Positions 1 to 64,000 of a stretch of DNA of 64,000 bases are shown piece after piece. The position numbers were made by a program, and so were the translations under genes. Every line of letters begins with the position of its first letter. Position 1 is the first letter of the stretch. The stretch spans positions 1-64,000 of the forward strand of contig NZ_PABT01000040.1 in assembly GCF_002699205.1 (NCBI RefSeq), in the 5' to 3' direction. The notes below the pieces were generated by a model that searched no databases, had not been told where the DNA came from, and was given only the letters and a program-made list of their open reading frames with translations. This DNA is from Allomuricauda sp. Its GTDB lineage: Bacteria > Bacteroidota > Bacteroidia > Flavobacteriales > Flavobacteriaceae.

Positions 1-190
1 CCAGGCGATCACGGACTTCAGCCTGGACAACACGAGCAACGAGCTGACGCTTACCCTTGAGGACGGCGGCACCCAGACGGTGGACTTCAGCACTGTACTG
101 GCAGCGGCGGGCACCGACGACCAGGCACTGAGCTTGGCCACGGGGAACATACTGACCCTTGAGGACGGTGGCACGGTGGACCTGACGCCA
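1..190 (+). repeat. GC-rich tandem protein-repeat block
   Basis: The motif ACCCTTGAGGACGG occurs at 53-66 and again at 155-168, an offset of 102 bases (34 codons). By hand count the first 180 bases are about 64% GC, against roughly 40-45% in the rest of the window. The block is the end of a repeat array that continues left of the window. Confidence 0.7.
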
Positions 191-625
191 TTCTTGGACA
201 ATACGGATAATCAAGACGCTTCAGAGGTTGATTTGGGCACATCGGTTGATGTAAATGGTGACGGTACTTCTGAATCAACGGTTGAAGATGCCATTCAGGC
301 TATGTCACCCATCGTTTCCAAAGCAGCTAGAATATTCTACCCTCCTTCTATTGCGATCGATGCATCAACAAATGGTACAGGGAGAACAATCAATTTATAT
401 TCTCAATATTTGGCGCAGTATGGGTCTCCGTCTGTGAGAAGTGCGGGAGCACCAGCAGCAATTCCAACCTATAGTGCAACCGAATTATATTACTATGTAA
501 CCTACGCTGACCCAACTGTGTTTGATAATATGAGTATTGATGCTAATGGTGTTCTGACCTACGATATCATTGGTCAACCAGCAGATTATAATGCATTGAT
601 CAATGTGGTGTTTGTGGTAAAATAA
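2..625 (+). CDS. Repeat-containing surface/secreted protein, C-terminal part (5' end outside window)
   Basis: The frame is open from base 2, so only the last 207 residues of a longer protein are present. The N-terminal ~70 residues seen carry degenerate repeats of the type 'LTLEDGGTxxVDFS' and 'LSLATGNxLTLEDGGT', spaced by about 34 codons, as found in long repetitive exported proteins of Flavobacteriaceae. The C-terminal ~120 residues form a non-repetitive domain ending in VVFVVK, with no type A or B sorting domain that I recognise. A CHU_C-type protein and a PorP/SprF gene follow in the same direction, which fits a type IX secretion or surface-adhesin locus, but the function is not determined. 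Codon use changes sharply near base 190: the repeat part is about 64% GC and the rest AT-richer. Confidence 0.75.
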   Translation, partial: QAITDFSLDNTSNELTLTLEDGGTQTVDFSTVLAAAGTDDQALSLATGNILTLEDGGTVDLTPFLDNTDNQDASEVDLGTSVDVNGDGTSESTVEDAIQAMSPIVSKAARIFYPPSIAIDASTNGTGRTINLYSQYLAQYGSPSVRSAGAPAAIPTYSATELYYYVTYADPTVFDNMSIDANGVLTYDIIGQPADYNALINVVFVVK

Positions 626-651
626 TAATAAAGTTTAAAGACGAATAGATT

Positions 652-2679
652 TTGAAATCAAACACCTCATACAAGTCTTTATTCATAGGACTGATAGTTT
701 TCTTTGCAGGAATAAATCTTGCGAGCGCTCAGTTTCTTTTACAAGCACCGGACACCGGAGATGAGCATAACTACCAATGGTACGAGGCATCGGATACATC
801 AACTGTTTTGGGAACCAATTCATTTTATGAAGCGACCCAACCTGGTGTATATTTTGCCACTTACGATGGTACTTTATGTGGTTCAAACGCCACTGGCTAC
901 TTCATATTGACGGATTGTGAAGCACCGAACAATGAGGTGGTCCTCGATATTTCAGCCAGTGTTCCATCCGGAGCTACGGTGAGCTGGAATCCCACTGTGA
1001 GTGGCGACCAAACCCGACCAACGGTTACAAGTACACAAACCGTGGTAAGATATGTCGCAACGATCACAAAAGTTGGTAATAGCAGTGAATTGCCCCGCTT
1101 TACGGTAGTTTGTATGAGTCAAGCGGCCAACTTGCTGGATGATTTGATTGTGGTCAATGAGGATGAATCCATTGTGGTGCCCGTTTTTGATAATGATTCC
1201 GATCTTCCTTCGACAGGTGTATTGACAGTTACTGATCCTTCAAACGGAATCGTTGATATTGATGACAACGGAACGGCAAACGACCCTACGGACGATGTGG
1301 TTACTTATTCACCGAATCCAGATTATAATGGAAGTGATAGTTTTGATTATACCATCTGTAACGCATTTGGAGATTGTAGTACTGCCTCGGTAGTTGTTGA
1401 TGTTCTCCCAATTGTTGATACCAACGATGATTCGGTGTCCACAGATATTGATACGGATGTTATAGTTTTATGGAGAGCCAATGATAATGATATACCTACA
1501 ACAGGTTCCATATCCACTACAAACCCATCCAACGGAACAATTGTTTTAAACGATAATGGAACAGTGAACAATCCATCCGACGATGATATTACCTATGTGC
1601 CGAATGCAGATTTTAATGGAACGGATTCTTTTCAATATACCGTCTGTGATAGCAATGGAAATTGTGATACGGCCACGATTACGGTAATAGTCAATTCGTT
1701 TGGGGGTGATTTGGATAGTGATAATGATGGAATCGCAGATAGTTTTGAAGACCTGAACTTGGATAATGACAGTGATCCATCTACAAATCCAACGGATACC
1801 GACGGAGATGGTATTCCCGATTATTTGGACATTGATAGTGATAATGATGGAATACCGGATAATGTAGAGGCGCAACTGGCATTGGATTACATTGCATCAA
1901 GTATGGTCGATGCCAATGGTAACGGTCTGGATGATGCCTATGAAAATGATGGAAATATAGGGTTGATCCCTGTTGATTCTGATGGAGATGGTATTCCTGA
2001 TTATGTGGATGACGATAGTGATAATGATAATGTCCCCGATGCCATAGAGGGACACGATTATAACCAAGATGGTATCGCAGATGTTGAATTTATCGGATCT
2101 GACAAAGATAACGATGGTCTGGATGACGGTTTCGAAGGGGAAACAGTTATAGATATAGATGTTAATGATGAAATAAACGATCCTAGTTCCGACTTGCCCG
2201 ATACCGATGGTGATGGCATACCTGATTTTAGGGATTCTGACGATGATGATGATGGCATAGAAACCATAGATGAAGATATTGATGGTGATGGTGATTACGC
2301 CAATGATGATTCCAATGAAGACGGTGTCCCCAATTACCTGGATCCAGATTTAGGGGAGTCAACTGTGGCGGAAGAAGAAGTTGACGTAATCAATGTGATA
2401 ACACCAAATGGAGATGGGGTACACGATACTTTGGAAATCAGGGGGCTTGACAACTTCCCGAACAACACGGTGAGAATTTACAATAGATGGGGTGTAATGG
2501 TATTCCAAACCAAAGCCTACAATACCAGTGGAAATATATTTGATGGAACTTCCCAAGGTAGGGTCACCGTGGACAAGGACAATAAGTTGCCCGTAGGAAC
2601 CTATTTCTACGTGATAGACTATCAAGATCAAAGTGGGAACATGAAGCAGCTGACAGGCTACTTATATATAAATAGATAA
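652..2679 (+). CDS. T9SS type B CTD secreted protein with Ig-like and thrombospondin type 3 repeats
   Basis: 675 residues. The signal peptide ends near residue 26 (NLASA|Q). Two cadherin/Ig-like repeats of ~90 residues start near 163 and 257, each with 'SNG..DDNGT....DDVTY.PN.DYNG.DSF.YT.C'. An Asp-rich region of DxDxDGxxD thrombospondin type 3 (calcium-binding) repeats covers about 351-565. Residues ~578-675 form the gliding-motility-associated CHU_C / type B C-terminal domain (VITPNGDGVHD, RIYNRWGVMVF, GTYFYVIDY), the signal for type IX secretion. The start must be TTG at 652 or ATT at 649: an in-frame TAG lies at 646-648 and no ATG precedes the signal peptide. A PorP/SprF gene follows 1 nt after the stop, the usual pairing for type B CTD substrates. 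Likely a calcium-stabilised surface or released protein; ligand unknown. Confidence 0.88.
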   Translation: MKSNTSYKSLFIGLIVFFAGINLASAQFLLQAPDTGDEHNYQWYEASDTSTVLGTNSFYEATQPGVYFATYDGTLCGSNATGYFILTDCEAPNNEVVLDISASVPSGATVSWNPTVSGDQTRPTVTSTQTVVRYVATITKVGNSSELPRFTVVCMSQAANLLDDLIVVNEDESIVVPVFDNDSDLPSTGVLTVTDPSNGIVDIDDNGTANDPTDDVVTYSPNPDYNGSDSFDYTICNAFGDCSTASVVVDVLPIVDTNDDSVSTDIDTDVIVLWRANDNDIPTTGSISTTNPSNGTIVLNDNGTVNNPSDDDITYVPNADFNGTDSFQYTVCDSNGNCDTATITVIVNSFGGDLDSDNDGIADSFEDLNLDNDSDPSTNPTDTDGDGIPDYLDIDSDNDGIPDNVEAQLALDYIASSMVDANGNGLDDAYENDGNIGLIPVDSDGDGIPDYVDDDSDNDNVPDAIEGHDYNQDGIADVEFIGSDKDNDGLDDGFEGETVIDIDVNDEINDPSSDLPDTDGDGIPDFRDSDDDDDGIETIDEDIDGDGDYANDDSNEDGVPNYLDPDLGESTVAEEEVDVINVITPNGDGVHDTLEIRGLDNFPNNTVRIYNRWGVMVFQTKAYNTSGNIFDGTSQGRVTVDKDNKLPVGTYFYVIDYQDQSGNMKQLTGYLYINR

Positions 2680-2680
2680 A

Positions 2681-3634
2681 ATGGTTACTGTGGAGAAAAA
2701 GATGTTTAATGGAAAAATCCAATGGTTACTTGCCCTACTTTTATTTGGGGCAGTAAACATTCATGCACAGCAAGATGCACAGTACACCCAATATATGTAC
2801 AATACGGTCAGTGTTAACCCAGCTTATGCGGGATCAAGGGGACATTTGAGCATAGCCGCCCTCTATCGGAACCAGTGGTTGGGACTTGATGGGGCCCCGG
2901 AGACACAAACCCTGAACGTACATACCCCGGTGGGATATCGAGGTGTAGGTCTAGGATTATCCATTGTAAATGATAAGATTGGCCCAACTTCTGAAACTTA
3001 TTTTGATGTGGATTTTTCCTATACCATCCAGACTGGGTGGGAGGGAAGATTGAGTTTTGGCCTTAAGGCAAGTGCCCATATGTTGGATATACGCTATTCT
3101 GAACTCGATGAGTTTGAGATAGACCCACAATTGCAATCACAACAGGACATTCAAAATAAATTTTCTCCTAATATTGGAGCAGGGGTTTACTATCATACGG
3201 ATAGGTTCTATGCAGGTATTTCAGCTCCCAGAATTTTGGAGACCACCCATTTTGATTCGTCATCCGTATCGACGGCAAAGGAAGAAATGAATTTTTATCT
3301 CATCACAGGATATGTTTGGGACCTTAACCCGTTTTTAAAATTTAAACCCACACTGTTGACCAAAGCGGTCCAAGGAGCCCCTTTACAGGTAGACCTTTCT
3401 GCCAACTTTATGTTCAATGAAAAGTTTATTGGTGGAGTTGCCTACCGATGGGATGCCGCTTTCAGTGGCCTATTTGGTTTTATGTTGTCCGATCAGTTTA
3501 TGGTTGGTCTGGCATATGATCGGGAGATTACCGAGCTTGGGGCGGCAACATTCAATGATGGTTCATTTGAAATCATTCTGAGATATGATTTCATCAGAAA
3601 TATAGGAAACCTCAAATCTCCACGTTTCTTTTAG
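2681..3634 (+). CDS. PorP/SprF family outer-membrane protein
   Basis: 317 residues. A signal peptide ends at about residue 30 (VNIHAQ), followed by the family hallmark QDAQYTQYMYN...NPAYAGSRG, GLYRNQW-like YRNQWLGLDG, then a predicted beta-barrel. PorP/SprF proteins are outer-membrane components tied to the type IX secretion system and are often encoded next to type B CTD substrates, as here; in Flavobacterium SprF is needed for SprB secretion. The ATG lies one base after the upstream stop; an internal ATG at 2702 (residue 8) would give a more compact signal peptide and may be the true start. This one probably serves the upstream CHU_C protein (inference from adjacency). Confidence 0.88.
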   Translation: MVTVEKKMFNGKIQWLLALLLFGAVNIHAQQDAQYTQYMYNTVSVNPAYAGSRGHLSIAALYRNQWLGLDGAPETQTLNVHTPVGYRGVGLGLSIVNDKIGPTSETYFDVDFSYTIQTGWEGRLSFGLKASAHMLDIRYSELDEFEIDPQLQSQQDIQNKFSPNIGAGVYYHTDRFYAGISAPRILETTHFDSSSVSTAKEEMNFYLITGYVWDLNPFLKFKPTLLTKAVQGAPLQVDLSANFMFNEKFIGGVAYRWDAAFSGLFGFMLSDQFMVGLAYDREITELGAATFNDGSFEIILRYDFIRNIGNLKSPRFF

Positions 3635-3690
3635 GAAGAAATTAAACATCTACATTCTAGATTTTGTCCTAAAGGTCATATTTTTACCAC

Positions 3691-4224
3691 ATGAGAGAGG
3701 AAAATGTGATACTTGTTAATGAAAAGGACGAGCCCATTGGTCTAATGCCCAAGATGGAAGCCCATGAAAAAGCATTGCTCCACAGAGCGTTCTCTGTTTT
3801 TGTGATGAATGCCAAAGGAGAGACCATGCTTCAGCAAAGGGCCAAGGACAAATATCACTCCCCATTGTTATGGACCAATACATGCTGCAGTCATCAAAGA
3901 GAAGGTGAAAGTAACATCGATGCGGGTAAAAGGAGACTCATGGAAGAAATGGGTTTCACCACGGAACTCAAGGAACTTTTTAATTTTGTATATAAAGCCT
4001 CTTTTGACAATGGGCTTACCGAGCACGAATTCGATCATGTAATGGTAGGCTACTTTGAAAATGAGCCCAATATCAATCCTGAAGAAGTGGCCGACTGGAA
4101 ATGGATGCACCCCAAGGACATAAAAACAGATATTGAGGAGAACCCTGATGAATACACGGCATGGTTTAAAATCATTTTTGAACGTTTCTTTAATCATATC
4201 ACTGAAAACACCCCAGTACAATGA
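3691..4224 (+). CDS. idi: Isopentenyl-diphosphate delta-isomerase, type I
   Basis: 177 residues, the normal length for the Nudix-fold type I enzyme, which interconverts IPP and DMAPP in isoprenoid synthesis. The active-site segment WTNTCCSH is at 61-68 (catalytic Cys C65 or C66) and the metal/catalytic glutamates sit in TEHEFDHV at 110-117. The segment after CCSH reads QRE, where most homologs have PR. Flavobacteriaceae usually make IPP by the mevalonate pathway, in which Idi is needed to supply DMAPP (family knowledge). The stop overlaps the next start as ATGA, so it is probably co-translated with the PTPS-family gene. Confidence 0.93.
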   Translation: MREENVILVNEKDEPIGLMPKMEAHEKALLHRAFSVFVMNAKGETMLQQRAKDKYHSPLLWTNTCCSHQREGESNIDAGKRRLMEEMGFTTELKELFNFVYKASFDNGLTEHEFDHVMVGYFENEPNINPEEVADWKWMHPKDIKTDIEENPDEYTAWFKIIFERFFNHITENTPVQ

Positions 4225-4628
4225 AAGTAAAGGCTAGTAGGAAAGCAAGTTTCAATGCGGCCCATAGATTATATAGACCTGACTGGGACGATGAAAAAAA
4301 CAATGAGGTTTTTGGGAAATGTAACAATCCAAAATATCATGGCCACAACTATGATCTTATTGTGAGTGTTACAGGCGAAATTGATCCCGAAACAGGTTTT
4401 GTCATGGATCTTAAGGTTCTTAAGGAATTGATCAAGGAACATGTTGAGGAAGCACTGGACCATAAAAATCTAAACCTTGATGTTCCAGAATTTAAAAATT
4501 TAAATCCCACCGCTGAAAATATAGCAGTGGTCATCTGGAACAAACTAAGACCACACATAGATAAAAATAAAGAGTTGGAGGTTGTTCTCTATGAAACCCC
4601 CAGGAATTTTGTAACCTACACTGGATAA
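4221..4628 (+). CDS. queD: 6-carboxytetrahydropterin synthase / 6-pyruvoyl-tetrahydropterin synthase family protein
   Basis: 135 residues. The zinc ligands are H15 (SFNAAHRL), H40 and H42 (YHGHNY), the candidate catalytic Cys is C34 (FGKCNNP), and a His (ALDHKNLN) and a Glu (ETPRNFVTY) typical of the family follow. The enzyme acts on dihydroneopterin triphosphate, either towards queuosine (QueD) or tetrahydropterins (PTPS). No queC or queE lies nearby, so the exact branch is not settled by context. The start codon overlaps the idi stop by 4 nt, and manA begins one base after its own stop: a tight idi-queD-manA operon. Confidence 0.85.
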   Translation: MKVKASRKASFNAAHRLYRPDWDDEKNNEVFGKCNNPKYHGHNYDLIVSVTGEIDPETGFVMDLKVLKELIKEHVEEALDHKNLNLDVPEFKNLNPTAENIAVVIWNKLRPHIDKNKELEVVLYETPRNFVTYTG

Positions 4629-4629
4629 A

Positions 4630-5598
4630 ATGAAACTTTACCCTTTAAAATTTAAACCGATCCTCAAGGAAAGACTTTGGGGAGGAACCAAGCTGAAAGA
4701 TGTTTTAAACAAACCCATTAAAAGTGATATTACCGGCGAAAGTTGGGAACTCTCCGGAGTTAAGGGCGATATATCCCAAGTATCCAATGGAGACCTTGAG
4801 GGGACTTCGCTCCAAGATTTATTGGATGATCAGGCAGAAGCACTGATGGGCAAAAGCGTTGTGGACCGTTTTGGAAAGGAATTTCCGATTCTCATCAAGT
4901 TTATTGATGCCAAACAAGATCTTTCCATACAATTGCACCCCAATGATGAATTGGCCAAAAAACGACACAATTCTTTTGGAAAAACAGAAATGTGGTACAT
5001 TATGGACGCAGATCCAGGCGCCAAATTGATCGTGGGTTTTAATAGGGATGTCGAAAAGGCAGAATATGTCAAAAGTATTGAAGAAGGAACTTTGACCGAG
5101 TTGATGAATTATGAAGAAGTTGACGAAGGGGATACATTTTTTATCAATACGGGAAAAATACATGCCATTGGAGCGGGAGTACTTTTGGCAGAAATTCAAC
5201 AGACATCCGATATTACCTATCGGGTGTTCGACTTTAATCGGAGAGATAAAGATGGTAATCTACGGGAACTGCACACCAGTTTGGCGATAGATGCCATCGA
5301 TTATGAAAAGAAGGACGATTTTAAGGTAGATTATCCAAAACAACAGGACATGGTCAACCCCATGGTGGACTGTCCATACTTTAAAACAAGTTTCATGGAA
5401 TTGTCCAAACCCATGAAGCAGGACTTGTCGGACAGGGATTCTTTTACCATATATATGTGTGTAGGTGGCTCGGCCACAATCCATAATGATTGGGGTAGCG
5501 TACCCATCACAAAAGGAGAAACGGTCCTCGTTGCTGCATCAAGCACTTATGTTGATATTGATACCCAACAAACTAAACTTTTAGAAGTTACCATTTAA
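4630..5598 (+). CDS. manA: Mannose-6-phosphate isomerase, class I (type I cupin)
   Basis: 322 residues, similar to the short class I enzymes of Firmicutes and Bacteroidota. It interconverts mannose-6-P and fructose-6-P and so feeds GDP-mannose synthesis. The zinc site is visible: Q101 and H103 in QLHPND, E120 in KTEMWY, and H178 in TGKIHAIGAG. A second cupin fold makes up the C-terminal third. It is the third gene of the operon with idi and queD; the link between these genes is not obvious biochemically and may only be co-transcription. Confidence 0.92.
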   Translation: MKLYPLKFKPILKERLWGGTKLKDVLNKPIKSDITGESWELSGVKGDISQVSNGDLEGTSLQDLLDDQAEALMGKSVVDRFGKEFPILIKFIDAKQDLSIQLHPNDELAKKRHNSFGKTEMWYIMDADPGAKLIVGFNRDVEKAEYVKSIEEGTLTELMNYEEVDEGDTFFINTGKIHAIGAGVLLAEIQQTSDITYRVFDFNRRDKDGNLRELHTSLAIDAIDYEKKDDFKVDYPKQQDMVNPMVDCPYFKTSFMELSKPMKQDLSDRDSFTIYMCVGGSATIHNDWGSVPITKGETVLVAASSTYVDIDTQQTKLLEVTI

Positions 5599-5625
5599 TG
5601 GTATCTTTAAACAAAACACTGCGTT

Positions 5626-5898
5626 ATGCCAAGTATTCGTGATTTAAAGAAAGATATCAATTTTGTCTTGGGAGATATTATTGAAGCCGTTTACATATGG
5701 GAAGCAGGTTCCGGGAACAAAGAATCTGAAGAAGGAACGGTAATTATTGATGAAGCCATTGAGGTCTATGATGATCTCATGGACAAGATCAATCAAAAAA
5801 AGGTTGCTGACGCCAAATCCCATTTCAAGTCCATACGGACGGAGTTGGAAGAAAAGGCAACCAAACTGGTTGAACAGCTCAATAACCTAGAAGCTTAA
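5626..5898 (+). CDS. Conserved small hypothetical protein (flavobacterial)
   Basis: 90 residues, acidic and predicted helical, with no signal peptide or membrane segment. I recognise it only as a type of small protein common in Flavobacteriaceae (IRDLKKDINFVLGDIIEA at the start, a C-terminal helix LEEKATKLVEQLNNLEA). It lies 27 nt after manA in the same direction and probably belongs to that transcript. Its stop overlaps the stop of the convergent lipoprotein gene by 4 nt. No function is proposed. Confidence 0.75.
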   Translation: MPSIRDLKKDINFVLGDIIEAVYIWEAGSGNKESEEGTVIIDEAIEVYDDLMDKINQKKVADAKSHFKSIRTELEEKATKLVEQLNNLEA

Positions 5899-6596
5899 TT
5901 GGATTTTTCCAAAAATGCTTTGAATTCCTTTCCGTATTTAGATGCAGCCACTTCAGGGGTCAATCCTTTGTAGATGGAATCCAGATATTTTGGATTTGCT
6001 TCACTGGCCTCTGTTAACATAATATAGGGGGTTGCGTAGGAGTCCCCATTGTTAAGTCCAAAATTAAGGGCATATCGATAGCGGCCAATGGTGTTTTGGT
6101 TGATTAAACGTTGAATGGAATCAAGGGCCGCTGAATCTTCTTGAAATTCGGGCAAGGAAGCTTGTTGCACCAAGGACAGTTCTTTAATGTTGAACTTGGA
6201 AGCCATATCATAAAACTCCAAAAGCTTTTCATGGGATTTAGATCCTGTAATCTCAACATTGGTATCAAAAGTGTTCCAAGCTGTATTGATCACAATATTT
6301 CCAGGTTCCCCAAAAAAGGTGATTCGATCATTGATATCGTTGTTGTCCTCTTTTTTTAGGTAGAGATAAAATATTTCGGGTTCATCCAACGCAGTGGAAA
6401 AACTAAATGTACCATCTCCTTTGATTTCCAAAGAATCCAACACGGCAAGCGTAGAATCTTTGAATTGTTGCAAATAAAGAGTTCCTTTTTTCAATCCTTT
6501 AATGTTTCCACTAACGGTCATGGTGTTTTCCGTACTCTTTTCACATGACAGTACGGTAATTCCAACTAACAATACAAACAAAATCCGCTTCATCAT
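5895..6596 (-). CDS. DUF4369-like lipoprotein
   Basis: About 233 residues from the ATG at 6596-6594 (a second ATG follows directly). The open frame extends to 6647, but that extension lacks a signal and would overlap the upstream gene, whereas MKRILFVLLVGITVLSC is a clean lipoprotein signal with a lipobox Cys. The region after it (VSGNIKGLKKGTLYLQQF...DTTxSLEIKGDG-like, FSFSTALDEPEIFYLYL) matches the DUF4369 domain found at the N-terminus of many Bacteroidota thiol-disulfide lipoproteins. The thioredoxin domain with CxxC that often follows is absent here, so this is a DUF4369-only version with a helical C-terminus. Role unknown. Confidence 0.78.
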   Translation of the reverse strand: MMKRILFVLLVGITVLSCEKSTENTMTVSGNIKGLKKGTLYLQQFKDSTLAVLDSLEIKGDGTFSFSTALDEPEIFYLYLKKEDNNDINDRITFFGEPGNIVINTAWNTFDTNVEITGSKSHEKLLEFYDMASKFNIKELSLVQQASLPEFQEDSAALDSIQRLINQNTIGRYRYALNFGLNNGDSYATPYIMLTEASEANPKYLDSIYKGLTPEVAASKYGKEFKAFLEKSN

Positions 6597-6639
6597 AAAA
6601 ATTTTGGCTGGGCAAATATGCATAATCTTCTGAAAATAT

Positions 6640-7902
6640 TTAAACATTCGAGGCGACTTCCATCAACAAAGCACATAAATATGCTCCAGCCGTACCTACA
6701 ACATACCCAAATACGGCCAAAAGAATACCCACAGAGGTCAATGAGGGATGAAATTCTGCTGCCACGATCGGTGCAGAGGCCGCACCGCCCACATTGGCCT
6801 GACTTCCCACCGCCAAGAAAAAGAAAGGAGCCTTTATAATTTTGGCCACGAGAATCAGTAAACCGGCATGTATACTGATCCACACCAATCCAATGGCGAT
6901 AAGGCCGGGGTTTTCCATTACTTTGCCCAAATCCATTTTCATACCAATGGTCGCAACTAAAATATAGATGAACAGACCACCAATTTTACTTGCACCGGCA
7001 CCTTCATAATTTTTCGCTTTGGTAAAAGAAAGACCTATTCCAATCGCAGTGGCAAAAACCACCATCCAAAGAAATTCTGAACCTAAGGAGGATAATATTT
7101 TCTCAGGATTACGGACAATTTCAAAGTTATTCTGTAAAAACACTGAAAAATGATGTCCGACAAGGTGTGCAATGCCAACTCCGGTAAATGCGAAGAAGGT
7201 TAACATAATATAATCGTTCAAGGTGGTCACCCTTGTTATTTTTTTCGAATAGGTAGATACTTTTTCCTTGAGCTCCTCTATGGACGAAGTGTCCGCTTTG
7301 AGCCAACGATCAATCTTTTTGGTTTTGCCCACACCCAATAGAATTACGGCCATCCATAAATTGGCAACCACAATATCTATTAGTACCATCCCTCCGTAGC
7401 TTTCTTGGTTGTATTGAAAAACCTCGAGCATGGCAGCTTGGTTGGCACCACCTCCTATCCAACTTCCAGCAATTGTGGCAAGACCTCTCCAAACCGCATC
7501 TGGACCAACACCACCTACGGTTTCTGGTGAGAAAATGGAAACAATCAATATGGCAATGGGACCTCCAATGACAATTCCAACCGTTCCTGTCAAAAACATG
7601 ACCAAAGCCTTGGAACCCAAGTTTAGGATAGCTTTAAGGTCTATACTTAATGTCATTAAAATTAGAGCGGCAGGCAAAAGATATCTACTTGCTACGTAAT
7701 AGGTATTGGACGATGATTCGTCGATAATGCCCACGCTGGCCAAAATGGCCGGTAGCAAATAACACATTAATAGCGTGGGAACCAATCGATAAAATTTTGC
7801 CCAAAACCCTGTTTTTATGGATGAGGTATAAAAAACAAAACCCAAACAGAGGCAAAGCAATCCAAAAATTACGGTGTCGTTGGTAAATGGTAGTTGGTCC
7901 AT
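6640..7902 (-). CDS. DUF819 family integral membrane protein
   Basis: 420 residues with about 12 hydrophobic segments spread over the whole length. The sequence pattern (LLPAILASVGII near residue 50, RYLLPAALILMTLSIDL, IAGSWIGGGANQAAM, GSQANVGGAASAPIVAAEF near the C-terminus) is that of the DUF819 / YjcL family of predicted transporters. The two Gly/Asn-rich motifs sit in equivalent places in the two halves, which suggests an inverted-repeat carrier fold. The substrate is unknown. The downstream lipoprotein gene starts 43 nt after its stop in the same direction, so they may form an operon. Confidence 0.85.
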   Translation of the reverse strand: MDQLPFTNDTVIFGLLCLCLGFVFYTSSIKTGFWAKFYRLVPTLLMCYLLPAILASVGIIDESSSNTYYVASRYLLPAALILMTLSIDLKAILNLGSKALVMFLTGTVGIVIGGPIAILIVSIFSPETVGGVGPDAVWRGLATIAGSWIGGGANQAAMLEVFQYNQESYGGMVLIDIVVANLWMAVILLGVGKTKKIDRWLKADTSSIEELKEKVSTYSKKITRVTTLNDYIMLTFFAFTGVGIAHLVGHHFSVFLQNNFEIVRNPEKILSSLGSEFLWMVVFATAIGIGLSFTKAKNYEGAGASKIGGLFIYILVATIGMKMDLGKVMENPGLIAIGLVWISIHAGLLILVAKIIKAPFFFLAVGSQANVGGAASAPIVAAEFHPSLTSVGILLAVFGYVVGTAGAYLCALLMEVASNV

Positions 7903-8012
7903 ATATTTTGTAAGCTAAAAGTCCAAATATAGGAAAATCGTTGAGGCCTGGGGTCAAGGCCAACTATGTTTTCTAGAAGGTCTTGATAACAAAACCTAAT
8001 GTTAAACCTAGA

Positions 8013-10043
8013 TTAGTTTCCCTCTTTGTACTTATCAAACCAAGCCAACACACTTGCAATTTTGGCAATCAAATTGCTGGGCTTGTTAGCGATGCCATGA
8101 CCTGCCCCGGGAATGCGGACCATGGCAGTCTCCACGTTTTCCAATTTTAGGGCGGCATAAAACTGCTCGGATTCAGCAATGGGGGTTCTGTAATCTTCCT
8201 CACCTGTCAATAGCATGGTAGGGGTCGTTACATTGCCAACATAACTAAGGGGCGAGCGCCTAAAATAGTTTTCTGGATCTTCCCAAGGTTTTTTGCCGAA
8301 CCAATATTTGGAGAAAAATTGTGCGCCATCGGCGTAAAGTACAAAACTGGTCCAGTTGATTACCGGTTTGGCTACTACGGCAGCCTTAAAACGATCTGTT
8401 TTGCCCACGATCCAAGCGGTAAGGACACCACCTCCAGAACCACCGGTGACAAAAAGATTGTCCTCGTCCACATAGCCTTTTTCCAATACAGCATCCACAC
8501 CGGACATTAAATCGTCGTAATCATGGTTGGGGTAATCGTGATGGATCAAGTTTCCAAATTCCTCACCGTAGCTAGTACTTCCCCTAGGGTTGGAATAAAG
8601 CACAACATAACCTGCTGCAGCGTATGCTTGAATTTCAGCAGAATATACCGCTCCGTAACTGGTAAAGGGACCACCGTGAATCTCGAGAATCATCGGATAT
8701 TTTTTGGATGGGTCAAAATCGGGAGGGGTCACTATCCAACCTTGGATTTTACGTTGGTCATAAGAAGACTCCCACCAGATTTCTTCCACATTTCCTAATT
8801 TTTTAAAGGAGAATAGGTCATCGTTCAAAGCTGTTAAGCGTTTGGTACTTTTGGTATCCGCCACTCCTAAATCCGAAGGGTGGCTGGTGTCTCCCATAGT
8901 ATAGGCAAACCTGTTATTGGTAGAGGCTGAAAAACTGGCCGCATTGTAGGGTCTGCCCAAGGATAGACCTCCTAATCCATCCGTAATATCGTTCACTTTA
9001 CCTGACATACTCATGGATGCCAATTTTCCCACACCTTGGTCGGTATAAATAAAATAAAACCCATTGCCCTTACTGTTCCAGGCCATGTCCTCAACATCCC
9101 TGTCAAAACCCCCTGAAATTAATTGAGAACCGGAACCGTCGGTATTCATTACATATAAATTGGTGATTTGATAGCCTTGAAGACGATCATCATAACCCAA
9201 ATACGCAATTTTGGTACCATCGGGTGACAAAATGGGATTCCCATCAGGGCCATATCGGTCAGTTAGAGGGGTGATTTCACCATCATTGACATTGATGGCA
9301 TAGATCTCACTATCGGCTGGTTCCATTTCTTCATCTTTATGGAAGTTGGCACTGAAATAGAGTTTACTGCCATCCTTGGACCAAATAGGGGCACCGTGAT
9401 CAAATTCTGAGAAAGTAAGTTGCTTGGGGGTTCCTCCACTGATCGGTAGTGTGAACAATTGTGTGTTTCCTCCTTTGTAGTATCCAGCACCATCCCCGCG
9501 GTAGTTTATTTTATCAATATACTTTGGAGGGTCGTTCCATTTTGCACCTTCGGGTTTCCCCGGCATTTCTATAATAGATTTATTGGCTTTGGGCACAAAC
9601 ATGTTAAAAGCCAAGTATTTGTCATCATAGGACCAAGAAACTGATTTAGGGGATTCGGGGGTGTTGGTCAACGCCATAATCTCCTTGGTGTCCAACCACA
9701 TCAAATAGAGTTTCATCTTGTTGTCCGCCATGTTGGATTTGAAAACTATTTTTTTGCCATCATGTGACCATTTAGGGGCAAAATCATTTTGGTTGCCTGT
9801 TGTTAGTGGACGATGGTTGGAGCCATCAAAATTCATGATCCAAAGATTGGAAAGGTTACGGTCCGTCATAACATCCTTAAAATTCCGAACATAGATGATT
9901 TTTGATCCATCCGGGGAAATTTGCGGGTCGGAAACAAATTCCATGTTAAAGATGTCCAATAGTTCCAAGTTGGACTTTACTTGGCCATACCCTAGAGTGG
10001 TCATGGCAATAAAAAACAATAGTGTACCGAGTAATTTTTTCAT
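8013..10043 (-). CDS. S9 family serine peptidase (prolyl oligopeptidase / acylaminoacyl-peptidase type)
   Basis: 676 residues with a signal peptide (cleavage near GYGQ, residue ~21), so exported to the periplasm. The first ~400 residues hold WD40-like TolB/PD40 repeats with SPDGSKI, SHDGKKI, SKDGSKL and SPDGTKI turns that form a propeller. The C-terminal alpha/beta-hydrolase domain has the nucleophile in VTGGSGGG (about S536), an acid in LTGEEDYRTP and the catalytic His in PGAGHGI. GGSGGG replaces the more frequent GxSYGG, a known variation. It probably degrades short peptides in nutrient scavenging. It is separated from its neighbours by ~110 nt on each side. Confidence 0.92.
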   Translation of the reverse strand: MKKLLGTLLFFIAMTTLGYGQVKSNLELLDIFNMEFVSDPQISPDGSKIIYVRNFKDVMTDRNLSNLWIMNFDGSNHRPLTTGNQNDFAPKWSHDGKKIVFKSNMADNKMKLYLMWLDTKEIMALTNTPESPKSVSWSYDDKYLAFNMFVPKANKSIIEMPGKPEGAKWNDPPKYIDKINYRGDGAGYYKGGNTQLFTLPISGGTPKQLTFSEFDHGAPIWSKDGSKLYFSANFHKDEEMEPADSEIYAINVNDGEITPLTDRYGPDGNPILSPDGTKIAYLGYDDRLQGYQITNLYVMNTDGSGSQLISGGFDRDVEDMAWNSKGNGFYFIYTDQGVGKLASMSMSGKVNDITDGLGGLSLGRPYNAASFSASTNNRFAYTMGDTSHPSDLGVADTKSTKRLTALNDDLFSFKKLGNVEEIWWESSYDQRKIQGWIVTPPDFDPSKKYPMILEIHGGPFTSYGAVYSAEIQAYAAAGYVVLYSNPRGSTSYGEEFGNLIHHDYPNHDYDDLMSGVDAVLEKGYVDEDNLFVTGGSGGGVLTAWIVGKTDRFKAAVVAKPVINWTSFVLYADGAQFFSKYWFGKKPWEDPENYFRRSPLSYVGNVTTPTMLLTGEEDYRTPIAESEQFYAALKLENVETAMVRIPGAGHGIANKPSNLIAKIASVLAWFDKYKEGN

Positions 10044-10150
10044 GAGGTTCGTTGTTAACAGATACAGTTTTATAGTTTCTTAAAAATAAGTAATTTATCC
10101 GCCAATCAAGTGGGACAACCTTTATAAAAAAGAGAAAACCAAAGGTTTCT

Positions 10151-11002
10151 TTAATATGTGGTGGTCATATCACTGTCCACACAAATAATAAAATCGGCAA
10201 TCCCAATGTTTTCATCTTCCAATTTATGGACATCATCTTGCATTACGGTAGAGATGGTCCCATATTCCAAATTTGGCCGTTCCAACCGCAAATACCATAA
10301 AATACCTTCGTAGTTGTTTGAGTGATAAGCTCCATTGTAATGAACGAACAATGAATTTTCCTTATAATTTTGAAGGATAAAATGGGCCATGGTCGCATCT
10401 TTTATGGCCTGTGCCATTACCAAAGTGGGACTACCGTGGTCCCCCATCATTTTTAGGATGTTTTGATAACTGGGCAATTCGGGATCGTAAGTAATGGGCA
10501 ATGGGGCAATCCACTCTTTTTCTTGGGCAGGAAGTGAGTCCAAAGCTTCAAAACCTCCTTTGTATACCATGCTCGCATAGCGTCTAGGAACGTTGGTGGC
10601 CACAAAAACAAGCTTGTTGTCTTTGGCAAAATCCACCAATGGAGCGTAATCGGTCTTGTGGTTGTTCCACAGCCGCGCAGTGGAATCCAGAGCTTTGTAA
10701 TCTATTTTTCCCGATAAGTAGTCGTTGAGTTCGTCTTGGTTGTCGGCCTCGATCATTTCTGCACCGAGGATCAACGGTCGTTTGGTATGGAGATCGGCCG
10801 TAAGCTCGTACTGTAACCAATGCGCGATGGGATTGTTGTGCAATTCCCCAAACAAAACCATATCCTTTTTTTCCAAGGTCTTGAGCATTTTCTTGTACGA
10901 AACCTTTTTGCCTTTGGCGTTGTAGATGACGTAAGGAGCTTTTTGGGCTGAAATGGTCAAGAGGCCAAGGGTAAAGGTTAGAAGGAGGAGTGCTTTTTTC
11001 AT
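10151..11002 (-). CDS. ChaN family (heme-binding uptake, Tiki superfamily) protein
   Basis: 283 residues with a signal peptide (LLTISAQ, residue ~19). The core has VLFGELHNNPIAHWLQYEL near residue 50, matching the GExH motif of the ChaN/EreA/Tiki fold, followed by LGAEMIE and, in the second half, MMGDHGSPTLVMAQAIKDATMA and HYNGAYHS. ChaN-like proteins are periplasmic or lipid-anchored and some bind heme; here no lipobox Cys is evident, so it is probably soluble periplasmic. A weak hairpin followed by T residues on the minus strand (about 10133-10153) may terminate it. Confidence 0.83.
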   Translation of the reverse strand: MKKALLLLTFTLGLLTISAQKAPYVIYNAKGKKVSYKKMLKTLEKKDMVLFGELHNNPIAHWLQYELTADLHTKRPLILGAEMIEADNQDELNDYLSGKIDYKALDSTARLWNNHKTDYAPLVDFAKDNKLVFVATNVPRRYASMVYKGGFEALDSLPAQEKEWIAPLPITYDPELPSYQNILKMMGDHGSPTLVMAQAIKDATMAHFILQNYKENSLFVHYNGAYHSNNYEGILWYLRLERPNLEYGTISTVMQDDVHKLEDENIGIADFIICVDSDMTTTY

Positions 11003-11012
11003 TGCATTTATC

Positions 11013-11585
11013 TTATCTTATATGATTTTTCAAATTATTGATAGCTTTTTCAAATTTGTTTGGATCAATCATGCCCCACATTGGATGATTTAAATAAAGT
11101 ATTCCGATTGGTTGAAGATTTTTCTTGAATTCTAAACAATCAAAAACTTCGTCATTTATTCCATCCTTTAGTTTTTTATTGGAAAATGATATTTCATCGA
11201 ATTTAGCTTTATTTTGTTTGGTTTGTTCATTTCCATATGTTTTGGTGTCAAAAATTACCATTTCATTTGGCTGATCTATTTCAAATGCAACAATTATGTG
11301 TCTGTTCCGAAACATAGTGTCCAAAATAAAAATGGTTATGAATCCAATAATTAGTGAGGTAAGCCCTGCGATTATTACATCACCAATGTCCATATTTTTC
11401 AATCCATTGATGGCATGTCCAATAATTCTGGCTAACCTTCTTGAGTTACTATGATAGTTTTCATCTTTATGTAGGCCTGCAATTAATCCGAAAGCTAACA
11501 ATGCAAAGAAACCTGCTAAGGTTAGCTGATACTTTTCATGTTTTTTATTGAGTTTTGTGTTATAAAAAGATGATTCAAATCTCAT
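11013..11585 (-). CDS. Hypothetical membrane protein with two transmembrane segments
   Basis: 190 residues from ATG at 11585-11583. The frame is open up to 11678 but that would place its start inside gnd, so the internal ATG 29 nt after the gnd stop is preferred. Two hydrophobic segments (LTLAGFFALLAFGLIAGL and IAGLTSLIIGFITIFIL) are joined by a short polar stretch, and the C-terminal ~100 residues are charged and probably cytoplasmic. I do not recognise the family. It is more AT-rich than its neighbours, which may mark a recent insertion between gnd and the ChaN-like gene. Confidence 0.6.
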   Translation of the reverse strand: MRFESSFYNTKLNKKHEKYQLTLAGFFALLAFGLIAGLHKDENYHSNSRRLARIIGHAINGLKNMDIGDVIIAGLTSLIIGFITIFILDTMFRNRHIIVAFEIDQPNEMVIFDTKTYGNEQTKQNKAKFDEISFSNKKLKDGINDEVFDCLEFKKNLQPIGILYLNHPMWGMIDPNKFEKAINNLKNHIR

Positions 11586-11613
11586 TATAATGATTTGAAT
11601 ATATATTTGCTTG

Positions 11614-13023
11614 CTATTTCTCCCACTCCGTGTGGAAAATACCCTCACGGTCCAATCGTTCGTAGGTGTGCGAGCCAAAATAATCGCGCTGTGCCTGAAT
11701 CAAATTCAATGGCAAACGGCTACTCGTGTAGGCATCAAAATAGGTGAGCGCATTGGTAAGTCCTGGCAATGGAATGCCATTTTCAGCTCCGTAGCTCACC
11801 AGTTCGCGGGCCGCATCCACGGTGTTCTTCACTTTTTCCACAAAGGAAGGGGATAGCAACAAGTTCTGTAAATTTTCATCAGCTTGGTATGCTTTGGTAA
11901 TATCCGCCAACAAAGCGGCTCGGATAATACAACCGGCTCGCCATATTTTGGCGATCTCCCCCAGTTTCAATTCGTAACCATATTCCTTGGAGGCATCGGC
12001 CAATTGGTGCATTCCTTGTGCGTAGGTGATAATAAAGGCAAAATATAAAGCTTGTTCCGCTTTTATCGCAAAATTATTCTTGTCCACCGCTTTTGGGGTG
12101 GGACGATCATACAATTCGTCCGCTTTAATGCGTTCAGCTTTTAGGGCTGAAATCTCACGCATGCTCACCGCAATATCGATGGTTGGAACGGGAATACCCA
12201 AATCCATGGCGTTTTGGGATGTCCACTTACCTGTACCTTTTTGTTTGGCCTTGTCCAAGATCATGTCAACAAGGTCCTTGTCCGTCAAATCATCTTTTTG
12301 GGCAAAGATTTCGGAAGTGATTTCCACCAAAAAGGATTGTAACCTTCCTTCGTTCCATTTTGCATAGGTCTTATGAAGCTCTTCATTGGTAAGCCCGGCC
12401 GCTTTTTTAAGCAGGTCGTAAATCTCGGAGGTCAACTGCATCAAACCGTATTCAATGCCATTGTGCACCATCTTCACATAGTTTCCTGCCGATTTGGGAC
12501 CCAAATAAGCTACACATGGCTCTCCTTTATATTTTGCGGAAACTGCCTCAAAAATTGGTTTTACGTGCTGATACGCTTCTTTGGACCCCCCGGGCATAAT
12601 GCTTGGGCCTTTTCTGGCTCCTTCGGCACCCCCGGACACTCCTGCACCAAAAAAGTTGATTCCTTTTTCTTTTAAATAGGCTTCACGGCGGTCGGTATCC
12701 GTATAAAAGGAGTTTCCTCCATCGATTATGATATCGCCTTTGTCCAAGTGGGGCAGTAACCCTTCGATTACACTGTCCACAATTTTTCCCGCGGGCACCA
12801 ATAACATAATTTTTCTTGGGGTGGCCAACGACTGTACAAAGGTTTTCACGTCGGTAGTGGCGTTCACTTTAGTAGGGTCCCCACCTTCCTTGATCAATGC
12901 CTGTACTTTCTCTTCATCCAGATCATTTCCAAATGCGGTAAAGCCATTATCGGCCACATTCAAAATAAAATTACGCCCCATTACTCCAAGGCCCACAAGG
13001 CCAAAATCATACGTATCTGCCAT
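11614..13023 (-). CDS. gnd: 6-phosphogluconate dehydrogenase, decarboxylating (NADP-type)
   Basis: 469 residues, full length for the homodimeric long-chain enzyme. The N-terminal Rossmann motif GLGVMGRNFILNVADNGF begins near residue 11; the substrate-binding segments GAGVSGGAEGARKGPSIMPGG (shown here as two motifs, GVSGGAEGAR and GPSIMPGG) and YVKMVHNGIEYG carry the catalytic Lys and His-Asn. The reaction is oxidative decarboxylation of 6-phosphogluconate to ribulose-5-P with NADPH. It lies divergent to zwf and pgl, which encode the two preceding steps, so this is the complete oxidative pentose phosphate branch. A perfect 14-nt palindrome lies between gnd and zwf. Confidence 0.96.
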   Translation of the reverse strand: MADTYDFGLVGLGVMGRNFILNVADNGFTAFGNDLDEEKVQALIKEGGDPTKVNATTDVKTFVQSLATPRKIMLLVPAGKIVDSVIEGLLPHLDKGDIIIDGGNSFYTDTDRREAYLKEKGINFFGAGVSGGAEGARKGPSIMPGGSKEAYQHVKPIFEAVSAKYKGEPCVAYLGPKSAGNYVKMVHNGIEYGLMQLTSEIYDLLKKAAGLTNEELHKTYAKWNEGRLQSFLVEITSEIFAQKDDLTDKDLVDMILDKAKQKGTGKWTSQNAMDLGIPVPTIDIAVSMREISALKAERIKADELYDRPTPKAVDKNNFAIKAEQALYFAFIITYAQGMHQLADASKEYGYELKLGEIAKIWRAGCIIRAALLADITKAYQADENLQNLLLSPSFVEKVKNTVDAARELVSYGAENGIPLPGLTNALTYFDAYTSSRLPLNLIQAQRDYFGSHTYERLDREGIFHTEWEK

Positions 13024-13055
13024 TATATAGTTTTCTTCTTCTTTTGATATTAATA

Positions 13056-13069
13056 CAACCTTAAGGTTG
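13056..13069. promoter_or_regulatory. 14-nt palindrome between divergent gnd and zwf
   Basis: CAACCTTAAGGTTG is a perfect inverted repeat located 33 nt upstream of the gnd start and 121 nt upstream of the zwf start, in the 166-nt divergent intergenic region. It could be an operator for a shared regulator; no factor is known to me for it. Confidence 0.35.
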
Positions 13070-13189
13070 GGATTTTCTGAATTACGAACCTAAAATAAAC
13101 CTTATCTTCGTGATGCTCAAAGATAATGATACCATATTGAAAATGGACAGTATCATTGAGAGGGCAACCTGCCAGAAACTGGAAATACT

Positions 13190-14722
13190 ATGAAAAAGAC
13201 AGATAATCAGATGCTCGTGATATTTGGCGCATCGGGTGATTTGACAGCAAGGAAATTAATACCATCCCTGTTCAACCTTTATTTGGCCGATCAGTTGCCA
13301 GAAAATTTTGTTGTTCTGGGGGTTAGCCGTAGCGACCTTTCCGATAATGCTTTTCGCGATTGTGTGGTATATAAAAGCGAATATTTAAAAGAAAAAACCG
13401 AAAATCTCGGGGAAAGTACCGTAAAAGGCTTTGCGGACAAACTTTATTACAAGGATCTGGGGGATAGTTATGATACGGATTATGGCGACTTGCGAAAGCG
13501 TGTGGAAGCCTTGAAAGAGAAACATAATACTTCGGGAAACATTATTTACTATCTGTCCACACCGCCCACTTTGTACGAGACCATTGCCCATAACCTGTCC
13601 GATGCAGGTATGAACACCCAAAATAATGGATGGAAGCGTTTGGTGGTGGAAAAACCTTTTGGGTATAGCTTGGAAACGGCCAAGGAACTGAACAAGGGGT
13701 TGCACCAATATTTTGAGGAGCACCAGATTTACCGGATAGATCACTATTTGGGCAAGGAAACGGTGCAGAACCTTTTGGTGACCCGGTTTTCGAACAGCAT
13801 TTTCGAACCGCTTTGGAACCGAAATTATATTCAACATGTAGAGATCACCAATGCCGAAAGTGTGGGTGTTGAAAAACGTGGGGGGTATTATGATAAATCT
13901 GGAGCGTTGCGTGATATGTTCCAAAACCATTTGTTGCAGATCGTTTCTTTAGTGGTTATGGAACCGCCCATTGGGCCTAATGCCGAAGAGATTCGAAACG
14001 AAAAAGTAAAGGCGTTGAAATCTTTACGGATAATGACGGATGAAAAGGAACTTTTTAAAAATACGATTCGAGCCCAGTATGTTTCATCCAAAGTAGGTGG
14101 GAAAAGGGTGAAGGGATATCGTGAGGAAGATGGGGTTGATCCAAATTCGACCACCGAAACCTATGCCGCTATAAAATTCTATGTGGACAATTGGCGCTGG
14201 CATGGGGTTCCTTTTTATGTGAGGACAGCAAAACGAATGCCCACAAAGGTGACGGAAATTGTCATTCATTTTAAGAAACCGCACCACCAAATTTTCAAAG
14301 GGTCCGAAATGCAGGACATGGACAATAAATTAATTATCCGTATCCAGCCCGATGAAGGTATCTTGATTAAATTCGGTGTTAAAGTTCCGGGTCAGGGTTT
14401 TAAGGTAGAGCGGGCTAATTTGGATTTTTACTATTCCAGTTTGGCCGAAACCTATGTCATGGAAGCGTATGAACGTTTGTTGTTGGATGCCATGCAAGGC
14501 GATGCTACCTTATATGCCCGTGCCGATGAGGTAGAAGCTGCATGGGAATTTGTTGACCCCATTCTTAATTACTGGAAAAATGGAAAAGATGTTCGCATGT
14601 ATGGCTATGGAGCAGGGGCCTGGGGACCTGAAAATGCGGATAATTTATTCGAAGATGGAGGCTATTGGCGCAATCCCAGTGAAAATTTAGCCGATGATCC
14701 AGGGTATTGTGTGATTTGCTAA
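13190..14722 (+). CDS. zwf: Glucose-6-phosphate 1-dehydrogenase
   Basis: 510 residues, standard length. The NADP-binding motif IFGASGDLTARKL starts at about residue 12, and the active-site signature RIDHYLGKE (His/Lys) lies near 180-188, followed by VEKPFGY-type substrate contacts just before. It oxidises glucose-6-P to 6-phosphogluconolactone with NADPH formation. pgl follows 96 nt downstream in the same direction and gnd is divergent, giving the three-enzyme oxidative pentose phosphate set in one 4-kb cluster. The start ATG follows a 166-nt intergenic region that should hold the promoter. Confidence 0.97.
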   Translation: MKKTDNQMLVIFGASGDLTARKLIPSLFNLYLADQLPENFVVLGVSRSDLSDNAFRDCVVYKSEYLKEKTENLGESTVKGFADKLYYKDLGDSYDTDYGDLRKRVEALKEKHNTSGNIIYYLSTPPTLYETIAHNLSDAGMNTQNNGWKRLVVEKPFGYSLETAKELNKGLHQYFEEHQIYRIDHYLGKETVQNLLVTRFSNSIFEPLWNRNYIQHVEITNAESVGVEKRGGYYDKSGALRDMFQNHLLQIVSLVVMEPPIGPNAEEIRNEKVKALKSLRIMTDEKELFKNTIRAQYVSSKVGGKRVKGYREEDGVDPNSTTETYAAIKFYVDNWRWHGVPFYVRTAKRMPTKVTEIVIHFKKPHHQIFKGSEMQDMDNKLIIRIQPDEGILIKFGVKVPGQGFKVERANLDFYYSSLAETYVMEAYERLLLDAMQGDATLYARADEVEAAWEFVDPILNYWKNGKDVRMYGYGAGAWGPENADNLFEDGGYWRNPSENLADDPGYCVIC

Positions 14723-14771
14723 ATACAATTATCAATAAGCAATTGGCAATGAACAACCCTTCTTTTCGAGT

Positions 14772-14792
14772 GTTATCTTGAGTACTGTCGAA
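14772..14792. repeat. REP-like dispersed element, copy 1
   Basis: GTTATCTTGAGTACTGTCGAA matches the 27946-27966 element at 16 of 21 positions by eye. It lies in the 96-nt gap between zwf and pgl. Elements with a GTTATCCTGAG...GTCGAA core are common dispersed intergenic repeats in Bacteroidota genomes. Confidence 0.5.
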
Positions 14793-14818
14793 TCAACAGT
14801 TGAGAAAAAAATAATTCA

Positions 14819-15544
14819 ATGGATTTAAAAATATTTAAGGACAAACAAGAAGTTGCCGAACAATTTTCCATCTATTTTGTGGATAAACTGAAAGGTAAAG
14901 ATAGTTTTTACGTGGCCTTGTCCGGAGGCAGTACCCCTAAAATCGTTTTTGATGTATTGGCCGAAAAGTTTGCTGATCAGGTGGATTGGAGCAAAGTACA
15001 TTTTTACTGGGGAGACGAGCGTTGTGTGCCTCCAACCGATGATCAAAGCAACTATAAGATGACAGTTGAGCATTTATTTTCCAAAATTGAAGTTCCAAAA
15101 GAGAACATCAATAGGATTATGGGGGAAAAGGATCCTGAAGGTGAGGCTATGCGTTATGCCAATTTACTTGAAATCGATACCGATAGGGTAGAAGGTATTC
15201 CACAATTTGACCTTGTAATTTTGGGAATGGGAGATGATGGACATACGGCATCCATTTTCCCCCATGAGATTGAACTGTGGGATTCGGAGGACCATTGTGT
15301 GGTGGCCACGCATCCGGAATCGGGCCAGAAAAGGGTTTCCATAAATGGAAAGGTCATTAATATGGCCAAGGAAGTGGCTTTTTTGGTCACGGGAGCATCC
15401 AAAGCAGAGAAAGTACAGGCCGTTATCGAGCAAACCAAGGGTTACGAGAAATATCCTGCATCTATGGTAAACCCTTCATCAGGAAAGTTAATTTGGTTTT
15501 TGGATGAGGAAGCGGCTTCACGGCTTAATCAAAATCCATCTTAA
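14819..15544 (+). CDS. pgl: 6-phosphogluconolactonase
   Basis: 241 residues, DevB/SOL-type. Family motifs are visible: VALSGGSTPK (written here SGGSTPK) near residue 36, HFYWGDERCVPP near 62-73 and LGMGDDGHTASIFP near 137-150. It hydrolyses 6-phosphogluconolactone between the Zwf and Gnd steps. It is co-directional with zwf, 96 nt downstream, and its 3' end overlaps the convergent thioesterase gene by 20 nt. Confidence 0.96.
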   Translation: MDLKIFKDKQEVAEQFSIYFVDKLKGKDSFYVALSGGSTPKIVFDVLAEKFADQVDWSKVHFYWGDERCVPPTDDQSNYKMTVEHLFSKIEVPKENINRIMGEKDPEGEAMRYANLLEIDTDRVEGIPQFDLVILGMGDDGHTASIFPHEIELWDSEDHCVVATHPESGQKRVSINGKVINMAKEVAFLVTGASKAEKVQAVIEQTKGYEKYPASMVNPSSGKLIWFLDEEAASRLNQNPS

Positions 15545-16070
15545 CATTTTCACCTTTTAAAAACTCCAAGTATTCGTTCACTTTAAAGTTGTTGGATTCG
15601 TATTTGCTGTCCCGTTTAAAAGCGGATTGCTTACGTTCCTTGCTTCGCGCAAAACGGCGAATGTCCTGTTTGGTCTTTAAAATAAGTCCTGGTACGGGTT
15701 TGTTTTTACCATCTTCACCCTTTGCTACCATGGTGAAATAGGATGAATTACAATGTTTTACTTCTCCTGTGGTCACGTTTTCGGATTCTACACGAACCCC
15801 GACCACCATGGAGGTTTTCCCCGTATAATTAATGGACGCTTTTAAGGTTACAAGTTCCCCAACATCAATAGGGTTTAAAAAATCAACACGGTTTACAGAA
15901 GCAGTTACACAATAACTTTGTGAGTGTTTGGAGGCGCAGGCAAAGGCAATTTGGTCCATGAGGTTGAGAATGTGCCCTCCATGCACCTTGCCCCCAAAAT
16001 TGGAATGGGACGGCAACATCAGTTCGGTGATGGAAACTCTACTTTCCCTGGATGATTTGAATTTCTTCAT
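15525..16070 (-). CDS. Acyl-CoA thioesterase (hotdog fold)
   Basis: 181 residues from the ATG at 16070-16068. A longer open frame reaches 16154 but would overlap the upstream gene and lacks homology-like sequence. The hotdog signature is SNFGGKVHGGHILNLMDQIA near residues 23-42, followed by a central sheet and a basic C-terminal tail (FARSKERKQSAFKR). This fits the YciA/BACH class that hydrolyses acyl-CoA to free acid and CoA. It lies one nucleotide after the preceding small gene (operon with 16072-16437 and rmuC). The last 20 nt overlap the end of pgl. Confidence 0.88.
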   Translation of the reverse strand: MKKFKSSRESRVSITELMLPSHSNFGGKVHGGHILNLMDQIAFACASKHSQSYCVTASVNRVDFLNPIDVGELVTLKASINYTGKTSMVVGVRVESENVTTGEVKHCNSSYFTMVAKGEDGKNKPVPGLILKTKQDIRRFARSKERKQSAFKRDSKYESNNFKVNEYLEFLKGENVKMDFD

Positions 16071-16071
16071 A

Positions 16072-16437
16072 TTAATTTCTAAAAATCGGTGATTTTTCGG
16101 ATTTGACCTCAGTGATAAAATATTTGGTATCGCCCAACCAGAAAAAGGTACCATAGCGCTCCTTGTACGTTATTTTGATGTACTGTCCTTGGTATTCCTT
16201 CATCTTTTCAATGATCTCTTTTTCCTTGTCCTCCACGGAAAAAGAGAACACATTGGTTCCCGATAGCCCTTGACTGATTTGCCCTTCCCAAGTTTTTACC
16301 AAAACACCCTTTCTACTGAATTTGATAAGTTCCCCTGAACGATACCCCGTGCTATAGGGTACATAATAGATGAAGGCAAAATATCCCACAAAGCCCAAAA
16401 TCACAACGGCAATAAAAATGGTCAGGAATTTTTTCAT
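16072..16437 (-). CDS. Small membrane-anchored protein of unknown function
   Basis: 121 residues with one N-terminal hydrophobic segment (FLTIFIAVVILGFVGYFAFI) and a ~95-residue domain likely outside the cytoplasm. Conserved-looking features are STGYRSGELIKFSRKG, VKTWEGQ and YKERYGTFFWLGDTKYFITEV. Related small proteins in flavobacteria are sometimes labelled '6-phosphogluconate dehydrogenase'; nothing in this sequence supports that enzyme. Its stop is one base before the thioesterase start, so the two are probably translated together. Confidence 0.72.
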   Translation of the reverse strand: MKKFLTIFIAVVILGFVGYFAFIYYVPYSTGYRSGELIKFSRKGVLVKTWEGQISQGLSGTNVFSFSVEDKEKEIIEKMKEYQGQYIKITYKERYGTFFWLGDTKYFITEVKSEKSPIFRN

Positions 16438-16447
16438 GGTCAGTGTT

Positions 16448-17782
16448 CTAGTTTAGTTCTTCAAAATCGTCCTCTTGGGCACGTTTTAAAATAGGTTCAG
16501 GCAATGATTTTTTCGTTTTGGCGCCCATAGTTCTTAATTTTTCAATACTGCGCACAATGTTCCCACGTCCATCGAACAATTTGTTCATGGCATTTTTGTA
16601 TTCGCCTTTGGCATCGTCCATCTTTTTTCCTACCTGGGTCAAATCTTGCATAAACCCGACAAATTTGTCATATAAGGCCCCTGCTTGACGAGCAATTTCC
16701 ATAGCATTTCGTTGCTGCTTCTCATTGCTCCACATAGAATCTATGGTGCGTAGAGTGGCCAATAGGGTAGAGGGGGTCACAATAACGATATTCTGTTCAA
16801 ATGCTTTGTTGTAAAGGGATACATCTTCGTTGATGGCTACGGCAAAGGCAGGTTCAATGGGCACGAACATCAATACAAAATCAGGACTTTCCATTTCGTA
16901 GAGATCCTCGTATTTTTTGGAGGAGAGCTGCTCCACATGCCTTCGCAATGAATTGATGTGGTCCTTTAAAAATTTAGGTTTGTCCTCTTCGTCAGCATTG
17001 GTGAAACGCTCATAATCGGTAAGGGACACCTTGGAATCCACCACCATTTTTTTGCCATCCGGCATGTGGATGATCACATCCGGCATCACCCTGCTACCGT
17101 CCTCGCGCTTAAAACTCTGCTGTACACTGTATTCCCGGTCTTTTTCCAGTCCAGACTTTTCCAGCACCCGTTCCAATACCAATTCTCCCCAATTCCCCTG
17201 CATTTTACTATCCCCTTTCAGGGCTTTGGTCAGGTTTTCCGCTTCTTGGGTTATTTTTAGGTTTTGGGTCTGTAAATTCAGTAATTGCTCTTTAAGGGCA
17301 GAGTGTAAACTAATATTGTCCTTTTGTGATTTTTCTACTTTTTCCTCGAACTCTTTTATCTTTTTATTGAGTGGGGTCAAAATATTTTCAATGTTCTCTT
17401 TGTTGCTTTTGGTGAACTTTTCACTTTTTTCTTCCAGAATCTTGTTGGCCAAGTTTTCAAATTCCTTGGTGAATTTTTCCTGCAACTTTTCTACCTCTTC
17501 TTTTTGCTCTTTGTTTTTCAGCTGTAGATTCTCCAAATCCGCTTGGTACCGAACCAATTGATTACTTTGTTGCGTTTTTTCTTCCTGAAGCTTTTTCAGT
17601 TCTTCGTCACGGAGCAATAATTTATCGTTCAATGATTTGATAGTGGCGTTTAATTGCTGTTCCCGCTCACCCCAGATGCTCTCCGTGGATTTGGTTTTCA
17701 GTTTTTGGATATACATCCCCACAAACAGCCCGATGACCAAGGTGATGATACCGATAATTACATAGATAAGTTCTGTGCTCAT
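16448..17782 (-). CDS. rmuC: DNA recombination protein RmuC
   Basis: 444 residues. An N-terminal membrane anchor (LIYVIIGIITLVIGLFVGMYI) is followed by a long Glu/Lys/Gln-rich coiled coil (about 30-190) and the RmuC domain with GNWGELVLERVLEKSGL, RVMPDVIIHMPDGK, VVDSKVSLTDYERF and FVPIEPAFAVA. RmuC is a predicted nuclease-like protein that limits inversions at short inverted repeats in E. coli. It begins a minus-strand operon with the small membrane protein and the thioesterase. Confidence 0.92.
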   Translation of the reverse strand: MSTELIYVIIGIITLVIGLFVGMYIQKLKTKSTESIWGEREQQLNATIKSLNDKLLLRDEELKKLQEEKTQQSNQLVRYQADLENLQLKNKEQKEEVEKLQEKFTKEFENLANKILEEKSEKFTKSNKENIENILTPLNKKIKEFEEKVEKSQKDNISLHSALKEQLLNLQTQNLKITQEAENLTKALKGDSKMQGNWGELVLERVLEKSGLEKDREYSVQQSFKREDGSRVMPDVIIHMPDGKKMVVDSKVSLTDYERFTNADEEDKPKFLKDHINSLRRHVEQLSSKKYEDLYEMESPDFVLMFVPIEPAFAVAINEDVSLYNKAFEQNIVIVTPSTLLATLRTIDSMWSNEKQQRNAMEIARQAGALYDKFVGFMQDLTQVGKKMDDAKGEYKNAMNKLFDGRGNIVRSIEKLRTMGAKTKKSLPEPILKRAQEDDFEELN

Positions 17783-17843
17783 GTAAAAGTTTATGAAGGA
17801 TAAAGATAACGGATTCCGATTGATGTCGAAATGGAAATTGTAC

Positions 17844-18623
17844 TTACTTATTCACTTTATACGTGCCAGTTTTTTCATCAAACTGTACCATTTCTGAAGG
17901 AAACAGACGGTCAAAATGTTTTTGTTCAATAAGTTCACAGGGGTTCCCAAAGGGGTGGTTTTTTCCATCCAAAATCAATATTCGGTCACATAATTGAATG
18001 GCCAATTCTATCTCGTGTGTGGTGAACAATATGGTTTTTTGTTGACCATGTGCCAGTTGTTGGAGCATTTTCAAAATTTGGACTTTATGGTAGAGGTCCA
18101 AGTGGGTGGTAGGCTCATCCAAAAGGATCAAATCGGTGTCCTGTGCCATGGCACGGGCCACAAGCACACGTTGTAACTGCCCATCACTGAGTTCGTGACA
18201 TTTTCTGTAACGCAGTTCTTCCAACAAAAAGGCATCCAGACTTTCTTTTATCTTTTGCTTGTCCACTTCGGTCAAAGAGCCCAACCAATTGGTGTAGGGT
18301 TGTCTGCCCAAGGCAATCAACTCTTGTACTGTCAGGTTTTTTGATGCTGGTTGTTCGGTCAATACAATGCTAAGTTCCTTGGATAGATCGGAAGAAGTAA
18401 ATTTTTCCAAATTTTGGCCGTTCAAATAAATATCACCAGAAAGTTTTGGCTGAAATCCGCCCAAAGTGCGCAACAAGGTAGATTTTCCGATACCATTGAT
18501 GCCCACAACACCGCACAAACTTCCAGCTTCCAATTCAAAACTGATATGTTGTGCTACCACTTTTGAATCGTAGCCGATGGCCAGATCTTGTACGGACAAT
18601 ATGTTTGTGCTGCTATGTGCCAT
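17844..18623 (-). CDS. btuD: ABC transporter ATP-binding protein, vitamin B12/iron-chelate class (BtuD-like)
   Basis: 259 residues. Walker A GINGIGKST near residue 37, the signature LSDGQLQRVLVARAM and Walker B LILLDEPTTHLD are all intact; IGKST replaces the more usual SGKST or AGKST. It belongs to the FecE/BtuD group. Its start shares one base with the stop of the permease gene. With the permease and substrate-binding lipoprotein it forms a complete importer, which lies divergent to a cobalamin-riboswitch-controlled receptor, so vitamin B12 or a related corrinoid is the probable substrate (inference from context). Confidence 0.9.
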   Translation of the reverse strand: MAHSSTNILSVQDLAIGYDSKVVAQHISFELEAGSLCGVVGINGIGKSTLLRTLGGFQPKLSGDIYLNGQNLEKFTSSDLSKELSIVLTEQPASKNLTVQELIALGRQPYTNWLGSLTEVDKQKIKESLDAFLLEELRYRKCHELSDGQLQRVLVARAMAQDTDLILLDEPTTHLDLYHKVQILKMLQQLAHGQQKTILFTTHEIELAIQLCDRILILDGKNHPFGNPCELIEQKHFDRLFPSEMVQFDEKTGTYKVNK

Positions 18624-19654
18624 CAGAATATCATTTTGCGTTTACGTACCAAGAGCCAAATCACCACTGGCGCCCCCACCAAAGAGGTGATGGCATTAAT
18701 GGGCAATACACTGGCAGAATCGGGCAATTGGGCCAAAGTATCGCAGAGGAGCATTAAAATGGCTCCGTACAGCAGTACTGCAGGAATTAAAATTTTGTGT
18801 TCCATGGTATCAAAAATCTGACGTGTAAGGTGTGGCACCGCCAGACCTACGAATGCTATGGGACCGGCAAAAGCCGTAATGCCCCCGGCCAATAATCCGG
18901 TCGCAATAATGATGGCCGTTCTCGATTTTTTCAAGGAAACCCCTAGACTTTGAGCATAATTTTCTCCCAAAAGAAAGGCATTCAGGGACTTTATGGAAAG
19001 TATGCTCAGTATAATGCCAATGGCCACAATTCCTGCTAATAAAAGGAGTTGGTCCATGGATAGATTGCCTACACTTCCAAAGGACCAAAAAGTAAATCGT
19101 TGAAGATTCTCCGCACTCGAAAAATAGGCCAGAACGCTTACAATGGCGGAAGTGATGCTTCCAAACATCAATCCGATGATCAATAGTGCCATGGTGTCCT
19201 TTACACGCTGGGCAACAAGCATTACTACGGCCAACACCAAGAAACTACCGATACTGGCAGCAATCGCGAGGGAAACATCGCCTAAAAAGGAAAATGATGT
19301 GAAACCGGCCAGTATAGAAGTGCCCATCAATAACAATGCGGCACCCAGACTCGCTCCCGAACTGATTCCAAGTACAAAAGGACCTGCCAATGGGTTTCTG
19401 AACAATGTCTGCATTAAAAGCCCGCTCAAAGAAAGTCCTCCGCCAACCAAAATGGAGGTAAATCCTTTGGGTACACGATAATCCCAGATAATATAATCCC
19501 AAGAGGCCACTCCAGTATTTTTACCCAACAAGGATGAAAGGACGTCTGCAAAGGGAATGGAAACGGAACCTGAGCTAATGTTCAATAGCCACGACAAAAA
19601 CAAGGCTATCGCCAAGAGCGCAAAGGAAAACCGGTATGATCTTGGACTTTCCAT
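18623..19654 (-). CDS. btuC: FecCD/BtuC family ABC permease
   Basis: 343 residues, about 9-10 transmembrane helices. Typical FecCD features are WDYRVPKGFTSILVGGGLSLSG (in two halves: YRVPK and LVGGGLSLSGLLMQ), NPLAGPFVLGISSGASLGAA and the C-terminal AGPIAFVGLAVPHLTR, the loop that contacts the ATPase. It is the channel of the importer. The ATG directly abuts the stop of the binding-protein gene, and its stop overlaps the ATPase start by one base, so all three are translationally coupled. Confidence 0.92.
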   Translation of the reverse strand: MESPRSYRFSFALLAIALFLSWLLNISSGSVSIPFADVLSSLLGKNTGVASWDYIIWDYRVPKGFTSILVGGGLSLSGLLMQTLFRNPLAGPFVLGISSGASLGAALLLMGTSILAGFTSFSFLGDVSLAIAASIGSFLVLAVVMLVAQRVKDTMALLIIGLMFGSITSAIVSVLAYFSSAENLQRFTFWSFGSVGNLSMDQLLLLAGIVAIGIILSILSIKSLNAFLLGENYAQSLGVSLKKSRTAIIIATGLLAGGITAFAGPIAFVGLAVPHLTRQIFDTMEHKILIPAVLLYGAILMLLCDTLAQLPDSASVLPINAITSLVGAPVVIWLLVRKRKMIF

Positions 19655-20806
19655 TTATTTTAATGGTTTTATAAATTGCAGTTGATGTTCCGGTACTAGT
19701 TCTGGATGTAATATTTTGATAAAGTCCTTTAAAACGATATCCGGTCTCTGTGGAGCCGTTTCATAGAAAATAAGTCCTCCTGTTTCCCCTTTATCTATGG
19801 AGTTGGAGTATACTTTTTTATTTCTGAAAGCCGAAAATTGATGATGATGGGTATTTGCCTCATCCAATTCTTCATAAGAAGTTTGTGAGGAAGGGTTGAA
19901 CCAAAAATCCGCGTCTTGCCCTTTTTCCAAAACAGATTCCAAACTCAGTCCTATGCTTCCCGTTTCCGGGGTGTCGGCCCATAGATAATCAGCATTGGCA
20001 TCTTTTAAAAATTGTGCCATCCAACTGTTGCCCCCTGCTATGTACCAAACATCTTTGTATAGCCCGCCAGTTAGCACCGTTGGTTTGGATTTTGCTTTTT
20101 TGGCCAATGCTGCCGCTTGTTTGTAAGACGTTTCAATTTGCGAAAAAATATTATCGCCCAGTTTTTCTTTTTGAAAAAAAGGAGCGAAGAATTTGATCCA
20201 TTCGGCTTTGCCCAATGGACTTTGTTCTACCCAATCGCCATTGTATACTACTGGTATTCCAGCTCGTTTTATAATATCGTATGCCTTATTTTCGTCATTA
20301 ATGCTAAATCCGATGATGAGTTCTGGGTTGAGTTCGAGCACCATTTCCGTATTGAGCAGTTCGTTCATGCCCAAATCGGTGATATGCCCGTTTTTCACTA
20401 GTTTTCGTGCTTCCGGAGTCGAGATATAATCCGTATTTGGAAAGCCTACGACACTCTGTAGCTCCCCAAGTTGTTTTAGAGGCTCGATATGGGTGGTAGA
20501 GGTCAGTACCACTCTTTCTACAGGTGTACCCACAATGGCATCATATTCCCCTTGGAGAAATGTAATGGAAGGCAATTTGTCCTTTGGAACCAGGGCATAT
20601 TTGAAGTTGTCGGCCCCAGGCCAAGCGGCGGTGACTTCCACAACGGTGAATTCCTCCATTCGGGTCACTGTAAAGCCTGATGCATAGTTTATAGTGGAAG
20701 TTGGATTCGGTACTTGTTCAGGTTTCGTTCTTTTTTCTTGTTTACAACCCGTGAACAAAACCAGAAGAAACCCTAAACATAGAATCGACCATTGTTTTTT
20801 TGCCAT
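19655..20806 (-). CDS. btuF: ABC transporter substrate-binding lipoprotein (BtuF-like)
   Basis: 383 residues. The lipobox is LVLFTGC (Cys near residue 21). The fold is the cluster A-II type with two lobes joined by a long helix: VERVVLTSTTHIEPLKQLG, LNPELIIGF, GIPVVYNGDWVE, and a C-terminal YETAPQRPDIVLKDF. This class binds cobalamin or ferric siderophores. It is the first gene of the importer operon and is divergent from btuB. No riboswitch is visible on its own strand, so the importer may be controlled separately from the receptor. Confidence 0.86.
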   Translation of the reverse strand: MAKKQWSILCLGFLLVLFTGCKQEKRTKPEQVPNPTSTINYASGFTVTRMEEFTVVEVTAAWPGADNFKYALVPKDKLPSITFLQGEYDAIVGTPVERVVLTSTTHIEPLKQLGELQSVVGFPNTDYISTPEARKLVKNGHITDLGMNELLNTEMVLELNPELIIGFSINDENKAYDIIKRAGIPVVYNGDWVEQSPLGKAEWIKFFAPFFQKEKLGDNIFSQIETSYKQAAALAKKAKSKPTVLTGGLYKDVWYIAGGNSWMAQFLKDANADYLWADTPETGSIGLSLESVLEKGQDADFWFNPSSQTSYEELDEANTHHHQFSAFRNKKVYSNSIDKGETGGLIFYETAPQRPDIVLKDFIKILHPELVPEHQLQFIKPLK

Positions 20807-20880
20807 GAGCCAAAAGTAAGATTATTTAATTTTTACAAAAAAAGATTAAACAGATTGATTAGCTTTGACCCTGAATTTTG

Positions 20881-21066
20881 GTTCTCACGGAGTTTTCGTG
20901 GGATTAAAAGGGAATCCGGTGCAAAACCGGAGCTGTTCCCGCAACTGTATGTTTATGCCAAACTTGTTTTGGCACCTCAATATTGAGGATGTTACTTTCT
21001 ACAAAACCACTGTTCATTTTTTGGATGGGAAGGATCAGTAACATTGAACGAGCCAGGAGACCTGCC
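20881..21066 (+). promoter_or_regulatory. Cobalamin (AdoCbl) riboswitch
   Basis: Core elements of the cobalamin riboswitch are present in order: GGGAATCCGGTGCAAAACCGG with AGCTGTTCCCGCAACTGTA (shown in two parts) at about 20911-20949, an internal variable stem region, and the B12 box AGCCAGGAGACCTGCC at 21051-21066. The element lies on the plus strand, 87 nt before the BtuB-like receptor start. Binding of cobalamin normally represses translation or transcription of uptake genes. I did not see a clear terminator between the B12 box and the ATG, so translational control is more likely. Confidence 0.93.
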
Positions 21067-21152
21067 AAATTCAAACAAATAATGTTAAACTTTCGGGATA
21101 AAGGTTTACGTATGCAAAACATACTATTCTCCCGTTTATTAAATTAAACGAA

Positions 21153-23015
21153 ATGAAAAAAAAACATTTATGGTTGATTACCGCTATTTTGGCGGGCAAG
21201 GGAATTTTTGCGCAAAATGTACCGCAAGATTCACTTAAAGTACAGCAACTTGATGAGGTTGTGGTAAGCGATTCAAAATTTGAATTGAAAAGAGAGAACT
21301 CGGGAAAAACGGTGGTCAAGATCACCGCTGAAGAACTGAAACGGAATCAGGGCAGGACGGTTGCGGAAATTATCAATACCAAAAGTGGTATTGAAATCGC
21401 GGGAAGCCGAGGTAGGGATGGTGATGTTCTCGGTGTTTTTGCAAGGGGTGGACGAGGTCGTCAAGTGTTGGTGGTCATTGATGGGGTTCGCGTGTCCGAT
21501 CCATCCACATTTTCGGCGGAATATGATCTTCGGTTGCTTTCTCCTGCCACTATTGAATCCATCGAGATCATTAAGGGAGCTGCCAGTACACTTTATGGAA
21601 CCAATGCCGCAACTGCGGTGATCAACATCACTACCAAAAAAAGTTCCAAAGATAAGATTGCGGGAAATTTTGAGACGAGTGTTGGTACGAATCAAATTGC
21701 TGACGACCAAAATTATAATCTTGGGAGTATCCAAAACTCAGCGTTTGTGAATGGTACGTTGGGCAAATTCACGTATGGAGTGGATTTTTCAAACCGATAT
21801 CAAAGTGGGCTGTCCGCAGCGGTAACACCGGAAAACGAAGAGGATGTGTTCTCCCACTATAGTACCAATTTGAAGCTTGGATATCAATTTTCAGAAAATT
21901 TTGGGGTTCAGGTCTATGGAAACCAGACCAAGTTCAAAAATGAATACGATGCTTATTTGACCGAGGCCCCGAATTTGGGAGAGAACGAGCAACAAAGGGT
22001 TGGACTATCGTCTACTTTTAAGTATGGGGCTGGTTCTGTGCATATAAATGCCGCCTACACGGACTATGAATCTGTTGCGAACGACACCTATGGTGAGAGT
22101 ACTACCGAAGGTGATAATGTGGTTTTGGACATTTATAATACATATGTGATTGCAGAAAAGTGGCATACCGTTTTGGGAGTTAATTATATTAAGGATGAAG
22201 CGGTTTTTACTGAGGATGTTGATTTTACCATTGTGGATCCTTACGCTAATGTGGTGTATGTTTCAGATTTTGGACTGAATTTGAATGCCGGTGCCCGACT
22301 CAACAACCATTCTGAATATGGTAACCACTTTGTGTACAATGTGAACCCCTCCTATGTTTTTGCTACTGCAAATGGATATGTAAAACTGATGGGCTCGTAT
22401 GCTACATCTTACATAACGCCCAACTTAACGCAATTGTTCGGTGCTTTTGGGGGAAACCCGGATTTGGAGCCTGAAGAAAATACGACCATAGAGGGTGGTG
22501 TGGAGTTTAAACTGAACGATAAGTTGAGGTTCAGTACCGTTTATTTTGATAGAAATGAAACGAACACCATTGGCTATGACATCAATTATACTAGCATAAA
22601 CATTGCGGATGAAATAGATGCCAATGGTGTGGAGGTGGAAGCTACATGGTTGCCTTTGGACAAATTAAGTGTCAATGCCAACTATACCTTTACCGAAAGA
22701 AAGGGCGACAATGCAATCCGTATTCCAAAACACAAGGCCAATGTATCGTTGTGGTACCAGTTTTGTGAAACTACCAATGCCTCACTGAGCTATGCATACA
22801 CGGGCGAGCGTTTTGATACGGATTTTGTAACGTATTCTGATATTGCCCTAGAACCATTTTCGCTGTTGAATTTCTCGGTCAACCATGAACTGATTCCGAA
22901 CAAGTTGAATGTGTTCTTGAACGCAGATAATTTATTGAACGAGGATTATACCGAAATTATCGGCTACACTACTAGGGGAAGAAACTTTAGGGTCGGGCTT
23001 AGTTTGAGCCTATAA
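21153..23015 (+). CDS. btuB: TonB-dependent outer-membrane receptor, vitamin B12 type (BtuB-like)
   Basis: 620 residues, signal peptide ending at GIFAQ (~22). A TonB-box-like segment QLDEVVVSDSKFE near residue 33 is followed by the plug domain (VAEIINTKSGIEIAGSRG, RGGRGRQVLVVIDGVRV, IESIEIIKGAASTLYGTNA, AVINITTKK) and a 22-strand-type barrel ending in GRNFRVGLSLSL with a terminal aromatic-rich strand. The size fits BtuB (about 600 residues). The cobalamin riboswitch directly upstream and the divergent BtuFCD-like importer support corrinoid transport. The transcript probably ends in the large inverted repeat at 23020-23153. Confidence 0.93.
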   Translation: MKKKHLWLITAILAGKGIFAQNVPQDSLKVQQLDEVVVSDSKFELKRENSGKTVVKITAEELKRNQGRTVAEIINTKSGIEIAGSRGRDGDVLGVFARGGRGRQVLVVIDGVRVSDPSTFSAEYDLRLLSPATIESIEIIKGAASTLYGTNAATAVINITTKKSSKDKIAGNFETSVGTNQIADDQNYNLGSIQNSAFVNGTLGKFTYGVDFSNRYQSGLSAAVTPENEEDVFSHYSTNLKLGYQFSENFGVQVYGNQTKFKNEYDAYLTEAPNLGENEQQRVGLSSTFKYGAGSVHINAAYTDYESVANDTYGESTTEGDNVVLDIYNTYVIAEKWHTVLGVNYIKDEAVFTEDVDFTIVDPYANVVYVSDFGLNLNAGARLNNHSEYGNHFVYNVNPSYVFATANGYVKLMGSYATSYITPNLTQLFGAFGGNPDLEPEENTTIEGGVEFKLNDKLRFSTVYFDRNETNTIGYDINYTSINIADEIDANGVEVEATWLPLDKLSVNANYTFTERKGDNAIRIPKHKANVSLWYQFCETTNASLSYAYTGERFDTDFVTYSDIALEPFSLLNFSVNHELIPNKLNVFLNADNLLNEDYTEIIGYTTRGRNFRVGLSLSL

Positions 23016-23019
23016 AAGA

Positions 23020-23153
23020 AAAAAGCTGTCTAAAAATTAGTGTTTCGTCAACCTGAACTCGTTTCAGGTTCCCATATCGATTATAAATCAATATAATGAG
23101 ATTCCGAAACAAGTTCGGAATGACGACTTGAAACCTTTTTTAGACAGCTTTTC
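23020..23153. repeat. Composite inverted-repeat (REP/BIME-like) element acting as bidirectional terminator
   Basis: Outer arms 23021-23036 and 23137-23152 are a perfect 16-bp inverted repeat (core AAAAGCTGTCTAAAAA). Inside are two hairpins: 23050-23057 with 23063-23070 and 23101-23108 with 23114-23121. Each inner hairpin with its TCGTCA...CAT flank is a diverged inverted copy of the other (about 31 nt, roughly three quarters identical by eye). It fills the gap between the convergent btuB and S41 genes; the T-rich arm on each strand would serve as a terminator in both directions. Confidence 0.8.
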
Positions 23154-23156
23154 TTA

Positions 23157-24632
23157 TTATTTTAATTTCAAATCGGTTGGAAGTGGTTTATCCAAATACA
23201 TATTGTCCTTTAAAGGAGTTTGAAGCCTTGAAGAAGTAAAGGGTTTTGCAGGCATCTCAACAGTGAAATCCATTTTTGCGGAGCCTCCACTGATTTCTTG
23301 AAGTGCACGTGCCAACAACGGCTCGTTTACATCCCCCAAAACCCCAAGATTGGTCAAATCTTCCTCAAGTTCTATATCCGGGGTAAAACCGCTGGTGTAA
23401 TCGTAAAATCCATTGGCGTTTTCATTTCTACCAACCAAAGGTTGCAAGCCCCATGAATTGTCCGTATTGATATTATCTTCCCTGTCACTGGAGTATATGT
23501 ATGAATTTCCAGGATCATCGACCAAAGTGATTGAAAATTCATTTTTACCACGTGTGGTCTCACCAATATGGATAACATCTATATATGGGTCAAGTCCGTT
23601 CATCACCAATTCACTGGCAGAGGCGGAATCCCCTGTAGCGATTACAAAAACCCTATTCAGGTTAAGGGAATTAATGGGACTGGTTCCAGTAGTGCTTGCA
23701 AAATAATCGGTGAGATATTCCTCACTCAATTGTGCCTGAATCTTATCGTTCCAACGTTGCTTAATGTACACTTCGCTGGTATTGGTGCCATAGATCATAC
23801 TGGCCAAAAGACGGGAAGTGTTGACATTGCCCCCAGGGTTGTAGCGCATATCCAAAACCAGTTCGGTGGCGCCATCTGCTACAAATTGACCGAATACAGC
23901 GTTCAGATCTTCATCAAAACTGCTTAAAAAGAGATTGTACATTAAATAGGCGACTTTGGTGCCATTCACATCCAATGTTTTTGCAATTAAAATGGGGTCT
24001 TCAATTTGATTCTCGATTTTCGTGAGTTCTACCTCTTTGTCGATATCGTAAATGGTATTGTTCTCAATGGTCGCCATTCCCAATGTGTAGGTGCTGTTGT
24101 CGCCATATAGAAGCTCAATATAGTTGTTCACCGTAAGTTGGACTCCATCAACGCGAGTAAAAAAATCACCTCTATGGATGTCTTTTGTAGAAGCATCGGA
24201 ATCCGGTACAATGTATTGTACATAGCCAAAAACATTGTCGGTGTCCCCAATGTAGCTTAACCCAAATTCCAACCCATTACTTTGCGATATTCCAGAAAGA
24301 TTGTTGACAAGGTCATTGTAATCTTCATAAGCAAAGCTGAAACGGTCTTCTTCGAATAGAAGGGTATCATAAAAAAAACTTTCAGGATCGTCGAACGATT
24401 CAAGGTATTCCGTGTATTCGGCATCAGTAGAAAACCTGTCATCTGCCAAATCAGCTACATCCTCTTGCCAAAAGTACCAAAGGTTCATGGCCTGCCACAT
24501 AAAATGTTGTGCATCAACATCCGATGTTGGGTCTGGGTCAGGAGTATCACCATTTTGAATAGTGTTGTCGTCATCACTACAGGAGATTAATGTAATAAAC
24601 AATCCTATAAATAGAAGGGAAAACTTTTTCAT
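23157..24632 (-). CDS. S41 family C-terminal-processing-type peptidase, lipoprotein
   Basis: 491 residues with lipobox LITLISC-like (C18) and an Asp-rich linker DDDN after it. The N-terminal helical S41 region spans about 40-115, a PDZ-like domain about 120-200, and the protease core includes LDMRYNPGGNVNTSRLLAS at 260-278, the serine segment GDSASASE at 334-341 and the Lys at 363 (TTRGKNEF), the expected Ser-Lys dyad. It should act in the periplasm on exported proteins. Substrates are unknown. The gene is monocistronic, with a 213-nt divergent region shared with the ECF sigma operon. Confidence 0.9.
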   Translation of the reverse strand: MKKFSLLFIGLFITLISCSDDDNTIQNGDTPDPDPTSDVDAQHFMWQAMNLWYFWQEDVADLADDRFSTDAEYTEYLESFDDPESFFYDTLLFEEDRFSFAYEDYNDLVNNLSGISQSNGLEFGLSYIGDTDNVFGYVQYIVPDSDASTKDIHRGDFFTRVDGVQLTVNNYIELLYGDNSTYTLGMATIENNTIYDIDKEVELTKIENQIEDPILIAKTLDVNGTKVAYLMYNLFLSSFDEDLNAVFGQFVADGATELVLDMRYNPGGNVNTSRLLASMIYGTNTSEVYIKQRWNDKIQAQLSEEYLTDYFASTTGTSPINSLNLNRVFVIATGDSASASELVMNGLDPYIDVIHIGETTRGKNEFSITLVDDPGNSYIYSSDREDNINTDNSWGLQPLVGRNENANGFYDYTSGFTPDIELEEDLTNLGVLGDVNEPLLARALQEISGGSAKMDFTVEMPAKPFTSSRLQTPLKDNMYLDKPLPTDLKLK

Positions 24633-24769
24633 AGTTTATTTTTAAAGAAATTACTCAAATTTTATTCCAGGTTTATCAGTGGTGCAGGTTGGTTGGAGTA
24701 AAATTACATGGGGTCAGCATGTAAAATCGACCTGCAAAATAGGTTTATATAAGGAGACTGCAAATTTTT

Positions 24770-24795
24770 TGTAACAATTTTCGATATGTATCGTC
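24770..24795 (+). promoter_or_regulatory. Predicted ECF sigma promoter (class TGTAAC-N16-CGTC), site A
   Basis: TGTAAC at 24770-24775, a 16-nt spacer, then CGTC at 24792-24795, 50 nt upstream of the ECF sigma start. The architecture resembles known ECF promoters (AAC-containing -35 and CGT-containing -10, as for Bacillus SigX/SigW). The same elements with the same spacing occur at 50302-50327 and 50540-50565. The position fits autoregulation by the downstream sigma factor. Confidence 0.7.
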
Positions 24796-24845
24796 GTGAT
24801 AGTGTAGGTCGATAACAAAGGCTGAAAAATTACTGAGACAACCAA

Positions 24846-25355
24846 ATGAAACAAACAGAATTTTTAAATGTGGTTTTGCCCTTTCAGGATAAGCTTTACA
24901 GGTTGGCAAAGCGCCTGTTGGTTTCCAAGGAAGAGGCTGAGGATGCCACACAGGAAATTTTGTTGAAGTTATGGTCCAAGAACGAGTCCATGGACAAATA
25001 CAAAAATGTAGAGGCTTTTGCCATGACCATGACCAAAAACTTTTGTTTGGATCGTTTAAAGTCCAAACAAGCTGGAAACCTCAAATTGGTTCACAGTAAC
25101 TACAAGGACGAAAATACCTCTTTGCAAAAACAATTGGAGGTTGAGGACAGCGTAAGTTGGATGGAACGGATTATGGAGGGACTACCAGAACAGCAAAAAA
25201 TGATATTGCAACTGCGGGACGTGGAGCAGTATGAGTTTGATGAGATATGCGAACTCATGGAAATGAAACCTACGGCGGTTCGTGTAGCATTGTCGAGGGC
25301 AAGAAAAACAGTAAGGGAAGAATTAATAAAAAAACATAACTATGGAATTGGGTAA
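24846..25355 (+). CDS. RNA polymerase ECF sigma-70 family factor
   Basis: 169 residues. Region 2 is FQDKLYRLAKRLLVSKEEAEDATQEILLKLW (here FQDKLYRLAKRLL and EEAEDATQEILLKLW, residues ~15-46) with VEAFAMTMTKNFCLDRLK, and region 4 is LPEQQKMILQLRDVEQYEFDEICELM with the recognition helix MKPTAVRVALSRARKTVRE. The next gene overlaps by 14 nt and encodes a single-pass membrane protein in the anti-sigma position, followed by two DUF4252 proteins. A predicted ECF promoter lies 50 nt upstream, suggesting positive autoregulation. Confidence 0.93.
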   Translation: MKQTEFLNVVLPFQDKLYRLAKRLLVSKEEAEDATQEILLKLWSKNESMDKYKNVEAFAMTMTKNFCLDRLKSKQAGNLKLVHSNYKDENTSLQKQLEVEDSVSWMERIMEGLPEQQKMILQLRDVEQYEFDEICELMEMKPTAVRVALSRARKTVREELIKKHNYGIG

Positions 25356-25776
25356 CATAGAAAAAATATTGGAGAAGTATTTCGAGGCCACTGCGACAGT
25401 GGACGAAGAAAGAACACTTAGGGCATATTTTTCACAGGAGGAGGTAGCTCCCCACTTGAAACAGTACAAGCCCATGTTCAACTACTTTTCCATGGCCAAG
25501 GAAGAAAAGTACACCAAGCAGGTACCATTAAAACCTAGAGTAAACTATTACAAGTGGCTATCCGTTGCAGCGGCAGTAGTTTTGACCTTCGGCATTTATT
25601 TTGGTAATCAGTACCAAGAAACAAAGCGTTTGGAACAAGAAAAGGCGGAGTACGCCTATGAAGAAACCAAAAAGGCTTTTGAGCTCTTAGCAGAAAATTT
25701 TGGTCGGGGAACAGAAAAAGTGGCCTATCTAAAAGAGTTCGAAATAGCAAAACAAAAAATTTACAACAACAATTAA
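25342..25776 (+). CDS. Putative anti-sigma factor, single-pass membrane protein
   Basis: 144 residues. The N-terminal ~60 residues (NIEKILEKYFEATATVDEE, HLKQYKPMFNYF) are cytoplasmic-looking and resemble N-terminal regions of Bacteroidota anti-sigma proteins; one transmembrane helix follows (WLSVAAAVVLTFGIYFG, ~73-89), then a charged helical C-terminus with likely coiled coil. There is no HxxxCxxC zinc motif and no FecR domain. The start codon lies inside the end of the sigma gene (14-nt overlap), a strong sign of coupled translation and a sigma/anti-sigma pair. The role is inferred from position and topology. Confidence 0.72.
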   Translation: MELGNIEKILEKYFEATATVDEERTLRAYFSQEEVAPHLKQYKPMFNYFSMAKEEKYTKQVPLKPRVNYYKWLSVAAAVVLTFGIYFGNQYQETKRLEQEKAEYAYEETKKAFELLAENFGRGTEKVAYLKEFEIAKQKIYNNN

Positions 25777-25787
25777 AAAGTAAAAAG

Positions 25788-26327
25788 ATGAAAAAGTATA
25801 TTATAATCGTATGGATGGCATTATTGCCCTTGGCAGGGTTTTCACAGTCCCTTTTTGACAAGTTCGAGGATTTGGACGATGTGACATCCGTGGTGGTGAA
25901 CAAAAGCATGTTCAACCTATTGGCAAAGATTGATGTAGAAGTGGATGACCCTGAAGCACAGGATTTTATAGACATTACCACTAGTCTAAATAGTTTAAAA
26001 GTCTTTACCACTGAAAACAAGAAGATCGGGGATGATATGAAGGCCTCGGTGGATAGCTATCTAAAATCTTCCAAAATGGAAGAGTTAATGAGAGTGAAGG
26101 ACAAGGATGCCAATGTCAAGTTCTACATTAAAGAAGGCAAGGATGCCGACCATGTGAGTGAACTGCTAATGTTCGTGACAGGAATGAAGGACGTGGAGGC
26201 CGACGGTAGAAAATTCGAGACCGTGATCTTATCGCTTACCGGAGATATTGATTTGAACAAAATCAGTTCATTGACCAAGAAAATGAACTTGCCGGAAGAA
26301 CTTAATGAGGCAAGTAAGAAAAATTAA
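25788..26327 (+). CDS. DUF4252 domain protein (secreted)
   Basis: 179 residues with a signal peptide (LLPLAGFSQ, ~20). The domain has LFDKFEDLDDVTSVVVNKSMFNLL near the start (shown as LFDKFEDLDDVTSVV) and ISSLTKKMNLPEEL near the end. DUF4252 is common in Bacteroidota and has no known function. It is the third gene of the ECF operon, 11 nt after the putative anti-sigma gene. A same-length paralog follows after a structured 113-nt spacer. It may be the effector or a sensor partner of the sigma system (inference). Confidence 0.82.
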   Translation: MKKYIIIVWMALLPLAGFSQSLFDKFEDLDDVTSVVVNKSMFNLLAKIDVEVDDPEAQDFIDITTSLNSLKVFTTENKKIGDDMKASVDSYLKSSKMEELMRVKDKDANVKFYIKEGKDADHVSELLMFVTGMKDVEADGRKFETVILSLTGDIDLNKISSLTKKMNLPEELNEASKKN

Positions 26328-26338
26328 ACTAGATATCG

Positions 26339-26401
26339 GTTGACAATAATCGGTTGATGATTGTAACAAAACACAATAAACTTCAACTAATTATTGTCAA
26401 C
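26339..26401 (+). repeat. Long stem-loop between the two DUF4252 genes
   Basis: GTTGACAATAAT at 26339-26350 pairs perfectly with 26390-26401, and GTTGA at 26353-26357 pairs with 26383-26387, so 17 of 19 positions form Watson-Crick pairs plus one G-U, around a 25-nt loop. The stem is A/T-rich and not followed by a T run, so it is more likely an mRNA processing or stability element than a terminator. Confidence 0.6.
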
Positions 26402-26440
26402 TGATAATCAGCTGATGGTATCAATCAAAAAACTAAAAAG

Positions 26441-26980
26441 ATGAAACATATTATTAAAACCATATTGGTGGCCGGAGCAGTGCTTCTGGCTTCATGTACT
26501 TCGCAGCAAAGCCTGCAAGAGTATTATGTGGACAATTCCGAAAACCCAAATTTTTTATCCATCGATGTGCCCGCTAGCATCCTTAAAATGGATGGGGTAG
26601 ATTTAAATCCGACACAAAAAGAAGCTGTTGAATCACTGAGAAAGTTCAATCTATTGGCCTTTAAAAAGAATGCCGATAACGAGGCCGAATACGAGATTGA
26701 AAAGAAAAAGGTCCGTGAGATACTAAAAGGGGACCAATTTGTCGAGTTAATGAAAATCAATTCAAAATATGGCAAAGGTGTAATAAAATACCTTGGAGAT
26801 GAGGACGCCATTGACGAAGTGATTATTTATGGAGATAGTAAAGAAAAAGGCTTTGCCCTGGTACGTGTTTTGGGCAAGGATATGAACCCTGCCCATATAA
26901 TGCAATTAATGCAGGCCATCCAAAAATCCGGTTACAAAGGGGAGGGACTTGGTGAAATCGGGGATTTTCTAAAAGGCTAG
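26441..26980 (+). CDS. DUF4252 domain lipoprotein
   Basis: 179 residues. The lipobox LLASC places the modified Cys at about residue 19. The middle and end (LRKFNLLAFKKN, FVELMKINSKYGKGVIKYLG, GLGEIGDFLKG) fit DUF4252, as in the preceding paralog, but overall identity to it is low. It is the last gene of the ECF operon and is followed 26 nt later by a strong intrinsic terminator. The pair thus supplies one soluble periplasmic and one membrane-anchored DUF4252 protein. Confidence 0.8.
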   Translation: MKHIIKTILVAGAVLLASCTSQQSLQEYYVDNSENPNFLSIDVPASILKMDGVDLNPTQKEAVESLRKFNLLAFKKNADNEAEYEIEKKKVREILKGDQFVELMKINSKYGKGVIKYLGDEDAIDEVIIYGDSKEKGFALVRVLGKDMNPAHIMQLMQAIQKSGYKGEGLGEIGDFLKG

Positions 26981-27005
26981 GAACCAATCATCATAAGTTG
27001 AGAAG

Positions 27006-27029
27006 AGGGCGACGAATGTCGCCCTTTTT
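27006..27029 (+). terminator. Rho-independent terminator of the ECF-DUF4252 operon
   Basis: AGGGCGAC (27006-27013) pairs perfectly with GTCGCCCT (27018-27025) around a GAAT loop and is followed by a T run. Confidence 0.9.
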
Positions 27030-27105
27030 ATTTTAGGTGGATAAAAAGGTGACCTAGTTTAGTATCTTAGTGTCTTACAATAAGAACACTAACAAATATA
27101 GTATC

Positions 27106-27921
27106 ATGGAAAAAGCACAGGAATGGTTTGATTACGGTATCGAACTTGCCAAAGAATTTGGTCCCAAATTGATTACGGCACTTCTTATCTACATTGTAGG
27201 TATGTGGGTGGTCAAGAAAATTATCAGCGGAACCCGAAAGGTGATGTCGAAGAGTAAATATGATGAATCCCTCCAAACCTTTCTATTAAATCTATTCTCT
27301 TGGGCATTAAAAATATTTCTGATTATCATAGTAATCTCCCGACTGGGTGTTGATGTTACCACGTTTGCGGCAGTTATAGCAGCTGCTGGTCTTGCCGTTG
27401 GTTTGGCACTGCAAGGTTCACTGTCCAATTTTGCGGGCGGGGTGCTGCTCATGATATTCAAACCTTACCGCATTGGAGACCTTATCGAGGCCCAAGGCGT
27501 ACTTGGAGTCGTGAAGGAAATAGAAATTTTCACCACAAAAATGGTAACCCCACAAAACAAACTTGCAATTGTTCCCAACGGGGCCATGGCCAACGGAAAC
27601 ATAATCAATTACACTGCAGAGGGCAAAATGCGGGTGGATACCGTTATCGGTGTGGGATACGGCGAAGACATCAAAAAAACCAAAGAAGTGCTGTTGAACG
27701 TACTGACCTCCAACCCAAAAGTTTTAAAAGACCCTGCGCCATCAGTTAATGTAATGGAACTGGCCGATAGTTCCGTGAATTTTGCGGTGCGCCCTTTTTG
27801 TAAACCAGAGGATTATTGGGATGTGTACTTTGCGACCTATGAAAATTGCAAAATTGCCTTGGATGAAGCCGGAATCGAAATTCCATATCCACATCAAGTT
27901 GAAATTCACAAAGAAGGATAA
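27106..27921 (+). CDS. MscS-family small-conductance mechanosensitive channel
   Basis: 271 residues from ATG at 27106; the open frame starts earlier at a GTG but that extension is polar and unlikely. Three transmembrane segments: ITALLIYIVGMWVVKKI (~25-41), WALKIFLIIIVISRLGV (~66-82) and the pore helix TFAAVIAAAGLAVGLALQGSLSNFAGG (in two parts: FAAVIAAAGLAVGLALQG, SLSNFAGG), then the beta domain with FKPYRIGDLIEAQG and VPNGAMANGNIIN. The channel opens on hypo-osmotic shock to release solutes. Monocistronic; a REP-like element follows before the convergent purB. Confidence 0.93.
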   Translation: MEKAQEWFDYGIELAKEFGPKLITALLIYIVGMWVVKKIISGTRKVMSKSKYDESLQTFLLNLFSWALKIFLIIIVISRLGVDVTTFAAVIAAAGLAVGLALQGSLSNFAGGVLLMIFKPYRIGDLIEAQGVLGVVKEIEIFTTKMVTPQNKLAIVPNGAMANGNIINYTAEGKMRVDTVIGVGYGEDIKKTKEVLLNVLTSNPKVLKDPAPSVNVMELADSSVNFAVRPFCKPEDYWDVYFATYENCKIALDEAGIEIPYPHQVEIHKEG

Positions 27922-27945
27922 GAAGTAATATTATCAAACCGAGCT

Positions 27946-27966
27946 GTTATCCTGAGCGAAGTCGAA
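27946..27966. repeat. REP-like dispersed element, copy 2
   Basis: GTTATCCTGAGCGAAGTCGAA lies in the 98-nt gap between the convergent mscS-family gene and purB, and matches 14772-14792 at 16 of 21 positions. The sequence is similar to widely dispersed Bacteroidota intergenic repeats. Confidence 0.55.
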
Positions 27967-28019
27967 GGAGCAGTCAAGTTGATGTATGTTCTTGATCACA
28001 TTCGATAGATTACAAACAA

Positions 28020-29363
28020 TCAAACCCCGGTGTAATTCGCTGGGGTTATTTGTTTCAGTTCAGTTTTAATGGCATCCGATACCTCCAAGGTTTCAATAAA
28101 ATCAGCAATGGATTGTTGGTTGATTTTCTCATTGGTACGTGTCAAACCTTTTAGTGCTTCGTATGGATTTGGATATCCTTCACGTCGCAAAATTGTTTGA
28201 ATGGCCTCTGCTACCACGGCCCAGTTATCCTCTAGATCTTTTTCGAACTTAGCTTGGTTCAGCACTAATTTGTTCAATCCCTTTAATGTCGATTGAAAAC
28301 CAACTATGGTGTGGGCAAAAGGCACCCCAACATTACGCAATACCGTGCTGTCGGTTAGATCTCGTTGTAATCGGGAAATAGGCAGTTTGGCCGATAAATG
28401 TTCAAAAATGGCATTGGCAAACCCAAGGTTTCCTTCAGAATTCTCAAAATCAATGGGGTTTACCTTATGCGGCATGGCAGATGAGCCAACCTCTCCTTTT
28501 TTGATTTTCTGTTTAAAGTAATCCATGGAAATATAGGTCCAGATATCCCTGTCCAGATCAATTAAGATAGTGTTGATACGCTTTAGGCAGTCGAACAAGG
28601 CGGCCATATGGTCGTAATGCTCTATTTGCGTTGTGGGAAAGGAATGGTGCAACCCCAACTTTTCCTGGACAAATTGTTTTCCAAACGCTCTCCAATCGTT
28701 GTTTGGGTATGCTACTTTGTGGGCGTTGTAATTTCCTGTGGCCCCACCAAATTTGGCAGCACTGGGTATATCGTTCAATAAATTGAACTGCTCCTTGAAA
28801 CGCTCCACAAAAACATCTATTTCCTTGCCCAAACGGGTGGGGGAGGCAGGCTGTCCGTGTGTTCTGGCCAACATGGGTATATTTTCCCATTCTTTGGCCA
28901 ATTCCTTCAGTTTTTCAAAAACCTCGAAATAAGAAGGTACGTACACGTTGTTCATAGCCTCTTTGATGGAAAGTGGAATCGCTGTGTTGTTGATATCCTG
29001 TGAGGTCAATCCAAAGTGGATAAACTCCTTGTATTTTTGAAGATGTAATCCATCAAATTTTTGTTTGATGAAGTATTCCACGGCTTTTACATCGTGGTTG
29101 GTGGTCTTTTCAATATCCTTTATCGCTTGGGCATCGTCCGCAGAAAACTCTCGATAGATTTTCTGAAGTTCGGGAAACAGTGCTTTGTTAAAATCCGCCA
29201 GTTGTGGCAATGGAATTTCGCAAAGGGCAATAAAGTATTCAATTTCTACTTGAACACGGTATTTGATTAGGGCCTCTTCTGAAAAATAGTTTTTTAGGGC
29301 TTCGGTTTTGTTTCTATATCTGCCGTCTATTGGCGAAATGGCATTTAGTGGTGTCAATGACAT
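28020..29363 (-). CDS. purB: Adenylosuccinate lyase
   Basis: 447 residues from ATG at 29363-29361 (a TTG two codons earlier is also in frame). The fumarase/aspartase-superfamily signature is SSAMPHKVNPIDFENSEGN (about residue 290-308), with the catalytic Ser in the preceding flexible loop and the active-site THGQPASPTRLGKE near 165. It catalyses two steps of purine synthesis: SAICAR to AICAR and adenylosuccinate to AMP. The hypothetical gene 29410-29982 lies 46 nt upstream in the same direction and is likely co-transcribed. Confidence 0.96.
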   Translation of the reverse strand: MSLTPLNAISPIDGRYRNKTEALKNYFSEEALIKYRVQVEIEYFIALCEIPLPQLADFNKALFPELQKIYREFSADDAQAIKDIEKTTNHDVKAVEYFIKQKFDGLHLQKYKEFIHFGLTSQDINNTAIPLSIKEAMNNVYVPSYFEVFEKLKELAKEWENIPMLARTHGQPASPTRLGKEIDVFVERFKEQFNLLNDIPSAAKFGGATGNYNAHKVAYPNNDWRAFGKQFVQEKLGLHHSFPTTQIEHYDHMAALFDCLKRINTILIDLDRDIWTYISMDYFKQKIKKGEVGSSAMPHKVNPIDFENSEGNLGFANAIFEHLSAKLPISRLQRDLTDSTVLRNVGVPFAHTIVGFQSTLKGLNKLVLNQAKFEKDLEDNWAVVAEAIQTILRREGYPNPYEALKGLTRTNEKINQQSIADFIETLEVSDAIKTELKQITPANYTGV

Positions 29364-29409
29364 GGTCAAGAAAATTTTGAAAGCCTCAAAGATACTTAAA
29401 CTCTACAGT

Positions 29410-29982
29410 TTAGATGCCCAATTTGGCCAACTTATCCAGAGTTTTTTTTGCCCTGTTTTTATAACCTGTGGTCCCTGTGGCATAGCTGTCCTCCAATATT
29501 AGTTTCAGTTCTGGATGAACCCAGCTGAATTTTAACCCCAAATAATACAAAGAGGTCATGGAAAACACCTTGGGCGCCATGTTCATTGGTCCTATGAGCC
29601 AATCAAAACAAGAGGTCAATATCTTTTCGAGCTGGTCATCCGTTATATTTTGGGTAAAATCTGGATTCTTTTTTTTGAAGTAAGCTTCGCAGACCATTTC
29701 ACAGACATGGGCAATGGGCCGGATGCAGGATTCGGTTTTCAATTCTGATAACCCGTTTGCAAAGTTTTCAAAAAAGGGCAGAAGACAGGTGAGGTTCTTT
29801 CTCATTAAATGGTCAAAGGTCCAACTGGCATTAAAAGTTCCAATTTTATCCTCTAATAAGACTTCATTAAAAAGCTCCTCCGTCAATTGGGGCTCTTTTT
29901 CCAACTGCGCAACCAAATCATCAATATGTGATTTCGATATCCTCCTGGAATTTAAAGAAATATGTAGTTCTTCTTTGGTCAC
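29410..29982 (-). CDS. Conserved hypothetical protein upstream of purB (HEAT-like helical)
   Basis: 190 residues, predicted all-helical with no signal or membrane segment. Recognisable stretches are SWTFDHLMRKNLTCLLPFF, SCIRPIAHVCEMVCEAY and ATGTTGYKNRAKKTLDKL. Homologs in flavobacteria are found next to purB and are sometimes mislabelled as adenylosuccinate lyase; the active-site motifs of that enzyme are absent here. The helical pairs suggest a HEAT-like adaptor. Function unknown; the constant position beside purB in related genomes (from memory, not checked) would suggest a functional link. Confidence 0.7.
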   Translation of the reverse strand: MTKEELHISLNSRRISKSHIDDLVAQLEKEPQLTEELFNEVLLEDKIGTFNASWTFDHLMRKNLTCLLPFFENFANGLSELKTESCIRPIAHVCEMVCEAYFKKKNPDFTQNITDDQLEKILTSCFDWLIGPMNMAPKVFSMTSLYYLGLKFSWVHPELKLILEDSYATGTTGYKNRAKKTLDKLAKLGI

Positions 29983-30017
29983 AAAAAATCAATATATTTA
30001 CTAAAACCCTGTGTGTG

Positions 30018-30470
30018 ATGAAAATAGTGAAAAAAATAGCAATTGCCCTATTGGTGGTATTGATCGGAATACAATTTTATCGTCCTGAAAAAAATATCTC
30101 CGAAGGGGACTATGTTGCTGCCTTTGAAACTGAAACAAAGCCTTCCCTAGAGGTGAAACAAATTCTGAAAACAGCTTGTTACGATTGTCACAGTGCAAAT
30201 ACTGAGTATCCTTGGTACAATAATATCGCTCCCGTGTCGTATTGGTTGGCCAATCATATAAAGGATGGTAGAAGACATCTTGATTTTTCGGATTGGGAGA
30301 ACTACGATGTCAAAAAGAAGGACCATAAACTGGAAGAACTGATCGAGGAAGTTAAAAGGGGCAGCATGCCGTTGAACGAATACACCTGGACGCATGCCGA
30401 TGCAAAATTGACGGAGGATCAAATTAGTGCATTGGTGTCCTGGGCGGAACAAACCAGGGCTAATTATTAA
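30018..30470 (+). CDS. Heme-binding domain protein (single CxxCH, membrane-anchored)
   Basis: 150 residues from ATG at 30018. The longer open frame from 29928 runs over the divergent neighbour's start and is rejected. An N-terminal hydrophobic segment (IAIALLVVLIGIQFY) anchors or exports the protein, and CYDCHS at 54-59 is a covalent heme c motif (C54, C57, H58). A C-terminal SMPLNEYTWTHADAKLT with DQISALVSWAEQTR follows, the typical end of the 'haem_bd' family in Bacteroidota. Probably a periplasmic mono-heme electron carrier or sensor. The 3' end overlaps the sirtuin gene by 11 nt. Confidence 0.87.
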   Translation: MKIVKKIAIALLVVLIGIQFYRPEKNISEGDYVAAFETETKPSLEVKQILKTACYDCHSANTEYPWYNNIAPVSYWLANHIKDGRRHLDFSDWENYDVKKKDHKLEELIEEVKRGSMPLNEYTWTHADAKLTEDQISALVSWAEQTRANY

Positions 30471-31152
30471 ATAGTTGTTCCACTAAGGAGGGAATCCCTT
30501 CGGCTGCCGTTTTGGGGATAATGGTTAGATTTTCAAAATCCGATGAACGAATGTTGGGCCTCGGGTCTATGAAGTAAATCGGGGTCCGTTTGGGAGCATG
30601 GTGTATCAAACTTACTGCGGGATACACCTGCATGGAAGTCCCCACGATAATCAATATGTCTGCTTTTTGGGTGATTTGGACAGCGGTTGCCAGCATAGGA
30701 ACCATTTCGCCGAACCAAACGATATGTGGGCGTAGCTGGTTACCATTTTCGTCGGTATCTCCCAAAACCAAATCTTTTTTCCAATCCAATATGTAGTTTT
30801 CGTCCACTGTGCTCCGCACTTTGAGCAACTCTCCATGCAGGTGGACAACGTGGGAACTACCTGCTTGCTCGTGAAGGTTATCCACATTTTGGGTAATGAT
30901 GCTCACATCAAAAGAGGGTTCCAATTGGGCCAGTGCCAAATGTCCTTTGTTTGGGGAGACCTCCAGTAATTGACGTCTTCTTTGGTTATAAAATTCCAAA
31001 ACCAATTCCGGGTTTTGGGCGAACCCTTGGGGAGAGGCAACCTGCATAACATCATGGCCTTCCCATAGACCATTCTCATCCCGAAAGGTTTTAAGGCCAC
31101 TTTCGGCGCTCATCCCGGCTCCGGTAAGGACTACAATTTTTTGTTTGGACAT
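30460..31152 (-). CDS. cobB: NAD-dependent deacylase, sirtuin (SIR2) family, without zinc cysteines
   Basis: 230 residues. NAD-binding motifs GAGMSAESG (11-19), TFRDENGLWE, ITQNVDNLHEQAG (86-98), catalytic His in HLHGEL (H106), and the C-terminal VGTSMQVYPA are present. The zinc-binding Cys pairs expected between about 110 and 140 are missing: that part reads KVRSTVDENY...GDTDENGNQLRP, and I find no cysteine in the whole protein. The domain is kept at normal length, so it may fold without metal. It removes acetyl or other acyl groups from protein lysines; the substrate class is uncertain. Confidence 0.9.
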   Translation of the reverse strand: MSKQKIVVLTGAGMSAESGLKTFRDENGLWEGHDVMQVASPQGFAQNPELVLEFYNQRRRQLLEVSPNKGHLALAQLEPSFDVSIITQNVDNLHEQAGSSHVVHLHGELLKVRSTVDENYILDWKKDLVLGDTDENGNQLRPHIVWFGEMVPMLATAVQITQKADILIIVGTSMQVYPAVSLIHHAPKRTPIYFIDPRPNIRSSDFENLTIIPKTAAEGIPSLVEQLFNN

Positions 31153-31237
31153 TTTTTAGTTGGCTCTCACAATTTATTGTTGCTCTAAAACTAATATTGG
31201 CTCAATGCCAACAAATATAATTGATCCTTGATTTTTA

Positions 31238-33436
31238 TCAGATATTGAGCCAGTAGGTCAGTTTTAAGTTTATGGAACGGATCCTGGGCATAAATGAGTT
31301 TACAAAGTAATTGTCGTTGTATACCAAAAACAGGTCGGAGAGGGGGGCAAATCGCCATTGCAATCGTGAATTGAACCCTAGATTATCCAATTGATTGCTA
31401 TATTGAATCAATGTTGACCAAAATACAGATTTGCTAAAAGTCAGGTCAATCTTAGGGCTTACCAACCAAATATCAGCACTTTCGTATGGTTCCGGTAATT
31501 TAATGGAATTGTAATTAAACCCTAATGAAATGTTCATTTTGGGTTGTAAGCGCAAGTTCATTTCACCTTCAAAAACAAATCGGGTCCCATTATAAAAATC
31601 ACCATAACCGGGTTCTAGGGAGTATGAGAAAATTTTTCTACGGTCACTGGCAAACTCGATTTCTCCACTAGTGTAATAGTAGCCGGTTTCGCCGGGTAAT
31701 TCGGTGCCGCCTTCGGTTCTCGTGGGATCAAAAGGATTTGATAGATAAGTGTATCGGTTGAAAAGTCTAATGGAAATCTCTTCTTGGGTCTTAAATTCTC
31801 CTTGCCATCCCGTATAAATAAAGTAGTCCGTATTTTTATAGTCCAAGGTCGGTCTCCATACAAACTCAGGGTAGGCTACAAACCCATGGGAGTTCAATTT
31901 TCCTTTTATTGGATAGAAGATAAGTTCAGCGGTTGGATTTACGAACAACATATCTGTTCTGGGAACAAATCCAAGGTCCGACCGGAAGTTGTTACCCACA
32001 AAGTTTCCATTTAGACCAAGGTTGAAAAAGCGCGAATTATATTTAATGCTCATCCCTCCAGCATCGTCACGATCTTCCACACCGTGGGTAAAGGATTTGT
32101 GATAAAAGAATTTACCTGTCCAAGTATTGTCCGCACTCGCCAAGTTGTAATCCATGCCCACAACACGATTGTAGCGGTCTTCTTCGGATAGGAAGTCGTA
32201 ATCATCAAAAGTTTGCCGGTTAACAAAAATGAAACTTAGGTTGGAACGGGAGAACATTTTTTTCTGAATGGCGAACACCGTATTATTGTTGCTCGCTATT
32301 TCGTTGGCCTCATCTTTTTCTGTTTGAAGGTTCATGAACCCCAATCTCCAATTCTCGTTTAATTTTCCACTAAGTCTTACCCCTCCGATGATTCCATTTT
32401 CAATCGTTTGTCCCTCGGCGTTTTGTGCAAGACCAATTCTTCGGGAAAAGAAAGGGTTATAATCTTCGTCAGTACCAAATGCACCAAAAAGGTCATTGTT
32501 GTCTATGAAAAACTGCCGCTTTTCAGGAAGGGATACTTCAAAACGGGTAAGGTTGGTTACAACATCATCAACTTCTACATTGGAAAAATCGGGGTTTACA
32601 GTGATATCCAGGTTCATTCCGTTTCCAATTGAAACTTTGGCATCACCACCAATATTCAGTTTTTCGAAACTGTCATTGTTTTCATAATCTTTGGCCGCCA
32701 TTCCATTGATATACGGTATAAGCGCCACAGGCGTCCTTGATTTGCCGAGGGGTTTTTCAAAAACCATATCGCCCATAAAAGCCAAGTTGTATATGGTTTG
32801 GTTCTGCGGGATCCTAACCCATGTACTTTGCTCATTGGTCTGCATATCAAATCTATACGCATTGAACCTCCACTTTGTTTCACCTTGTTTAAACTTAAAG
32901 GATGTGAGTGGGATGGCAATTTCACAGATATAATACCCATCATACAATTTTGATTCACCGTGCCATTTAACATCCCAAGAGGTGGTAAAACCATTATTGT
33001 TCTGGCCACCACCGGAAATTAATGCTTCCCTGCGCACTCCATAAGGATTCATCCCGAACAAAAATGCATTGGTGCCATCGTTGAAGGTGTCAAAAAGAAT
33101 ACTGATATTGTCGTTGCCACCTGCACTGTAATCCCTTTGCAAGGATGGAATCACATAATTATCGCCATCAACATATTGTTTTATGCCCACATATAATGTT
33201 GTGCTGCTATGGAGCATTTTAATTTCGGTTTGTTTTATTGCAGGGATGGTGTCCGCGGGAAAAAATTGATAGAAACTATCGGTTGCTTGGGCGATTTCCC
33301 ATACGGGTTCATCCAAAACGCCGTCAATGTTAAATTGGGTCTCTGTAAATTTTACTTTGATTTCCTTTGAGCTTGTTTGCGAATAAAAGGTAAAAGGAAG
33401 CATTATTGCAACAAGTGCAACGTAAAGCTTGGCCAT
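31238..33436 (-). CDS. DUF5916 outer-membrane protein with CBM9-like N-terminal domain
   Basis: 732 residues. The signal peptide ends near YSQT (~20). Residues ~25-215 look like a carbohydrate-binding family 9-like domain (FNIDGVLDEPVWEIAQ, YVGIKQYVD, WRFNAYRFDMQTNEQSTWVRI in part), and the rest is a long beta-barrel with alternating aromatic residues, as in the DUF5916 family. Location should be the outer membrane. The ligand is unknown; homologs are found next to diverse genes. It is monocistronic and divergent from the nuclease gene. Confidence 0.85.
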   Translation of the reverse strand: MAKLYVALVAIMLPFTFYSQTSSKEIKVKFTETQFNIDGVLDEPVWEIAQATDSFYQFFPADTIPAIKQTEIKMLHSSTTLYVGIKQYVDGDNYVIPSLQRDYSAGGNDNISILFDTFNDGTNAFLFGMNPYGVRREALISGGGQNNNGFTTSWDVKWHGESKLYDGYYICEIAIPLTSFKFKQGETKWRFNAYRFDMQTNEQSTWVRIPQNQTIYNLAFMGDMVFEKPLGKSRTPVALIPYINGMAAKDYENNDSFEKLNIGGDAKVSIGNGMNLDITVNPDFSNVEVDDVVTNLTRFEVSLPEKRQFFIDNNDLFGAFGTDEDYNPFFSRRIGLAQNAEGQTIENGIIGGVRLSGKLNENWRLGFMNLQTEKDEANEIASNNNTVFAIQKKMFSRSNLSFIFVNRQTFDDYDFLSEEDRYNRVVGMDYNLASADNTWTGKFFYHKSFTHGVEDRDDAGGMSIKYNSRFFNLGLNGNFVGNNFRSDLGFVPRTDMLFVNPTAELIFYPIKGKLNSHGFVAYPEFVWRPTLDYKNTDYFIYTGWQGEFKTQEEISIRLFNRYTYLSNPFDPTRTEGGTELPGETGYYYTSGEIEFASDRRKIFSYSLEPGYGDFYNGTRFVFEGEMNLRLQPKMNISLGFNYNSIKLPEPYESADIWLVSPKIDLTFSKSVFWSTLIQYSNQLDNLGFNSRLQWRFAPLSDLFLVYNDNYFVNSFMPRIRSINLKLTYWLNI

Positions 33437-33571
33437 TATTTCTAGTTTAGTTGGTATTTTGAATATAAGGTATTGTTAAATAATTCCCAAAGTTGTCAAA
33501 TTGATTGCTCATTGATGAAACATTCTGAAAATTAGCTATGGGAATCACTTACATATAAGAGACGTAAAAAA

Positions 33572-34342
33572 ATGAAAAAATCCTTATTGTTATTCGTATT
33601 ATTTCCTGTTGTGGCTTTTAGTAATTCGTTTTGGGGGAAGACAGGGCACCGTGTTACAGGTGAAATTGCCCAAAATTATTTATCTGGAAAGGCCAAAAGG
33701 GCTTTGAACGATTTGTTGGATGGCCATAGTCTGGCCTTCGTTTCCACTTTTGCGGATGATATAAAGGCTGACCGTGCCTATTCAAAATATTCACCGTGGC
33801 ATTATGTAAATTATCCACTGGGAATGAGTTATAGGGATTCCGAGAAGAGTGAGTATGGTGACATCATCACCGCCATTGAAGAATGTATCACCAAGGTAAA
33901 GGATAAAAACAATGGCCGGGAAGATCGAATTTTTCACCTAAAAATGTTGATTCATCTTGTTGGTGACCTGCACCAACCCATGCATGCGAGCAGGGCGGAG
34001 GACAAAGGCGGGAACGATATACAGGTGCAATGGTTCGGGGAAGGAAGCAATCTACACAGGGTGTGGGACAAAAACTTGATAGAATCCTACGGAATGACAT
34101 ATACGGAGCTTGCTTCGGAATTGAAAGTTGTGAGCCGAAAAAAGCGAAAAGAGATCCAAGCGGGAACCATTTATGACTGGGTTGATGAATCCCACGAAAT
34201 TTGTGGGGATTTATACAAATCCGTGGAAATGGGCGAAAAACTGGGATACCGCTATTCCTATGACTATAATGAACTCTTGTTCCAACAGCTCCAAAAAGGG
34301 GGGCTTCGGTTGGCCAAGATATTGAACGAGGTATTCGGATAA
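33572..34342 (+). CDS. S1/P1 family zinc nuclease
   Basis: 256 residues with a signal peptide (VVAFSNS, ~17) whose removal exposes FWGKTGHRVTGEIAQ; a Trp near the mature N-terminus is a zinc ligand in this family. Other ligands are in SPWHYVNY, MLIHLVGDLHQPMH (His and Asp) and GGNDIQVQWFG with SNLHRVWD. Such enzymes cleave single-stranded DNA or RNA and release 3'-phosphates or nucleosides outside the cytoplasm, useful for phosphate or nucleic acid scavenging. Convergent with the AraC-family gene, 5 nt apart. Confidence 0.92.
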   Translation: MKKSLLLFVLFPVVAFSNSFWGKTGHRVTGEIAQNYLSGKAKRALNDLLDGHSLAFVSTFADDIKADRAYSKYSPWHYVNYPLGMSYRDSEKSEYGDIITAIEECITKVKDKNNGREDRIFHLKMLIHLVGDLHQPMHASRAEDKGGNDIQVQWFGEGSNLHRVWDKNLIESYGMTYTELASELKVVSRKKRKEIQAGTIYDWVDESHEICGDLYKSVEMGEKLGYRYSYDYNELLFQQLQKGGLRLAKILNEVFG

Positions 34343-34347
34343 TTGTT

Positions 34348-35220
34348 TTATGACTGCAATACCGTCTTCAACTGGTTCCTATATTCCGATGGGTTTTGCC
34401 CGGTAAATGCCTTAAAGGATTTATTAAAGTGGGAGAAATTATTGAAACCACTGTCATAACAGACCTGGGTTATGCTCATGGGTTGCTCCGCCAATAGTTT
34501 GGAGGCATGAACCAAACGGTACTCATTTACAAATTGAGTAAATGTCTTATTGGTGATCTTTTTGAAGTACCTACAAAAGGAAGGTACCGTCATACTTACC
34601 ATATCGGCAATTTGCTCAAGACTGATATCTTCTTTAAAATGTGTTTTTACATGGTTAAAAACAATATTGATACGATCATTGTCCTTAACTTCTGTTTCCA
34701 AGGAGAAGCCTTCTGCATTCAAAACTTTCATTTCCTTGGAGGTCGCCAATATGTTCAATATATTAAGGATGGACAATAATCGCTGAAAATCTGTTTGGTA
34801 TTCCAGAATTTCCATTTTTTCCCCAACTTTCATTTTGGTCTTACCGGAAAAGGCAATGCCTCCCTTGGCAACTTCAAACAATTTTTGGATATTCCTCATT
34901 TCCGGAATGTTGAAGAAATCACTTCCCAAAAAGTCCGCTTTCATTTGTACCAAGGTCTCACTTTTGTTACCGGTTAGTTTATCGGTAAAACCACAATGTG
35001 GTAAATTGGATCCTATCAGTATAAGGTCCCCGTTCCTATAATAGGATACGTGGCTGCCGATCTGCCTTTTTCCAGACCCACCGTTTACATAGACCAACTC
35101 CAGTTCCGGGTGATAGTGCCAGCCATTGTTTTTGTTCTCATTGCTCTCATTGAATTTCTGAAAGGTAAATGAGTGGCCAAAACTTGGGGCAATTGCTTCA
35201 AATGCCGGTTTTTGAATCAT
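34348..35220 (-). CDS. AraC-family transcriptional regulator with cupin sensor domain
   Basis: 290 residues. The N-terminal cupin-like region (GWHYHPELELVYVNGGSGKRQIG, shown as YHPELELVYV, ~35-55) may bind a small ligand, and the C-terminal AraC HTH pair spans ~185-285 with ISLEQIADMVSMTVPSFCRYF and ITQVCYDSGFNNFSHFNKSFK (given as ITQVCYDSGFNNFSHF). Its gene is divergent to a small secreted protein; direct and inverted repeats in the shared intergenic region are candidate binding sites. Similar Bacteroidota regulators control carbohydrate or stress genes; the ligand is not predictable here. Confidence 0.9.
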   Translation of the reverse strand: MIQKPAFEAIAPSFGHSFTFQKFNESNENKNNGWHYHPELELVYVNGGSGKRQIGSHVSYYRNGDLILIGSNLPHCGFTDKLTGNKSETLVQMKADFLGSDFFNIPEMRNIQKLFEVAKGGIAFSGKTKMKVGEKMEILEYQTDFQRLLSILNILNILATSKEMKVLNAEGFSLETEVKDNDRINIVFNHVKTHFKEDISLEQIADMVSMTVPSFCRYFKKITNKTFTQFVNEYRLVHASKLLAEQPMSITQVCYDSGFNNFSHFNKSFKAFTGQNPSEYRNQLKTVLQS

Positions 35221-35282
35221 TTCTAGCGTTTTTTTCTTATTTGTGATAAGGTTATAAATCTAATTACCAACCAAATATCTAC

Positions 35283-35354
35283 AATGTTACCGCAAAGTTA
35301 TGCTATTTTATCATTAATAGTATGTTAAAACATATACCATGTTAATATAGCATA
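35283..35354. promoter_or_regulatory. Cluster of repeats in the araC / secreted-protein intergenic region
   Basis: TATGCTAT (35299-35306) and ATAGCATA (35347-35354) are inverted copies; TATGTTAAAACATA (35321-35334) is a palindrome with a 2-nt centre; ATGTTA recurs at about 35284, 35322 and 35339. These could be operator sites for the divergent AraC-family regulator. A/T-rich sequence raises the chance of accidental matches. Confidence 0.4.
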
Positions 35355-35433
35355 TAAACTGGAAAAAAGAGTGGTGTTCTTATGCGTTATTGCTGTCTAC
35401 ATTTGTACTGTAATCTTAAAAAAACGAAGTGTT

Positions 35434-35811
35434 ATGAAAGTAGTAAAGAACCTAACAGTAGCAGCCGCCATTATGATCAGTGCGATTGGGATGGCTAATA
35501 CAGAAGCAACCGACTTTGGTAAAAAAGGAGCAGCCAAGTACGAGGTTGAAAAGAATTTGGTAAAAGTTAACCTTGACCCTGTATTCGTAAAAAAAGGTAA
35601 AAAGATCATGATGAACCTTTTGAACGTTTCCCAAGGCAAGGTACTATTGAAAGTATACGATAGCGAAAACAGACTTGTTTTTGATGAAGCTATCGACGGT
35701 GACATCGTAGTTGAAAAAGCTTTCAACTTTGAAAAAGCCTTTAAAGATGAATATACCATAGTAGTAGTGGACAAATTTGGAACCTACAAAGAAACTGTGG
35801 AAGTAAGATAG
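35434..35811 (+). CDS. Small secreted protein, beta-rich, unknown function
   Basis: 125 residues from ATG at 35434; an upstream GTG at 35371 adds a hydrophobic but unconvincing extension. The signal peptide ends after GMANTEA (~22). The mature part is Lys- and Val-rich with alternating hydrophobic residues (KVNLDPVFVKKGKKIMMNLL, LLKVYDSENRLVFDEAI, YTIVVVDKFGTYKETVEV), like the single Ig-like domain seen in small Bacteroidota export proteins (DUF3244-like), but I cannot assign a family firmly. A strong terminator follows at 35839. Possibly controlled by the divergent AraC regulator. Confidence 0.72.
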   Translation: MKVVKNLTVAAAIMISAIGMANTEATDFGKKGAAKYEVEKNLVKVNLDPVFVKKGKKIMMNLLNVSQGKVLLKVYDSENRLVFDEAIDGDIVVEKAFNFEKAFKDEYTIVVVDKFGTYKETVEVR

Positions 35812-35838
35812 TTTGTTTAGTTAATTTTTATGTGCATT

Positions 35839-35863
35839 GGGGGTCGGGAGGCCCCCTTTTTTT
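35839..35863 (+). terminator. Rho-independent terminator
   Basis: GGGGGTC (35839-35845) pairs with GGCCCCC (35850-35856), one G-U pair, loop GGGA, followed by seven T. It ends the small secreted-protein gene and just touches the 3' end of the convergent MOSC gene. Confidence 0.88.
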
Positions 35864-36494
35864 ATGCCCATTTTTTGAGTTTTTCCCTTTTGCCCAAGGG
35901 AAGTGCGGGGTTGTTGATGGCTTGTTGTACCAAATCCCGGTCTTTTGTCGGGGAGAATAATAAATTGAAGAACTGTTGTACGGTCAAGGGACTCTTGGAT
36001 TCTTCCACAAGTTCCATGGAATCGCCTACGGTGACTTTCCCAGGCTTCAAAACACGTACATAGGTGCCGGGGAAACCATGGTCGATAAACTGTTTCAATA
36101 TCCCTTGGTCGCCAAACCTGATGCCCAATTTGTAACAAGGTTCCCTGGGTTGCGTGATTTGGACCAATACGGTGCCAAGTTTGTAGGTACTGCCAATTCT
36201 GATTTGAGATTCATCCAATCCCTCCAAGGTCAAATTTTCACCAAACATGCCCCAATCCCATTCCAAATGCGGATATTTTTCTTTCCAGTAAGGATAGTTG
36301 TCAGCGGAAAACAAATAACAGGCCTTATGAACACCGCCGTGGTACTTCCGATCTACAACAGTATCGCCCAGTACATCTTCAATATCCAAATAAATGGGTT
36401 TGTTGATGGGGGATTTATATATGCCCGTTGTGGTATTCTTACCGTTCCAGACTATTTTGGTGGATGTGCCGATGTTGGTGGAGATAACTTTCAT
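35862..36494 (-). CDS. MOSC domain protein
   Basis: 210 residues. MOSC features: DRKYHGGVHKACYLFS near residues 50-65, WGMFGENLTLEG, RIGSTYKLGTVLVQITQPREPCYKL with the conserved Cys of the domain (REPCYKL), and GTYVRVLKPGKV. It is a stand-alone YiiM-type protein of ~210 residues. Proteins of this type handle molybdenum cofactor sulfur or reduce N-hydroxylated compounds (YiiM/YcbX). No molybdenum genes lie nearby. Terminator and duplication sequences separate it from the upstream DUF6249-like gene. Confidence 0.88.
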   Translation of the reverse strand: MKVISTNIGTSTKIVWNGKNTTTGIYKSPINKPIYLDIEDVLGDTVVDRKYHGGVHKACYLFSADNYPYWKEKYPHLEWDWGMFGENLTLEGLDESQIRIGSTYKLGTVLVQITQPREPCYKLGIRFGDQGILKQFIDHGFPGTYVRVLKPGKVTVGDSMELVEESKSPLTVQQFFNLLFSPTKDRDLVQQAINNPALPLGKREKLKKWA

Positions 36495-36504
36495 GATGGC
36501 AAGT

Positions 36505-36534
36505 TATAAAAAACCACCGCTTGTGACGGTGGTT
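36505..36534 (-). terminator. Rho-independent terminator of the DUF6249-like gene
   Basis: On the minus strand, AACCACCG (36534-36527 read in reverse) pairs with CGGTGGTT (36519-36512) with a 7-nt loop, followed by a T run (plus-strand A run ending at 36513). Confidence 0.75.
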
Positions 36535-36569
36535 CATTATCTACGCTTGTGACGGTGGTTCATTATCTA
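36518..36569. repeat. 26-nt tandem duplication overlapping a terminator
   Basis: Two identical 26-nt units (36518-36543 and 36544-36569), each containing CGCTTGTGACGGTGGTTC, duplicate the promoter-proximal arm of the terminator hairpin. A clean exact copy suggests a recent slippage event. Confidence 0.85.
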
Positions 36570-36588
36570 AATGTAGAAGAGGAAAATC

Positions 36589-36942
36589 TTAATCTTCCTT
36601 TTCCAGTTTTCGGGTCATGTTAAAACCTACCAATAGCCCAACTCCAGCTAGTAGGAAAATGGTCCCGGGGTATGCCACATCCTCATCTACCCCTAAGCCA
36701 TAAACCAATAGGGAAGCTACAAAAATGGCAGCTCCGATCCCTATGAGCAATAAGGATAGGTTAAGAATGATGATTTTCCAAAAAGGTGCGGCCCCGTCCC
36801 GTTTGCCCTTCACAAAAATACTGGCATCGGCGCCTTTTTCTATCAATGCCAACCGCTCCTTGTTTCTTGTTGAAAAATAGAGGTAGGCAATGGCAAAAAT
36901 GACTCCAAAAATTATTGGTAAAATGATTACTTCAGATCCCAT
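36589..36942 (-). CDS. DUF6249-like membrane protein
   Basis: 117 residues with three hydrophobic segments: IILPIIFGVIFAIAYLYF at the N-terminus, IIILNLSLLLIGIGAAIFVASLL and GTIFLLAGVGLLVGF. Between the first two lies ERLALIEKGADASIF, a segment typical of small Bacteroidota inner-membrane proteins of the DUF6249 type. It is divergent from the second ECF sigma gene, and a TGTAAC-N17-CGTC site lies on its strand 48 nt upstream. It is therefore a likely direct target of that sigma factor, possibly a membrane-stress component (inference). Confidence 0.75.
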   Translation of the reverse strand: MGSEVIILPIIFGVIFAIAYLYFSTRNKERLALIEKGADASIFVKGKRDGAAPFWKIIILNLSLLLIGIGAAIFVASLLVYGLGVDEDVAYPGTIFLLAGVGLLVGFNMTRKLEKED

Positions 36943-36989
36943 AACTGTTCGTTTAAATGATTATTCGTATTTTTTTGTTCATAACCTAT

Positions 36990-37016
36990 GACGACAATTT
37001 TCCAAATTAGGTTACA
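36990..37016 (-). promoter_or_regulatory. Predicted ECF sigma promoter (class TATGTAACC, N17), site C
   Basis: On the minus strand TGTAAC occupies 37016-37011 and CGTC 36993-36990, a 17-nt spacer. The extended block TATGTAACC is identical to that of site B on the other strand, with the same distance to CGTC. Expected transcription start near 36983, about 40 nt before the DUF6249-like ATG. Confidence 0.7.
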
Positions 37017-37040
37017 TAATTTCAGAAATATTGTTTTTTA

Positions 37041-37067
37041 TGTAACCCAAACGACACTTTTGGCGTC
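37041..37067 (+). promoter_or_regulatory. Predicted ECF sigma promoter (class TATGTAACC, N17), site B
   Basis: TGTAAC at 37041-37046, 17-nt spacer, CGTC at 37064-37067. The ATG of the ECF sigma gene is only 9 nt further on (37077), so the mRNA would be leaderless or nearly so. It forms a divergent pair with site C, 25 nt apart. Confidence 0.7.
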
Positions 37068-37076
37068 CTATGAGCA

Positions 37077-37655
37077 ATGCTGACCAACAAGGAAAAAGAA
37101 TTGATTTCGGAAATACGCTCGGGAAACACCATGGCGTTCTCCGATTTTGTGGACAGGTATAAAGATTTGGTCTTTACGCTGTCCATTAGAATGTTGGGAA
37201 GTAGGGAAGAAGCTGAGGAGGTGTCGCAGGATATATTTATAAAAATATATAAGTCATTGCCAAAGTTTAAAGGGGATTCCAAAATTTCCACATGGATCTA
37301 TAGGATTGCCTATAATAGTTGTTTGGACCGGATCAAAAAGATGAAAAAAACACGAATCCAAACCGATTTGGGCCATTTGGAACAAATTGCCTATGCGGAA
37401 ATGGATACGGCCTTGGATAGGATGGTTAGGGAAGAGCGACAGGAATTGATAAGTAGGTGCTTGGCGATGTTATCCGCCGAGGATGCAGGAATCTTGACTT
37501 TGTTTTATTTTGAAGAAAAGAATCTGCAAGAATTGGAAGAATCGACCAATCTTTCTGTAAATACTTTAAAAGTGAGGTTGTTTCGGGCCAGAAAAAAATT
37601 GGCAAATATTATGGAAAAGCATTTGACAAAAGAAATATTATTGAATCATGAATAG
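37077..37655 (+). CDS. RNA polymerase ECF sigma-70 family factor (second unit)
   Basis: 192 residues. Region 2: FSDFVDRYKDLVFTLSIRML, EEAEEVSQDIFIKIYKSLP and STWIYRIAYNSCLDRIKK; region 4: LISRCLAMLSAEDAGILTLFYFEEKNLQELEE and the recognition helix LSVNTLKVRLFRARKKLANIM. It belongs to the SigW/RpoE-like type common in Bacteroidota. The next gene overlaps it by 8 nt and encodes a two-pass membrane protein, likely its anti-sigma factor. The first ATG is used because region 2 begins immediately after it. Confidence 0.93.
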   Translation: MLTNKEKELISEIRSGNTMAFSDFVDRYKDLVFTLSIRMLGSREEAEEVSQDIFIKIYKSLPKFKGDSKISTWIYRIAYNSCLDRIKKMKKTRIQTDLGHLEQIAYAEMDTALDRMVREERQELISRCLAMLSAEDAGILTLFYFEEKNLQELEESTNLSVNTLKVRLFRARKKLANIMEKHLTKEILLNHE

Positions 37656-38058
37656 ACGGGAAGACAAAAAACTAGAAAATTTTGTGGATAGCATGATGGC
37701 TGAGGCTCCTTTGGATTCTCCTTCGTTTGATTTTACCGAAAATGTGCTGAAAAAAATAGAGGCCGAAACACGAAAAGAAGTGTTTCAGTACAAACCTATT
37801 CTATCAAAAACGGCCATGTTTACCGTATTTACTTCTTTTGTGGCATTGTTGGTTTTTGTTTGGCTCAAGTTTGGTTTGGATAGTGGCCAAGGATGGTTCA
37901 AAAACTTCCAGATCCAGGAATGGTTTCAAAATAGCTGGGGATGGAAGGAAAATTACACATCTGCCAAAACAATGATGTACGCTTTTCTATTTTTTGGGCT
38001 TATGTTTTTTGTCCAAGTCCCTTGGTTAAAAAAACAATTGAACAGGACTGTTTTTTAG
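37648..38058 (+). CDS. Putative anti-sigma factor, two-pass membrane protein
   Basis: 136 residues. The N-terminal ~50 residues (LENFVDSMMAEAPLDSPSFDFTENVLKKIEAE in parts) are cytoplasmic and acidic; hydrophobic segments TAMFTVFTSFVALLVFVWL and MMYAFLFFGLMFFVQVPWL follow. The APLDxPSxDFTxxVL pattern recurs in Bacteroidota proteins encoded directly after ECF sigma genes. The gene overlaps the sigma gene by 8 nt. There is no zinc anti-sigma motif. Its stop overlaps the convergent DoxX-like gene by 4 nt. Confidence 0.72.
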   Translation: MNRREDKKLENFVDSMMAEAPLDSPSFDFTENVLKKIEAETRKEVFQYKPILSKTAMFTVFTSFVALLVFVWLKFGLDSGQGWFKNFQIQEWFQNSWGWKENYTSAKTMMYAFLFFGLMFFVQVPWLKKQLNRTVF

Positions 38059-38411
38059 AGTGTGGTATAGTAATACGCCCAGTACATCAAAAAGAATTGA
38101 AGGGGTATCCGAAGAATCAATATCCATTTTGGAATACCTGCGGACGCTTTTTCACTTGAGAGCATATAAAAATGTACGGTCAAAAAAATGGACAACATTA
38201 AAACAATACCCAAAATGCTCAATTTTCTGGTAGATTCAAAACAGAGACCAATTCCCAAAAGAATTTCGGCCACACCACTTAGATAAACCAAAAGCTTATG
38301 GTTTGGAAGATATAACGGCATAATACGGATATACATTTTAGGTTTAATAAAATGCATGATTCCGGCCAACATATACATTACGGCCATTGAATAAAGATGC
38401 CATGGAGCCAT
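38055..38411 (-). CDS. DoxX-like small membrane protein
   Basis: 118 residues from ATG at 38411-38409; the frame opens earlier at 38447 but that would overlap the upstream gene. Four hydrophobic segments: MAVMYMLAGIMHFIKP, YLPNHKLLVYLSGVAEILLGIGL (in part), ILGIVLMLSIFLTVHFYML, ILILRIPLQFFLMYWAYYY. MHFIKP...GVAEILLGIGL is the usual pattern of the DoxX-like / MauE superfamily. The role is unknown; it follows the 460-residue membrane protein gene by 4 nt and is probably in its operon. Confidence 0.8.
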   Translation of the reverse strand: MAPWHLYSMAVMYMLAGIMHFIKPKMYIRIMPLYLPNHKLLVYLSGVAEILLGIGLCFESTRKLSILGIVLMLSIFLTVHFYMLSSEKASAGIPKWILILRIPLQFFLMYWAYYYTTL

Positions 38412-38415
38412 GTCT

Positions 38416-39789
38416 TTAATTTTTATAGTACCAAAACGGCAAGGCAATATCGGTAAGGGTCACCACCGTATCTTTCTCCTTTCTTCTGCGCCTAAGTCTT
38501 ATCATATGCTTGCCCTCGGCCAAATCGGAAATTTTAAGAAAGGTCTCAAAACCAAGGATATTGTTTTTTTCAGTGGTCAGAATGAAATCTTGGTCCACTT
38601 CAATGGAGTCTATTTTAAAGGAGTGCATCTCATTGAAGGTTTTTAGGTACACACCGCGAACACTGTCTTTTTGGCTGATGCTGGTAATTTCGTCGTCCCA
38701 GCTTGTATTTACATTGATGCTGCTTCTCAGTCCCCTACGATCCTTTTTTGGTGACAATGATTTGTTGTAACTTAAAATGCGGTCTTCGATATTTTCAGAA
38801 AATGGGATAAAAACGGTCAAATAGGAATCTGTTATGACCTTGGACGGTAGGGCCATATGTCCGGGGAAATCACCATCCTCTGTGAGCATGTCCAAATAGT
38901 TCTCCTTGTTTGCAAAAATATTGGAAGACCTTTGTTCTTTATCCAAATAATTGGATTGTCTGTATTCCAAAGAGATGATCATTAGAATGGCAATATAAAT
39001 AGGGGCGAGGAGCAAGATCAGTCGTTTTCCAAAACGGTTGTCCAGAAAATTGTACAACAACGGGCGATAGAGGAATGAAAGTGTAATGAAACTGAAAATC
39101 CAATATACGGGAAAATATAGTCGGGAAATCCATTTCTTCTTTTTTAACCAACCTTGGGTAATGAAATCGATGAAGGTGAGGAACATACCAAATATGAGGA
39201 ACAAAATAAGTATGGGCCCCAATATGCCCCCAACCTCCTTGGGCAATAGATCGCCATCAATGATAAAGTTGGCCACAAACACAATCGATAGAATGATCAT
39301 GGTCATGGCGAGCACATAGAAAATCAATAAAAATGAAACAGCAAAAAGAACACTACAGTAATTCTCCAAATTGGCGATATACCTATCAAAAGAAACTATT
39401 CGTTTTTTTAAGTACTTGGTAAAGCGTTCGGAATATCGGAGTTTTTCAAATTCAATATCACCGGAAACATACCGAAGCCCCAAAGCCCCGATCCAGAGTC
39501 CCCTTAAAATGACATGGAGCAAGAGGTTGAACAACAGAATGGAGCAGGCAATATTGAGAATAAAATATACAACAAAGCGATAAATTTGGGATTCGTTCTG
39601 CGCATTGATCATTTCAACCCGTAGCGGCTCGTACGCCGTAAAGAGTCCGAAAATGGCAAAACCAGAGATGATCAGTTCCAATTCCCAACTTTGTTGTTGA
39701 AGGGAATCCAAGAGCTTTTTAAAGGTAGGACTGTTGTAATCGTTATTGTTGCCCACGGTTTGGTCAGTTTGTTCAACCAAGATAACCAT
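38416..39789 (-). CDS. Large membrane protein of unknown function with C-terminal soluble domain
   Basis: 457 residues from ATG at 39789-39787. About six transmembrane segments occupy residues ~35-280 (ELIISGFAIFGLFTAY, FVVYFILNIACSILLFNLLL, CSVLFAVSFLLIFYVLAMTM, ILGPILILFLIFGMFLTFI, FPVYWIFSFITLSFLY, LILLLAPIYIAILMIISL), followed by a ~180-residue soluble domain that ends RRRRKEKDTVVTLTDIALPFWYY. An amphipathic segment between helices 2 and 3 has DIEFEKLRYSERFTKYLKKR. I do not recognise the family. It is transcribed toward the DoxX-like gene, with no link to a known pathway. Confidence 0.75.
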   Translation of the reverse strand: MVILVEQTDQTVGNNNDYNSPTFKKLLDSLQQQSWELELIISGFAIFGLFTAYEPLRVEMINAQNESQIYRFVVYFILNIACSILLFNLLLHVILRGLWIGALGLRYVSGDIEFEKLRYSERFTKYLKKRIVSFDRYIANLENYCSVLFAVSFLLIFYVLAMTMIILSIVFVANFIIDGDLLPKEVGGILGPILILFLIFGMFLTFIDFITQGWLKKKKWISRLYFPVYWIFSFITLSFLYRPLLYNFLDNRFGKRLILLLAPIYIAILMIISLEYRQSNYLDKEQRSSNIFANKENYLDMLTEDGDFPGHMALPSKVITDSYLTVFIPFSENIEDRILSYNKSLSPKKDRRGLRSSINVNTSWDDEITSISQKDSVRGVYLKTFNEMHSFKIDSIEVDQDFILTTEKNNILGFETFLKISDLAEGKHMIRLRRRRKEKDTVVTLTDIALPFWYYKN

Positions 39790-39796
39790 AAAAAGC

Positions 39797-39822
39797 AAAA
39801 CCGCTCATTTAGAGCGGTTTTT
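39797..39822 (-). terminator. Rho-independent terminator of htpG
   Basis: AAACCGCTC (39798-39806) pairs with GAGCGGTTT (39812-39820) around a 5-nt loop; read on the minus strand the stem is followed by T-rich sequence. It sits 28 nt past the htpG stop. Confidence 0.85.
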
Positions 39823-39849
39823 GTCGTGTTGATTATAGAAAAATTCTAA

Positions 39850-41736
39850 TTATTTGATCATTTCATAGCTTCGGGAAATAAACTTTGTAAGTTCTTCCCC
39901 TTTCAACAATCCTTTGGATAGACGAGCCAGATCCAAGGATTGGTTGATCAGTCTTTGACGTTTTTTAGCGGTCTTGGTATTCAGGATTTCGCTTACCAAC
40001 TCATGGTTGGTGTTTACGATAAGATTGTACATGTCAGGCATATTGCCCATTCCGAACATTCCACCGCCCCCGGTCTGTTGCATTTCTTTCATTCGTCGCA
40101 TAAACTCGGGTTCTGTAATAATAAAGGGTGATGCGTTGCTGTCCATGGCCTCCATCTGAACGGTGAACCCTTTGTCCTTGGTCACTTCCTCAATTTCAGT
40201 TTTTAATTTTTCTTTTTCCTCTTCGGACAATTTAGAAATGACGGTATCCTCTTTTTTGATGAGGTTGTCTATATGGTCGGCATCCACCCGAACAAAAGAA
40301 AGATTTTCTTTGGAGGTCTCGAGTTTTTGCATCAAATGGGGGACAATTGGCGAATCCAGTAGGAGCACTTCGTAACCTTTGCCCTTGGCAGCTTCGATAT
40401 AGCTGTGCTGTGCCTCTTTGTCGGAAGCGTAGAGTACTACCAATTTATCGTCCTTGTCGGTCTGGTTGTCCTTGATTTTGGCTTCCAGCTCTTCAAAAGT
40501 GTAGTAGTCCCCATCAACAGTTGGGTATAGCGCAAACTTGTCCGCTTTTTCGAAGAACTTGTCCTCGGTAAGCATTCCGTACTCAATTACCACTTTGATA
40601 TCGTTCCATTTCTTCTCAAAGTCCTCACGGTTGTTCTTGAAGAGGGAACTTAATTTGTCCGCAACTTTTCTGGTGATATAGGAAGAGATTTTCTTTACGG
40701 CACCATCAGCTTGCAGGTATGATCTTGATACGTTCAAAGGAATGTCGGGAGAATCGATCACACCCCTGAGCATGGTCAAAAACTCAGGAACAATACCTTC
40801 CACGTTGTCCGTTACAAAAACTTGGTTCTGGTACAGTTGAATTTTATCTTTTTGAATGCTAAGGTCGTTCGTCAACTTGGGGAAATATAAAATACCCGTT
40901 AGATTGAACGGATAATCCACATTGAGATGGATGTGGAACAAAGGTTCCTCAAACTGCATGGGATATAGTTCCCTGTAAAAGCTTTTATAGTCCTCGTCCT
41001 TTAAATCCGCAGGTTGTTTGGTCCAGGCCGGATTTGGATTGTTGATGATGTTGTCCACCTCTTTGGTGGGTGCTGGCTCATCATCCTTGGCACCTTCCGG
41101 TTTGGGAAGGGTTTCTGTTTTTGTTCCAAATTTTATTGGAATCGGCATGAACTTATTGTATTTGACCAATAGTTCACGGATTCTGGCGTTTTCCAAAAAC
41201 TCAGTGGAGTCCTCGGCAATGTGGAGGATGATCTCGGTGCCCCTATCTTTCTTGTCACTGGGTTCAATGGTGAATTCAGGCGAACCGTCACAGCTCCAAT
41301 GCACTGCAGGTTCATCTTTATGGCTTTTGGTGATGATTTCCACTTTTTCCGCAACCATAAAAGCGGAGTAGAAACCTAGACCAAAATGCCCGATAATGCC
41401 CGCATCTTTCCCAGCATCCTTGTATTTGTCCAAAAATTCCTCGGCACCTGAAAAAGCAACTTCGTTAATATACTTTTTCACCTCCTCTTCGGTCATACCA
41501 ATACCTTGGTCTATAATATGGATGCGTTTGTTCTCCTTATCCACTTTGACCTCGATTATTGGGTTGCCATACTCTACCTTGGCCTCTCCGATCGAAGTGA
41601 GGTGTTTTAATTTTAAGGTTGCATCCGTAGCGTTGGAAATAAGTTCCCTCAAGAAAATTTCGTGGTCACTGTACAGAAATTTTTTGATCAAGGGAAAAAT
41701 GTTCTCTACTGAAACATTGATTTTACCTGTAGCCAT
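39850..41736 (-). CDS. htpG: Molecular chaperone HtpG (Hsp90)
   Basis: 628 residues, full length. N-terminal GHKL ATPase: EIFLRELISNATDATLK near residues 28-44, DQGIGMTEEEV near 76-86 and GHFGLGFYSAF near 116-126. The middle domain follows (NVSRSYLQAD near 330) and the C-terminal dimerisation domain completes it. HtpG is a cytosolic ATP-driven chaperone induced by heat and other stress. The 317-nt region upstream separates it from the divergent TetR gene and contains the palindrome and repeat elements listed separately. An intrinsic terminator follows. Confidence 0.97.
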   Translation of the reverse strand: MATGKINVSVENIFPLIKKFLYSDHEIFLRELISNATDATLKLKHLTSIGEAKVEYGNPIIEVKVDKENKRIHIIDQGIGMTEEEVKKYINEVAFSGAEEFLDKYKDAGKDAGIIGHFGLGFYSAFMVAEKVEIITKSHKDEPAVHWSCDGSPEFTIEPSDKKDRGTEIILHIAEDSTEFLENARIRELLVKYNKFMPIPIKFGTKTETLPKPEGAKDDEPAPTKEVDNIINNPNPAWTKQPADLKDEDYKSFYRELYPMQFEEPLFHIHLNVDYPFNLTGILYFPKLTNDLSIQKDKIQLYQNQVFVTDNVEGIVPEFLTMLRGVIDSPDIPLNVSRSYLQADGAVKKISSYITRKVADKLSSLFKNNREDFEKKWNDIKVVIEYGMLTEDKFFEKADKFALYPTVDGDYYTFEELEAKIKDNQTDKDDKLVVLYASDKEAQHSYIEAAKGKGYEVLLLDSPIVPHLMQKLETSKENLSFVRVDADHIDNLIKKEDTVISKLSEEEKEKLKTEIEEVTKDKGFTVQMEAMDSNASPFIITEPEFMRRMKEMQQTGGGGMFGMGNMPDMYNLIVNTNHELVSEILNTKTAKKRQRLINQSLDLARLSKGLLKGEELTKFISRSYEMIK

Positions 41737-41765
41737 CGTTTATTATTTTTCTTTATAGTCTTTGT

Positions 41766-41822
41766 TCGGTCAAAAAAAATACCACAATGTCAAATATGAC
41801 AAACTGGCATTTGGTCGGTCAA
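41766..41822. promoter_or_regulatory. Candidate operator repeats between htpG and the TetR gene
   Basis: TCGGTCAA occurs at 41766-41773 and 41815-41822; between them TGTCAAATATGACA (41788-41801) is an inverted repeat with a 4-nt centre. The GGTC/GACC-rich half-sites resemble operators of TetR-family regulators in general shape. The site lies 30-90 nt upstream of the htpG start and about 230 nt from the TetR start, in the 317-nt region 41737-42053. The rest of that region contains only the hairpin at 41965 and no gene that I can support. Confidence 0.4.
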
Positions 41823-41964
41823 TTTTGTTTGTCCAATCAATTTTAACAAAACTTTGTTTATTAAAATAATAAAAACATTAAACAAAACAGTACCTTTACT
41901 GTAGTTATGGGAATATTGCTATGAAATAGTACTACATAACAGGTTTATTTATTGGTTAGGTTGT

Positions 41965-42000
41965 GAAAATGCACTTTCGGACGAAAGTGCATTTTCTTTA
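41965..42000 (+). terminator. Strong terminator-like hairpin upstream of the TetR gene
   Basis: GAAAATGCACTTTCG (41965-41979) pairs perfectly with 41982-41996 (15 bp, 2-nt loop) and is followed by TTTA. No gene ends here: htpG starts to the left and TetR starts 54 nt to the right. It may terminate a short leader RNA or small RNA transcribed on the plus strand, or act as an attenuator of the TetR-ABC1 operon. Confidence 0.65.
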
Positions 42001-42053
42001 AAAGTTCAGGTCCGATACCATCTCATGTTTTAACAAAACTTAAAAGAAATAAA

Positions 42054-42710
42054 ATGGCAAAAAATGAAAAAACCAAAATCACCGAGGATAAAATTATAAG
42101 CCTGTACATGAGGTCTGTATTGGAAAAAGAAAAAGGGCCGAGCTCGGTATTCAAGTTCTGTGAGGAACATAAGATAAAGGAAGAAGAATTTTATGGTTTC
42201 TTTGGTTCGTTGGAAGCATTACAGCAAACCATTTGGAACAAATTTTTTGACAATAGTTATGCATTGATGGAAAAGAACAAGCAATATGCCTCAATGACCA
42301 ATGAGGAAAAGATGCTTACCTTTTTCTTCACATTTTTTGAGAACCTTACATTGAACCGGAGTTATGTACTGTTCATAATGAAAGAACATAAATACTCCTT
42401 CGAAGGACTTATGCAGCTTAAAGGTCTACGAAAACGAATTAAGGATTTTGCTTCCACGCTCATAGAAGAACGCAATGATCGGAAAAACCTAAAAATCCTT
42501 AAATACAATGCTCCTTTGTTCTCCGAAGGTGCATGGTTGCAGTTTATGTTCATTTTAAAATTTTGGATGGAAGATGGCTCTCCCGGTTTTGAAAAAACGG
42601 ACATTGCCATAGAGAAATCCGTAACTACTATTTTTCAAATATTTGAAAGTGCACCATTGGAGAAAATTGTGGACTTTGGAAAATTCCTCTACAAGGAAAA
42701 ATTTGTATAA
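42054..42710 (+). CDS. TetR-family transcriptional regulator
   Basis: 218 residues. The HTH occupies the first ~55 residues (ITEDKIISLYMRSVLEKEKG, VFKFCEEHKIKEEEFYGFFGSLEAL), and the remainder is an all-helical ligand/dimer domain with LTLNRSYVLFIMKEHK and FSEGAWLQFMFILKFWMEDG. The C-terminal region resembles the Bacteroidota TetR type usually found beside an ABC1 kinase gene, which begins 5 nt downstream here. The pair is probably one operon. Whether it represses itself, htpG or another gene cannot be told from sequence alone. Confidence 0.82.
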   Translation: MAKNEKTKITEDKIISLYMRSVLEKEKGPSSVFKFCEEHKIKEEEFYGFFGSLEALQQTIWNKFFDNSYALMEKNKQYASMTNEEKMLTFFFTFFENLTLNRSYVLFIMKEHKYSFEGLMQLKGLRKRIKDFASTLIEERNDRKNLKILKYNAPLFSEGAWLQFMFILKFWMEDGSPGFEKTDIAIEKSVTTIFQIFESAPLEKIVDFGKFLYKEKFV

Positions 42711-42715
42711 GGCTG

Positions 42716-44026
42716 ATGAAAAGTTTGGATACCATTCCCACAGGGAAAATTGAAAGAGCGGGAAAGCTGGTGAAGACAGGGGTCAAAATTGGCGGCAACT
42801 ACGTGAAATACTATGGAAAAAAACTGGTTGATTCCGGGACCTCAAAAGACACCCTGGACCAGAACAATGCCGAAGATATCTACGATGGGCTTAAAAGTTT
42901 GAAGGGAAGTGCCCTCAAAGTGGCACAAATGCTCAGTATGGAGAAAAACCTTTTGCCCCGGGCCTATGTGGAAAAATTTTCCCTGTCCCAATTCTCAGTT
43001 CCCCCACTATCGGCACCATTGGTACGTAAGACCTTCAATAAATATTTAGGAGAGTATCCTGAGGATGTTTTTGATGATTTTGAAAAAGAAGCTGTGAACG
43101 CTGCCAGTATAGGACAAGTGCACAGAGCCGAAAAGAACGGTAAAAAGCTGGCTGTGAAAATCCAGTACCCAGGAATAGCCGAGAGCATTAGCAGTGATTT
43201 GGCCTTGGTAAAACCGGTGGCCATAAAAATGTTCAATTTAAAAGGGAAGGATTCTGATAAATATTTCAAGGAAATAGAACATAAGTTGGTAGAGGAGACC
43301 AACTATATTTTGGAGTTGGAGCAAAGCCATGAAATTACAACGGAATGTTCCATAATACCGAACATAAAATTCCCAAGATACTATCGGGAACTCTCCAGTG
43401 AGCGTATCTTAACAATGGACTGGATGGAAGGAACCCATTTAGGGGAGTTCACCCAAACCGATTTTGATGAAAAATTGGCGCATAGTTTGGGACAGGCACT
43501 TTGGGATTTTTACATGTTTCAAATCCATAGATTGCGAAAAGTCCACGCCGACCCGCACCCAGGCAACTTTTTAGTGAGTCCCAGGGGAGAGTTGATTGCC
43601 ATAGATTTTGGATGCATCAAAGAAATACCGGAAGAGTTTTATGTGCCCTATTTTGAATTGGCGAAAGAAGAGAACATCAACAATGATAAGGTATTTATGG
43701 AAAAGCTGTATGAATTGGAAATCCTAACGCATACAGATTCGGAAGAGGAGTTACAATTTTTTAAAGCATTGTTCAAAGAAATGCTCACCATTTTTACTTC
43801 TCCGTTCCATAAAGAAACATTCGATTTTGGGGATGCGGATTTTTGGTCCAACATCGCCAATCTTAGTGAAAGGTATTCCAAAGATGAACAGATACGGAAA
43901 ATGAATGGAAATCGTGGGTCAAAACATTTTTTGTACATCAACCGTACGTTTTTCGGACTTTATAATCTCCTGCACGACCTGAAAGCCAAGGTTAAGGTAA
44001 ATTCCTATGAATCGTTTTTAGATTGA
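42716..44026 (+). CDS. ABC1/UbiB-family atypical kinase (AarF-like)
   Basis: 436 residues. ABC1 features: the N-terminal extension with ALKVAQMLS at 66-74 (K68, Q71) where most family members read KxGQ, the Ala-rich loop NAASIGQVHRAE near 130, VKIQYPG, the catalytic HADPHPGNF and the DFG of AIDFGCIKEIP. These proteins help ubiquinone/isoprenoid lipid metabolism and are ATPase-like pseudokinases or kinases. Bacteroidota use menaquinone, so the role may be in quinone or lipid homeostasis (inference). It follows a TetR regulator by 5 nt and ends in a good terminator. Confidence 0.9.
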   Translation: MKSLDTIPTGKIERAGKLVKTGVKIGGNYVKYYGKKLVDSGTSKDTLDQNNAEDIYDGLKSLKGSALKVAQMLSMEKNLLPRAYVEKFSLSQFSVPPLSAPLVRKTFNKYLGEYPEDVFDDFEKEAVNAASIGQVHRAEKNGKKLAVKIQYPGIAESISSDLALVKPVAIKMFNLKGKDSDKYFKEIEHKLVEETNYILELEQSHEITTECSIIPNIKFPRYYRELSSERILTMDWMEGTHLGEFTQTDFDEKLAHSLGQALWDFYMFQIHRLRKVHADPHPGNFLVSPRGELIAIDFGCIKEIPEEFYVPYFELAKEENINNDKVFMEKLYELEILTHTDSEEELQFFKALFKEMLTIFTSPFHKETFDFGDADFWSNIANLSERYSKDEQIRKMNGNRGSKHFLYINRTFFGLYNLLHDLKAKVKVNSYESFLD

Positions 44027-44045
44027 TTTCATGTCCAGAAAATAA

Positions 44046-44083
44046 AATCCCGTTCGCAGTAAAATCATGGAACGGGATTTTTT
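44046..44083. terminator. Bidirectional Rho-independent terminator
   Basis: AATCCCGTTC (44046-44055) pairs with GAACGGGATT (44070-44079), followed by T residues on the plus strand and, on the minus strand, by TTTATTTT. It serves the ABC1 gene and the convergent S9 peptidase gene. Confidence 0.85.
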
Positions 44084-44102
44084 ATGCTTAAAAAGCCTTA
44101 GA

Positions 44103-46520
44103 TCATTTTTTTTGCTTTACATATTTTTCCAACCATTGGTCTTGTTCCCAAAGCATGTGCAAAATACTTTCCTTGGCTCGGTAGCCATGGCTCTCTTTTG
44201 GCAGCATGACCAGTCTAACGGTAGCCCCCAAACCTTTTAGGGCGTTAAAATAACGCTCACTTTGCATGGGGTATGTACCGGAATTATTGTCGGCTTCGCC
44301 GTGGATCAACAACAATGGAGTTTTCATTTTATCGGCGTGCATAAATGGGGACATGGCGTAGTACACCTCTGGTGCTTCCCAATAATTTCTTTCCTCACTT
44401 TGAAAACCAAATGGGGTCAAAGTTCTATTGTAGGCACCGCTTCGGGCAATTCCTGCGGCAAATAGATCGGAGTGGGAAAGGAGGTTGGCTACCATAAAGG
44501 CCCCATAACTGTGTCCGCCCACTGCAATACGGTTGCGATCAATGTAGCCCAATGCATCCACTGCATCAATGGCAGCTTTGGCGTTGGCCACTAATTGACT
44601 TCTAAAGCTATCGTTGGGCTGTTCGTCACCTTCTCCAATAATTGGGAAGGCGGCATCATCCAAGACCACATAGCCTTTGGTTACCCAGTAAATGGGCGAC
44701 CCCCAATAGGGATACGTGAACTCATTGGGGTTTGAGGTGTTTTGCGATGCACTGTTCTTATCCTTGTATTCCCTTGGATATGCCCATAAGATCATTGGCA
44801 TTTTTTCTTTCTTCTCCATGTCGTAGCCAACAGGAAGGTATAAGGTTGCTGAAAGTTCCAATCCGTCATCCCTCTTATAGGTTATTACCTCTTTGTGTAC
44901 GTTTTGAATGCTCTTGTACGGATTTTCAAAATCTGTCAACTGTACCGGGCCTTTTCGTTTGACCAAACTCTTGTAATAGTAATTTGGGTACTCGTTTGCT
45001 GATTCAATCCGAACTAAAAGTTGGTCTTTCTTTGGGTCGTAATCAATCAAGTTTTCAAGTTTGCCTTCCAGCTTGGAAGTGTACAGCCTTGTTTTTTTAA
45101 GACTCTTCAGATTCATTTTTTCAACAAAAGGAAACTGCCCTTTTTCGGTATACCCATCCCCGATTAGGTAGGCATTGTTGTTTTTGTCCAAGGATAAGAC
45201 CCAACTGCCATTTTTGTCCCTTTTGGTGACAAAACTTCCAGGGTCACTATACACATCCTGATAATTTCTGTCCACAATGATTTGAGCGCCTTTTTCTGGG
45301 TTGGAGGGATCAAAAACATAGGTTTTTGTGTTTCTGTTGTTCCACCAACGATCGTGGGCAATGGCCAGATTGTCGTTGCCCCATTGTATGTAACTAAACC
45401 TGTTTTTGGTTTTTAGAATAGATCTTCCCTCACCATCAAAAGGTGCTTCGAGTTCAAACACTTCATCTCGGAAAGGTACTTCGTTTTCTGGGTCACCGCC
45501 ATCCAAAGCCTTTACATAAGTAATGGTCGCCGGTTTGTCGTTTCTCCATCCAATGTTTCGCATTCCGGTCCTGGTCGCCATAAACCCTTTGGGAAGGTCT
45601 TCTATAAGTGGAACCTTTAATAAGGTTTTGACCTTACTGCCATCATTCTTGTACACGGTGGTGGTGTTCGGGAATCTATAATAAGGGACCAAATAGGAGA
45701 AAGGCTTGTCCAAGGTTACCGTCATCACATATTCCCCGTCGGGTGAAAAACTGATGCTAGTGTAAAGGTTGGCATCTTTCCACTTGGTCTTGCTACCGTC
45801 GAGTCTTACACGATACAGTTCTGAACGGGCCAATTGTTCAAAATTGAACTCATCGTTAGGGTTCTTTAATAGATCCTGATAGGTTCTGTTCTGGGCCTTT
45901 TTGCCATCATTGGTGGAAATAGTTGGTCCTTCTGGAACGGCTTCGTCCACATTGATCAACGGTTTTCTGTCGGAAGGCAACATTTTTACCAAAATGGATT
46001 CTCCATCTTTAAACCAATTGATGATGTCCCTCATATTGGCATTGACATTGGTATCCGTAATTGATCTGGCCGAGGCCGATTTTAAATCCAACACCATAAC
46101 CTCCACACCTTCTGGTGTAGTGTTGGTGAAGGCTATTTTGGATTGATCGGGAGACCAACTAAAGTTGGCCAATCGTGGATTTTCGGACAAACCTGTTACT
46201 TGAACACCATCTTTTTCACCAATTTCCTTTACTAAAATATTGTTGAAGTAATTGGTGCGGCTTCCGATGTTGGTTTTAGGATTGATTCGCAGACCGGCAA
46301 GTCTGAGTTCGGGTTCCGATAATTCGGCAATTGTTTTGTAATAGTCCCTGTAAAGCAATACCATATACTTACCATTGTCCGAGATGAGTACACTGGGTGC
46401 CAAAGGGGCGTTTACAAGTTCTAAAATTTCATCTGAGGGTTGCTGATAAGTAAGTTTTTCCTGGGCTTGAGTCAAACTTATGGTAAAAGCAGCCAAGAAT
46501 AACCAAACGTATTTTTTCAT
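44103..46520 (-). CDS. S9 family serine peptidase (glutamyl endopeptidase-like)
   Basis: 805 residues, signal peptide ending near LTQAQ (~19). A long beta-propeller N-terminal region is followed by the alpha/beta-hydrolase domain with nucleophile motif GGHSYGAFM, acid in LIHGEADNNSGTYP and catalytic His in PKESHGYRA. The overall order and the size fit the S9D glutamyl endopeptidase group seen in plants and Bacteroidota. It is exported, probably periplasmic. It is distinct from the 676-residue S9 peptidase at 8013-10043, having a larger N-terminal part. Confidence 0.92.
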   Translation of the reverse strand: MKKYVWLFLAAFTISLTQAQEKLTYQQPSDEILELVNAPLAPSVLISDNGKYMVLLYRDYYKTIAELSEPELRLAGLRINPKTNIGSRTNYFNNILVKEIGEKDGVQVTGLSENPRLANFSWSPDQSKIAFTNTTPEGVEVMVLDLKSASARSITDTNVNANMRDIINWFKDGESILVKMLPSDRKPLINVDEAVPEGPTISTNDGKKAQNRTYQDLLKNPNDEFNFEQLARSELYRVRLDGSKTKWKDANLYTSISFSPDGEYVMTVTLDKPFSYLVPYYRFPNTTTVYKNDGSKVKTLLKVPLIEDLPKGFMATRTGMRNIGWRNDKPATITYVKALDGGDPENEVPFRDEVFELEAPFDGEGRSILKTKNRFSYIQWGNDNLAIAHDRWWNNRNTKTYVFDPSNPEKGAQIIVDRNYQDVYSDPGSFVTKRDKNGSWVLSLDKNNNAYLIGDGYTEKGQFPFVEKMNLKSLKKTRLYTSKLEGKLENLIDYDPKKDQLLVRIESANEYPNYYYKSLVKRKGPVQLTDFENPYKSIQNVHKEVITYKRDDGLELSATLYLPVGYDMEKKEKMPMILWAYPREYKDKNSASQNTSNPNEFTYPYWGSPIYWVTKGYVVLDDAAFPIIGEGDEQPNDSFRSQLVANAKAAIDAVDALGYIDRNRIAVGGHSYGAFMVANLLSHSDLFAAGIARSGAYNRTLTPFGFQSEERNYWEAPEVYYAMSPFMHADKMKTPLLLIHGEADNNSGTYPMQSERYFNALKGLGATVRLVMLPKESHGYRAKESILHMLWEQDQWLEKYVKQKK

Positions 46521-46619
46521 TATCTTGTTTAAATTTAAAATGAGTGAATTTTTGAGGATTTTTAAAAGTACAATTTTTTAAAAAGTTTTATTTTGCCGAT
46601 ATGTTGAAAATTTGGCGTG

Positions 46620-46627
46620 TAAATTTG
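46620..46627 (+). promoter_or_regulatory. Bacteroidota-type -7 promoter element for the KAS III gene
   Basis: TAAATTTG matches the TAnnTTTG consensus 44 nt upstream of the ATG. A TTTG at 46592-46595 gives a spacer of 24 nt, slightly long for the -33 element. Confidence 0.45.
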
Positions 46628-46670
46628 CTAATTTTCAAATTCTAACGATTTTTTATTTAAAATATAATAC

Positions 46671-47678
46671 ATGTACAATTCCAAGATTACTGGACTAGGT
46701 TTTTACGTCCCTGAAAATGTAGTTACTAACGATGACCTGTCCAAAGTAATGGACACCAATGATGAATGGATACAAGAACGCACCGGAATAAAGGAAAGGC
46801 GCCACGTGGTCAAAGGAACCGATACCACCACGTCAATGGGGGTAAAGGCAGCCCAAAAGGCAATAGAGCGTGCAGGTATAGATAAGGATGATATTGAGTT
46901 TATTGTATTTGCGACCCTAAGTCCTGATTACTATTTCCCTGGGCCCGGGGTGTTGGTCCAACGCGATTTAGGTCTAAAAACTGTGGGTGCACTGGATGTA
47001 AGAAACCAATGTTCCGGTTTTGTGTATGCAATTTCCGTTGCGGACCAATATATTAAGAGCGGTATGTACAAGAATGTGCTTGTAATCGGTTCTGAACTGC
47101 ATTCACATGGTTTGGACATGACCACCAGGGGCAGGGGGGTTTCCGTGATTTTTGGTGATGGTGCAGGAGCAGCGGTACTTACGCGTGAAGAAGATACATC
47201 TAAAGGAATCCTTTCCACCCACCTACATTCCGAAGGTCAGTATGCCGAAGAACTTTCTTTGGTTGCTCCAGGTATGGGAAAACGTTGGGTCAATGATATT
47301 ATCGCCGATAATGATCCGGAGGATACTTCTTATTATCCTTATATGAATGGACAATTCGTGTTTAAGAATGCAGTGGTCCGTTTTAGTGAGGTGATTATGG
47401 AAGGGTTGAATAAAAATAATTTGGCCCCAACAGATATTGATATGCTGATTCCCCATCAGGCCAATTTGAGGATATCCCAATTTATCCAAAAGAAATTTGG
47501 GTTGAAGGACGATCAGGTGTACAACAATATCATGAAATATGGAAATACCACGGCTGCATCAATTCCAATTGCCCTTACGGAGGCATGGGAGTCTGGAAAG
47601 ATCAAAGAAGGTGATTTGGTTGTATTAGCTGCTTTTGGTAGTGGCTTTACCTGGGGCAGTGTGATTATTAGATGGTAA
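46671..47678 (+). CDS. 3-oxoacyl-[ACP] synthase III family protein (KAS III)
   Basis: 335 residues. The thiolase-like catalytic triad is in place: C114 in DVRNQCSGFVYA, H262 in IPHQANLRI and N292 in KYGNTTAAS. FabH condenses acetyl-CoA with malonyl-ACP to start fatty-acid synthesis; Flavobacteriaceae often have several KAS III paralogs, some for branched starters or other condensations. There is no plsX or rpmF neighbour, so this is probably the secondary paralog rather than the main fabH (inference). Monocistronic with its own promoter and terminator. Confidence 0.9.
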   Translation: MYNSKITGLGFYVPENVVTNDDLSKVMDTNDEWIQERTGIKERRHVVKGTDTTTSMGVKAAQKAIERAGIDKDDIEFIVFATLSPDYYFPGPGVLVQRDLGLKTVGALDVRNQCSGFVYAISVADQYIKSGMYKNVLVIGSELHSHGLDMTTRGRGVSVIFGDGAGAAVLTREEDTSKGILSTHLHSEGQYAEELSLVAPGMGKRWVNDIIADNDPEDTSYYPYMNGQFVFKNAVVRFSEVIMEGLNKNNLAPTDIDMLIPHQANLRISQFIQKKFGLKDDQVYNNIMKYGNTTAASIPIALTEAWESGKIKEGDLVVLAAFGSGFTWGSVIIRW

Positions 47679-47715
47679 GCTTCCTATTGTAATAAGTAAA
47701 AAACAACAATAAAAT

Positions 47716-47745
47716 AAAACCCCGATCCTTTAGGATCGGGGTTTT
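47716..47745. terminator. Bidirectional Rho-independent terminator
   Basis: AAAACCCCGATCCT (47716-47729) pairs with AGGATCGGGGTTTT (47732-47745); each end is T-rich on its own strand. It ends the KAS III gene and the convergent receptor gene. Confidence 0.92.
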
Positions 47746-47799
47746 TGATTGATGCCCCCATAAGGTAACCAACACTCAAATATGTGGCATCAATATTTC

Positions 47800-50250
47800 T
47801 TAAAGGATACCACCGCCGCTTTGTTTGGTATTGTTGTCCCTTCTTTTACGTTGTTTGGCGCGGTTTTTTCCACTTCCAAATCGGTACGATAGACCAACGT
47901 AAACATTATTGCTCTCCCAATTGAAAGCACCTTCTTGTGCGTATGGGTAATCTCCTTCGAATGCAAAGCGCATGGTATTGAAAATATCGTTATAGTTAAA
48001 ACTTAAAGTACCCTTGCCCTCAGCAAAACTGTATCGAGCTCCCAAATTCACAAAATACATGGGGTCTGCATCAAACTGAATGCTTTTGTTTCTTCCTCGG
48101 TAAAACCCAAAAGCTTGCAGGGTCAATTTTTTGGTTACGGTAAAGCTATTGTTCATTCTGAGGTTCCACGCCGTGTTATCTACCTTTACCCTTTCTTCTA
48201 AAATATCGTCCTCGCTTGGGTTGGGGTCTGTGGTGTTCAATATCTCTGTGAGCCCTCTTTGTGTCTGTGAAAAAAGGTCGAAACTACCATTAATGCTCCA
48301 CCATTTTATAGGTTTGTAATTGGCGGATAGTTCAATTCCATACGCGGATGTGTCGTCAAAATTATCATAGGTCAAAATAGTTTTGTTCAAATCCAATCTA
48401 TCCACATAGACCGCTCTATTGATTTCGTCGGAAATACTTCTGTAGAAAACACCTCCGGTAATGCTTCCATTTTTGATTCTTTTCGTGTAATTGGCCTCAT
48501 AAGAACTCGTAAACTGAGGGACGAGGTTTGGGTTTCCAAAAGATGAGATCAGAGGTGTGGCAAATTCCCGAATAGGGTTTACCTGTTGTAGTCCTGGTCT
48601 ATCCACACGTCTGCTATAGCTAATTTGTAGCTGGTCTTTTTCATTTGGTTTATAAGTAACGAATGCGGAGGGATATATTTCGGTATACTTGTCGGTAAAG
48701 GCACGTACGGCATTGGTGTCGGCCTTCACCTGTACATCTTCGATGCGAACACCCACTTGGTAGGACCATTTCTCATAGGATTGACCAAAAGTGGCATAAG
48801 CGGAATAAATATCCATATCGTAGATAAATTTTGTAGATGGTATGGAAACCAGTTCTCCGTTGGAGTTGTAGGATTGCCCAGTTGAGGCGTAATCCACATC
48901 GGTCTCAAAATTTCTTGATTCCAGTCCTATTTCCAGTTTGGAAATGCTGTCCAACGGGTTTACGTAATCCAGATTGGTGGTGGTCTGTGTTCTTTCAGTG
49001 TCCACAAAATCCATGTAATCAGGATATAGGGAAGCCCCTACCGAACTAAAGTCTGCATCTTCATTGCTATTGTAGCGGTTATGGTCTACTTCGAGCTCAA
49101 TATTGTGGCCTTCTTTTGCAAATTCAAGTTTATAATCAAAATTATATTGCTCACTTAAATTATCGGAAATGTTGGTCGTGTATTGGGTCACATTTTGAGA
49201 AGGTTCATCCAAGTAATTTACCTTGGTTTTACCATATCCTTTGCCATCGTAGGTATTTTGGTTGGTAAAGAAGGAAATGGTGTTTTTGTCGTTCAGGTAA
49301 AAATCCACCCCCAATTTATACAGATGGGATTTATTGTTATTGTTGAAATCAAATATTTGGAGGGAATTTTCATCTATTCTTAAAATGCTCCCATCGTTGA
49401 CCCATTTACCAATATTGTTTCCATAATTTCCGTAAAAGTTGAATTTTCCATTTCGGTAGTTCAAGTCTATTGAACTATTGAATTTGGCCTCGATACCTTT
49501 GGTAAGTCCCATGTTCACATTTCCATTAAAACCAATATTTGCGTTTTTGTGCAATACAATGTTGATGATTCCGCTCATGCCCTCTGGGTTATATTTGGCG
49601 GATGGGTTGGTGATCAGTTCTATGGATTTTATGGCCGTGGAGGGAATTTGCTTGAGCAGCTGGGCCACAGGTACGTTGGACAACTTGCCGTCTACCATTA
49701 CCCTTACATTCGAATTTCCACGTAGGGTAATATCACCTGTCTGTGCATCAACATTCACAGAAGGGATGTTGTTCATGATATCGGAAGCCGAAGCACCTGC
49801 GGTGGTAAGGTCTTTCCCTACATTGATTACCTTTCTGTCCACTCGCTGTTCTATAGTGGTGCGTTCGGCTACCAGTTCCACTCCTTCCAACTCTTTGGTT
49901 TCTTCCTCCAAGGTCACGGTTCCAATATTCAAGTTGCGTTTTCCTTTGGCGATCACCAATTTTTGTGAATACGTTTTGTACCCAATGAACTGTACTTCAA
50001 AAATAAAAGTGCCATCGGGCAGTTCCTTTATTTCAAAACTTCCATCATCATTGGTTATGCTTCCGGTGATGGTCTTTGTGCCATCCTCGGACTTTATTAC
50101 CACGGCCGCATAGGGTACAGGTTGATTGGTAAGATTGTCAACAACGTTTCCATTGATGGAACCCAATGCGTTTTCGGGGTCGTTGGCAAAAGATATAAAA
50201 TGGGATATGGTGCACAGGAACAGTGCAAAAAGTAAGTTTACTTTTTTCAT
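47800..50250 (-). CDS. TonB-dependent receptor with carboxypeptidase-like domain, outer-membrane beta-barrel family
   Basis: 816 residues. The signal peptide ends around FISFAN (~22); residues ~30-115 form a carboxypeptidase regulatory-like domain (GNVVDNLTNQPVPYAAVVI, GSFEIKELPDGTF, VEFIGY-like), followed by the plug (SASDIMNNIPSVNVD, LRGNSNVRVMVDGK, IELITNPSAKYNPEG) and a barrel of the OMP_b-brl_3 type. The C-terminus has a basic, Gly-rich tail after the last strand (RAKQRKRRDNNTKQSGGGIL). Two ECF-type promoter motifs lie upstream on its strand, so it is a predicted ECF sigma target. The substrate is unknown. Confidence 0.9.
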   Translation of the reverse strand: MKKVNLLFALFLCTISHFISFANDPENALGSINGNVVDNLTNQPVPYAAVVIKSEDGTKTITGSITNDDGSFEIKELPDGTFIFEVQFIGYKTYSQKLVIAKGKRNLNIGTVTLEEETKELEGVELVAERTTIEQRVDRKVINVGKDLTTAGASASDIMNNIPSVNVDAQTGDITLRGNSNVRVMVDGKLSNVPVAQLLKQIPSTAIKSIELITNPSAKYNPEGMSGIINIVLHKNANIGFNGNVNMGLTKGIEAKFNSSIDLNYRNGKFNFYGNYGNNIGKWVNDGSILRIDENSLQIFDFNNNNKSHLYKLGVDFYLNDKNTISFFTNQNTYDGKGYGKTKVNYLDEPSQNVTQYTTNISDNLSEQYNFDYKLEFAKEGHNIELEVDHNRYNSNEDADFSSVGASLYPDYMDFVDTERTQTTTNLDYVNPLDSISKLEIGLESRNFETDVDYASTGQSYNSNGELVSIPSTKFIYDMDIYSAYATFGQSYEKWSYQVGVRIEDVQVKADTNAVRAFTDKYTEIYPSAFVTYKPNEKDQLQISYSRRVDRPGLQQVNPIREFATPLISSFGNPNLVPQFTSSYEANYTKRIKNGSITGGVFYRSISDEINRAVYVDRLDLNKTILTYDNFDDTSAYGIELSANYKPIKWWSINGSFDLFSQTQRGLTEILNTTDPNPSEDDILEERVKVDNTAWNLRMNNSFTVTKKLTLQAFGFYRGRNKSIQFDADPMYFVNLGARYSFAEGKGTLSFNYNDIFNTMRFAFEGDYPYAQEGAFNWESNNVYVGLSYRFGSGKNRAKQRKRRDNNTKQSGGGIL

Positions 50251-50301
50251 GAGTAGTTCGTTTTTTGATTGATGATTTTGATTGATTGATGATGCTTCTA
50301 A

Positions 50302-50327
50302 GACGACCGATTCTTATGAATGTTACA
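50302..50327 (-). promoter_or_regulatory. Predicted ECF sigma promoter (TGTAAC-N16-CGTC), site D
   Basis: On the minus strand TGTAAC is at 50327-50322 and CGTC at 50305-50302 with a 16-nt spacer, matching site A. The expected start near 50294 would leave a ~44-nt leader before the receptor ATG. Confidence 0.68.
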
Positions 50328-50424
50328 GAAAGAGTTTATTTTAACACTCTTTAACATTGCAGTGTTGTAAAATATCCAATGTTGTAAGGTGTCCTGAATT
50401 TGTCAGACAATTAAGAAGGAATAT

Positions 50425-50458
50425 AAAAAGAAGAAACCCCGGTAAAAATACCGGGGTT
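50425..50458 (-). terminator. Rho-independent terminator within the divergent region
   Basis: AACCCCGGTA (50435-50444 on plus) pairs with TACCGGGGTT (50449-50458), loop AAAA. On the minus strand the stem is followed by TTTCTTCTTTTTAT, a good U tract; on the plus strand it is not. It lies between two divergent genes, where neither gene needs a terminator. Confidence 0.8.
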
Positions 50459-50532
50459 ATACATTGATAAGCTATACTAAACACTAACCATTAACTATAA
50501 AAATACAGTCTTACCAATGACAATAAGTTATA
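50425..50532 (-). ncRNA. Predicted small RNA or attenuated leader upstream of the receptor gene
   Basis: Bounded by ECF promoter site E and by a Rho-independent terminator at 50425-50458. Length would be about 105 nt. It contains a 17-codon frame (ATG at 50464-50462 on the minus strand) that runs through the hairpin; translation is not supported otherwise. Could be a regulatory sRNA or, if the terminator is leaky, a long leader of the receptor mRNA. The intergenic region is 50251-50598, and apart from these elements I see no gene in it. Confidence 0.45.
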
Positions 50533-50539
50533 ACAAATA

Positions 50540-50565
50540 GACGAGTATCTTTATAAAAAGTTACA
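50540..50565 (-). promoter_or_regulatory. Predicted ECF sigma promoter (TGTAAC-N16-CGTC), site E
   Basis: On the minus strand TGTAAC is at 50565-50560 and CGTC at 50543-50540 with a 16-nt spacer, as in sites A and D. The expected start near 50532 is ~74 nt before the terminator stem. Confidence 0.66.
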
Positions 50566-50598
50566 GTCCACATCAAAGTTTAACACAAAAATTAACAA

Positions 50599-50958
50599 AT
50601 GCACAAAACACTTGTCGTAGGGGCTTCTACAAACCCGGGAAGATACAGTAACACAGCAATTCGTAGGTTGGTTGACAATAATATTGAAACAACCGCATTT
50701 GGGATACGTGGGGGAACTGTATCAGGTGTCGAAATTAAGAATAAATTGTATGATTTTCAAAATATTGACACGGTAACTTTATACTTGAGCCCAAAAAATC
50801 AAGAAGCATATTATCAACAGATCGTAGATCTACATCCCAGACGGGTAATTTTTAACCCGGGAACCGAAAATCCAGAGTTCTACAAAATCCTTGAGGATGC
50901 TGGTATTCAAGTAGTAGAGGCCTGTACTTTGGTCCTGCTTGCTACGGGGCAGTATTGA
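50599..50958 (+). CDS. CoA-binding (YccU-like) protein
   Basis: 119 residues, close to the minimum CoA_binding Rossmann domain: [20 protein letters not shown] at the start, [24 protein letters not shown] and [13 protein letters not shown]. Small proteins of this type bind CoA or NAD and function is mostly unknown. The stop overlaps the convergent symporter gene by 17 nt. It faces away from the receptor gene, so its own promoter lies between 50566 and 50598. Confidence 0.88.
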
Positions 50959-52429
50959 TTATGGAATCTGATTCTTTTTTTCGTATCAACCATAAACCTA
51001 TGAATGTCAATAATCCGTTAAGGGGCAACAACTCGTACCCAACTTGATAACCGCCTAAATAGGAAGCAGGGATATTGGCGATAAGGGCAATGACGATTAC
51101 AGATACTAGGGCAACGATCCAAACGTAACCATCTTTGATTTTATGCTTTGTAAAAATGCCGAATGCAAAAAGCCCCAATAATGGACCGTAAGTGTACCCG
51201 GCAACGGTTAACAGACTATCGATTACATTACTGTTCAAGATATATTTGAATGCGATAATCACAATGATCAACATGATGCTCATCACAATATGGGTTCTCT
51301 TTCGTATCCTTTTTTGATCACTTTCCTTCCTTTCCTCAACATTTAAAAAATCCACACAGAACGATGTTGTCAAAGAGGTTAGGGCACTGTCCGCACTACT
51401 ATATGCAGCTGCGATCAGTCCGAGCATAAAAGTTATGGAGAGTGCCAGGCCCAAACCTCCGTTCAAAGCAATTTCAGGGAACAGAAGGTCGGTTTTTGGG
51501 GTGCCGTCCATCAAAGGAATACCAATGCCTTCCCTTTTGGCGTAGATGTAGAGCAGGGCACCCAACAACATGAACAAAAAAGTGACCCCGACAAGCACAA
51601 AACTAAAGGAGACCATATTTTTTTGTGCATCTTTCAATGATTTGCAGGTAAGGTTTTTTTGCATCATATCTTGATCCAAACCGGTCATGCAGATAGTTAC
51701 GAACATACCTCCCACGAAAGATTTTATAAAATAGCTTCTATTCAAAAAACTATCGGTCACCAAAAAATCATTGTAGTTCTTCAGTTCTTCCGAAGCCAAG
51801 AATTCACCAAAACTCCATCCCAATTCCTGATTGATCATTATAATTGAAAGAATTACGGCCAAAATCATAAAAAGTGTCTGGAGGGTATCGGTCCATACAA
51901 TGGTTTTTATGCCTCCCTTGTTGGTATAGATCCAAATCAATAGAATGGAGATGACCACCGTAAACTCAAACCGAACACCAAGGTCATCAAAAACAAATTG
52001 TTGCAGAACAATGGCCACTAGGTACAATCTAAAGGCAGCGCCCAAAACTCGGGAGATAAAAAAGAAAAATGCCCCGGTACGGTGGCTTACCTTGCCAAAA
52101 CGACCTTGTAAATATTCATAAATGGAGGTAAGGTTGAGTTTGTAGTATAAGGGGAGCAACACAAAGGCCACCACAAAATACCCAACAAGGTAGCCCAGCA
52201 CCACTTGCATATAGGTCAATTGGCTATCGCCCACCCATCCCGGTACGGAAATGAATGTCACCCCTGAGAGTGATGCGCCGACCATTCCAAAAGCGACCAC
52301 GTACCATGGTGATTGTTTGCCCGCCTTAAAAAAATCGACATTGGAATCGTTTTTACCGGTAAAGTGGGAAATAAGGATAAGCACCAAAAAATAAGCGCCT
52401 ATCAGCAACAGAATTTGGGTAGCTGACAT
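50942..52429 (-). CDS. Sodium:solute symporter (SSS family)
   Basis: 495 residues from ATG at 52429-52427; an in-frame TTG at 52492 gives a polar extension and is less likely. About 13 transmembrane helices. SSS pattern: [29 protein letters not shown] near residues 35-63 (as [20 protein letters not shown]), [20 protein letters not shown] near 345-364 with Ser/Thr of the sodium site, and ITNKGG-like loops. The substrate is unknown; SSS members carry sugars, proline, pantothenate or nucleobases. The next gene, recR, is divergent. Confidence 0.92.
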
Positions 52430-52505
52430 ATATGTGGTTTGATTTGCAAAGTAAGAAAGTAAATTGGTATTAGTAAAATTGTAATTTTGCAAGAGAATTG
52501 ACGCT

Positions 52506-53126
52506 ATGGAATTTTCATCGAAGCTATTGGAGAATGCAGTTTACGAGATGTCGCAATTGCCCGGAATTGGTAAGCGGACAGCATTAAGATTGGTGCTGCA
52601 CCTCCTAAAACAGCCGGAAGAAAGGACCGAACTATTGGCAAATGCGTTGTTGAAGTTGAAGGCTGAGGTCAATTTTTGTAAAAACTGTCATAACATTTCA
52701 GATACCGAGGTTTGTGAGATTTGTGCCAATCCCAAGAGAGATCGGACCTTGGTTTGTGTAGTGGAGGATATTAGAGATGTAATGGCCATTGAAAATACCT
52801 CGCAGTACAATGGATTGTACCATGTGTTGGGGGGAAAGATATCACCAATGGAAGGTGTGGGGCCTCAAGATCTAAATATAGCTCCATTGATCAAAAAAGT
52901 TAAGGATGGAACGGTCAAGGAATTGATTTTGGCCTTGAGTTCCACCATGGAGGGCGATACCACCAATTTTTATATTTACAAACAATTGGAAGGGCTGGAA
53001 GTTACGACCTCCACGATTGCAAGAGGAATTTCGGTGGGTGATGAATTGGAATATGCAGACGAGGTAACTTTGGGTAGAAGTATAATTAATAGAGTGCCTT
53101 TTGAAAACTCTATTAAAACGAATTAA
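52506..53126 (+). CDS. recR: Recombination mediator RecR
   Basis: 206 residues. An N-terminal HhH region ([12 protein letters not shown]), the zinc finger C58, C61, C70, C73 ([20 protein letters not shown] in part), and a Toprim domain with [11 protein letters not shown] and [10 protein letters not shown]. With RecO and RecF it helps load RecA at gaps. The gene is alone on its strand before the E2 gene, 79 nt downstream. A TAATTTTG at 52482-52489 lies 16 nt before the ATG and could be a -7 element. Confidence 0.96.
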
Positions 53127-53205
53127 TGAATATAAATCAAAAATAAGTAGATTTCTTTAGTATTTTTGTAAAAAACAAATCAAAACCACTTTGATAAATA
53201 CGAAT

Positions 53206-54567
53206 ATGGCAAAATTTGAATTGAAATTACCGCAAATGGGAGAAAGTGTCGCAGAAGCCACGCTGACCAATTGGTTAAAGGAAGTGGGCGATACCATTGA
53301 GATGGACGAAGCTGTCTTTGAAATAGCCACCGATAAAGTGGATTCCGAGGTCCCCAGCGAAGTAGATGGGGTATTGTTGGAAAAGCGGTTCAATGTGGAC
53401 GATGTCATAAAAGTTGGAGAAGTGGTGGCCGTTATCCAAGTAGAGGGCGAGGTTGATAATGTACAGGATGATGATGGTACGGAAGAAATAACGGTCGAGG
53501 AACCTGCCGAAGTGCCTGCTAGGGAATTGGAAGTCCAAATGGCAGGGGTAAAAGAATCCGTTTCCACATCGACTCCCGATTTTTCAAGTTCGGAGCGGTT
53601 CTATTCTCCTTTGGTTAAAAATATCGCCAAGGAAGAAAACGTTTCCATGGAGGAGTTGGAGGCCATTGTAGGTACTGGAAAAGAAGGAAGGGTCACCAAG
53701 AATGATATTATGGCCTATTTGGAAAGTCGTTCCAATGGAAGCCAAGCCAAAATGAAACCGGAGCCTCAACCGGAAACCCCAACGGACATATCGAAAACCC
53801 CTGAACAGCCGAAACAAACGCCGGAAAAACCAAAAGAATCCCAAGTTCAGGTCAAAGCAGGTGACGAGGTGGTTCCATTGACCCGTATGGGCAAACTGAT
53901 CGCCCATCATATGATTGAGAGTGTTTCCACATCAGCCCACGTGCAAAGCTTCGTGGAAGTGGATGTGACCAATGTGGTGAACTGGAGAAACAAAGTAAAG
54001 AATGCTTTCCAAGAACGGGAAGGGGAAAAACTGACCTTTACACCGATATTCATGGAAGCCGTGGCCATGGCCTTGAAAAAATATCCAATGATGAACATAT
54101 CGTTGGATGGGGACAAGGTTATCAAAAAGAAAAATATCAACTTGGGGATGGCTGCTGCCCTGCCCGATGGTAACTTGATCGTTCCCGTAATCAAAAATGC
54201 CGATCAATTGAATTTGGTGGGCATGGCAAAAACGGTGAACGACCTTGCCAATAGGGCCAGGAACAATCAGTTAAAACCCGATGAGGTCAAGGATGGCACC
54301 TACACGGTTACCAATGTTGGTTCTTTCGGGAGTGTTTTTGGAACGCCGATCATCAATCAGCCACAAGTAGGGATTCTTGCATTGGGAGCCATTAGAAAAA
54401 TGCCCTCAGTAATAGAAACCGATCAAGGAGAATTTATAGGCATCCGAAGTAAAATGTACCTATCGCACAGTTATGATCACCGTGTGGTGAACGGTGCGTT
54501 GGGCGGAATGTTTGTAAAATCCGTAGCTGATTATTTGGAAGCTTGGGACATTAATCGGGAAATATAG
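53206..54567 (+). CDS. 2-oxo acid dehydrogenase dihydrolipoamide acyltransferase (E2)
   Basis: 453 residues from ATG at 53206; the in-frame TTG at 53191 is five codons earlier. Domain order: lipoyl domain with K44 in EIATDKVDSE (lipoylated Lys), a Pro/Lys/Glu-rich linker, the E3-binding domain (FYSPLVKNIA...EGRVTKNDIMAYL, ~132-172), a second Pro/Lys/Gln linker, and the catalytic domain with SHSYDHRVVNGALGG, H425. The position usually occupied by Asp in the HxxxDG motif is N429. No E1 or E3 neighbour, so the substrate (pyruvate, 2-oxoglutarate or branched chain) is not settled. Confidence 0.93.
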   Translation: MAKFELKLPQMGESVAEATLTNWLKEVGDTIEMDEAVFEIATDKVDSEVPSEVDGVLLEKRFNVDDVIKVGEVVAVIQVEGEVDNVQDDDGTEEITVEEPAEVPARELEVQMAGVKESVSTSTPDFSSSERFYSPLVKNIAKEENVSMEELEAIVGTGKEGRVTKNDIMAYLESRSNGSQAKMKPEPQPETPTDISKTPEQPKQTPEKPKESQVQVKAGDEVVPLTRMGKLIAHHMIESVSTSAHVQSFVEVDVTNVVNWRNKVKNAFQEREGEKLTFTPIFMEAVAMALKKYPMMNISLDGDKVIKKKNINLGMAAALPDGNLIVPVIKNADQLNLVGMAKTVNDLANRARNNQLKPDEVKDGTYTVTNVGSFGSVFGTPIINQPQVGILALGAIRKMPSVIETDQGEFIGIRSKMYLSHSYDHRVVNGALGGMFVKSVADYLEAWDINREI

Positions 54568-54639
54568 CGAAAAACCCTTCTTGTTATTGTCACTATTCTT
54601 AATTTAGAAGCCAAGTGAATTTTATTTAAAAAGTCCCAT

Positions 54640-55413
54640 ATGCAATTACAATTGACCAAACCTATCTGTTTTTTTGACCTGGAGACCACGGGTACAAACG
54701 TGGCCAAGGATAGAATTGTTGAAATTTCCATCCTTAAGGTTTTTCCTAATGGTAATAAGGAGAGCAGGACATGGTTGGTGAACCCGGAAATACCAATTCC
54801 GCCCGAATCTGAGGCCATACATGGAATTTCCAACGAAAAAGTGGCCAACGAACCCACTTTCAAACAGTTGTCCAAGGACATCTATGCCATGATCAGGGAT
54901 AGTGATTTGGCGGGTTTTAATTCTGATAGGTTCGATATTCCCCTGTTAGCAGAGGAAATGTTGAGGGCAGATGTGGATTTTGATATGAAAAACATGGTCT
55001 CCGTAGATGTGCAGACCATATTCCATAAAATGGAAAAGCGAACTCTGGAGGCGGCCTACAAATTTTATTGCGATAAGGATTTGGATGATGCCCATAGTGC
55101 CGAAGCCGATACGATGGCCACCTATGAAGTTTTGTTGGCGCAATTGGAAAGATATCCGGAACTGGAAAATGATGTAAAAAAACTTTCGGAATTCACCACA
55201 AGAAAGCAAAATCTTGATTTTGCCGGTTTTATTGGAGTGGATGAAAATGACAACCCCATTTTTTCCTTCGGCAAGCACAAAGGGAAAACAGTGGATGAGG
55301 TCTTGGAAAAAGAACCAGGCTATTTTGGGTGGATCCTGAATGCTGACTTTCCACTCTATACAAAAAAAGTACTTACCCAGATAAAATTGAGCAAGCTCAA
55401 CAACAAATTTTAA
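54640..55413 (+). CDS. DnaQ-like 3'-5' exonuclease with ExoX-type C-terminal domain
   Basis: 257 residues. Exonuclease motifs: FFDLETTGTNVAKDRIVEIS (Exo I, D and E near 13-15), GFNSDRFDIPLL (Exo II) and HSAEADTMATYEVL (Exo III with H and D, about 148-155). A C-terminal segment FSFGKHKGKTVDEVLEKEPGYFGWIL (given as FGKHKGKTVDEV and PGYFGWIL) is the small domain of ExoX-like enzymes. This proteobacterial-like domain layout also occurs in Bacteroidota. Probably acts in DNA repair rather than as the replicative proofreader. It lies between the E2 gene and the FAH-family gene, all on one strand. Confidence 0.9.
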   Translation: MQLQLTKPICFFDLETTGTNVAKDRIVEISILKVFPNGNKESRTWLVNPEIPIPPESEAIHGISNEKVANEPTFKQLSKDIYAMIRDSDLAGFNSDRFDIPLLAEEMLRADVDFDMKNMVSVDVQTIFHKMEKRTLEAAYKFYCDKDLDDAHSAEADTMATYEVLLAQLERYPELENDVKKLSEFTTRKQNLDFAGFIGVDENDNPIFSFGKHKGKTVDEVLEKEPGYFGWILNADFPLYTKKVLTQIKLSKLNNKF

Positions 55414-55447
55414 GATAAGCAAGCGTTAACCCCCTCATAAACAAATT

Positions 55448-56059
55448 ATGAAGCTGATCTGTATAGGACGTAATTATGTAGACCATATCAATGAATTGAG
55501 CAATGAGCGTCCAGATGAACCAGTGGTCTTTATAAAACCCGATTCAGCGATTTTGCCCAAAGAGCAGGATTTTTATATTCCTGAATTTTCTCAAGACATC
55601 CATTATGAAGTAGAGGTTTTGGTGAAGATCAAAAAAGTTGGAAAACATATTTCCAAAGAGTTTGCCCATAAATATTATGATGAAATCGGGCTGGGTATCG
55701 ATTTCACGGCAAGAGACCTGCAATCCAAGTTAAAATCAAAAGGGTTGCCCTGGGAAAAAGCCAAAGGGTTCGATGGAGCTGCCGTAGTTGGAGAGTGGTT
55801 GGCCAAGGATAAATTTGAGGACTTGGACAACTTGAATTTTTCGTTACTGAAAAATGGAGAGAAGGTCCAAGAAGGAAATACTTCCTTAATGTTGTGGAAG
55901 ATAGATGAGATCATAGCCCATGTGTCCACGTATTTTATGCTGAAAAAAGGGGATATTATATTTACCGGTACCCCTGCCGGTGTTGGTAAAGTAAGCCCAA
56001 ATGATTACCTTGTTGGTATATTGGAAGGAGCACAATTGTTTGATATTAATGTACGATGA
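55448..56059 (+). CDS. Fumarylacetoacetate hydrolase (FAH) family protein
   Basis: 203 residues, single FAH fold. Motifs: ICIGRNYVDHINEL at the start, PVVFIKPDSAI, HYEVEVLVKI (metal-ligand Glu), GLGIDFTARDLQ, KAKGFDGAAVVGEW, IIFTGTPAGVG near the end. Small FAH proteins are often acylpyruvases or oxaloacetate decarboxylases (YcgM/FAHD1 type) that need Mg2+ or Mn2+. No tyrosine degradation genes are near. The Hpt gene overlaps its end by 4 nt. Confidence 0.9.
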   Translation: MKLICIGRNYVDHINELSNERPDEPVVFIKPDSAILPKEQDFYIPEFSQDIHYEVEVLVKIKKVGKHISKEFAHKYYDEIGLGIDFTARDLQSKLKSKGLPWEKAKGFDGAAVVGEWLAKDKFEDLDNLNFSLLKNGEKVQEGNTSLMLWKIDEIIAHVSTYFMLKKGDIIFTGTPAGVGKVSPNDYLVGILEGAQLFDINVR

Positions 56060-56397
56060 TGATATACAACCTCGATAAGATAAATGAAATGGCGGAAGGT
56101 GATGAGGATTTCATTACCTCTGTAATTTCCGTGTTTTTGGAAGAAGTCCCCGAAGATTTGGAAAGCTTGGAAAAAGCCATTGATTCCAAGGATTATGAAA
56201 ACATATATAAACTGGCCCACAAGATTAAGCCCAATGTGGATATTTTGGGCATGGAGCAAGCAAGGGCAAAAGCTTTGGAAATAGAGACTTTGGGAAAAAC
56301 AGCTGGGAGCATCGATGAGATCACGGAAAAGTTTCCCATGCTCAAAAAAGATGTCCTTCAAGTGGTGACAGAATTGAAAAATGACTTCAACTTATAG
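56056..56397 (+). CDS. Stand-alone Hpt (histidine phosphotransfer) domain protein
   Basis: 113 residues, predicted four-helix bundle. The phosphorylatable residue is H55 in YKLAHKIKPNVDIL, which fits the Hpt motif (AHxLK-like). It has no kinase or receiver domain, so it should relay phosphate between a hybrid kinase and a response regulator elsewhere in the genome. The ATG lies within the FAH stop region, and cinA starts directly after its stop. Confidence 0.87.
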   Translation: MMIYNLDKINEMAEGDEDFITSVISVFLEEVPEDLESLEKAIDSKDYENIYKLAHKIKPNVDILGMEQARAKALEIETLGKTAGSIDEITEKFPMLKKDVLQVVTELKNDFNL

Positions 56398-57648
56398 ATG
56401 CAAGCTGAGATAATCACCATTGGGGATGAGATTCTCATTGGTCAGATTGTAGATTCCAATTCGGCGTTCATCTCCAAAGAGCTGAACAAAATCGGGGTCT
56501 CTGTCTATCAAATAACTTCCATACAGGACGACAGGGAACATATTGTAAAAGCCTTGAAAGAAGCCGGTGAGCGTTCTTCCGTAGTAATCATTACGGGAGG
56601 TTTGGGTCCCACCAAAGACGATGTTACCAAACACGCCTTGTGCGAATTCTTTGAAGATAAATTGGTCCGGGACGATACGGTGTTGCGCCATATCGAAGAA
56701 CTTTTTAAAAAATATATAACCACCCCTATCTCTGATTTGAACCGGGAACAGGCGATGGTCCCATCAAAAGCGGTAGTGTTGCACAATACCTTTGGTACCG
56801 CGCCTGGATTGTGGATGAAAAAAGGGGATACTGCCTATGTTTCCCTTCCTGGTGTGCCTTACGAGATGAAAAGTATCATCACCAAGTCGGTATTGCCCAA
56901 AATTATTGAGGAATATGATCGCCCCCATATCGTCCATAAGACCATTTTGACGTATGGCATGGGTGAGAGCGCCATTGCGGAGAAGTTGGAAGACTGGGAA
57001 GATAACCTTCCTCCTTATATAAAATTTGCCTATCTGCCCAACTTGGGCAGTGTAAGGCTGAGACTTTCCGCAAAAGGAAACGATAAAGAGGCGTTGATGG
57101 CCGGTATTGAGGAGCAGGCTCAAAAACTGTACCCCTTGATCGGTGATATTATTTATGGCGAAGAAGAGGAGGATGGGAAGCTGGAGAAGCAAATAGGTGT
57201 TTGGTTGACCGACAAAAAAATGACCCTCTCTACCGCAGAAAGTTTTACCGGTGGCAGTATTGCCGAACGAATTACATCAATACCGGGAGCGTCCAATTAC
57301 TTTAAAGGTAGTATGGTCTGTTATGCAACCGAGGTGAAGGTTGAATTGTTGGGAGTGCCCCAAACGTTGATAGATGAACATTCTGTGGTGAGCAAAGAGG
57401 TGGCCATAGCCATGGCCGACAATGTAAAAAACAAGTTGGGGACGGATTTTGCGATTTCGACCACCGGCAATGCGGGCCCGACAAAAGGCGATTCCGATGC
57501 GGATGTTGGGACTGTTTACATTGGGATAAGTACACCAAAAGGTACTTTTGCCCAGAAATTTATAATGGGAAAGCATCGCGAAAGAGTTGTCAAAAAGTCT
57601 GTAAACAAAGCTTTTGAGCTATTGTATAAAGAAATTTTAAATTTCTGA
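56398..57648 (+). CDS. cinA: CinA competence/damage-inducible protein
   Basis: 416 residues. N-terminal MocF/MoaB-like domain: [18 protein letters not shown] and [21 protein letters not shown]-terminal CinA domain: [24 protein letters not shown] (in two parts [15 protein letters not shown] and SIPGAS) and [25 protein letters not shown]. The C-terminal domain is a nicotinamide mononucleotide deamidase that recycles pyridine nucleotides; the first domain acts on ADP-ribose or CoA. The ATG abuts the Hpt stop. The rpmB promoter sits 9 nt after its stop. Confidence 0.95.
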
Positions 57649-57656
57649 AAAAGAAT

Positions 57657-57688
57657 TTTGTACGTCCCATTAAAATGGTATAAATTTG
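57657..57688 (+). promoter_or_regulatory. Bacteroidota housekeeping promoter of rpmB-rpmG
   Basis: TTTG at 57657-57660, a 20-nt spacer and TAAATTTG at 57681-57688, matching the -33 and -7 consensus of the Bacteroidota primary sigma factor. Transcription should start near 57695, about 28 nt before rpmB. Confidence 0.8.
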
Positions 57689-57722
57689 CAGCCTCAATAA
57701 AATCACTCAAATAGTTAGGGAG

Positions 57723-57950
57723 ATGTCTAAAGTTTGTGAAGTAACAGGAAAAAAGGTGATGTTTGGAAACAACGTTTCCTTTTCCATCAATAAGACTAAG
57801 AGGAGGTTCGATGCGAATATCTCCAAGAAGAGGTTTTATATTCCAGAGGAAGATCGTTGGGTAACCTTGAACGTTTCTGCCCGTGGGGTGAAAATCATCA
57901 ATAAGAAAGGAATCTCTGCTGTCTTGAAGGAAATCAATTCCAAAAAGTAA
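57723..57950 (+). CDS. rpmB: 50S ribosomal protein bL28
   Basis: 75 residues. Conserved L28 start (SKVCEVTGKKVMFGNNVSF) and NVSARGVKIINKKG near the end. Only one Cys (C5) is present, so it is the zinc-free form. It is followed 28 nt downstream by rpmG and 37 nt further by a DUF4295 gene in one transcript; this trio and the following ftsY are a typical Bacteroidota arrangement. Confidence 0.96.
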   Translation: MSKVCEVTGKKVMFGNNVSFSINKTKRRFDANISKKRFYIPEEDRWVTLNVSARGVKIINKKGISAVLKEINSKK

Positions 57951-57978
57951 GTTGTAAAAGCATTTTAAGTACAATACA

Positions 57979-58161
57979 ATGGCAAAGAAAGGAAATAGGG
58001 TTCAGGTAATTTTGGAGTGTACAGAGCACAAGGAATCTGGTATGCCAGGTACTTCTAGGTATATTACCACCAAGAACAAGAAGAACACGCCAGATAGGTT
58101 GGAAATAAAAAAATACAATCCTATCCTTAAGCGTATGACAGTTCATAAAGAAATTAAATAA
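57979..58161 (+). CDS. rpmG: 50S ribosomal protein bL33
   Basis: 60 residues. L33 pattern [34 protein letters not shown] (in part [16 protein letters not shown]) and RMTVHKEIK at the end. There is a single Cys (C14) and no CxxC pair, so this is the zinc-free type. Confidence 0.95.
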
Positions 58162-58198
58162 TAGCTTTTTACAAAGTAAAGGGCAAAAAATATAAGCC

Positions 58199-58351
58199 AT
58201 GGCAAAGAAAACGGTAGCAACACTTCAGTCATCATCAAAAAGATTGACAAAGGCCATTAAAATGGTAAAATCTCCTAAAACCGGTGCATACACTTTTGTA
58301 GAGTCTGTTATGCCCCCAGAAATGGTAAATGACTGGTTGAACAAGCAGTAG
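58199..58351 (+). CDS. DUF4295 small protein
   Basis: 50 residues, very basic (MAKKTVATLQ, SKRLTKAIKMVKSPKTG, MPPEMVNDWLNKQ). DUF4295 proteins are found directly after rpmG in Bacteroidota and are assumed to be ribosome-associated because of that position and their charge. The ATG at 58199 follows rpmG by 37 nt; a terminator follows 33 nt after the stop. Confidence 0.9.
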   Translation: MAKKTVATLQSSSKRLTKAIKMVKSPKTGAYTFVESVMPPEMVNDWLNKQ

Positions 58352-58383
58352 ATAAGAAATATTTTTCTTAAATAAATATAGAG

Positions 58384-58408
58384 AGCCGCTTTTCAGCGGC
58401 TTTTTTTG
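58384..58408 (+). terminator. Rho-independent terminator of the ribosomal operon
   Basis: AGCCGCT (58384-58390) pairs perfectly with AGCGGCT (58395-58401), loop TTTC, followed by six T. Confidence 0.93.
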
Positions 58409-58418
58409 TGGTAAAAAA

Positions 58419-60302
58419 TCAATTCTTGTTGACCCGGTATGTGATCTTACGGTTGGAGATTACCGTGTTCACTTGAAAGGTCAAAGTTACCGTATCGCTG
58501 GTTGTGTAACCACAGATAAAATCATCATTGCTTCCCAATAGGTGATATTGCGTGTTGTTTTCATTTGTGGTTGGGTTGGTAATCGTTAAAGTATTGGTCG
58601 TAGTCCCAGAATACACCCCTGTATCGGAAAGGTCTAGCCAAGAACCACCGTCGAAATATTGCCATTGAAACTGATCGGCAGCCACAGTGGCAGATATGGT
58701 TGTTGTACATCCCGGGCAAGTTGTTGTATTTACAGGCTGTGAGGTTATATTCGGTGCTGAGCCTGCTTCCCTGTAATCGTATGTTGTATCGGAATCGTTA
58801 TCGGCTGGGGTCGTATAGCCATCGGAACCACTGGTCACCAGACCCTCAGCATCAACGGTAACGGGGTTTGCCCCCAAATAACCATCATTGTTGCCATCGG
58901 TAAATCCTGCTTCGCGAACATCGTTGCACCCATCACCATCAGCATCCAGAACATAAGCATCGTAGCTTCCGTTGGCATCAGAATCCAAAATGGAATAGGA
59001 AAGAATGGCGTAATCGGTATCTACATCTTCAATCGTGTTGTACAGACCATTAGATCCTGACCCGACAATGGCCCCATCAATTCTCCCATCGTTATTGAGG
59101 TCAGTAACGCCACTTTCACCCAACACGCCCGATTCAACAATGTCATAAATTCCATCATTGTCAGAATCCAGGTCAAGTTCATTGCTAATTCCATCCCCGT
59201 CAGTATCGCAAATAGTGCTAGCGAACAATTCTCCCGTAAAACCTTCCGGTCCCGGCCCTGCCTGATTGGTTACTGTAAAAGTATTGTTGTTGCCTGGTAT
59301 CCATGTTATTGTATTGAACGGGGTACCTCCTTGTGCTTCCATAAGTTCCAAAGTCGTGGAAGAAGCATTTCTTGTTCCATATAAGTTGATTTCCCCATAT
59401 TCGTTTATGATCAACCTTAATCTGGGTATCCCATTGGAATTGGCCACCCAAGGAGCGTTTATAAAGCTTCCATCGGACTGAAAAACAAAATATTCGTCAC
59501 CGGCATCCAAAGCCCCATTTTCAAACTCTAAAACGGAAGGGTGGATCGTAGTGCCGTTAATGTCCAATTGAAAGGAATTGTCCATGGATGAAAAATCAAG
59601 CCTCAAATATCCGGTATCCGTGTGATTGATAACAACGGATCTTTCCCCTACATCCGATGATGTCAGGAAGGTGGCATTGATAGAGGAACAATACTCTTCT
59701 TCATCAGTTATCCCGTCGTTGTCGTCATCAAGGTCGACTACATCAATAACACCATCTCCGTCGGTATCTATGGTAGGAACCGAAGTTGCGGTGATCAAAA
59801 CATTGTCTATATAAACACGGTCGTTGCTCTGATTCCAATTGTTGCTACCTTTTCTGAAACGAATAGTGGTGTTGCTGGACATATAGGCTGAAATATCTTG
59901 GTTAAAAACCCCACTTTGAGTACTCGAAAAAGTATCTAGGGTAGTGAAGGATGAACCATCCGAGGAAATCTGTATTGCCAAGGTTTCACCTGCTTCAAGG
60001 CTAGATGTTCGCCAATCAAAAGAAAGCGTGGCGGAGGTATATCCGCTTAAATCTGCCGACCTTCTAATATTTTCATTCCAGATATAATAGAAATAAAGTT
60101 GGTTTCCCGATACTCGAATGTATCCGTTGGAAGCGCTATTGTTATCATTGTACTCCAACCAGTTCGAGGAGAAATTTTGGGTCCCATCATTGTTTGCATA
60201 GGATACTGAGCTAAATGTATCGGAATACGTGTCCTGTGCCGTAATTGTTACGGCAAACAATAACATCAGCACTATCAGCATCCTTTGGATTGGATTTTTC
60301 AT
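58419..60302 (-). CDS. Exported protein with thrombospondin type 3 repeats, no recognised sorting domain
   Basis: 627 residues, signal peptide ending near TITAQ (~22). The N-terminal ~150 residues are a jellyroll-like domain (FSSNWLEYNDNNSAS, LSFDWRTSSLEAGETLAIQI); D-rich TSP3 units occur near 180-200, 375-395 and 420-440 (DTDGDGISNELDLDSDNDG). A long Ser/Thr/Gly/Asp region contains an Ig-like segment (APNITSQPVNTTTCPGC). The C-terminus is VISNRKITYRVNKN, with no type A or B CTD, so secretion by T9SS is not supported; it may be truncated or use an unknown signal. Role unknown. Confidence 0.75.
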   Translation of the reverse strand: MKNPIQRMLIVLMLLFAVTITAQDTYSDTFSSVSYANNDGTQNFSSNWLEYNDNNSASNGYIRVSGNQLYFYYIWNENIRRSADLSGYTSATLSFDWRTSSLEAGETLAIQISSDGSSFTTLDTFSSTQSGVFNQDISAYMSSNTTIRFRKGSNNWNQSNDRVYIDNVLITATSVPTIDTDGDGVIDVVDLDDDNDGITDEEEYCSSINATFLTSSDVGERSVVINHTDTGYLRLDFSSMDNSFQLDINGTTIHPSVLEFENGALDAGDEYFVFQSDGSFINAPWVANSNGIPRLRLIINEYGEINLYGTRNASSTTLELMEAQGGTPFNTITWIPGNNNTFTVTNQAGPGPEGFTGELFASTICDTDGDGISNELDLDSDNDGIYDIVESGVLGESGVTDLNNDGRIDGAIVGSGSNGLYNTIEDVDTDYAILSYSILDSDANGSYDAYVLDADGDGCNDVREAGFTDGNNDGYLGANPVTVDAEGLVTSGSDGYTTPADNDSDTTYDYREAGSAPNITSQPVNTTTCPGCTTTISATVAADQFQWQYFDGGSWLDLSDTGVYSGTTTNTLTITNPTTNENNTQYHLLGSNDDFICGYTTSDTVTLTFQVNTVISNRKITYRVNKN

Positions 60303-60500
60303 AGAATTTTAAGCAAACTAAACCAGTATAAAGGTATGCAAGTGCCTTGCGGTACTCTAATAATTGTTGTGTAAAGATGTAATACCAACGTAAATCCTTG
60401 ATGGAGTGATGTTTGTGTTTCTTTCGGGGGGTAAATCCAATTTTGTGTAATACTTGTGATTTGGTCATGGTTGGATTAAAAAAAACTGCCCTTACTTTCC

Positions 60501-60508
60501 TATCTTTG
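60501..60508 (+). promoter_or_regulatory. Bacteroidota-type -7 element upstream of ftsY
   Basis: TATCTTTG matches TAnnTTTG, 22 nt before the ATG. A TTG at 60471-60473 would leave a 27-nt spacer, longer than usual. Confidence 0.5.
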
Positions 60509-60529
60509 ACCATTATCAAAGAACATAGG

Positions 60530-61486
60530 ATGAGCTTGTTTAAAAATATTTTTTCAAAGGATAAAAAGGAAACTTTGGACAAAGGACTGGAAAAATCAAA
60601 GACCAGTTTCTTCAGCAAGTTGGGCAAGGCCGTAGCTGGTAAGTCCAAAGTGGATGATGAGGTGCTGGACAGCCTCGAGGAAATTTTGGTTACTTCCGAT
60701 GTAGGCGTGAACACCACCTTAAAGATAATCGACCGTATTGAAAAACGGGTTGCGCGCGACAAATATATGGGCACCGATGAGCTCAACACCATTTTACGGG
60801 AAGAAATTGCCGGATTGCTTTCTGAGACCCAAACAGGTGAGGACAGCGAAATTTCAATTCCAAAGGACAAAAAACCATACGTGATCATGGTGGTTGGTGT
60901 AAATGGCGTAGGTAAAACTACGACCATTGGAAAATTGGCCCATAAATTCAAGAACAGTGGAATGAAAGTGGTCTTGGGTGCCGCCGATACCTTCCGCGCC
61001 GCGGCAATAGACCAATTGGAAGTGTGGGCAAAACGTGTGGATGTCCCTATTGTGAAACAAAAAATGGGAAGCGACCCAGCTTCCGTGGCTTTTGATACCT
61101 TAAGCTCGGCCGTGGCAGAAGGAGCCGATGTGGTTTTGGTGGATACCGCCGGTCGTCTGCACAACAAGGTCAATCTAATGAACGAACTTTCCAAGGTGAA
61201 ACGAGTGATGCAAAAAGTGGTCCCCGATGCCCCTCACGAAGTACTTTTGGTATTGGATGGTTCCACTGGACAAAATGCATTTGAACAGGCCAAGGAATTT
61301 ACCAAAGCTACCGAGGTTACGAGTTTGGCAGTGACCAAGTTGGACGGAACCGCCAAAGGAGGTGTCGTCATTGGTATTTCGGACCAATTTCAGATTCCTG
61401 TCAAATATATTGGAGTGGGCGAGGGTATCGAAGACCTTCAGGTGTTCAATAAGTTTGAGTTTGTGGATTCCTTTTTCAAATTATAG
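60530..61486 (+). CDS. ftsY: Signal recognition particle receptor FtsY
   Basis: 318 residues from ATG at 60530 (the open frame begins at 60413 but the extension is not conserved and contains the promoter). No acidic A domain, as in most Gram-negative non-enterobacteria. NG domain: VVGVNGVGKTTTIGKLAHKF near residues 120-140 (P-loop), DTFRAAAIDQLEVWAKR, VDTAGRLHNKVNLMNEL, TKLDGTAKGGVVIG and VGEGIEDLQVF. It docks SRP-ribosome complexes at the membrane. Downstream lies the amidase gene, 3 nt after the stop. Confidence 0.96.
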   Translation: MSLFKNIFSKDKKETLDKGLEKSKTSFFSKLGKAVAGKSKVDDEVLDSLEEILVTSDVGVNTTLKIIDRIEKRVARDKYMGTDELNTILREEIAGLLSETQTGEDSEISIPKDKKPYVIMVVGVNGVGKTTTIGKLAHKFKNSGMKVVLGAADTFRAAAIDQLEVWAKRVDVPIVKQKMGSDPASVAFDTLSSAVAEGADVVLVDTAGRLHNKVNLMNELSKVKRVMQKVVPDAPHEVLLVLDGSTGQNAFEQAKEFTKATEVTSLAVTKLDGTAKGGVVIGISDQFQIPVKYIGVGEGIEDLQVFNKFEFVDSFFKL

Positions 61487-61489
61487 ATT

Positions 61490-63151
61490 ATGTACCGGTA
61501 CTTCTCGATTGTTTTTTTGTTGATTGGGTTTATTTCCTGTAAGCAGAAAAATATGGGGCCCAAGGAAGAGGTTGTCCTTTGGACGCCTTATAATGATTCC
61601 GCTGAAGTGGCCGCCAATGCGGAACACGAGAACCGTAGAATGCGCTACAAATTTATCCAAAGCAAGGTTTTGGATAAGAATGAGGTGTTTCTTCCATTGT
61701 ACGATGAAGTATCAAAATTTTCTGAAGAACGTTATGAAGCCATGAAACCTTTGGTTTTGGAGCAGGAGATACCTACCATTCAAGACCATATCGACCAAGG
61801 AAAATTCACTTATGAAGAATTGGTGTTGTTCTACCTGCATAGAATTTATAAATACGAATTGCCGAACAATACCACATTGAACACGGTTATTGCATTGAAT
61901 CCCAACGTGCTCGAAGAAGCTCGTAACCTTGATGAAAACAAGGAGGTGCACCATCCCATTTATGGTATGCCCATATTGTTGAAGGATAACATTGGTACCG
62001 CAGAAATGAAGACCACCGCCGGAGCAATAGCACTTAAAGAAAACCAGACCGATGATGCTTTTATAGTACGACGTTTAAAACAAAATGGAGCTTTGATCTT
62101 GGGTAAAGTGAACCTGAGCGAGTGGGCCAATTTCCTCTGTGGAGGTTGCCCCAATGGACAAAGTGCCATAGGCGGACAAACACTGAACCCATACGGCAGG
62201 AGGATTTTTGATACAGGTGGTTCCAGTGCTGGTAGTGGAACTTCCACTGCTGCGAACTATGCCGTTGGCGCCGTAGGGACCGAAACTTCGGGTTCCATAC
62301 TTTCGCCTTCTAGCCAAAATTCCGTGGTAGGACTAAAACCGACCATTGGTCTGTTGAGTAGAACAGGCATCGTCCCTATTTCCAGCACCTTGGATACGCC
62401 TGGCCCTATGACCAAAAGTGTGACGGATAACGCCATTTTGTTGGATGCCATGCTGGGCAAGGATGATAATGACCCTAAATCCGTCAGTGCGGAACCAGGT
62501 ATTTTATCGGCATGGATGAATCCGGAACCACTCAAGGAGATACGTCTTGGTGTAATGACCAATTTACTGGAAAGAGATTCCATATATGCGGCCAATGTGC
62601 AGATTTTACGAGAAGCAGGGGCTCAAATTATTGAGTTTGAACCAGAGCATATTCCGCTGGAAGGTTTCACCACTTTGTTGAACCTGGATATGAAACAAGA
62701 TTTACCGGCATATCTACGTACACAGGTAAAAAACAAGGAAGCTGTACAAGTGGAATCGGTGGAGGATGTGGTTACATTCAACAAGCTGGATTCTTTGATC
62801 AGAATACCTTATGGTCAAGCCCGTTTTGATGGGATTTTGGTGGATTCGACCACAGCGGAACAGTTTGAAAAAATAAAACAAGATTTAAAAATCTCTGGGA
62901 GAACCTTCTTCAAAACAATGGAAGAAGAGCAACTGGATGCGGTTTTGAGCATCAATAATTACCACGCAGGCTATGCGGCCGTGGCGGAGTTTCCTGCATT
63001 GGCCATTCCGATGGGCTATAAACCGGATGGAGAACCAAAAAGTTTAACGTTTATAGGAAAACCATTTTCTGAGGCACACTTGTTGCGCATTGGAAAAGCT
63101 TTCGAAGACTTGACAAAGGCCCGAAAAATTCCAGAAGCATATCAAGATTAA
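61490..63151 (+). CDS. Amidase signature family lipoprotein
   Basis: 553 residues with lipobox GFISC (C17). The amidase signature is clear: catalytic Lys in ILLKDNIGT (~residue 165), cis-Ser in GGSSAGSGTSTAANYAVGA near 240-258, and Ser nucleophile in the TETSGSILSPSSQN loop, with Ser-cis-Ser-Lys as in FAAH/Asn-tRNA amidotransferase A. An N-terminal ~100 residues are not typical and may be an extra domain. Exported, so it should hydrolyse external amides. The gene overlaps the convergent hydrolase gene by 3 nt. Confidence 0.9.
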   Translation: MYRYFSIVFLLIGFISCKQKNMGPKEEVVLWTPYNDSAEVAANAEHENRRMRYKFIQSKVLDKNEVFLPLYDEVSKFSEERYEAMKPLVLEQEIPTIQDHIDQGKFTYEELVLFYLHRIYKYELPNNTTLNTVIALNPNVLEEARNLDENKEVHHPIYGMPILLKDNIGTAEMKTTAGAIALKENQTDDAFIVRRLKQNGALILGKVNLSEWANFLCGGCPNGQSAIGGQTLNPYGRRIFDTGGSSAGSGTSTAANYAVGAVGTETSGSILSPSSQNSVVGLKPTIGLLSRTGIVPISSTLDTPGPMTKSVTDNAILLDAMLGKDDNDPKSVSAEPGILSAWMNPEPLKEIRLGVMTNLLERDSIYAANVQILREAGAQIIEFEPEHIPLEGFTTLLNLDMKQDLPAYLRTQVKNKEAVQVESVEDVVTFNKLDSLIRIPYGQARFDGILVDSTTAEQFEKIKQDLKISGRTFFKTMEEEQLDAVLSINNYHAGYAAVAEFPALAIPMGYKPDGEPKSLTFIGKPFSEAHLLRIGKAFEDLTKARKIPEAYQD

Positions 63152-64000
63152 TCGATATAGGCACTTAGTTTTTCCCAAAGTTGATTGTCAAAATTGGAGA
63201 GCCCAAGGGAGCTTTCCCCGGCATCTTCACCCATTCGGACCACTACAAGGTTTTGACTGGGTACGATGTAGAGTTTCTGGTCGTTTTTGCCCAATCCTGC
63301 GTATAGGTCACTGGGAGCGTTCGGAATCATCATTCCATCAAATTCAATTTGAAGGCTGGGCATCCGATAGCTGTCCTTACCGTTCAACCACCATAAATAT
63401 CCATAGGATTTATTCAGGTTTTGAGAAGTGTTCTTCATGTCCGATACGTACTCCGTATCACTTAAAATAGCTTCTCCGTCCCATACACCATTGTTCAAGT
63501 TCAATAGCCCGAACCTAGCCATACTTCTTGCTGTACTGAAATATACGTTATTGGTGCCGCTCGTGGAAAACCAAAACCCATCCATACCTATTCTGTCCCG
63601 CAAATTTGCATTGAAATAATCCTGCCATTCCATGTCAGCAGCATTGGCCACAACACTTTGCAGCAGGGTGTAGGGACCATTATGGTAAGCCCATCGTGTA
63701 CCGGCATCGGCCACATACGTAAGACAGTCCGGGGTCACACAATCTAATTCTTCATCATCCAATCCACTGGTCATGGTCAATTGGTGCCAAACGGTGATCA
63801 AGTTTTCTTTTTCCGTGGTCAAACCCGTCCATCCTTCGCCCAAATAGTTGGAAGAGCGATCTTCAATGCTCAATAATCCTTGCTCTTGGGCCAATCCAAT
63901 CGTAAAGGCGGTCAATGTTTTCCCAGCAGAAGCCCAATACCAACTCGTGTTTTGATCGTGGTCACCAAAATACCATTCCGCCGCTATTTTTCCATCCTTT
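63148..64000 (-). CDS. Serine hydrolase, class C beta-lactamase family (5' end outside window)
   Basis: The frame is open to the window edge, so the N-terminus is missing; 283 residues are present. The SxxK motif with the nucleophilic Ser is WYWASAGKTLTAF (minus strand near 63930), the YxN motif is WAYHNGPYTLL, and a C-terminal domain follows (GYLWWLNGKDSYR). Proteins of this type include DD-peptidases and esterases as well as beta-lactamases; the substrate cannot be read from sequence. Stop codons of this gene and the amidase interleave. Confidence 0.82.
   Translation of the reverse strand, partial: KDGKIAAEWYFGDHDQNTSWYWASAGKTLTAFTIGLAQEQGLLSIEDRSSNYLGEGWTGLTTEKENLITVWHQLTMTSGLDDEELDCVTPDCLTYVADAGTRWAYHNGPYTLLQSVVANAADMEWQDYFNANLRDRIGMDGFWFSTSGTNNVYFSTARSMARFGLLNLNNGVWDGEAILSDTEYVSDMKNTSQNLNKSYGYLWWLNGKDSYRMPSLQIEFDGMMIPNAPSDLYAGLGKNDQKLYIVPSQNLVVVRMGEDAGESSLGLSNFDNQLWEKLSAYID

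Follow-up and report, generated by a model that had tools for sequence, protein, structure and literature searches.

The minus strand of the 64,000-nucleotide stretch of DNA analysed here (the window) carries an intrinsic terminator between two promoters, upstream of a TonB-dependent receptor gene, and the question is which transcript this terminator ends. The first-pass annotation had proposed an 'ECF-controlled small RNA or attenuated leader' at this place. We find that the element is very probably a free-standing small RNA that belongs to an ECF sigma regulon. The distal promoter (site E, GTAACTTTTTATAAAGATACTCGTC; minus strand, 50540..50564), identified by motif scan and conservation, and the proximal promoter of the receptor (minus strand, 50302..50326), identified by motif scan, are both ECF-type GTAAC-N16-CGTC elements with identical spacing. 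The receptor, an 816-aa protein of the OMP_b-brl_3 type, starts at 50250 (minus strand, 47800..50250), and a divergent CoA_binding_2 gene (plus strand, 50599..50958) is the usual neighbour of the small RNA. Just as the annotation had described, site E is followed on the same strand by a perfect 10-bp hairpin and a U-rich tract before the next promoter. This terminator (minus strand, 50435..50458), recognized by terminator scan and covariation, reads AACCCCGGTA-TTTT-TACCGGGGTT at 50458-50435 and then TCTTCTTTTT; its U-rich tail (50434-50424) is present on the minus strand only. With its end taken from the terminator and its start assumed to lie 7–10 nt after the CGTC of the promoter, the RNA would occupy 50424..50533 of the minus strand and measure about 105–110 nt, in agreement with the length of about 105 nt first proposed.

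The promoter motif, unlike the terminator, is above chance in the window. GTAAC-N15..18-CGTC occurs five times in the window against 0.72 expected, and none of 100 shuffles reached five. A terminator scan of the whole window returned 11 against 10.0 expected, which is not above chance; by itself, the hairpin is therefore weak evidence. The 116-nt stretch at 50425-50540 is predicted to fold at −34.5 kcal/mol; its shuffles average −17.6 kcal/mol, and none of 200 folded as well (z = −5.9). The fold is far better than the shuffles because of a second, longer hairpin upstream of the terminator, which was absent from the first-pass annotation. This hairpin 1 (minus strand, 50462..50519; CATTGGTAAG/CTTATCAATG plus CTGTA/TATAG, with an A bulge) is supported by the predicted fold and by covariation, and it bears a loop, GTTAATGGTTAGTGTT (minus strand, 50480..50495), that is near-invariant in alignments and is the proposed pairing region.

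The window also holds a possible regulator. An ECF sigma factor gene (plus strand, 24846..25355) has the same GTAAC-N16-CGTC motif before it (24771-24795), which suggests that this unit (24771-25355) regulates itself, and its product is a candidate driver of the small RNA. Two GTAAC-N17-CGTC motifs lie on opposite strands at 36990-37067, and the one on the plus strand precedes a gene resembling another, putative, ECF sigma factor. ECF sigma factors are numerous in Bacteroidota. For Flavobacterium psychrophilum, the available text of PMC9723704 gives seven.

Conservation within the genus is, on sequence comparison, what we regard as the decisive evidence that the element is real. A DNA search recovered the region in all 35 other genomes of the genus, at 76–93% identity, and gave no comparable score in 23 genomes from the order's other families. 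A core 15-mer is present in 40/40 genus genomes (reversed control, 0). Of 36 aligned genus loci, 26 have the strict ECF motif at the distal promoter and 35 have it at the proximal one; the promoter–hairpin pair, on whose presence in related genomes the annotation had staked its proposal, is thus conserved. The alignment shows almost no variation in the region of hairpin 1 and paired mutations in the terminator stem, such that 99.9% of cells are paired under the stated structure. All five pairs with two-sided changes fall in the terminator (five of its nine scored pairs), and hairpin 1 has a single varying pair, GU to AU. The loop can also be read in frame, as ATG GTT AGT GTT TAG, with the start and stop codons visible in the genus. 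A small coding gene is nevertheless almost certainly the wrong reading, since the stop codon is not retained outside the genus and the third positions of the codons are no less fixed than the others.

The RNA extends through much of the family Flavobacteriaceae. A covariance model built from 36 sequences, which matches the window at 50426-50535, found matches in 124 of 299 family genomes and 103 of 236 genera, a count that includes at least one false match (a weak in-family hit, in G189, that lacks the loop). The exact loop 15-mer, GTTRATGGTTAGTGT, occurs in 140 of 298 family genomes and 115 of 236 genera, against five genomes for the reversed pattern, although these 140 genomes need not all have the RNA and a few may owe the match to other copies. 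The family consensus of the loop is GTTRATGGTTAGTGTT. Ten further places with the 15-mer comprised six copies in metal clusters, two intragenic sites, one complement in a sense leader and one ordinary RNA locus. Loci taken from the contig scan were chosen by their loop, so that loop identity among these, as in the matches listed, is no evidence. An RNA that keeps its loop nearly constant in roughly half the genera sampled from so large a family is probably a core regulator.

The annotation had suggested a covariation search in related genomes, and the signal that appears in the terminator within the genus appears in both helices across the family. Among 52 homologues, 13 of the 15 pairs of hairpin 1 changed on both sides somewhere, with 91.9% of cells paired, as did eight of the nine scored terminator pairs. 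Together, 21 of 24 pairs and 191 cells have two-sided changes, a level reached by none of 500 shuffles and compared with 14–35 cells when the structure was slid along the alignment. A cleaner 49-row set, from which one sister RNA and two weak rows were removed, yielded 171 cells and led to the same conclusion. Because both alignments had been fitted to the covariance model, they lean toward its structure. Read from these alignments, compensatory mutations appear to rewrite the stem across the family while the loop hardly changes. Beyond the family, matches in 11 genomes from a class-wide search of 395 (E 1.7e-4 to 9.9e-4) were rejected as terminator look-alikes, because the matched stretches lack the loop. 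The TTAATGGTTAGT motif is doubled in a stretch of Sphingobacterium phlebotomi (L198:6427-6550), found through a 19-mer match and scoring only 24.6 bits among the matches listed; this stretch also has a terminator-like hairpin and is possibly a distant relative.

The first-pass annotation left open whether the element is an RNA of its own or the leader of the receptor, in which case transcription from site E would stop at the hairpin, as in an attenuator or riboswitch, unless read-through were allowed. The terminator is there for such a device, and the receptor lies downstream on the same strand in the same order in 84 of 180 distinct loci (208 loop loci minus 28 duplicates). In 65 of the 180, by contrast, fabH comes next and no receptor adjoins the RNA, and in 12 the RNA lies behind a homologous receptor, as its 3′UTR; the remaining 19 are short or of other kinds. 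A plain receptor leader is excluded because the RNA so often has no receptor beside it or stands behind one. Beyond the terminator, 35 of 36 genus loci also have a separate ECF motif for the receptor. The stem of the terminator varies while the core upstream of it stays fixed (the alignment being judged by eye), which makes a conserved antiterminator partner unlikely. The leader half of the original proposal is therefore largely refuted, and we hold it to be very unlikely. The small-RNA half stands, with promoter, structure and terminator all conserved.

Of 160 distinct regions upstream of the RNA, 113 contain the strict ECF motif, with a spacer of 16 in 111 of the 113, compared with a mean of 0.15 and a maximum of two for shuffled upstream regions. 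(The set was reduced from 188 to 160, with L138, L198, L289, L290 and ten 3′UTR loci set aside.) Forty-seven regions lack the strict motif, and 35 of these also lack a relaxed one. Where fabH is the neighbour, 44 of the 65 loci keep the strict motif. In the lineages in which the RNA is a 3′UTR, GTAACA-N16-CGTC begins 65–92 nt before the start codon of the receptor in 10/10 examined, so ECF control appears to be kept despite the changed position. One locus (L138) has a short receptor region without a receptor match and retains the RNA and a sister RNA, together with an ECF motif recognized by eye. Taken together, these patterns suggest that the RNA is for the most part governed by an ECF-type promoter, be it before or behind the receptor. 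Such a move between a promoter-driven gene and a 3′UTR, with ECF control kept, would be a clean natural example of the relocation of an RNA.

What the small RNA acts on is a separate matter. The annotation had suggested that it might tune receptor expression, and for direct pairing this idea fared poorly: of the 64 receptor leaders of this genome, that of the adjacent receptor is predicted to pair least strongly with the loop. Across all 64, for which start codons were chosen by script and which cover receptors only, not all outer-membrane proteins, the mean duplex energy with the loop was matched by 42 of 200 shuffled loops. We therefore rejected receptor leaders as general targets, their pairing being no better than that of shuffled loops.

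Wider searches for complements of the loop showed a shift in location and no rise in number. With one mismatch allowed, a 13-mer complement matched this genome 12 times, counting the RNA locus, and its reversal 15 times, which is no excess. In 40 genus genomes, complements with up to one mismatch gave 68 sites, 40 of them the RNA locus itself; the other 28, ten of which are loop-sense copies, compare with 19 for the reversal, again without enrichment, and no target with 15/16 matches recurs through the genus. Twenty of the 28 were fetched, and five were examined separately (L069, L071, L075, L076 and L119). The 20 divide into nine sense sites at most about 60 nt upstream of a start codon, four intragenic sites, two more distant ones and five loop-sense copies. 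With these five copies, which lie in metal clusters (four hairpins and L366, whose form is unclear), left out, sense-leader sites make up 9 of 15; the reversed pattern has 2 such sites among 19 (Fisher p 0.0035). Eight of the 15 qualify by the ORF rule, and the ninth (L381) does so only after its start codon was reassigned by hand; the p value is 0.0098 with eight, and 0.017 when the orthologous pairs (L372/L373 and L370/L371) are also collapsed. The complementary sites are thus shifted to leaders, a preference to be read against the facts that leaders are A/C-rich anyway and that the reversed pattern is one control only.

Several individual sites are candidate targets. Five of the nine downstream genes look, by eye, exported or lipoprotein-like. 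In a genome of another genus, which itself carries the RNA, a 16-nt stretch perfectly complementary to the family loop lies 10 nt before the ATG of a 424-aa gene (L471, G349:C6:173703; the sense-leader complement among the ten further 15-mer places), which makes this gene a candidate target. In this genome, up to two mismatches in 16 gave seven distinct places beside the RNA and two metal-cluster copies. Five of the seven were judged: one sense leader (L482), one site just inside a coding start (L483), two intragenic sites and one simple repeat. A short tandem repeat of ACCATTA units in this genome (L484, G000:C48:54985-55021) gives four overlapping pattern matches. At another locus (L111), AAACACTAACC immediately precedes the ATG of a gene of 500 aa resembling an ABC exporter; by sequence, L111 and L482 are weak candidate targets in this genome.

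The strongest single candidate for a pairing partner is the gene of a 33-aa single-span membrane protein conserved in some sister species. At loci encoding this MNTIEAKLGYLFWYAVIALSVYSLLSSIYLYIS-like microprotein (L067, L068, L070, L072, L073, L074, L077 and L078), a 17–19-nt perfect complement to the RNA lies at the stop codon in 8/8 examined and is followed by a terminator-like hairpin. The predicted duplexes, at −36 to −48 kcal/mol, lie below all 200 single-base shuffles made for each. The open reading frame changes mostly synonymously, with 17 of 33 codons showing synonymous changes only and ten changing the amino acid. This association raises the possibility of a toxin–antitoxin or sponge relation, and of a small RNA that is, in the main, a trans-encoded antitoxin-like RNA whose principal partner is the microprotein mRNA. 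In addition to the stop-codon complements and their duplexes, it speaks for that assignment that 13 of 40 genus genomes contain the exact 15-mer a second time (eight of the 13 examined; reversed control, 0). Against it, the remaining 27 genus genomes, including this one, contain no second exact copy of the site's 15-mer core, the RNA itself is family-wide, and the eight loci are related to one another and were found through the match itself. We therefore judge an antitoxin-like main function to be quite improbable.

The free-standing small RNA also appears to have relatives. In the 3′UTR of the receptor, a sister RNA candidate (minus strand, 47716..47793) comprises a hairpin (47793-47749; TTGATGCC/GGCATCAA) and a terminator (47745-47716). 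Its loop, which is related to that of the first RNA, is GAGTGTTGGTTACC in the window, a shorter form, and TGTTGGTTGGTTA, conserved, in the six genus relatives examined; the first hairpin of the sister is in the predicted fold of five of seven sequences. Further sibling hairpin–terminator units follow a CGTC box at L284:1876-1988, L272:1007-1118, L273:1377-1479 and L275 (about 1320-1414), of which L272, L275 and L284 are receptor-3′UTR lineages. Upstream of the units in L284, L272 and L273 the box is, by eye, GAAAT rather than GTAAC, and may belong to another ECF factor.

Copies of the loop occur outside these RNAs as well. The sequence GTTGATGGTTAGTGTTA or a variant is found in the sense direction (L115, L119, L362-L365, L465, L467, L469, L470, L472 and L474), mostly on GGGAAGG/CCTTCCC-like hairpin arms that differ from the hairpin of the RNA. 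These copies stand behind small exported genes in metal-resistance-like clusters of several genera; the one small exported protein tested matches DUF3347. Our guess is that the metal-cluster hairpins mimic the loop.

Such copies bear on whether the loop is an antisense seed at all. It could instead be the site of an RNA-binding protein, with the RNA serving as a sponge that sequesters the protein. A loop that is invariant without one dominant target, that recurs on unrelated hairpins in metal-cluster 3′UTRs and that shares GGTTGGTTA-like motifs with the sister loops would fit a protein site. On the other hand, complementary sites prefer sense leaders, and one microprotein mRNA has a 17–19-nt perfect complement. 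A protein-binding site rarely needs 16 fixed bases, which we also counted against this alternative. We consider a protein site unlikely, and pairing of the loop with mRNAs the better account.

For the free-standing small RNA, we propose the following course of events. An active ECF sigma factor would use the twin promoters to transcribe the small RNA and the neighbouring TonB-dependent receptor. The RNA would fold into two hairpins, a stem displaying the nearly fixed 16-nt loop and then the terminator. Most likely it would act in trans, its G/U-rich loop pairing with A/C-rich complements near start codons or in 3′UTRs, and this pairing would change the translation or stability of the target mRNAs. 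Comparison of the loci supports the structure of the RNA, its conservation, its association with the promoter and its independence from the receptor; we infer its transcription, its drive by an ECF factor, the pairing of its loop with mRNAs and its choice among them. A search for Hfq (PF17209) gave no match in this genome, which is 95% complete, and was positive in 5 of 14 control genomes; small-RNA regulation could thus be tested in a genome without detected Hfq. The flavobacterial group is described, in the available text of PMC9723704, as lacking Shine–Dalgarno sequences.

A broader reading would join all of these observations. It would comprise a Flavobacteriaceae-wide set of sibling ECF-regulon RNAs with related G/U-rich loops, clustered round one TonB-dependent receptor and passing between a gene with its own promoter and the receptor 3′UTR with ECF control kept. 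Their Hfq-free, nearly invariant loop would be engaged by the membrane-microprotein mRNA (over 17–19 nt) and by metal-cluster 3′UTR hairpins that mimic it, maybe as decoys. As a whole, we regard this combination as possible and tentative.

Among the closest known systems are trans-acting RNAs of Enterobacteria. In these bacteria, MicA and RybB are sigma-E-dependent, an ECF promoter driving a short terminator-ended RNA. The small RNA has the same arrangement, an ECF-type promoter before a short terminator-ended RNA, here read from sequence alone. Enterobacterial sigma-E sRNAs pair by their 5′ end, whereas the proposed pairing region here is a hairpin loop. In Rfam there was no match at the gathering score, and a low threshold gave only sub-gathering matches, the top family being MicC at 27.2 of 90 bits; by this comparison, the small RNA seems to belong to none of the MicA, RybB and MicL families. 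It further differs from them in belonging to another phylum, in the failure to find Hfq in this genome and in that receptor mRNAs are unsupported here as general targets. Another parallel lies in the trans-encoded type I toxin–antitoxin systems zor/Orz and shoB/OhsC, in which the mRNA of a hydrophobic peptide has about 18–19 nt of complementarity to a separate RNA. The microprotein mRNA resembles these in encoding a small hydrophobic peptide and in its 17–19-nt complement, in sister species only; it differs in that the partners are not adjacent, the microprotein partner exists in some species only and toxicity is hypothetical.

The position of the RNA recalls other classes. Like 3′-end-derived sRNAs, its homologue forms the receptor 3′UTR in the 12 loci described above, in which the receptors examined carry the ECF motif; unlike them, in most loci it has its own promoter and either precedes the receptor or has no receptor adjoining it, and in the window it is not a 3′UTR. 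MicL, as described in the available text of PMC9438474, depends on sigma-E and is transcribed from a start within another gene, and by analogy the small RNA may work like such an ECF-driven sRNA. In a literature search, four forms of the loop sequence matched only an unrelated mouse RNA, and no flavobacterial ECF-linked sRNA was found beyond F. psychrophilum. From that species, the available text of PMC9723704 describes Rfp11, a putative regulatory RNA whose ECF-type promoter class has CGT as its −10 box, and Rfp18, a conserved structured sRNA that is needed for precise protease expression and is predicted to pair via its third stem-loop. Going by these descriptions and not by sequence, the small RNA resembles Rfp11 in its link to an ECF-type promoter and differs from Rfp18 in having two hairpins where Rfp18 has a third stem-loop. 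Within the text available, the Rfp RNAs of F. psychrophilum are the nearest published case that we found.
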